Source: a virus. Taken from it: a DNA stretch of 22,267 nt. A program made the translations under genes and the position numbers. The notes beneath the pieces are model-generated. The model was given only the letters and a program-made list of their open reading frames with translations, ran no database searches and was not told the origin of the DNA. Positions 1 through 22,267 of this stretch are shown here, in pieces (position 1 is the first letter of the stretch; the number at the start of each line of letters is the position of its first letter). The stretch covers positions 1 to 22,267 of the IMG/VR virus record IMGVR_UViG_3300032298_001076; one strand, 5' to 3'.

Positions 1-1559
1 ACACGCTGAATATCTCGCATAGCAGCGGCTTGTTGATCCAAAAGCTCTAGGAATTTTAACGCTTTTGCATTTTGTCCGCCCTGAGTAGTTAAAATATCGT
101 TTGCAACACCTTGATTTCTTATTAGTGTTTGAACAATAGATTCTTGCACTAGCTTTTGATCAGCGGCAGCTTTTCCAATACCAAAGAATGTTTTTAAGCT
201 CCGAGCGCCAAACTTAGCCAAATCAAGAGACAGCTTACCAATAATTGCCAAGAAAAGTCCAATGCCAGGACCTGTTAATACAGCACCGATTCCCTTCACA
301 AGACCTTTGGCAAAATTAGAGCCAATATCATCTCCTTGTAAAAGATTACTTGCGCCTTCTAAGAAAGAATTGATTCCATCTAAAAGACCTTTAAGATTAT
401 CAGTTAATCCTAATTCTCCTAATATGCTTCCTAATTGCTTACCAGTATTAGCGACTTTACCAAGAACAGCATCTAAAGATTGATTTAATTTTTCATTAGC
501 AATATAAGCTTCTTTTGTGGCACCAGCAGATTTTAGTGTGGCACCAGCAGCTATACTGTTTTGTTTATTTAAATCTCCGACGAGAGAAATTAATTGGTTA
601 ATTTGAAAAGTACCAGCTACATCTTTAAAGATGCCAGCTTTAGTAATCTGTCCAAGACCTTCTACATCATTAGCGAGATTTTGTAAAATTTGTCTAGCTG
701 GAAGAAGATTATTTTGCAAATCTTTAACAGCAATGCCAAGATCACTTAATCGGTTAAGAGTGCTCGTGTCTTGTAATCGAGTAAAAATTGTTTTAAGGGC
801 GTTACCAATAACCGCGCCACCGCGAGAAGTTTCTTGTTGAAGGGCGGTAATGATACCAGCAAGCTCATCAAAAGTAAGTCCAGCATTTTGTGCAACAGCA
901 GCGCTTCGATTAAAACCCTCAATCAAATCAGCAGAGGAGACAGCGTAGGCTTGGTCAACAGCAGCTAATTTATTAATAATTTGAGTAGTCGATAATCCAG
1001 CTTTTGAGAAAGCATTAACAGCGGCAGTTAAACCATCAACTGATTTTGCAGCATCCAAACCAGTTAAACGAGTAAGAATAAGCGCATCTTGAGTTCTGCT
1101 TAAGGTATCTTCTAACGCCAAACCTTGTCGAGAAAACTCTAGAGCAGCTTTAGAAACTTCACTAAAGCTTTGACCCGTAGCTTTTGCAATGCTAAAAAGA
1201 CCTTGACTAAGTTCTTTTGTTTTGCCTGTAAATTGATCACCAACAACAGAGATTGCGGTGATAGCCTTCTCTACTTCAATTGTGGAATTAACAAGACTTT
1301 TAAAAGCATTTGTTACGGCATTAACAACACCCACAGATGCGCCGAAAGCAAGAACGCGAGCATTTGCAGCATCAAGAGACTTTGTGAACTCATCTGCTTG
1401 ACCAGTTAAACGACCAAGGGGTTGAGAAAGAGAGCTTAATGCTCTCGCACCATTTTGTCCACCTAAATTAATTCTAACAGAGTTAACAGCATTTTGAATT
1501 TGCTGTTGTAACTGAGTAGCGTTTTGAAGCTGTGCGTTAAGAGGGACATTTATAGCCAT
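1..1559 (-). CDS. Phage tail tape measure protein, N-terminal part (runs off the window)
   Basis: The tape measure protein sets tail length and is threaded through the tail tube before DNA ejection. The minus strand is open from an ATG at 1559 to the window edge (about 519 codons), so the C-terminus is missing. The start has a good Shine-Dalgarno (AGGA seven bases upstream). The translation begins MAINVPLNAQ and is rich in Ala, Gln, Asn and Leu in long helical stretches. It contains segments typical of the TP901-type core, such as VDGLTAAVNAFSKAG, TFDELAGIITALQQET and GGAVIGNALKTIFTRLQ. A Gly-rich hydrophobic stretch near residues 420-450 (LVKGIGAVLTGPGIGLFLAI) could be the membrane-active part seen in many tape measures. 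It follows two chaperone-like genes, the usual gene order. Identity is firm at family level; the total length is unknown. Confidence 0.88.
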   Translation of the reverse strand, partial: MAINVPLNAQLQNATQLQQQIQNAVNSVRINLGGQNGARALSSLSQPLGRLTGQADEFTKSLDAANARVLAFGASVGVVNAVTNAFKSLVNSTIEVEKAITAISVVGDQFTGKTKELSQGLFSIAKATGQSFSEVSKAALEFSRQGLALEDTLSRTQDALILTRLTGLDAAKSVDGLTAAVNAFSKAGLSTTQIINKLAAVDQAYAVSSADLIEGFNRSAAVAQNAGLTFDELAGIITALQQETSRGGAVIGNALKTIFTRLQDTSTLNRLSDLGIAVKDLQNNLLPARQILQNLANDVEGLGQITKAGIFKDVAGTFQINQLISLVGDLNKQNSIAAGATLKSAGATKEAYIANEKLNQSLDAVLGKVANTGKQLGSILGELGLTDNLKGLLDGINSFLEGASNLLQGDDIGSNFAKGLVKGIGAVLTGPGIGLFLAIIGKLSLDLAKFGARSLKTFFGIGKAAADQKLVQESIVQTLIRNQGVANDILTTQGGQNAKALKFLELLDQQAAAMRDIQR

Positions 1560-1580
1560 ACCTTATTCCTTAAAAGGTTA

Positions 1581-2561
1581 TTACACCTTTTGTCCCATAA
1601 CTTCCATCATTTGTTCCATATTTAATTGCCCGTTATTTTTCTTTAATAATTCTGAAAGAGAAACTTTCTTGGCCTCTGGATCAACAAAATCCAAATCTTC
1701 TTTCTTTGCGCCAAAAAGAGCAGTGGCAGAATTGTCTTTTGCAGAGTTTGAAAGCTTCTCTTTGTTTCGGCTACTTTCAGCAAAATCAATAAGAGCTTTT
1801 GGGTCTTTGCGAATAGAGTCTGGGATTTTATCAACGTTTTGAAAAATATTTAAAAACATTCTGCCATAAGCAACAACTTTAAGTTGATATAGCGAAAATT
1901 TAATTAAAGGCTTGGCGAAAAAATCCCAAGGCTTTTCGCAGTGACTTAAATACAAGCTAAAACAATCTTGTAAAACAGCGTGCTGAATATTCTCGTCAGA
2001 TAATTTATTCATGATCTGATAATAAGAGTTCATGAGCGACGAAAGCTCACTATCATCCAGTTCACCAAAGTCTTCATCTGAAAACAGTAATTTTGTAGCT
2101 TGTTCGTCGCTATATAAAAGATTTCTTAAAAAATCTTCATTGGATCGGTTATTCGCATACTCTGTGGCCGTTTTGCCCACAAGTTCTTTTTTCTGGCTTT
2201 TTAATTCAAGAAGCTTAAATTTTTCTTCATTAATTAATTTTTGATGACTTTCTTTTTGAGAAGGCAGCATGAGCTTGCTCTTTGTTTTTTCTAGATTTTG
2301 TATATAGCTTTCTAGTTCTAGAATTTTAGCTTCATCATCTTTTGTCCAAGTGCCATCTTTCTCTAGTCGCGCCAACACATCCTTTTCTTCTTGAATACCT
2401 TTTGCAATGGCTCGATTTTTATGTTGTTCAAAGTTCTTATTTAAGAACTCTTGGTCTTTTAATGAAAAATGGCGCAAAAACACGGTTTGACCTTTAAAAT
2501 CAAACCGTGTGTATCCATCAAAAATCTCGTTAACAATCTCTATGTAAAAATTGTCATTCAA
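1581..2561 (-). CDS. Putative tail assembly chaperone (326 aa), TTG start
   Basis: The role is inferred mainly from position: it lies immediately upstream of the tape measure gene, where tailed phages encode tail assembly chaperones. The protein is highly charged. Residues about 55-130 are a predicted coiled coil (LELESYIQNLEKTKSKL and LLELKSQKKEL), followed by an acidic patch (FSDEDFGELDDSELSSLM) and a helical C-terminal half. I see no enzymatic motif. The start is a TTG whose last two bases begin the TGA stop of the upstream gene (a TTGA overlap). No ATG in this frame gives a comparable length, so translation probably depends on ribosomes arriving from the 264-aa gene. Its middle resembles that of the 264-aa neighbour. 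Gene reality is well supported; the function is not proven. Confidence 0.7.
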   Translation of the reverse strand: MNDNFYIEIVNEIFDGYTRFDFKGQTVFLRHFSLKDQEFLNKNFEQHKNRAIAKGIQEEKDVLARLEKDGTWTKDDEAKILELESYIQNLEKTKSKLMLPSQKESHQKLINEEKFKLLELKSQKKELVGKTATEYANNRSNEDFLRNLLYSDEQATKLLFSDEDFGELDDSELSSLMNSYYQIMNKLSDENIQHAVLQDCFSLYLSHCEKPWDFFAKPLIKFSLYQLKVVAYGRMFLNIFQNVDKIPDSIRKDPKALIDFAESSRNKEKLSNSAKDNSATALFGAKKEDLDFVDPEAKKVSLSELLKKNNGQLNMEQMMEVMGQKV

Positions 2562-3352
2562 GACTTAGCTTTTTTCTTTTTTGGCGATTCTTCTTTTGGA
2601 GAGGGTTCTGAATCCCCTTTCTCTTCAAATAAACCGTCGAAATCTTCTTTATTGGCAGCTTGGTTATAGAACCAGAAAGCAGCAACATTAGAAACCTTTC
2701 GAGCAATTTCAAAATAAAGAGAGTCTTCTTGCTCTTCTTTTTGATAATAATCCTCAAGACGTTCTTCGAAATCTTCGCCAGAAAAATAAGGCTTAGGTTT
2801 TTCTTGGTCTTCTTTTTGAATGTAAGTAAGATTGATGATATACCACATAAGAAGACGATTCTGAGCCTTCATATCAGCAGTGTGATCAAAGAGAGACTGA
2901 TAAGCCATTTCAGTCTTAACAATCTGATCACGAACCTGAGCCATTTCAAGAGAAAGAGCTTCGGTTTTCTTTTTGCGATTTTCGTCTGTCTTGTTGACGG
3001 TTTCGTTTTCAGTATATTCTCTCTGTAGTTCTAGAAGCTTTTGGTAATTTTGATAAAGAGTTTTCGCTTCTGTTTCGCTCATCAAGCCGCCAGTATCAGA
3101 ATACTTTTTAACCAGCATTGCTTTTGTAAGAATGCCCTTTTTAACACAGCGGGACATTTCCACGCTATATTCCAAATCAGCTTCTTCGATTTGACGGCGC
3201 GAAGGCTTCTTGAGAAACACCTTGATGGGAGATTTCTCGCTTACTTTTTTAGTTACCTTTACTTCATTGCCTTGTTCGTCGTTTGAGACGGACTCAACAG
3301 GTTTCTCGACTGTTTCATAAACAGTAAAATTGTAGATGTCTTTGAATTCCAT
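2558..3352 (-). CDS. Putative tail assembly chaperone or tail structural protein (264 aa)
   Basis: I do not recognise a named family. The ATG at 3352 is preceded by AAGGA at good spacing. The N-terminal third looks beta-rich (MEFKDIYNFTVYETVEKP). The middle is a long charged coiled coil (about residues 90-165, with NYQKLLELQREYTENE and LSLEMAQVRDQIVKTEM). A helical segment follows (NRLLMWYIINLTYIQKE), and the C-terminus is very basic and probably disordered (ending KKKKAKS). The stop codon overlaps the TTG start of the next gene, so the two are translationally coupled. Position between the tail-tube module and the tape measure suggests the tail-chaperone slot that lambda fills with G and GT. 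A canonical slippery heptamer lies near the 3' end but cannot give a fusion because a stop intervenes. Confidence 0.65.
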   Translation of the reverse strand: MEFKDIYNFTVYETVEKPVESVSNDEQGNEVKVTKKVSEKSPIKVFLKKPSRRQIEEADLEYSVEMSRCVKKGILTKAMLVKKYSDTGGLMSETEAKTLYQNYQKLLELQREYTENETVNKTDENRKKKTEALSLEMAQVRDQIVKTEMAYQSLFDHTADMKAQNRLLMWYIINLTYIQKEDQEKPKPYFSGEDFEERLEDYYQKEEQEDSLYFEIARKVSNVAAFWFYNQAANKEDFDGLFEEKGDSEPSPKEESPKKKKAKS

Positions 3353-3367
3353 ATTCCTTGTTATATA

Positions 3368-3658
3368 TTAATCTTTAAAAACGAAACTTACAGTAAAATT
3401 ATTTAATTCTGAATCTGAGGATCGCATAGTCTCATTGCCCAAATCTAGAATCTTTTTTCTCATATAAGACATTTTATCGTCATCAAAATAGTCTCCCATA
3501 TTTAAAATAGAAGAATATTGTTCTGGCAAATTTTCACGCATTTTCTTATGGGCGTCATCGTGATCCCGTTTTAGCTCTTCCACAATTCTTAAAAATTGTT
3601 TAAAAAGATGCTTAGTGTTGTCATTATAGTGACGAGATAAGATTTTTTTTGCGTTCAT
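3368..3658 (-). CDS. Small hypothetical protein heading the chaperone-tape measure unit (96 aa)
   Basis: This is an unrecognised small helical, charged protein starting MNAKKILSRHYNDNTK. It has an acidic, aspartate-rich middle (GDYFDDDKMSYMRKK). No membrane segment, signal peptide or metal motif is visible. The ATG at 3658 has a purine-rich leader (AAAGG at -12 and AAGG just before the start). It is the first gene of the leftmost minus-strand unit and diverges from the plus-strand neck gene at 3707. Fifteen bases separate it from the 264-aa gene, so the two are probably co-transcribed. By position it may be a tail or tail-chaperone component, but nothing in the sequence proves this. Confidence 0.6.
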   Translation of the reverse strand: MNAKKILSRHYNDNTKHLFKQFLRIVEELKRDHDDAHKKMRENLPEQYSSILNMGDYFDDDKMSYMRKKILDLGNETMRSSDSELNNFTVSFVFKD

Positions 3659-3706
3659 GCCTTATACCTTTATTATAATAAAACAAAAAGTGTAAAAATA
3701 AATAAC
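3659..3706. promoter_or_regulatory. Divergent promoter region with a 14-bp perfect palindrome
   Basis: This 48-base gap separates two divergent genes, so it should hold promoters for both directions. It contains the perfect palindrome TTTATTATAATAAA at 3669-3682, which includes a TATAAT-like box readable on either strand. On the plus side, GTGTAAAAATAA at 3690-3701 sits five bases before the ATG at 3707. The promoter role is inferred from gene orientation and base composition only. Confidence 0.45.
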
Positions 3707-4168
3707 ATGGCTGGATTTTTATCAGAAAACCAAAAAACTAACATCAAATCAATTATTGATCAAATCCACGACACTTTCGCTCGCGAGATTACTGTATTTA
3801 AAATTGGTCAAAGAACCGTGATCTCTTCTTCTCCCAATTACAACGCTCTTTATCGCCAACAGTCTTCTAATACAGCAACAACAGAAGTCTCACAAACTTT
3901 TCAAGCGCGAATCAAATATGTTGAGATGAATGAAACACTTTTACAAGATTCTCAATCGAGTTCCTCATATTCATCTGGCCAAGATAAAATTATTCTTCCT
4001 GCGGGAACTGTGAAAATTAAAGTAAATTTAGAAGGCTACGAATATGTTCGCGAAGCCAAGAGGGTTGAATTAGATGGGCGGCGTTTTTCCATCAAAAGCG
4101 ATGGCAAACCTCTTGGCATGTTTGGCCCACAATATTATGAATTTATTTTAATCCCAATGGACGAATAA
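3707..4168 (+). CDS. Putative head-closure / neck protein (153 aa)
   Basis: First gene of a four-gene plus-strand unit ending in the tail tube gene. The N-terminus is a short helix (ENQKTNIKSIIDQIHDTF), followed by a beta-rich body (ITVFKIGQRTVISSS) and a strongly conserved-looking C-terminus with KRVELDGRRFSIKSDGKPLG and YYEFILIPMDE. The size and all-beta body fit the head-closure (stopper) proteins that sit beneath the portal-adaptor stack, and its place ahead of the tail tube gene agrees. There is no Shine-Dalgarno; the leader is AT-rich. The stop overlaps the next start as TAATG, implying coupled translation. The structural role is likely; the exact neck position is a guess. Confidence 0.6.
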   Translation: MAGFLSENQKTNIKSIIDQIHDTFAREITVFKIGQRTVISSSPNYNALYRQQSSNTATTEVSQTFQARIKYVEMNETLLQDSQSSSSYSSGQDKIILPAGTVKIKVNLEGYEYVREAKRVELDGRRFSIKSDGKPLGMFGPQYYEFILIPMDE

Positions 4169-4791
4169 TGGCAAAAAAAGCTTCTCTAAAATCTTTCGCA
4201 AAAGAATTGCAGAAATTCGTTGTTCGCGAAACTGTAAAGAAAAATCGTAAAGCTTTCCAGCAAAGGATCGTTTCTGCCTTTGAAAAAATCAAAAAAGAAA
4301 TGATCGAAGAGTTTTTGGCGCATCCTGTTTCTGTTGAAATTCTTGGCGGACCAAACGCTGAAAATACCAGTGAAACTTTAGGAGGTTACGGCAATTTATT
4401 TTCATTCATTGGTTTTAATGAGGGAGATTCGCCACTTCAACCAATTATTGATTTCCTTGAATCAAGTAAAATAGAAAATAGTCGAGATACTGAATCTGGG
4501 TTTTTAATGAAGATTTTTTTACCCTCAAAAGAGGAGGTTTTTTCTGTTACGCCCATGCCTTGGGCTAATGGCCGCTCTTGGGCAGAAGGCATAGAACGAG
4601 GCATATCTGGTTTTGGCTATTATCTAAATACAGACTCAAATTTAAGTCGTTCTAGTGCAGGCATTCAAGCGCAAAGTGTAATTAGAAAAGGTAAGTTTAA
4701 AAATACTTCATATATTTCTGCGCTATTAAATAAATATACCAAAAAATTCCAGCAAATCGACAAAAGTATCGCGCTTACGAGCATTCTATGA
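4168..4791 (+). CDS. Putative neck / tail-completion protein (207 aa)
   Basis: Structural protein of unknown exact role. A basic, helical N-terminus (KKASLKSFAKELQKFVVRET, then a KKNRKAFQQR stretch) leads into a helix with KIKKEMIEEFLAHPV. The rest is mixed alpha/beta with a distinctive GRSWAEGIERGISGFGYYL segment and SRSSAGIQAQSVI. Length, basic start and place in the gene order resemble the HK97 gp10-type tail-completion and neck proteins, but I see no decisive motif. It overlaps the gene before by one base (TAATG) and the gene after by four (ATGA), so the three are almost certainly one translational unit. Confidence 0.55.
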   Translation: MAKKASLKSFAKELQKFVVRETVKKNRKAFQQRIVSAFEKIKKEMIEEFLAHPVSVEILGGPNAENTSETLGGYGNLFSFIGFNEGDSPLQPIIDFLESSKIENSRDTESGFLMKIFLPSKEEVFSVTPMPWANGRSWAEGIERGISGFGYYLNTDSNLSRSSAGIQAQSVIRKGKFKNTSYISALLNKYTKKFQQIDKSIALTSIL

Positions 4792-5660
4792 TTCCTCAAT
4801 TTCAACATAAACTATCATCGTCTTTTCTCTTGTGGTTTGATAATTATTTATTAACCAAAGGTCAAGCATACACCAATACTACTGGTCGTTTTTATTATTA
4901 TGAAGATGAAAGAATTCCTAGCGCATACAAAGTATTTGGCAGCCCATACAAACAATGGGTTTCCGACTACTCTATCACTGGTGCAACAATTCCTTCTGGA
5001 GTTTTTGTTAACGGGTCGTTTTCTGGCCGCGCTACTGGAACAAACAATGCAACAAGCTCAAGAATTCTTGATTTTGAGAATGGCCGCACTTTAATCAGTG
5101 GCACTGCAACTGGAGCAGTTGTTACAGGAGCTTTTGCCACCAAGGATTTTAATGTTTACTATACCAATGAAACAGAGGAAGACTTATTGATTGAAAATAA
5201 ATTCATTCCGCAAAGCAAAATAGGCACAAATCTGAGTCCCACATACATTCAACCATACGATCAGGTTGTTCCTGCAATCTATATTTGCAACGCTGCGTTT
5301 GAGAATAAGCCATTTGCTTTTGGAGGCATGGATCAAACAACCACCAATTTAAATGCTGTGGTTATTGCTGAAAATCCATATCAACTTGATGGAGTTTTAT
5401 CTATTTTTGCTGATTCAAGAAATGAAAGCATTGTGGATATTCCTTTCGACAATTATCCTTTTACTGAATATGGAGATTTAAAAAGCGGCTACTATAATTA
5501 TCAGAATTTAAAAACTCAATACCAAAACAATAATAAATATTTTATTGAAAGAGTTAAAACATCCAAAATGAACGACAAGCCAAGAAAGTCACTGGTTAAT
5601 GACTTGTATGTTGGATTCATTGATTTTGATGTGTCTATCATGAGGTATCCTAGAATATAG
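4788..5660 (+). CDS. Putative virion structural protein, tail-terminator position (290 aa)
   Basis: An unrecognised, probably beta-rich structural protein lying directly upstream of the major tail tube gene, where tail-terminator genes often sit. The first 50 residues are aromatic-rich (SFLLWFDNYLLTKGQAY). A Gly/Thr/Ser-rich stretch follows (residues about 66-120, with GVFVNGSFSGRATGTNNAT and TLISGTATGAVVTGAF) that looks like an exposed beta region. The C-terminal half has KDFNVYYTNETEEDLLIENK and ends VGFIDFDVSIMRYPRI. At 290 aa it is longer than typical tail terminators (about 130-200 aa), so a combined or different role is possible. It starts inside the previous stop (ATGA). Confidence 0.55.
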   Translation: MIPQFQHKLSSSFLLWFDNYLLTKGQAYTNTTGRFYYYEDERIPSAYKVFGSPYKQWVSDYSITGATIPSGVFVNGSFSGRATGTNNATSSRILDFENGRTLISGTATGAVVTGAFATKDFNVYYTNETEEDLLIENKFIPQSKIGTNLSPTYIQPYDQVVPAIYICNAAFENKPFAFGGMDQTTTNLNAVVIAENPYQLDGVLSIFADSRNESIVDIPFDNYPFTEYGDLKSGYYNYQNLKTQYQNNNKYFIERVKTSKMNDKPRKSLVNDLYVGFIDFDVSIMRYPRI

Positions 5661-5706
5661 TTCTCATTCTTATTATTTAAATGTAAATAAAACAAACTTT
5701 CTATTT
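5661..5706 (+). promoter_or_regulatory. AT-rich leader before the tail tube gene, possible late promoter
   Basis: This 46-base gap contains ATGTAAATAAA at 5681-5691, resembling the GTGTAA-plus-AT box found before several other virion genes in the window. No Shine-Dalgarno is present. Its own promoter would explain high tail tube expression, but this rests only on sequence resemblance. Confidence 0.3.
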
Positions 5707-6849
5707 ATGGCAAGAAATCGCGTAATCTATCAATCCGAAGGGCTGTTTGTAAGCAGCGGACTCTCATCTAAAACTGCTGCTGAACATAAGCAGCTAAAAC
5801 GTGTGCAAAGCGCTAACTATAGCTTTGAAATCACTCGTCAAGACGTAAACCAATTTGGGCAGCTTGCTCGTATTGATGCTCTTGTGCTACAGTCTCCGAC
5901 TGTCAGCTTGGACTTCTCATACTATCTCGCTGATGGATTCAATGAATCTGCTCTTGGTTTCTACATGCAAGGAACTGGTGGTTCTGCTGGTCCAACCACT
6001 TCTGGTAACTTTGCCTCTGGTCAGATGATTAGTTCTTCTGGCAGAAACTTCTTTATCGTAACTGATTCAGAAGGTATCGACCTTAACAACAATACTGGCA
6101 CTACTGCTTATAGCGGCAAAGGCGTGATTGGTATTGGTAATGGTTTCATTACTGACTATACTCTCAATGCTGCTGTTGGCGATCTTCCAACCATTTCTGT
6201 ATCTGTTGAAGGTCTTGGTTTCAACGCCTCTAGCTATGTCATGAGCGGTGCTGTTACTGGCTTTAATACTCCAGCTATTAATCCTGCTTCTGGAACAAAG
6301 CTCTTCACTGCAACTAGCGACTATGTTCAACTACCAGCACCTTCTACTGGTGACGGCGTAACTGCTCTTCGCCCTGGCGATATTACTCTTAGCTTCGGTG
6401 GATTCACTGGCACTGGTGGTACTCCAACTTCAACAATTGACGGTTCTTCTGATGCTATCAACATTCAAAGCGTTAGTCTTTCTCTTCCAATGAGCCGCAC
6501 TCCAATTGAGCGTCTTGGTAGCCGTTTCGCGTTCGCTCGCGTAACTGACTTCCCTGTAACCGCCACAATGAGTGTCAATGCTCTTGTGAATGAAATTCAA
6601 GCTCGTAACCTTGCTGACATGATTGACGATAGCACTGAAAGAGACATTACTCTCACCATTAATGCTCCTGGAACTTCTACTCCTGCTGTGCGATATACTT
6701 TTAGAGGCGCTCGTCTCGATAGCGAAAGCTACTCTTCTGACATTGGTTCTAATAAGAGTGTTGATCTTAGTTTCTCCACTCAAATTGGTGGTCCTAACGA
6801 TCCAATTCGTGGTATTTACTTCTCTGGCGCTTCTGCTAGAGCGTTCTAA
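5707..6849 (+). CDS. Major tail tube protein (380 aa)
   Basis: Builds the tail tube. The sequence is rich in Ser, Thr, Gly, Ala and Val with alternating beta strands and few Cys or Trp, as in tail tube proteins. Key stretches are SANYSFEITRQDVNQFGQLA (residues 35-54), SPTVSLDFSYYLADGFNE (63-80), IGIGNGFITDYTLN (141-154), VSLSLPMSRTPIERLGSR (256-273) and a C-terminal SNKSVDLSFSTQIGG. It is preceded by neck genes and followed by a strong terminator. By eye its codons are richer in C-ending and G-ending forms and CGN arginine than its neighbours, consistent with high expression. There is no Shine-Dalgarno; an ATGTAAATAAA box lies about 15 bases upstream. A diverged paralogue is encoded at 20875-21783. 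Confidence 0.82.
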   Translation: MARNRVIYQSEGLFVSSGLSSKTAAEHKQLKRVQSANYSFEITRQDVNQFGQLARIDALVLQSPTVSLDFSYYLADGFNESALGFYMQGTGGSAGPTTSGNFASGQMISSSGRNFFIVTDSEGIDLNNNTGTTAYSGKGVIGIGNGFITDYTLNAAVGDLPTISVSVEGLGFNASSYVMSGAVTGFNTPAINPASGTKLFTATSDYVQLPAPSTGDGVTALRPGDITLSFGGFTGTGGTPTSTIDGSSDAINIQSVSLSLPMSRTPIERLGSRFAFARVTDFPVTATMSVNALVNEIQARNLADMIDDSTERDITLTINAPGTSTPAVRYTFRGARLDSESYSSDIGSNKSVDLSFSTQIGGPNDPIRGIYFSGASARAF

Positions 6850-6859
6850 TATGTAACGC

Positions 6860-6892
6860 AAAAAAACCCCGCTCGAAAGAGCGGGGTTTTTT
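6860..6892. terminator. Bidirectional rho-independent terminator between convergent genes
   Basis: A perfect 8-bp stem (CCCCGCTC, 6867-6874, pairing with GAGCGGGG, 6879-6886) closes a GAAA tetraloop. Seven A precede it and six T follow it, so it can act on both strands. It ends the plus-strand tail tube unit (stop at 6849) and the minus-strand neck unit (stop at 6909). Confidence 0.92.
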
Positions 6893-6908
6893 ATTGTCTA
6901 AATTTATC

Positions 6909-7418
6909 TTACAAGTAACCTCCAGGATAGTAGGCGTATGGAAGTCCATAGTAATATCCACTACCAGACTGATAGGAGGCTTCAATACCGCCAAGTTGAC
7001 GAGGCTCTGCCTTGTAGCTATTGTAGGCGTAAACAAGGTCTTTAAGCTTCTGTTGAGAGTCTGTAGCTAAACCACGATAAACTTTACTCACTTCGTTGCG
7101 ATTAACGAATGTGATTGAATTGTCGCCGTCAGAAACAGAAAGAATATTGTCGCCATTATTACTAGACGCCAAGATGCCACGAAGAGCATTTCTAGCTTGG
7201 CGAGAATAAAAATTGCTTAAATAAATCTCTTTAAAAATAGACTTCTCTTCTTCTCCCAAAGAGGGATCGGAACCGCTAAAATTTGTATAAAGCAAGTTGT
7301 TAAGGAGTCCTAAATTAGTGGAAAACCAACCGCTGATTTGGGTAAAAGTGGTTGTGCCAGTTTCAGAACCAAACTCAACAGAGAAAACTTCTTGGGCTAA
7401 ATCAGAATATACACTCAT
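6909..7418 (-). CDS. Putative head-tail adaptor / connector protein (169 aa)
   Basis: Likely the connector that docks under the portal. The N-terminal part has the look of head-tail adaptor proteins, with ISGWFSTNLGLLNNLLYTNF (residues about 28-47) and helical stretches (EKSIFKEIYLSNFYSRQARN). The middle has a short beta region around DGDNSITFVNRNEVSKVYRG. The C-terminus is Tyr/Gly-rich and probably flexible (SGSGYYYGLPYAYYPGGYL). The ATG overlaps the stop of the upstream gene by one base (TAATG) and is preceded by AGGAGAA, a good ribosome site. Assignment rests on position two genes after the capsid gene and on general features, so it is moderate. Confidence 0.55.
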   Translation of the reverse strand: MSVYSDLAQEVFSVEFGSETGTTTFTQISGWFSTNLGLLNNLLYTNFSGSDPSLGEEEKSIFKEIYLSNFYSRQARNALRGILASSNNGDNILSVSDGDNSITFVNRNEVSKVYRGLATDSQQKLKDLVYAYNSYKAEPRQLGGIEASYQSGSGYYYGLPYAYYPGGYL

Positions 7419-7783
7419 TAAAATTCTCCTAAGATTTTAAGGGTTTTTTGATGTTGTGGATTATTCGGGTCTAACTGAATACTCTTTGTGGAGAGCGGAA
7501 GCATTTTGCCCGTAGCGTTTAGATTGTAACTTCTAAACTGCTTTGCTAGAGCCTTTTTTAATTGAGGTTTTTGAAGATATGGGCTAAGGCCAACACGCAT
7601 AGCTAGTGATTGCATTTCAGCATAATTCATTTCGGCCAAGCGCTCTTCAAAGATTTCGGCACTGGTAGTCTTAAACGGATTGACTTCCTGAACGCCAAGA
7701 ATCTTTTCTAGCTTTAAAACTTTTTCCTTGTATTCTTTGCCGTTAATATGTTCAATGCTGTTTAATTCGTCTTTTAGATTCAT
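7418..7783 (-). CDS. Small post-capsid protein with a SAP-like helical motif (121 aa)
   Basis: An unrecognised small helical protein. I chose the ATG at 7783 (MNLKDELNSIEH). The longer open frame back to 7873 would have to translate through the capsid terminator hairpin and starts with an implausible hydrophobic run. Residues about 51-80 (YAEMQSLAMRVGLSPYLQ, then KPQLKKALAKQF) look like a small helix-turn-helix or SAP/LEM-like fold that could bind nucleic acid or protein. The C-terminus is Gln/Pro-containing. It overlaps the connector gene by one base and is therefore coupled to it. Possible roles are head completion or neck assembly. No Shine-Dalgarno is visible; the leader is TAACTGTATTATTATAT. 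Confidence 0.6.
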   Translation of the reverse strand: MNLKDELNSIEHINGKEYKEKVLKLEKILGVQEVNPFKTTSAEIFEERLAEMNYAEMQSLAMRVGLSPYLQKPQLKKALAKQFRSYNLNATGKMLPLSTKSIQLDPNNPQHQKTLKILGEF

Positions 7784-7817
7784 ATATAATAATACAGTTA
7801 AACTTTTAAAAATAAAC

Positions 7818-7849
7818 AAAAAAAAGGGACTGCTCTTTCGAGCAGTCCC
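7818..7849 (-). terminator. Rho-independent terminator downstream of the major capsid gene
   Basis: Read on the minus strand, a 10-bp stem (GGGACTGCTC / GAGCAGTCCC, 7826-7835 with 7840-7849) closes a GAAA tetraloop and is followed by eight T (7825-7818). It begins 16 bases after the capsid stop codon. It should uncouple the abundant capsid message from the neck genes downstream. Confidence 0.92.
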
Positions 7850-7865
7850 CTGATTTTTAGGGTGA

Positions 7866-8978
7866 TTAGACAATCACACCGAGGATAGCACGGTTGTCAA
7901 GAACCATACGGCCTTCTTCGAGAGAACCGAAGTAGCCAATCTTGTTCTGACGGATGCTGTATTGGTCGTCAGCGATGAGGGCGAACTCAGAACCGCTTTC
8001 GCTGTCGATGGCAGTGGCGCGGATGAGAGACTCACGACCACGGTCAAGACCAACGGCGATTTCTTGAGTAGCTGGATCAAAGGTGCCGCCATAAACAGTG
8101 TCGAAGATGGTGTTATACTTTTGATTTTCGCCGAACTCATTGATTACCATGAGGGAAACACCATAGAACTCTGGAAGACCAGCGGAGTTGTATAGAGCCA
8201 TACGCATTTCATCAGGAGCAGCAATACCGTTTGAGCGGTAGTCGGAACTGCCTAGAGCAGCAGCGCCAGCACCCTTGGTGTTAATGGGGTTGTAAGCCAT
8301 CGCACGGATAGAGTTTTCCAACTCAGGGCTGATGATGAGATCAGTGATGCCACGAGCATTAGCAGCGCCTTCTGGAGTACCCTTAGAGAAGGAGGTGTTG
8401 ATGCGGCGAGCGCGGGTGATGAGGTTATTGAAGTCTTGTAGCAAGAAGCTGCCAGCAGTGGTAGCATCAATGATGTGTGACAAACCGTTAGTGGTAGCGT
8501 TGGCAAGAGCAGTCATAAGAAGGTTGGCGCTGGTGCGCTCCTGCTTAAGAAGGATTTCTTGAGCCATGCGAGTGAAGGTTTTGCTAACTACGTCCATGCG
8601 GCTCTTGGCTGCATAGCGACGGTCGAAGCTAAGAGCAGAGTCGAGAGTGTAGGTAGCAATCTTCATTTCAGAAACAGTCGGAAGGACTTGGTTCTGTGGA
8701 AGACCACCAGCAACGCTTTGGCTGTAAACAGTGATATAGTCCTCGTCGGAAATATCATAGTAAAGGTCAAGCGGGATGGAAGGATTGTCGTCAGCATTGA
8801 ACTGAAGCTGAGTAAAGAGATTACTAAGAGTCGGAGCATTGTTGATGACTTCGGCTAGAACGGGGCCAATGAACTCAGCAAGAGCTACTTGAGCTTCGTA
8901 AGCGACCTGACGGTTGCGTGAAGCCATAGCCTTGATTAGTTCGATTTGTTCTGGAGTTCTTTTGAGAGAGATTTTCAT
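7866..8978 (-). CDS. Major capsid protein, HK97-like fold (370 aa)
   Basis: Forms the icosahedral shell. The N-terminal region is helical (RTPEQIELIKAMASRNRQVA), followed by an E-loop-like stretch (IPLDLYYDISDEDYITVYSQ). The long helical spine region includes DVVSKTFTRMAQEILLKQER and ALANATTNGLSHIID, and the P-domain-like part includes DLIISPELENSIRAMAY and FYGVSLMVINEFGENQKYN. The C-terminus ends with a beta-rich GYFGSLEEGRMVLDNRAILG. Length, position after protease/scaffold and decoration genes, and the dedicated terminator all fit. It has the strongest ribosome site in the window (AAGGAGG, about 12 bases before the ATG). GC content and codon choice are visibly higher than in surrounding genes, as expected for the most abundant protein. 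The fold name is inferred, since no structure comparison was possible. Confidence 0.83.
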   Translation of the reverse strand: MKISLKRTPEQIELIKAMASRNRQVAYEAQVALAEFIGPVLAEVINNAPTLSNLFTQLQFNADDNPSIPLDLYYDISDEDYITVYSQSVAGGLPQNQVLPTVSEMKIATYTLDSALSFDRRYAAKSRMDVVSKTFTRMAQEILLKQERTSANLLMTALANATTNGLSHIIDATTAGSFLLQDFNNLITRARRINTSFSKGTPEGAANARGITDLIISPELENSIRAMAYNPINTKGAGAAALGSSDYRSNGIAAPDEMRMALYNSAGLPEFYGVSLMVINEFGENQKYNTIFDTVYGGTFDPATQEIAVGLDRGRESLIRATAIDSESGSEFALIADDQYSIRQNKIGYFGSLEEGRMVLDNRAILGVIV

Positions 8979-9005
8979 ATTAAATTGTTTCCTCCTTGGT
9001 TAAGA

Positions 9006-9622
9006 TTACATGCGAAGACCGATCACGGCGAAGTTGCCAGCGAATTGATCTGTGGTGGATTGAGAAGTGCGGGAGCCAGTGCCAAGGACAAGACCAAGCT
9101 TGCCAGCGTCGGAATGAGCGCAGCCAGTGACTTTACCAGCGTTGCAGAAAGCTTAAAGCCGCTGCCAACAGTGAGAGTGCCATCAATAGCATTAGCGCCA
9201 ACAGAGAACATACCGCGAGTGGCAACTGGAACAGCTTGTCCAGGAAGCACGCACATAAGTTCTTCGGCCTTTTGGCGATAGTAAAGAAGCTTTTCACCGT
9301 TTTCGTCAGTCTTTGCAGTCTGGCGAAGAGTGATGCCGAGGCAGTTGGTGGTGTCGCCAGAGGCGGCAGGAGTAACCTTGAGGTTAACGGATGGGTAGCT
9401 GTTAGCGCCAACAAACGGATAGTCGGTTTTGCCGAGGTAGCTGTTGGTAGCGTAGCTTACGGGGTCTAGGTCAAAGTTTCCAGCGGAAACCTTAACAAAA
9501 ACACCAGCGTCACCACTGCCAACGCCAGTTACGGATTCGTTGACGGCAGCATCAGCTAGTGCGTACATATTGATGACATCTTGATCATCATATTGACGGA
9601 ATGGGAGTAGTCTGGTAGCCAT
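9006..9622 (-). CDS. Head decoration protein with an apparent 1-base frameshift near its 3' end
   Basis: Probably a capsid decoration/stabilising protein. It starts MATRLLPFRQYDDQDVINMY and sits between the scaffold-protease and capsid genes. As read, the frame closes at 9023 (199 aa) with a low-complexity Leu/Ala tail that looks wrong (SLAALIPTLASLVLSLALAP). From about 9143 the -1 frame runs to a TAA at 9006 and encodes a far more plausible end, NAGKVTGCAHSDAGKLGLVL followed by GTGSRTSQST and FAVIGLRM. One extra A at GCAAC (to GCAAAC, minus strand, 9142-9143) would join residue 160 to this end, giving a 205-aa protein ending 27 bases before the capsid ATG. I infer a base deletion or an assembly error; no canonical slippery site is present. 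Decoration identity is moderate. Confidence 0.65.
9141..9146 (-). other. Likely indel site in the decoration gene
   Basis: On the minus strand the local sequence is TGCAAC. The upstream frame ends its plausible region here (FKLSA, residue 160), and the downstream -1 frame continues NAGKVTG. The -1 frame has a TAA (9151-9156 region) just upstream, so the frame change must occur between that stop and the TAA that the third frame reads at GGTAAA. This confines it to a few codons. Confidence 0.6.
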
Positions 9623-9636
9623 ATTGTGTAGTTAAA

Positions 9637-11169
9637 TTAGGAAATTAAAATGTTTTCGCGAGAAAATGCAGAGGCAAATTTTTCTTTGAGGCTCTTATTT
9701 TCTTGGGAAGTTTCTCCGTTGTTATTCGGGATAGTTTTTTCAGCAGAAGCCTTGGCTTTTTCAAGAGCTTCTTCTGCGAGTTCAGCTTCGGTCTTTGTGG
9801 AAGCGGTGGATTTGTTAAGTTCGCTTAGGCGCTTTTCAACTTCAGCAGTGATCTTAGCCTCTGCTTCTTCGGCAATGCGAGCAAGAACTTCTTTATTCTT
9901 GTGCTTGAGAACAACTGAAAGCTTTTCTTGATAAGCAGCGAAAGCTTCGTCAGAAGAATCAACTTCTTTAAGTTCGGAAGCGATTACTTTGCGATCTTCG
10001 TCTTCAAGAGAATAAACCTCGTCAATGTTTGACATGCGAGCGTTAAAGCGGGCCAAAGCTTTTTCAGCTTCTTGAGCAGCTTCAATTTCTTGAAGCTTCA
10101 CTTTTGCGTCAGACAAGTCTTTTTGAAGAGTTTCGACAGAAGCCAAAAGTTCTTTGGCTTTGGTTTCGGAAGCTTCTTTCTCAGTTTTAGCAGAGCGATA
10201 CTCTTCGTCTTTTTGACGAATTGCATCAGCAAAAGTGCTTGTCATGCTGGCGATAGCTTCTTCCGAAATTTTCTTCTCTGTAAGAGAAGCTTTGAGTTCT
10301 GAAAGGAATGATTCTAAATCCATAGATTTTTTAATGTTTACATCTTCGATTTTAAATTGGGAAATATTTTTTGTATTCATTGCAAATACTTTCTTGTCTC
10401 TTGGGTCTTTGAATGAGACGTTTTCTTCTGGAGGATTGCCATTATCGAGCAACAAGCCTTTAACATTGGCGGCTGGATTTGCTGTGAAACCAATACCAAG
10501 AGGATAAACTGAACCCTTTACCAAGCGATAGATTTTGGAACCATCTTCCATTTTTCCGTTACCGCCGTAAGCGCGAAGCTTGCCCTTGAGTTCGTCAATA
10601 TGTTTGGGATTTGAAATGATTTCAGCCTCTTTTAAATTTGTGCTTCCAACAGCTAAAACATATTCATTAAATCCAAGCTCCCAGCTTGCAGAAATTGTAT
10701 TGAAAAGATTGCTGCTTTCACTAGTTGATTTGTAAATCAAATCAGTAAATTTAGGATCAACAAGTTTATAGATTACCGCGCCCAAGGCTAGATTAACTAA
10801 ACCATTTGTTTCAATAACTTCCTGATTATTTAGGGGAACATTTTCGCCCCAAGAATTAAAACCAGCCGAAACAATATGACCCACAATTTGTTTCTTATTG
10901 TGCTCAATATTTGTTGGTTTATGGATAAAGTATGGCGCGATTTGAACGGCAGTTTGAGAGTCAATGCCGTCATCGTTGCGATTGAATTGGTTCACAACAG
11001 CGGCGTCAAAAGCCACTCCCATGAGGTCAATATTTTTGCCCAAGTCAATGCTTTGACTAGGCAGCAGGCTCTTAAGATTCTCTAGCGAAGCTGTTGAAAT
11101 AAAAGAGTTTTCGCCAATTTTGCACTGGCGAATAGAAACATCAAATTCTGTTTTATATTTAAAATTCAT
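9637..11169 (-). CDS. Putative capsid maturation protease fused to a scaffold (510 aa)
   Basis: Residues 1-260 look like a prohead protease. KPTNIEHNKKQIVGHIVSAG (84-103) matches the HN/HD...VG pattern around the catalytic His of U35-type proteases. NTISASWELGFNEYVLAVG (157-175) matches the catalytic Ser segment. Candidate catalytic residues are H90 and S160 or S162. Residues about 290-470 are a long Lys/Glu/Ala coiled coil (EKEASETKAKELLASVETLQ, then KDLSDAKVKLQ), typical of an internal scaffold that is cleaved out during maturation. The order protease-scaffold, decoration, capsid is the usual one. The gene starts one base after the upstream stop. Homology of the protease part is judged by motif only. 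Confidence 0.7.
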   Translation of the reverse strand: MNFKYKTEFDVSIRQCKIGENSFISTASLENLKSLLPSQSIDLGKNIDLMGVAFDAAVVNQFNRNDDGIDSQTAVQIAPYFIHKPTNIEHNKKQIVGHIVSAGFNSWGENVPLNNQEVIETNGLVNLALGAVIYKLVDPKFTDLIYKSTSESSNLFNTISASWELGFNEYVLAVGSTNLKEAEIISNPKHIDELKGKLRAYGGNGKMEDGSKIYRLVKGSVYPLGIGFTANPAANVKGLLLDNGNPPEENVSFKDPRDKKVFAMNTKNISQFKIEDVNIKKSMDLESFLSELKASLTEKKISEEAIASMTSTFADAIRQKDEEYRSAKTEKEASETKAKELLASVETLQKDLSDAKVKLQEIEAAQEAEKALARFNARMSNIDEVYSLEDEDRKVIASELKEVDSSDEAFAAYQEKLSVVLKHKNKEVLARIAEEAEAKITAEVEKRLSELNKSTASTKTEAELAEEALEKAKASAEKTIPNNNGETSQENKSLKEKFASAFSRENILIS

Positions 11170-11170
11170 A

Positions 11171-11794
11171 TTATAAATCTACAGTGTTTCTCCAAGCTTC
11201 TTTGGTTTCTTTTAATTCGTCTTCTCTTGTTTCGTTTTTTTCGTGCAACTCCCATTTGCGAAGCTGCTCTACAGTGAGAATTTTAACAGAATTAGCTGAG
11301 GTTTTTGGCTTTTCGCGATACTCCATCTTGTCACCTTTTTTGGCGGCAGATTTTGACTCTTGCATCTTTTTCTTTTCCAATTCTTTTAAGTATTCTCTGT
11401 CATCCTTTAAATCTTTTTTTTCAAGCTCTAATTCGAACTCGTCTTCTTTAATGTCTTTTTTCTCAAGCTTGATTTTTTCTTTAAGAGTTTTGCCTTTCTC
11501 TTCATCCTCTTCTTCTTCCTCTTCGTCCTCCTCTTCTTTTTTGATTTCTTCAAGATCGTCTTCTTCATCTTCGGCCATGATCTTTTCTTTCATTCTTTCA
11601 AATGAGACAGCGCAAGACATAGCAGCTTCACGATCTGTTTTACCAGAGCTTTCGGAGATGCATTTAGCCATGAACTTCTTGTAAGAAGCTTTTTCTTTAT
11701 CGCTCATCTTTTTTTCCGCAATTGAGATTTCAATTGTGGAACCATTAATGACAACTGTTTTTTCGAGAGGAATTGGAACTTCGTTAGGACTCAT
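11171..11794 (-). CDS. Highly acidic coiled-coil protein between portal and protease (207 aa)
   Basis: I do not recognise the family. The N-terminal part contains two cysteines in FMAKCISESSGKTDREAAMS and CAVSFERMKEK, spaced like a small conserved motif. Residues about 75-100 are almost entirely Asp/Glu (EEEDEEEEEEDEEKGK). A charged Lys/Glu coiled coil of about 60 residues follows, and a C-terminal piece has VKILTVEQLRKWELHEKNE. Such acidic proteins can act as assembly chaperones or scaffold helpers, and its place between portal and protease favours a head-assembly role. This is inference. The start lies 11 bases inside the end of the portal gene. The acidic run makes the opposite strand a serine-rich open frame that should be ignored. 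Confidence 0.6.
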   Translation of the reverse strand: MSPNEVPIPLEKTVVINGSTIEISIAEKKMSDKEKASYKKFMAKCISESSGKTDREAAMSCAVSFERMKEKIMAEDEEDDLEEIKKEEEDEEEEEEDEEKGKTLKEKIKLEKKDIKEDEFELELEKKDLKDDREYLKELEKKKMQESKSAAKKGDKMEYREKPKTSANSVKILTVEQLRKWELHEKNETREDELKETKEAWRNTVDL

Positions 11795-13751
11795 TTGTGC
11801 GACTATGATGTAGGATGGCTGCTGAATAAAAATCTAATTTGTGAGATTCGGCAATCTCAGAAACTTCATCGAGAAGACCCAAAGACTCTATTACATTAAA
11901 GTCTTTTACACATTCAAGAGCTTTATTTTCCCAATCATTTTTTTCATGAGCACAGATAATCTTTTTGCAAAGCTCTTCAATAGCAGAGTTTTGCTGCTTG
12001 CTTAATCTCTTAACGCCCAAGTTTTCTTTGGTTTGAGCTTTTACGTCATTTTCAAAAGCTTCGATTTCGTAAACAATCTCTTGAATATTTTTGCGCGAGA
12101 AATTGGCTTCTGTAATTGCTCCTTGTGGACGACCAGCAGATTTAGGTGTTTGATTTGTTTCTTGTCCGTTGGCATCTGCAATAACTGGCACACCGCCAAC
12201 AAGCGGGTTGTAGAAGCCTTTCTCGCGATCATTAACAAAACTCTGTTGCGCTGGAGCAATCTCTTCAGCCTGTGGGAATCTACCAGTATTAAAGACTGTA
12301 AGACCTTGCTGCGGAGTGATAACTCCAAGTTCCATTAGGCGTGTAGTAACGCGAAGAAGTTGAGTATTGTCTTTGAAATCAATCTCTTTGAAACGAGCCT
12401 CTGGATAAGAGCGGAAGCCAAGAGCTTTTGAAATTCTCTTGATTTCTGGCTGTAAAAATTCATTTAAAAATGCTTGACGACTTTCTTTAAGTCGATCAAT
12501 AAACATGTCAATTTTTGTGGCAATGTTGCCATATTTATCATCGCCAAAGAAAATATTTTGCAAGCCTTGTTCAATATCTTTATTTAGTGTTTCGTATTTG
12601 GCTGGTCCAAGAACTTTGTTAAGGTCTGGAATAACGAAATTAGCCTCTGTTGTGTAATCTGAGATGAGCACTCTTCCAACGGATTCGTTGCGGAAGAGGT
12701 CTTGCATGGCTTGGAGATTGTGGTGGTTAATTCCTCCTTTATCGGGCGGTGCGCCCATGGTGATAAGTAGAATGACATTCTCAACGGTTCTTGTGATTGC
12801 TTGGTCCATTTTCTTGAGTTCAAGCTTGGCATTGATGTCTTGAAGAACAGGAAAACCGAAAGGAATAGCGAAAGGTTCATAGTCTTGTTTTTTGTAAAAT
12901 GCGAAATGTAGTTTTTCTGGATTGATTTTCATTTTCAAACCATTCTTAGCAAATCCGCCTTTTTGAATATTTTTTCGGTCTGCTTCTGGGAAAGAGTTTA
13001 ACAACTCAACGTCCTCTTCGGATTGTGGGCTGCGGAGTCTTTCTAAATCATATTCAGAAAGAACCTTTTCGTAACTTGCTGCTTTAAAAGTTGTCACGCG
13101 CTTGGCAACAATGTCAAAAGGATTTAAAAGAATATATTTGAGAGGAATCTGGTTTCTGATTTCTGCACCTTCTTCTGCGTACATGGTGGAGAGTTTTTTA
13201 AAGTCCTCTAAATCAAATTTACCATCAACTCTGTAGATGAAGATGTTGCCGCTGCGATAGTATTCGCGGAAAAACTGGTCTTTCAAATCCCATACGCGAA
13301 TCTTGCGCATCCAGCGATAAAAGAAGTCTTTCGCTTTATCTGTGCCGCCTTCAAAAAAGATTTCGCCATTGGAAAATTCTGACATTAAATCAATAGCATT
13401 GCGGAAAATAGGAACATTGGCGTAGGCTTTTTGACATAGCTCAATTGCCTCACGAACGTAAACACCGTCATTAGAAAAACTATAAGGCAGCATGCCAGCA
13501 CGAATACTGCTGTAGCGATCAAAAGTCGGAGCAAGAGCCGCACGATTAACTCTGCTAGAAGTTGCATCTGTTCTACTCAAGCCTTCTCTGGAGGCTTTTG
13601 CAAATTGAACTACGGAAGCATCAGAAGTGTAAAATGGTTCACCAGCCGAAACAGGCTCAGCGTTGGCAGTAATTGTTGATTGAAAGTTCGGAAGAGACTT
13701 TTGATTGAACTTTGACCAATATGAAGATTTTTTTGTATAGGAACGCGGCAT
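11784..13751 (-). CDS. Portal protein (655 aa)
   Basis: Forms the dodecameric ring at the head vertex through which DNA enters and leaves. The placement directly after the large terminase and the length fit. Recognisable parts are an N-terminal wing region (SNDGVYVREAIELCQKAYAN and VPIFRNAIDLMSEFSNGEIF), a clip/crown-like segment (FFREYYRSGNIFIYRVDG, LKYILLNPFDIVAK), a stem region (ELKKMDQAITRTVENVILLI and GAPPDKGG) and a long C-terminal helix set (MFIDRLKESRQAFLNEF). The C-terminal 130 residues, with GRPQGAITEANFSRKNIQEI and a Glu/Lys-rich tail, are probably the flexible barrel or unstructured end. There is no Shine-Dalgarno; the ATG is four bases after the box GTGTAATATAA. Confidence 0.85.
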   Translation of the reverse strand: MPRSYTKKSSYWSKFNQKSLPNFQSTITANAEPVSAGEPFYTSDASVVQFAKASREGLSRTDATSSRVNRAALAPTFDRYSSIRAGMLPYSFSNDGVYVREAIELCQKAYANVPIFRNAIDLMSEFSNGEIFFEGGTDKAKDFFYRWMRKIRVWDLKDQFFREYYRSGNIFIYRVDGKFDLEDFKKLSTMYAEEGAEIRNQIPLKYILLNPFDIVAKRVTTFKAASYEKVLSEYDLERLRSPQSEEDVELLNSFPEADRKNIQKGGFAKNGLKMKINPEKLHFAFYKKQDYEPFAIPFGFPVLQDINAKLELKKMDQAITRTVENVILLITMGAPPDKGGINHHNLQAMQDLFRNESVGRVLISDYTTEANFVIPDLNKVLGPAKYETLNKDIEQGLQNIFFGDDKYGNIATKIDMFIDRLKESRQAFLNEFLQPEIKRISKALGFRSYPEARFKEIDFKDNTQLLRVTTRLMELGVITPQQGLTVFNTGRFPQAEEIAPAQQSFVNDREKGFYNPLVGGVPVIADANGQETNQTPKSAGRPQGAITEANFSRKNIQEIVYEIEAFENDVKAQTKENLGVKRLSKQQNSAIEELCKKIICAHEKNDWENKALECVKDFNVIESLGLLDEVSEIAESHKLDFYSAAILHHSRTNES

Positions 13752-13799
13752 TAATTTATATTACACGCGATTCTTACAAATCCCACTTTCAAAGTCACT
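13752..13799 (-). promoter_or_regulatory. Possible late promoter before the portal gene (GTGTAATATAA box)
   Basis: The gap between the terminase stop and the portal ATG contains GTGTAATATAA at 13756-13766, four bases before the ATG. The same 11 bases occur at 20863-20873, five bases before the PhoH ATG. Neither overlaps a stop codon, so the match is not a by-product of coding. It may be a promoter or a translation-start element; the sequence cannot tell which. Confidence 0.35.
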
Positions 13800-16700
13800 T
13801 TAGACAAAAAATGGAGCGAATGTAGCTTTTGTATCATCCGCTTTAAAATTCATCATATCAAAGTAGGTTTGAACCATCCAGTTACCCAAAACCAAAGCAG
13901 AGTAAGAGTCGCGCCGAGCTTTATCTGCCCCATTTTGTCTCTTTAAATTTGATGGCAGGTCGAAAGACTGTGTGCCTTGACTAGTTGTTGAAACTTGGAT
14001 AAGGGCGCACTCAGCCTTGGTCAAATCAATCATATCTTTCTGGTGCTCGATAAAATCAATCATTTTTGCGGCTGTATTCTTTTCATCCGCATCTGCTACT
14101 CTCAAGAACCTGATTTGATCAATAGGAATGCTCTTGCCTCTTTGGCGTTGATAGTCATCATTAACTGCGCTACAAGCAAACCAAATTTTCTTATGATCAA
14201 AAGAAGACTGTAATGATTCGTTTGCAAACCGAATCCACTGAGAAGTTGGACGGCGAAGGTGGCATATTTTTTTAGACGATAAGTTGTATTGATTGCGAGC
14301 TTCGCGCAAAGATGCGTCGTAGTTTTGAACGTCGTCAAAGTCTGCATCAAAACAGTCTATTTTTAAATCATTACTTTTGAACAGGTCGCTTTCGTTGCAA
14401 GCGTTTAGGAATTGCACGCCACCATTATAGTCACCAACAACACAAACAATATTGAAGCTTGTTAAGAGATAATAAAAATAAAAAATATGATCTTTTAGGC
14501 GAGTGCCAGAAATAGCATAGCTATGAACAACTGTGCCTGTTCGCTTTTCTTTATTGATTTTAATAACATGCATGCCAAAGTCGTCAGAGCTTTCGCTTTC
14601 GGACCAAGATGGGTCAAAAGATAAAATATATTCATCATTTGGTTCGCCAGCAACTTCCACACATTGACCCTGACCATCTTCAATGGTGCAAGCTGCCATT
14701 TTACTAACTTTAAAATAACCGCTGGAATCATCAGTAAATATTGAGCCAAACTCGCGATCAAACTGAGACTGACTCAAGGTTGATTTTGCTTGTTGAATCA
14801 AAGACTGATCGTATAACTGAGTTGGCGCACAGTCATAACTCAAGTGCATGATAACACGATGCGCCACATCACTTTTCTCAGGATTGAGAATGAGATGCTC
14901 GTATTGCTGATATAATTTATATAAATATTCGAATTTATAAGAAGCAGAAGAAAGACCAATGATTTTATTATTTGGCCATTGGGTGCGATCTTCTTCTTGC
15001 ATTTTGCCCGCTTCAATCAATTGGGTTTCTAGATTATAAATTTCCTGACGTTCTGTGGGGTTTTCCACAACAGACAAGAAAGGTAAAATAACTTCATTAA
15101 AGATTCGTTCTGGCATGAGCAAGAACTCATCAATAATCATTCTTTGAAAGCGGAAGCCGCGCAGTTTTTCTCCATCACCAAGAGGCAGCGCAGTGATTTT
15201 GCTGCGACCAATTTCCATAACCCACTGATCATTATTTTTAGAAACTCTTGTGACTGCCTCTGCGAACATGGATGCTTTTGGAGTTTTCATAATGTCTTCA
15301 ATCTTGCTGAAGATCATTCGACTCTGACGAAAGCTTTTGGATATGATGCCAATATGCACTCCTTGATGCAGAACAGCATCTAAAGCAGCGAATAAGCCTG
15401 TTGTAAACGACTTTGATTGTCCGCGTGAGTTATGATGAACAATGCCATTTCCAATATAACATTCTTCATTATCTACAGTTATATCAATAGATTCGACTTC
15501 GCATTCATTAATAAATTTAACAGGACTAAAAACTACGCCTTCTTCTTTAATGCTATTGATAATGGCTTGGTTTTTATGAGATAGATTTTTTAATTTATCA
15601 AACTCATTTTGAGAAAATGAATTTGCCCAAGAACCTTTCTTGCCAACTACTTTTTCAAAGGGGCCGTCTGTTTTTAATAAGCTAGGCAGCTCAGGAACTA
15701 ATTTATTTTGATAATTTCTAGTTTTAGAGCGCTCTAAGCTTTTGGCTAAATTATTTTTTTTATGACTAACAATAAAGTCAATTTCTGTTTGAAAAGTTTT
15801 TAAACTATTAAAATCATTCGATAGAACTAGATCGTAATATTTAACTCCTTTGTTTTCTCCAGATAATCTTACACAAGATTCGACGCCGAGATTGTTTAAC
15901 AGCATTTTAACTTGCCGAAGTAGTTGTAAAGAAGTATTTTTTAATCCAATTTTACTACCTCCTTCTTGATAAGAAGCGTAACCATCCGCATCAAATAATC
16001 CGCCGATCAAAGCGCAGATTTCCTTTTTAGAAGCGGTTAATAGCTGGTCGCAAATAATTTTATTAGCAGATTTTAAGGAAATATCCCAACCAATAGATTC
16101 GATCCATTTTATAAACTCGCGATTAAAAATTGCATATTCATAAAAATTAAGATTAGAGCTTCTTTGGCGAGCGTAGCTTTTTAAATTATTGTCTTGTATA
16201 AATTTTAAAATAGTTTCATGAACCTCAATATGTTCGCTGCAATAATGCATTCCGTAACCATCTTTGGAAACGTATCCATCTCCTAAGACATAACCTAATA
16301 AATAAAATAAATGCGCATTATTTTTATAACCGCTGTTTTTTAAAATATCATTGTCTCCCCAAATATTTGTTCCTAATTTAACGGGTACTTGATCGCCAAT
16401 TTTTAAATCTTCAATCTTTTTAAAGTCAAATTGTCCAGCGTTATATGTCAAAACCTTATGCCCCTTTTTAGCTTTAAAGGAGTCTCCAGATTTTAAAATA
16501 ATTTCAAGTCCAAGCTGGTTTGGATTTTCCCATTTATCTAAAACTTTATTTAACCCTTTTCTAGATCGTACTTCGTCTCCGATATTAATGTCTTTGATTT
16601 TTTTAAATCCCTCGGAAGTTAAAACGTATTCATTTTTTTCTAAACACCAAACCCCCAAAAAGTAATCTGTGAGCATCATGGACTTGATCGCCATGTGCTG

Positions 16701-16880
16701 AAATGGAAACAATTTAATACCAGTCAATAGTTCGCAAGTGAAAGACGGATTCTCCTTGAGAAACTTGTACAGCATGATCTTAGCTTCTCTCTCTTCTAAA
16801 AAGCCTTTTGCATCAAGAATTTCTTGATTAATATTTAGAAAGTGTTTTCTTCTTTTTTGATTGCCTTCAGTCCAAGCCAT
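13800..16880 (-). CDS. terL: Terminase large subunit with an in-frame intein (1026 aa precursor)
   Basis: Motor ATPase and nuclease that packages DNA through the portal. After removal of the intein (residues 79-484) the mature protein is about 620 aa, normal for the family. The intein splits the ATP-binding loop: GVW (76-78) joins SRGQSKSFTTG (485-495), a Walker A-like P-loop. Walker B is MIIDE (581-585), and the coupling motif is probably GLSSAS (642-647). The RNase H-like nuclease domain has acidic residues at D756 (YILSFDPSW), D817 (VVGDYNGG) and D991 (KARRDSYSALVLGNW). The start overlaps the upstream nuclease gene by 14 bases. The portal gene follows downstream. Function would depend on correct splicing, because the P-loop is interrupted. 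Confidence 0.93.
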   Translation of the reverse strand: MAWTEGNQKRRKHFLNINQEILDAKGFLEEREAKIMLYKFLKENPSFTCELLTGIKLFPFQHMAIKSMMLTDYFLGVWCLEKNEYVLTSEGFKKIKDINIGDEVRSRKGLNKVLDKWENPNQLGLEIILKSGDSFKAKKGHKVLTYNAGQFDFKKIEDLKIGDQVPVKLGTNIWGDNDILKNSGYKNNAHLFYLLGYVLGDGYVSKDGYGMHYCSEHIEVHETILKFIQDNNLKSYARQRSSNLNFYEYAIFNREFIKWIESIGWDISLKSANKIICDQLLTASKKEICALIGGLFDADGYASYQEGGSKIGLKNTSLQLLRQVKMLLNNLGVESCVRLSGENKGVKYYDLVLSNDFNSLKTFQTEIDFIVSHKKNNLAKSLERSKTRNYQNKLVPELPSLLKTDGPFEKVVGKKGSWANSFSQNEFDKLKNLSHKNQAIINSIKEEGVVFSPVKFINECEVESIDITVDNEECYIGNGIVHHNSRGQSKSFTTGLFAALDAVLHQGVHIGIISKSFRQSRMIFSKIEDIMKTPKASMFAEAVTRVSKNNDQWVMEIGRSKITALPLGDGEKLRGFRFQRMIIDEFLLMPERIFNEVILPFLSVVENPTERQEIYNLETQLIEAGKMQEEDRTQWPNNKIIGLSSASYKFEYLYKLYQQYEHLILNPEKSDVAHRVIMHLSYDCAPTQLYDQSLIQQAKSTLSQSQFDREFGSIFTDDSSGYFKVSKMAACTIEDGQGQCVEVAGEPNDEYILSFDPSWSESESSDDFGMHVIKINKEKRTGTVVHSYAISGTRLKDHIFYFYYLLTSFNIVCVVGDYNGGVQFLNACNESDLFKSNDLKIDCFDADFDDVQNYDASLREARNQYNLSSKKICHLRRPTSQWIRFANESLQSSFDHKKIWFACSAVNDDYQRQRGKSIPIDQIRFLRVADADEKNTAAKMIDFIEHQKDMIDLTKAECALIQVSTTSQGTQSFDLPSNLKRQNGADKARRDSYSALVLGNWMVQTYFDMMNFKADDTKATFAPFFV
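15429..16646 (-). mobile_element. Intein with LAGLIDADG homing endonuclease in the terminase P-loop
   Basis: Codons for Cys79 to Asn484 of the terminase precursor encode a 406-aa intein. Block A is CLEKNEYVLTSEGFKKIKDI, beginning with the nucleophile Cys79. Block B contains KKGHKVLT with His141. The C-terminal block ends YIGNGIVHHN with His483-Asn484, followed by Ser485 as the +1 residue. This is a complete splicing set (Cys, His-Asn, Ser). The two LAGLIDADG motifs are LLGYVLGDGYV (Asp201) and LIGGLFDADGYA (Asp299), both with the catalytic acid, so the endonuclease is probably active. The segment looks more AT-rich than the flanking exteins, in keeping with a mobile origin. Boundaries were checked at codon level. 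Confidence 0.93.
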
Positions 16881-17790
16881 TTAATAATCCTCCGTTGATA
16901 TAAAATTGTAAATCTACGTTCCAAAGCTTTTTGCCATGAACCAAAAGAAGAGGAATAAGTTTTTCACTGTTCTTGCGATTACTGGAGAATACAAACTGGC
17001 AGCAGTCTTTAAATTCTATTTGCAAAGCTCTCATGTTGTGGTAGATGTAAGCAAGATTGCTCTTGTGAGAGTTTTTGCCATTGTTTTTCTGTATCTGTTC
17101 AAAGTCGCTTTCCACAACCACAAAAATGAAAGACTCTTGCTCACGCGCACGCGAGAGTTCGCGCTTAAATCGTTCCAAGTTATCTTCGCTCACTGTGGAT
17201 TTAAAGTCTGATTCAGACTTGCGATCAACAAACGTATAATTAAAATACTTTGGCTCAACACAGTAATCTCCCAAATCCAGCTTTAGAAATTCACTATTCT
17301 GAAAGGACAAAGGCTGCTGCTCTCGCGTGTCAATAAAAATTTTTGGGTTTGAATGAGTGAGACATTCTTTTGAAAACTTATCGCCAAACATAAGCTTGGA
17401 GCCGCAACTCTCAGTTGCCGCAGAGTAACTGCCAAAAAACTTTTTAAAAATCGAAATGCTTGGCAAACCATAACTATTTAAGATAACTTCGCATGGCGCA
17501 AATCCATCTTTAGTTTTAGAACAAAGCATGTCTAAAAGAATCATGCAAACTCCCAAATCTTTAGAGTGCTGTTGGTTGAAAAATTTATCCTGATTCTCAT
17601 TGCTGAGAAAATAAGTTTGAAAATATTGCTCTTTGTTTTTAAAAGGCAATAAATCGCCAGTAAGCAAGTCTCTGCGTTCAAAATGCTTTACATAATAATC
17701 ATGCAAGAACATGTCATGCTTTTTAATGTGAGCATGAAGACTGCGTTCTGAATCGAACCTTTGTTGACATTCTAAACAATTAAATAACAT
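16867..17790 (-). CDS. C2H2 zinc-finger / ERCC4 (XPF)-type nuclease next to the terminase (307 aa)
   Basis: Predicted endonuclease with three visible modules. First, residues 5-25 are a textbook C2H2 finger (CLECQQRF...SLHAHIKKH: C5, C8, H21, H25, with F12 and L18). Second, around 78-130 is a stretch like the homing-endonuclease-associated repeat, with LPSISIFKKFFGSYSAATES then CG. Third, residues about 150-290 are an ERCC4-type nuclease: IDTREQQP (D154), LGDYCVE and FVDRKSESD (D189, R190, K191, D195) match the GDx(n)ERKx3D signature with Asp for Glu. I chose the ATG at 17790; an in-frame TTG at 17808 would add six residues. It overlaps the upstream gene by 11 bases and the terminase by 14. 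It may assist packaging, as terminase-linked HNH nucleases do, or act as a homing-type enzyme. Confidence 0.82.
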   Translation of the reverse strand: MLFNCLECQQRFDSERSLHAHIKKHDMFLHDYYVKHFERRDLLTGDLLPFKNKEQYFQTYFLSNENQDKFFNQQHSKDLGVCMILLDMLCSKTKDGFAPCEVILNSYGLPSISIFKKFFGSYSAATESCGSKLMFGDKFSKECLTHSNPKIFIDTREQQPLSFQNSEFLKLDLGDYCVEPKYFNYTFVDRKSESDFKSTVSEDNLERFKRELSRAREQESFIFVVVESDFEQIQKNNGKNSHKSNLAYIYHNMRALQIEFKDCCQFVFSSNRKNSEKLIPLLLVHGKKLWNVDLQFYINGGLLNGLD

Positions 17791-18832
17791 CTTCTTTTGA
17801 AACACCAAGAACTCTCGCTTTCCATTCGCCCATGCTTTCTAGTCTATTAGCTTCTTCGCTAACCACCTTCTTTTGCATCTCCGCGATTTTCACCATGTTT
17901 TTGCGCTCTTCTTCATCTTGAAATAACTGAACCAAAGAAATAATTGATGCATTTTCTTTGTATTTATTTTTCATTCTTTCGGCGCGATCACCTTGCAGTT
18001 TTTTGGTGAGATTTTCAATGCGGCCTTCGCATTGATGATACTCACTAGACTTTGCCTTAATAATTTCAGCAAGTCTAACAGTCATGTCTTGCTGATCATC
18101 AATTTCATCAAATTGATCATTCAGCTTGTTCAAGTGCTTGCCAACAACTTCCAAGTTAATGATTTCTTTGCACACGTTCATGTAAAGATTTAATTCATCA
18201 GAGGATAGGTCTGGCTTGTCCCAAGTTAAACGAATAAATTCTTCTTCAAAGAGCACGCGATCTTTTTGTGACAAGTAATTATTCATGATTGTCACGAAAC
18301 GAGAATTAGAAAGATTAATGGTGAGCTTATCAACACAAATCTTATATTGGCGAGAAATTTTATTTTCGTCTAAAGTTAGACCTGTAGCATCATTTATCTT
18401 TTTTAAGACGCGACTAGAAGCTTTTGGCGGAATGTATTCTGTGAGCAATGCGGACTCAGAATTGCCAACAAGATCAGGATTCACTAGTCTAATGTAGTCA
18501 AGAATCGCTCTCTGTTCCATGCCAAGCTTTTTAACTTCTCGGTCTTGGAAAATTAATTCAGCAATGCGAAACGTTGATGTTCCAGCTTGAGTTTGCAAAA
18601 GAGCAAACTCTTTTTGAGAATCAGTCAACTCAATGCTTTCATTTTTTTCTTTTTTAGTTGTTGTGAAAGAGTAATTATTATCAATTAAAAATTGTCTAAC
18701 TAAACGACCTTCTTTTTTACGACCATCAAGAGACTGGTCATTAAAACAACGCTTCGTCAACTCATTTAAATCAGTAATTGTTAAATAGTTTTGACGGATA
18801 AAATCTTTTTGTTCTTCCGTTAAAGGATTCAT
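17780..18832 (-). CDS. Candidate small terminase subunit / DNA-binding protein (350 aa)
   Basis: I do not see a diagnostic motif. The N-terminal 60 residues (TEEQKDFIRQNYLTITDLNE, LTKRCFNDQSL and GRLVRQFLIDNN) look like a helix-turn-helix domain, as in small terminases. The middle contains NNYLSQKDRVLFEEEFIRLT and LSSDELNLYMNVCKEIINLE, and the C-terminal 120 residues are coiled coil (LTKKLQGDRAERMKNKYKEN). Oligomerising coiled coils plus a DNA-binding N-terminus and its place upstream of the large terminase make the small subunit the best guess. At 350 aa it is longer than most small subunits. It begins within the sigma-like gene's stop (ATGA) and ends 11 bases inside the nuclease gene. Confidence 0.5.
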   Translation of the reverse strand: MNPLTEEQKDFIRQNYLTITDLNELTKRCFNDQSLDGRKKEGRLVRQFLIDNNYSFTTTKKEKNESIELTDSQKEFALLQTQAGTSTFRIAELIFQDREVKKLGMEQRAILDYIRLVNPDLVGNSESALLTEYIPPKASSRVLKKINDATGLTLDENKISRQYKICVDKLTINLSNSRFVTIMNNYLSQKDRVLFEEEFIRLTWDKPDLSSDELNLYMNVCKEIINLEVVGKHLNKLNDQFDEIDDQQDMTVRLAEIIKAKSSEYHQCEGRIENLTKKLQGDRAERMKNKYKENASIISLVQLFQDEEERKNMVKIAEMQKKVVSEEANRLESMGEWKARVLGVSKEDVI

Positions 18833-19515
18833 AGAATATCTTTATTTTTTAGAATCTCAATCGCCTTGTCCCTAAAGAGCTTTTTAAGATTTTTAATTTG
18901 TTTATAGCCAATTTTGCGATTCTTCTCGCTGCTGCGGTAGCCTAAAAATTTTGCCACTTCTTCGTCAGACGCCTTTTCAAAGAAAAGCATTTCATAAGCG
19001 CGAAAATAATTTTCAGATAAAATCTTTTTCATTTCAATGTTTAGCAAAGAAATGGATTGAGAAAAGTCCACTTGATCCCACGAAATTTCCTCAACTTCTC
19101 TTGAGTGGTTTTCTAATTCAAGAGGAAGTTTAATGTTGTAGCCGTGCCGTTTGCCCTTCTCCCAAACTGCGTATTTTTCACAAGAAGAGTCTTGAGTTCC
19201 GCTAATATTTAAATTGCAAAAATCATCGCCCAAATTATGAGGACAATTCACGCATGGTTTTACATAGTTTGTGTAATTGTTCCTGATTAAATTACGAATT
19301 TGATTCGTGATGATTCTGGAAACCCAAGGCTCCAAGGGTTTTGTTTGGTCCCACATGTGCCATTTTTTAAACACATGCATTTTTATAATCTGCTCAACGT
19401 CTTCAAAAGACATCCATTTTAACACGTTAAGCTGCCATTTGTTTCGGCGCTTACGAATTTCAACTTCAATGATTGGAAGCCTGTCCTCGAAAAGAATTTT
19501 TTTACGTCTTGGCAT
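18829..19515 (-). CDS. Sigma-70-like transcription factor with a four-cysteine insert (228 aa)
   Basis: Probably redirects host RNA polymerase to phage (late) promoters. Residues about 36-83 resemble sigma region 2: SFEDVEQIIKMHVFKKWHMW, followed by WVSRIITNQIRNLIRNN. Residues about 165-222 resemble region 4, with AYEMLFFEKASDEEVAKFLG and a basic recognition-helix-like IGYKQIKNLKKLFRDKA. Between them lie four cysteines (C88, C91, C100, C112: PCVNCPHNLGDDFC...SSC) that could bind zinc or an iron-sulphur centre, an unusual insert for a sigma factor. The overall size is like T4 gp55, but this is not proof of homology. The start lies 14 bases inside the zinc-ribbon gene and the stop overlaps the next start (ATGA), so it is co-translated with both. 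Confidence 0.68.
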   Translation of the reverse strand: MPRRKKILFEDRLPIIEVEIRKRRNKWQLNVLKWMSFEDVEQIIKMHVFKKWHMWDQTKPLEPWVSRIITNQIRNLIRNNYTNYVKPCVNCPHNLGDDFCNLNISGTQDSSCEKYAVWEKGKRHGYNIKLPLELENHSREVEEISWDQVDFSQSISLLNIEMKKILSENYFRAYEMLFFEKASDEEVAKFLGYRSSEKNRKIGYKQIKNLKKLFRDKAIEILKNKDIL

Positions 19516-19843
19516 TTTTGTCTTTAAGTTGAGCTAAAGACATTGGACTCCTCTTTCGAGAAAAGGTTTTTGGCTGACCAAAAAGCTCGCCTAATTGATA
19601 ACTTCTATTTGTAGAATCATTTTCAATTTCATAAGCCAAGGATGAGATGGAGGGAAGCTCATCAGAGTTAGAAAACTCTTCTGAGTCTTCATCTTCCTCA
19701 AAATCGTCTCTTGCCTTATTAGGTGCAGAAATCTTTTTTGCAACAGAGCCGTTTAATGATGTACCACATTTTCCGCAAAAATTTGGCGGAGAGACTGTGT
19801 AAGTCATTTTATTGCCGCATTGAGTACAGAATGAAAAAGCCAT
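19502..19843 (-). CDS. Zinc-ribbon protein with acidic tail (113 aa)
   Basis: The N-terminus has two CxxC knuckles, FCTQCGNKM (C6, C9) and FCGKCGTSL (C23, C26), a classic zinc ribbon. An acidic linker (DDFEEDEDSEEF) and a C-terminal region with YQLGELFGQPKTFSRK follow. There is no enzymatic motif. It overlaps the start of the sigma-like gene by 14 bases, so the two proteins are probably made together. That suggests, without proof, a partner in transcription, for example an accessory factor binding RNA polymerase or the sigma protein. Zinc ribbons are common in many roles, so the function remains open. The ATG at 19843 follows the membrane-protein stop by one base. Confidence 0.65.
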   Translation of the reverse strand: MAFSFCTQCGNKMTYTVSPPNFCGKCGTSLNGSVAKKISAPNKARDDFEEDEDSEEFSNSDELPSISSLAYEIENDSTNRSYQLGELFGQPKTFSRKRSPMSLAQLKDKNAKT

Positions 19844-19844
19844 G

Positions 19845-20126
19845 TTATTTATTAGATTTAAGTTCTTTTTTAATTTCGTCGGTGTCTCGCTTTATATATT
19901 CAAGTTTAGTATTGATCAATTCAACTATTGATTGAATTTTTTGATCAAGCATTTTGTTTTTTGATTCAACTTCGACTACTCTCTCATCAAGAATTTTTAA
20001 ATCTACTACAGACGCATAATTACTGTTAAGCCACAAAACAAGAACGCCCACAACAACTAATATAGTGCTTTTGATGGCTTCGAACCAATCAAGGCTAATT
20101 TTATTTGTTGCGGGCTTTTCTGGCAT
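19845..20126 (-). CDS. Small one-helix membrane protein with coiled coil (93 aa)
   Basis: Residues about 17-34 (AIKSTILVVVGVLVLWLN) form a single hydrophobic membrane helix. A heptad-rich coiled coil follows (VVDLKILDERVVEVESKNKM and IQSIVELINTKLEYIKRDTD). The short N-terminus is charged. The layout, membrane helix then coiled coil, is seen in some phage lysis accessory proteins and in small holin-like or membrane-anchored proteins, but no family can be named. It lies between the PhoH-type ATPase gene (gap of eight bases) and the zinc-ribbon gene (gap of one), with no endolysin gene in the window. The upstream GTGTAAATTAAAATATG box includes the PhoH stop codon and may be chance. Confidence 0.6.
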   Translation of the reverse strand: MPEKPATNKISLDWFEAIKSTILVVVGVLVLWLNSNYASVVDLKILDERVVEVESKNKMLDQKIQSIVELINTKLEYIKRDTDEIKKELKSNK

Positions 20127-20134
20127 ATTTTAAT

Positions 20135-20857
20135 TTACACTTTTTTATCCATACTTTCGATTTTTTCAACAATGAATTTAAGAATTTCGCTGCGGAAAAT
20201 GTCGCTTTTGTCAAATTTAAAAACATGAATACCTTTTGCTCGACTTTCTTCATTATCGAAGCATTCAATAAATTGTGCAAAACCGCTATTGCGAATATCG
20301 CTTTGCATAAGATCGCCAGAGAAGAAAATCTTGGCATTCTCGCCAACGCGAGTAACAAGCGTTACAAGCTCTTTTTTAGAGAAGTTTTGGCACTCATCAC
20401 AAACAACAACTTTATTTTGCCAGCTTGAGCCGCGCACAAAATTTACTGGCATGGCATTAATAACGCCATCTTTACGCAAGGACACCATTGTTGGCGCTGT
20501 GATGATTTCGTCCATCTTGTCTTCAAGAGGAAGCAAGAAAGGCAAGAACTTCTCATCCACAGTGCCTGGCAAGCTGCCCAAGCCCTTGTCACCGCTCTCT
20601 GCAATGCTGCGAATATATGTTAAGTCCCAATCTCTGTTTGATGCTAAAAGATTCAAGGCAGAATAAACGCTCAGGTAAGTTTTCGCACTTCCTGCTGGCC
20701 CCGCTATAAATACTATTTTTGTTTCGGGATTTAAACAGATTTCTAGCAGTTGTTTTTGTTTTTCGGAAAATTTAAATTTCCGCTGTTTGAATTCGACTTT
20801 ACGTTCAATCGAACCGATTTCGAGAGAACCCTCTGAAGACTTTTTAGATTTGGCCAT
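20135..20857 (-). CDS. phoH: PhoH-like P-loop ATPase (240 aa)
   Basis: A PhoH-family nucleotide-binding protein, common as an auxiliary gene in phages and of uncertain role, probably in RNA or phosphate-stress metabolism. Walker A is GPAGSAKT (53-60), Walker B is VVVCDECQNF (150-159), and a sensor-like RVGENAKIFFSGDLMQSDIR follows at 170-189, all typical of the family. Length matches phage PhoH proteins of about 200-250 aa. An N-terminal basic stretch (residues 1-30) precedes the core. The ATG at 20857 is preceded by the box GTGTAATATAA (20863-20873) and a five-base spacer, with no Shine-Dalgarno. It sits in the virion operon, after the tail-tube-like gene. Confidence 0.87.
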   Translation of the reverse strand: MAKSKKSSEGSLEIGSIERKVEFKQRKFKFSEKQKQLLEICLNPETKIVFIAGPAGSAKTYLSVYSALNLLASNRDWDLTYIRSIAESGDKGLGSLPGTVDEKFLPFLLPLEDKMDEIITAPTMVSLRKDGVINAMPVNFVRGSSWQNKVVVCDECQNFSKKELVTLVTRVGENAKIFFSGDLMQSDIRNSGFAQFIECFDNEESRAKGIHVFKFDKSDIFRSEILKFIVEKIESMDKKV

Positions 20858-20874
20858 TCAGATTATATTACACT
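20858..20874 (-). promoter_or_regulatory. Possible late promoter or start-site box before phoH
   Basis: GTGTAATATAA lies at 20863-20873, downstream of the stop of the tail-tube-like gene and five bases before the ATG. It matches the portal leader box exactly and resembles the ones at 3690 and 21803. The short distance to the start codon would leave almost no leader if it were a promoter, so a translation-start role is also possible. Confidence 0.35.
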
Positions 20875-21783
20875 TTAATAAATATTTTCTCTGATTGTTA
20901 CTGAACCATTTAAAGAATTTCCTTGCTGCTGAGTGAGTGATTGACTAGTGATTTTGCCGCTAACATCAATAGCAAAAACATAATTGCTGCGAGGATCAAA
21001 AGAATCTCCAGTAATAAAATACCTAAAAGGAGAAAACCTAAAACTCACAAAAGAACCATCGCCGCTGCCATTAAAATCAATAATTTGTCCCACATTTTCG
21101 CCCTCAATGGTGACTGTGCGCTCAACGCTGTTTAAAAGAACTCTCTCTGGTGTTTTGTAGCCAATGGTATAAACAGGCGTGCGAGAGCAGGAAACGTTGA
21201 TTTGAGCGCTCTTCTTGCTTTGAGGTAGTGGCTCTAGGTTGCCAGTGATGCCCACTGCTAAAGCGTGCAAAGAATCAAAATAAGCTCCTGTGCCAGCTTG
21301 CTTCAAAAGATTTGGCGCATTTGCCATGCCAGTAAAGGTTACTCCCTCAATTGTGTCAACATCGTAACTATTAAAGTCGGCGCTAAAAATGATTGGCTGA
21401 TAGGGAGTAACTTGAATCGAGTAGGAATTAAGGTGACAGTCTTTAAACAAGAAATTGCCAACTCTAATCTGATGTCCTGTTTGAAATTCGCCAGTGAGTG
21501 CCAAAACTCCTGTTTGAGAAATTTTGCGAGAATTCGCGTTCTCCCCAATCATGGGAAACCAAGAAAAAGAAACTTTGGCAGCTAATGGAGCTGTGGGGGC
21601 AAAATCGTTTCTAATGGGAGTTTTGCCCAAATATTTTCGCGGCTCTAGAGATGTGTCAAAATTTATGCTCACTTCATTTGCTGCCATCAAGTCACTGTTT
21701 GTGCTTGCTGTGGAAGGAGCTTGGTTAGCAGCGTTGAAATTTGCGAAAACGGGAACGTTTGTGTATTTAATGAATTTTGACAT
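20875..21783 (-). CDS. Second tail-tube-like protein, paralogue of the major tail tube protein (302 aa)
   Basis: Probably a virion protein. It shares a chain of landmarks in the same order with the tail tube protein at 5707: GKTPIRNDF with VSFSWFPMIGENA (compare VSLDFSYYLADGFNE); IRVGNFLFKDCHLN (106-119; compare IGIGNGFITDYTLN); and INVSCSRTPVYTIGYKTPER (195-214; compare VSLSLPMSRTPIERLGSR). It is about 80 residues shorter and diverged. The ATG at 21783 is preceded by AGAGG three bases away, somewhat close. It heads the large minus-strand operon, far from the other tail genes. Possible roles are a tube-end or tail-tip ring, or a variant tube subunit. The paralogy is read by eye; the role is inferred. 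Confidence 0.68.
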   Translation of the reverse strand: MSKFIKYTNVPVFANFNAANQAPSTASTNSDLMAANEVSINFDTSLEPRKYLGKTPIRNDFAPTAPLAAKVSFSWFPMIGENANSRKISQTGVLALTGEFQTGHQIRVGNFLFKDCHLNSYSIQVTPYQPIIFSADFNSYDVDTIEGVTFTGMANAPNLLKQAGTGAYFDSLHALAVGITGNLEPLPQSKKSAQINVSCSRTPVYTIGYKTPERVLLNSVERTVTIEGENVGQIIDFNGSGDGSFVSFRFSPFRYFITGDSFDPRSNYVFAIDVSGKITSQSLTQQQGNSLNGSVTIRENIY

Positions 21784-21816
21784 TGACCTCTTTTTTTCTT
21801 ATGATAAATTACACCA
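21784..21816. promoter_or_regulatory. Divergent promoter region between the tail-tube-like gene and the deaminase gene
   Basis: This 33-base gap must serve two divergent genes. On the minus strand, GTGTAATTTATC lies at 21803-21814, followed by an A-rich run with AGAGG. On the plus strand, TTATGATAAAT precedes the ATG at 21817 and no Shine-Dalgarno is visible. The role is inferred from orientation. Confidence 0.4.
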
Positions 21817-22224
21817 ATGAGCAAAATATTAGAAAAATGCGTGGAAATAACAAGAGGACTAAAGCCAAACAAACAGAATGGCCGCAGTTTTCATACAACT
21901 TTTATTCTTCACAAGAGTCGCATCTTGAGCATTGGATGGAACAACTATAACAAAATTCATCCATATCATAAACTTGGCAAATACATTGGTTACAAGTCTA
22001 ATCCTGAAAAGTATCAGCCATGCTTGCACTCTGAGATTAGCGCGATTTTAAAATTGGGCGAAGAAGATTTGCGCAAATATTGTTTTGTTAATGTTAGAAT
22101 TGATGGCCAAAATAATTTGGCGCTAGCAAAGCCTTGTCCCAATTGTGAGAGAGTTTTAGGTCAGGTTGGATTTAAAAAGCTTTTTTACTCTAGTGATAAT
22201 GGGTTTTCTGAATTGGGGGTCTGA
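21817..22224 (+). CDS. Cytidine/deoxycytidylate deaminase-like zinc protein (135 aa)
   Basis: Predicted deaminase acting on a cytosine-containing nucleotide or nucleic acid. The zinc site is HSE (H71-S72-E73, where HAE is usual) with PCPNC (C107, C110); E73 would be the proton shuttle. The core CLHSEISAILKL...ALAKPCPNCERVLGQVG is well formed, and LFYSSDNGF resembles the C-terminal strand of phage deaminase-like proteins. The length is near the family minimum. It is the only plus-strand gene at the right end and diverges from the tail-tube-like gene. It is probably a nucleotide-pool enzyme, but action on DNA or RNA cannot be excluded. The following bases are T-rich without a clear terminator hairpin. 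Confidence 0.75.
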   Translation: MSKILEKCVEITRGLKPNKQNGRSFHTTFILHKSRILSIGWNNYNKIHPYHKLGKYIGYKSNPEKYQPCLHSEISAILKLGEEDLRKYCFVNVRIDGQNNLALAKPCPNCERVLGQVGFKKLFYSSDNGFSELGV

Positions 22225-22267
22225 TTTTTTTTCTCTTTTTAATAGGGTGGGTTTTTATTTGGGGGCT

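Follow-up and report, generated by a model that had tools for sequence, protein, structure and literature searches.

An ERCC4-type nuclease gene beside the large terminase gene in two lineages of uncultured tailed phages

The locus and its genes

The window, by which we mean the whole stretch of DNA that was analysed, is a viral record of 22,267 bases. Its minus strand carries a tightly packed run of genes: a PhoH-like gene, two small genes, a sigma-70-like gene, a gene for a 350-aa protein, an ERCC4-type nuclease gene and the large terminase (TerL) gene, in that order. The features discussed below are as follows.

20135-20857, minus strand: PhoH-like gene, upstream in the same gene run
18829..19515, minus strand: sigma-70-like protein gene (Sigma70_r2 profile)
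17780..18832, minus strand: candidate small terminase, 350 aa (by position only)
16867..17790, minus strand: ERCC4-type nuclease gene, ATG start, 307 aa (PF02732 and phrog_3490 matches; fold match to XPF/Hef)
17716..17778, minus strand: C2H2 zinc finger, residues 5-25, with ligands C5, C8, H21 and H25 (ligand conservation and C2H2 profile)
17401..17475, minus strand: stretch like the homing-endonuclease-associated repeat (PF18780), residues 106-130 (weak profile match)
16924..17349, minus strand: ERCC4 nuclease domain, residues 148-289 (structure alignment ranges)
17320..17331, minus strand: DTRE motif, residues 154-157 (D154, R156 and E157 invariant)
17263..17271, minus strand: GDY motif, residues 174-176 (G174 and D175 invariant)
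17206..17226, minus strand: DRKSESD motif, residues 189-195 (family motif ERKX3D with E replaced by D; aligned to the ERK of Hef 1j22)
13800..16880, minus strand: TerL gene with an in-frame intein (Terminase_6N and phrog_2)
15429..16646, minus strand: LAGLIDADG intein in TerL at the Walker A motif, TerL residues 79-484 (PF14528, PF14890)

A preliminary description, made from the sequence alone, had stated that the nuclease gene overlaps both of its neighbors and that these are candidate genes for the small and large terminases. The overlaps are confirmed: the 5′ end of the nuclease gene shares 11 nt with the 3′ end of the upstream gene (17780-18832), and its 3′ end shares 14 nt with the start of the TerL gene. 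The identity of TerL is also supported by profile (phrog_2, E 4.7e-22), with Terminase_6N barely above its cut-off (22.6 versus 22 bits). Within the intein, PF14528 is above its cut-off and PF14890 scores 35.5 versus 35.8 bits. The sigma-70-like protein matches Sigma70_r2 at 23.9 bits against a cut-off of 24.

The small terminase (TerS), by contrast, is possible on grounds of position only. The 350-aa protein has no family match in profile searches and no fold match below E 0.6, the best Foldseek value. Profile comparison with the neighbors in Slash, MaeS and phiCDIF1296T also gave no match. Its predicted model (pLDDT 75) is helical, with long helices at residues 211-243 and 248-302.

The ERCC4 core and its accessory modules

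Enzymes of the XPF/ERCC4 type are best known for their part in DNA repair in archaea and eukaryotes. The preliminary description had claimed an ERCC4-type core with the motifs IDTRE, LGDY and DRKSESD, and this claim held. All three motifs are found in the 307-aa protein, which matches PF02732 at 30.6-32.2 bits (curated cut-off 24) and phrog_3490, annotated 'ERCC4-type nuclease', with E 1.4e-13. An AlphaFold model built from a 20-member family alignment has a mean pLDDT of 92.3, and its top Foldseek matches in the PDB are Aeropyrum pernix XPF (2bhn, E 1e-6) and Pyrococcus furiosus Hef (E 5e-6), with XPF-ERCC1 and Mus81-Eme1 structures next in rank. VIA-align gave Z 12.3 and rmsd 2.5 over 124 residues with A. 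pernix XPF 2bgw, and alignment with P. furiosus Hef 1j24 gave Z 11.5 and rmsd 2.6 over 123 residues, covering residues 148-288. Fold-level matches among viruses include ERCC4 proteins of haloarchaeal viruses and of large eukaryotic viruses. Searches of PDB sequences were less informative: the single protein had no match, the whole-protein profile found mainly zinc-finger proteins, with Hef at E 0.11, and the nuclease-domain profile found Hef only (E 0.018). The absence of an ERCC4 core, which would have refuted the claim, was looked for by profile and structure searches and did not appear.

The active-site motif of ERCC4 nucleases is GDXnERKX3D with an upstream DxRE. All of its positions are present in the window's protein and are invariant among the distinct sequences of its clade that cover them: D154, R156 and E157 in 104 of 104, G174 and D175 in 105 of 105, and D189, R190, K191 and D195 in 106 of 106. 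The one departure is that all 106 covering sequences have DRK instead of the ERK of Hef. It is possible that this change from E to D weakens catalysis. The computations show an XPF/Hef-type ERCC4 core with a complete, invariant motif apart from this substitution, while nuclease activity itself is inferred.

Two further modules lie in the N-terminal half. The C2H2 finger of the preliminary description is under the Pfam cut-off in the single sequence (18.1 versus 27 bits), but it is upheld by the family: the C2H2 model matches 20 of 20 alignment members, including the window, at E<=1, and the zinc ligands C5, C8, H21 and H25 are identical in all 97 distinct covering sequences. The homing-endonuclease-associated repeat, also claimed, held only in part. 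It is weak in the window's protein (13 versus 26 bits, E 0.14) and is matched at E<=1 in 7 of the 20 members, including the window, with a best E of 3.2e-6. No match to phages was found for this half with tblastn; against phrogs its matches are weak and unnamed, and against PDB sequences they are to zinc-finger proteins only.

Only about 18 residues follow the nuclease domain before the C-terminus at residue 307, too few to accommodate a helix-hairpin-helix pair like that of cellular XPF/Mus81. Consistently, no helix-hairpin-helix family is among the 20 families found in the 20 alignment members. A profile search did not find an HNH nuclease family in the window's protein or in these members either. 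The phage protein shares with XPF and Hef (2bgw, 1j24) the ERCC4 fold and the DxRE, GDY and (E/D)RKX3D motifs, the motifs having been aligned for Hef. It differs from them in having DRK rather than ERK, in lacking the helix-hairpin-helix pair and a helicase, in its N-terminal finger and helical module, and in its location in a packaging operon. It is a compact XPF-type enzyme that lacks the usual DNA-binding part and has another instead.

Linkage to TerL in two phage lineages

A first scan for relatives of the nuclease yielded 55 loci (44-100% identity), and a profile scan confirmed at least 558 relatives; the 80 best were used. A family ORF of at least 120 aa occurs in 154 of 164 loci in the window's clade (ten being second cuts of known contigs), which gave 107 distinct aligned sequences. 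The ten loci without such an ORF are contigs that are cut near TerL or that have only a fragment of the gene. When loci were found by way of the nuclease, TerL was directly downstream in 97 of 97, with anything from a 19-nt overlap to a 23-nt gap (match coordinates).

We also searched in the opposite direction, starting from TerL. The best 80 of at least 487 matches were taken, and 14 already-known loci were not counted, leaving 66 newly cut loci. Two of these lack the TerL start, and 12 have less than 600 nt upstream; 10 of the 12 show part of the nuclease and two have almost no upstream sequence. All 52 of the loci with at least 600 nt upstream contain the nuclease; 42 of them are new, and the other ten come from contigs that the nuclease search had already yielded and that were cut a second time.

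Taken together, there are 153 distinct contigs, many of them closely related. The nuclease and the TerL start are both visible in 149 contigs and adjoin in 148. In the remaining contig (L106), which is also one of the 52 TerL-first loci, a GIY-YIG-like ORF separates the two genes. The preliminary description would have been refuted if relatives kept the gene far from the terminase, and this outcome did not appear, either in these contigs (148/149) or in the TerL-first loci (52/52). On its other side, the nuclease gene either shares bases with its upstream neighbor or directly adjoins it in 115 of 129 cases. A gap of about 670-690 nt occurs in eight loci, and a beta-helix-like ORF fills it in the six that were translated. 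Exactly one copy of the nuclease is present in each of 13 hand-picked large contigs (43-134 kb).

The nuclease gene is under strong purifying selection, as shown by dN/dS values of 0.035-0.085 in the six pairs, out of 21, that could be measured. The other 15 pairs are saturated in dS. The dN/dS values of the neighboring genes are similar.

Inteins and GIY-YIG-like ORFs do invade the TerL locus. At the intein site, 140 of 149 relatives have no insert longer than 300 nt in TerL, and nine have an insert. On one further contig, L170, which these counts do not include, the nuclease and TerL are separated by another ORF.

One could suppose that the nuclease gene is itself a free-standing homing endonuclease, or another selfish gene, that has settled in the terminase operon. 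The finger and the homing-repeat-like stretch would fit this reading, as would the entry of inteins and GIY-YIG-like ORFs into the same locus. However, mobile elements at or near the locus are sporadic (the TerL insert in 9/149; an HNH gene in Bacillus phage Slash that is missing in Stills), whereas the nuclease adjoins TerL in 148/149, is under purifying selection and leaves no empty site in 52/52 TerL-first loci. We consider this reading very unlikely and reject it because of this fixation (52/52, 148/149).

Distant relatives of TerL led to a second lineage. In two loci of this lineage (L203 and L204), a bare ERCC4 protein of 158 aa, scoring 26.9 bits and above the cut-off, overlaps the start of TerL. 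Profile comparison of this type of protein with the window's nuclease domain gave E 1.5e-7. In this lineage the nuclease is bare, has about 150 aa and is located upstream of TerL, either directly or one gene away. A scan that started from ERCC4 returned 48 loci (L203 and L204 again among them), and a TerL ORF is directly downstream in all 48. Where enough sequence was available (45 loci), a small HNH gene was found ahead of the ERCC4 gene in 43, at a distance of up to 120 nt in 35 of them and of up to 800 nt in the other eight; in two loci none was found. The window's sigma-like profile matches 1.1-1.8 kb upstream in 30 of 48.

Starting from TerL, we used the best 80 of at least 272 matches plus two more, with four known contigs excluded; among those counted, L361 at least comes from a contig that was already in the first set. 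The ERCC4 gene is present in 74 of the 75 loci with at least 600 nt upstream. In the remaining one (L313), a different ORF occupies the 620 nt upstream. By profile, ERCC4 was detected in 78 of 82 loci; 69 of these have the full motif, and in 66 an HNH gene lies upstream. ERCC4 and TerL adjoin in 33 of the 78, are separated by 60-400 nt in five and by 400-900 nt in 40. This spacer is mostly a single ORF that resembles a Clp-type protease by eye, and PF00574 was tested only on the L204 copy. The motif in this lineage has ERK in all 69 complete motifs in one set, and in the other set 26 of 28 have ERK and two have DRK.

In a TerL tree, each ERCC4 lineage forms one supported clade. The branch that would decide whether the linkage arose once has support of 48/8, and the tree has long branches. 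A single origin of the ERCC4-TerL linkage in both lineages is therefore possible, but not shown. The similarity of the TerS-like proteins between the lineages (E 0.012) is merely suggestive. The presence of the sigma-like gene in both favors a common operon. The finding is wider than first stated, and extends to hundreds of related phage sequences and to a second lineage.

The isolates with the nearest TerLs have no ERCC4 gene in the slot upstream of TerL. This slot holds an HNH_3 gene in Slash and a DUF5802 gene in HGTV-1, and there is no gene between the packaging genes in Stills, MaeS, phiCDIF1296T, TR-TP1 and LC76P1. A PF02732 search of whole records was negative in 15 of 15; two of these are the L203 and L204 contigs, which do carry ERCC4, so the search misses divergent copies and carries little weight. 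Among named phages, a protein search found only haloarchaeal tailed viruses (14 records, 27-33% over the nuclease). These nucleases, in HRTV-5, HCTV-7 and their kin and in HRTV-25, likewise belong to tailed viruses but differ in being bare, with 154-156 aa and no finger. No terminase is annotated near their genes within the stretches viewed.

A possible role in DNA packaging

Packaging nucleases determine where a phage genome is cut and how the motor handles tangled DNA. The gene product is likely, in our view, to be an accessory nuclease dedicated to the phage DNA-packaging machine. This role is inferred from position and conservation, including the constant association with TerL in the two distant lineages, and the activity is untested. 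The ERCC4 protein would be made together with the terminase proteins. Its N-terminal module, or a packaging protein, would bring it to the replicated concatemer, where it would cut phage DNA and so allow packaging to start or continue. Such an enzyme would most likely be a variant of packaging-associated nucleases rather than a new principle, again with the packaging role inferred.

Neither an activity nor an interaction nor a phenotype is known for the protein, and linkage and co-transcription are no proof of joint function. We found no description of an ERCC4/XPF nuclease as a packaging-operon gene in the open-access literature searched.

There are precedents for additional nucleases in packaging. 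The HNH protein gp74 promotes cos cleavage by the TerL of phage HK97 (PMC9410871), and its gene adjoins the terminase genes. The ERCC4 protein resembles gp74 in being an extra nuclease encoded beside the terminase (beside TerL in 148/149 contigs), but its fold is different and lineage 2 has both kinds together. The gp49 protein of phage T4 (endonuclease VII) frees stalled Y-DNA and binds the portal (PMC9958956, PMC3485210). It resembles the ERCC4 protein in the proposed task of clearing branches for the motor, and differs in fold; its gene is not known to lie between those of gp16 and gp17. Slash offers another comparison, with a distantly related TerL (27% over half its length) and a nuclease gene in the slot, but this nuclease is HNH_3 rather than ERCC4 and the sister phage Stills lacks it.

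The preliminary description had proposed that the ERCC4 enzyme solves the same problem as the HNH nucleases found beside other terminases. This remains plausible as an inference, with function untested. Given that HNH and ERCC4 genes are found side by side in lineage 2, ERCC4 is not simply a replacement for HNH. The idea of a simple swap is further weakened by the absence of Slash's HNH gene from Stills. Compensation for a dead TerL nuclease was also considered. The aspartates D348, D409 and D579 of TerL, which we take to be its nuclease residues by analogy with T4 gp17, are invariant in the nine sequences compared. As these residues seem intact in those sequences, the ERCC4 enzyme is not needed to replace the TerL nuclease, and we reject this explanation.

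Within the packaging role, two sub-mechanisms are possible. The one that we slightly favor is that the enzyme is a branch-clearing resolvase coupled to the motor, which, like T4 endonuclease VII, would cut forks, flaps and four-way junctions that would otherwise stall packaging. This preference rests on the separate HNH gene that lineage 2 keeps, which leaves another task for ERCC4. ERCC4 enzymes are structure-specific and cut branched DNA. In addition, neither RuvC nor RusA was detected in the large contigs (0/13 each), while positive controls were. On the other hand, the phage protein has no helix-hairpin-helix pair, and the large contigs may be incomplete, which means that the absence of a resolvase is unproved. 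Endonuclease VII (0/10 above cut-off) and T7 endonuclease I (0/13) were also not detected, but the controls were silent, so that these results carry little weight; a weak Endonuclease_7 match in one contig (G006) overlaps a stronger HNH match. Other nucleases are available to some of these phages as well: one contig encodes PD-(D/E)XK and other endonuclease-family proteins, phrog_2297 occurs in 1 of 13, and HNH genes are located elsewhere in 6 of the 13 large contigs.

The other sub-mechanism, also possible, is a site-specific packaging nickase. The finger and the repeat-like module would bind cos or pac, and the ERCC4 domain would nick or cut at or near the packaging site with TerS and TerL, much as HK97 gp74 helps. 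Points in its favor are that the gene is placed between the TerS-like gene and TerL, that the N-terminal modules are of a DNA-binding type while the helix-hairpin-helix pair is missing, that the window has no HNH gene in the slot, and that gp74 is a precedent for an extra nuclease aiding end cutting by TerL (PMC9410871). Against it, the HNH slot is already occupied in lineage 2 (43/45 loci), a single zinc finger confers little sequence specificity, and no packaging site was identified here. Comparison of the first and last 3 kb of a 91.6-kb contig found no common 16-base word, and cos and pac could not be distinguished.

A different reading is that the protein is a general repair or recombination nuclease, co-transcribed by chance with the late genes and not involved in packaging. 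Its cellular relatives work in repair, the haloarchaeal phage genes have no terminase annotated nearby, and papers on magroviruses and on a Bacillus phage class ERCC4 nucleases under replication and repair (PMC10160649, PMC10535572). The 91.6-kb contig does encode DNA polymerase III alpha, DnaB, RecA-like, SSB, UvdE-like and PD-(D/E)XK proteins. However, on this contig, the only one examined in this way, those of the replication genes whose positions could be assigned are more than 30 kb from the ERCC4 locus, and the gene stays beside TerL in two distant lineages. A repair role cannot be excluded, but it leaves the location of the gene unexplained, and we regard it as unlikely.

Returning to the packaging role, a bolder version would be that ERCC4 nucleases are a standing, and probably ancestral, component of packaging in a very large number of uncultured tailed phages. 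The zinc-finger version would act alone in one group, and the bare version would be paired with HNH in another; both would work with the terminase on replicated DNA. We lean towards this version, if only by a small margin. If true, it adds a kind of packaging-devoted nuclease beyond TerL's own, HNH and endonuclease VII. The ERCC4-TerL pairing is also a testable system for asking why many phages retain an extra nuclease beside the terminase, and the ERCC4 gene can be used as a marker of terminase operons in viral metagenomes.

With regard to cellular genomes, a genome collection contained one relative; it lies on a phage-like contig that binning had assigned to a Halobacteriovorax MAG. Among 129 genomes of the same order, only this same genome matched, together with one weak hit that is interrupted by four stops.

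Inteins in the large terminase

The large terminase (TerL) carries an intein at its Walker A motif in the window and in several related loci, and a TerL reading frame with intein stretches occurs in lineage 2, the distant group with a bare ERCC4 nuclease.

Window 15429-16646: intein of the LAGLIDADG type, inserted at the Walker A motif of TerL
L002, L017, L023, L037, L044, L045, L063, L064 and L079: LAGLIDADG intein at the same TerL site as in the window
L203:1463-5881: TerL ORF of 1472 aa

The Walker A junction holds an insert of more than 300 nt in 9 of 149 distinct relatives, and these inserts have three lengths (1218, 1227 and 1335 nt). The L203 ORF contains three LAGLIDADG stretches as well as two from intein splicing domains.

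Genes between the nuclease and TerL

In L106, a contig of lineage 1 (the window's clade), an ORF that appears GIY-YIG-like by eye separates the ERCC4 gene from TerL. Other ORFs, likewise assigned by eye, occupy this interval elsewhere.

L283:2471-3166: GIY-YIG-like ORF, lineage 2
L170:10732-11370: methyltransferase-like ORF separating the ERCC4 gene from TerL

With an inserted GIY-YIG-like ORF observed in each lineage, the locus stands out as a target of mobile elements. L170 is a phage-like contig that binning places in a Halobacteriovorax MAG. Many lineage 2 contigs (loci between L292 and L355) have genes resembling Clp-type proteases by eye between nuclease and TerL.

The nuclease gene and its upstream neighbours

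The ERCC4 reading frame L038:2400-2948 stops early, while the match runs on to 3320; this stop could be a sequencing error. A gap of ~670-690 nt separates the ERCC4 gene from the TerS-like gene, the positional small-terminase candidate, in L076, L077, L079, L084 and L092-L095. The protein from this interval, translated in six loci, resembles a parallel beta-helix.

Window 18829-19515: sigma-70-like protein; contains a cluster of cysteines

Both lineages conserve the sigma-70-like gene on the upstream side of their packaging genes, and the window's protein is possibly a late-gene sigma factor.
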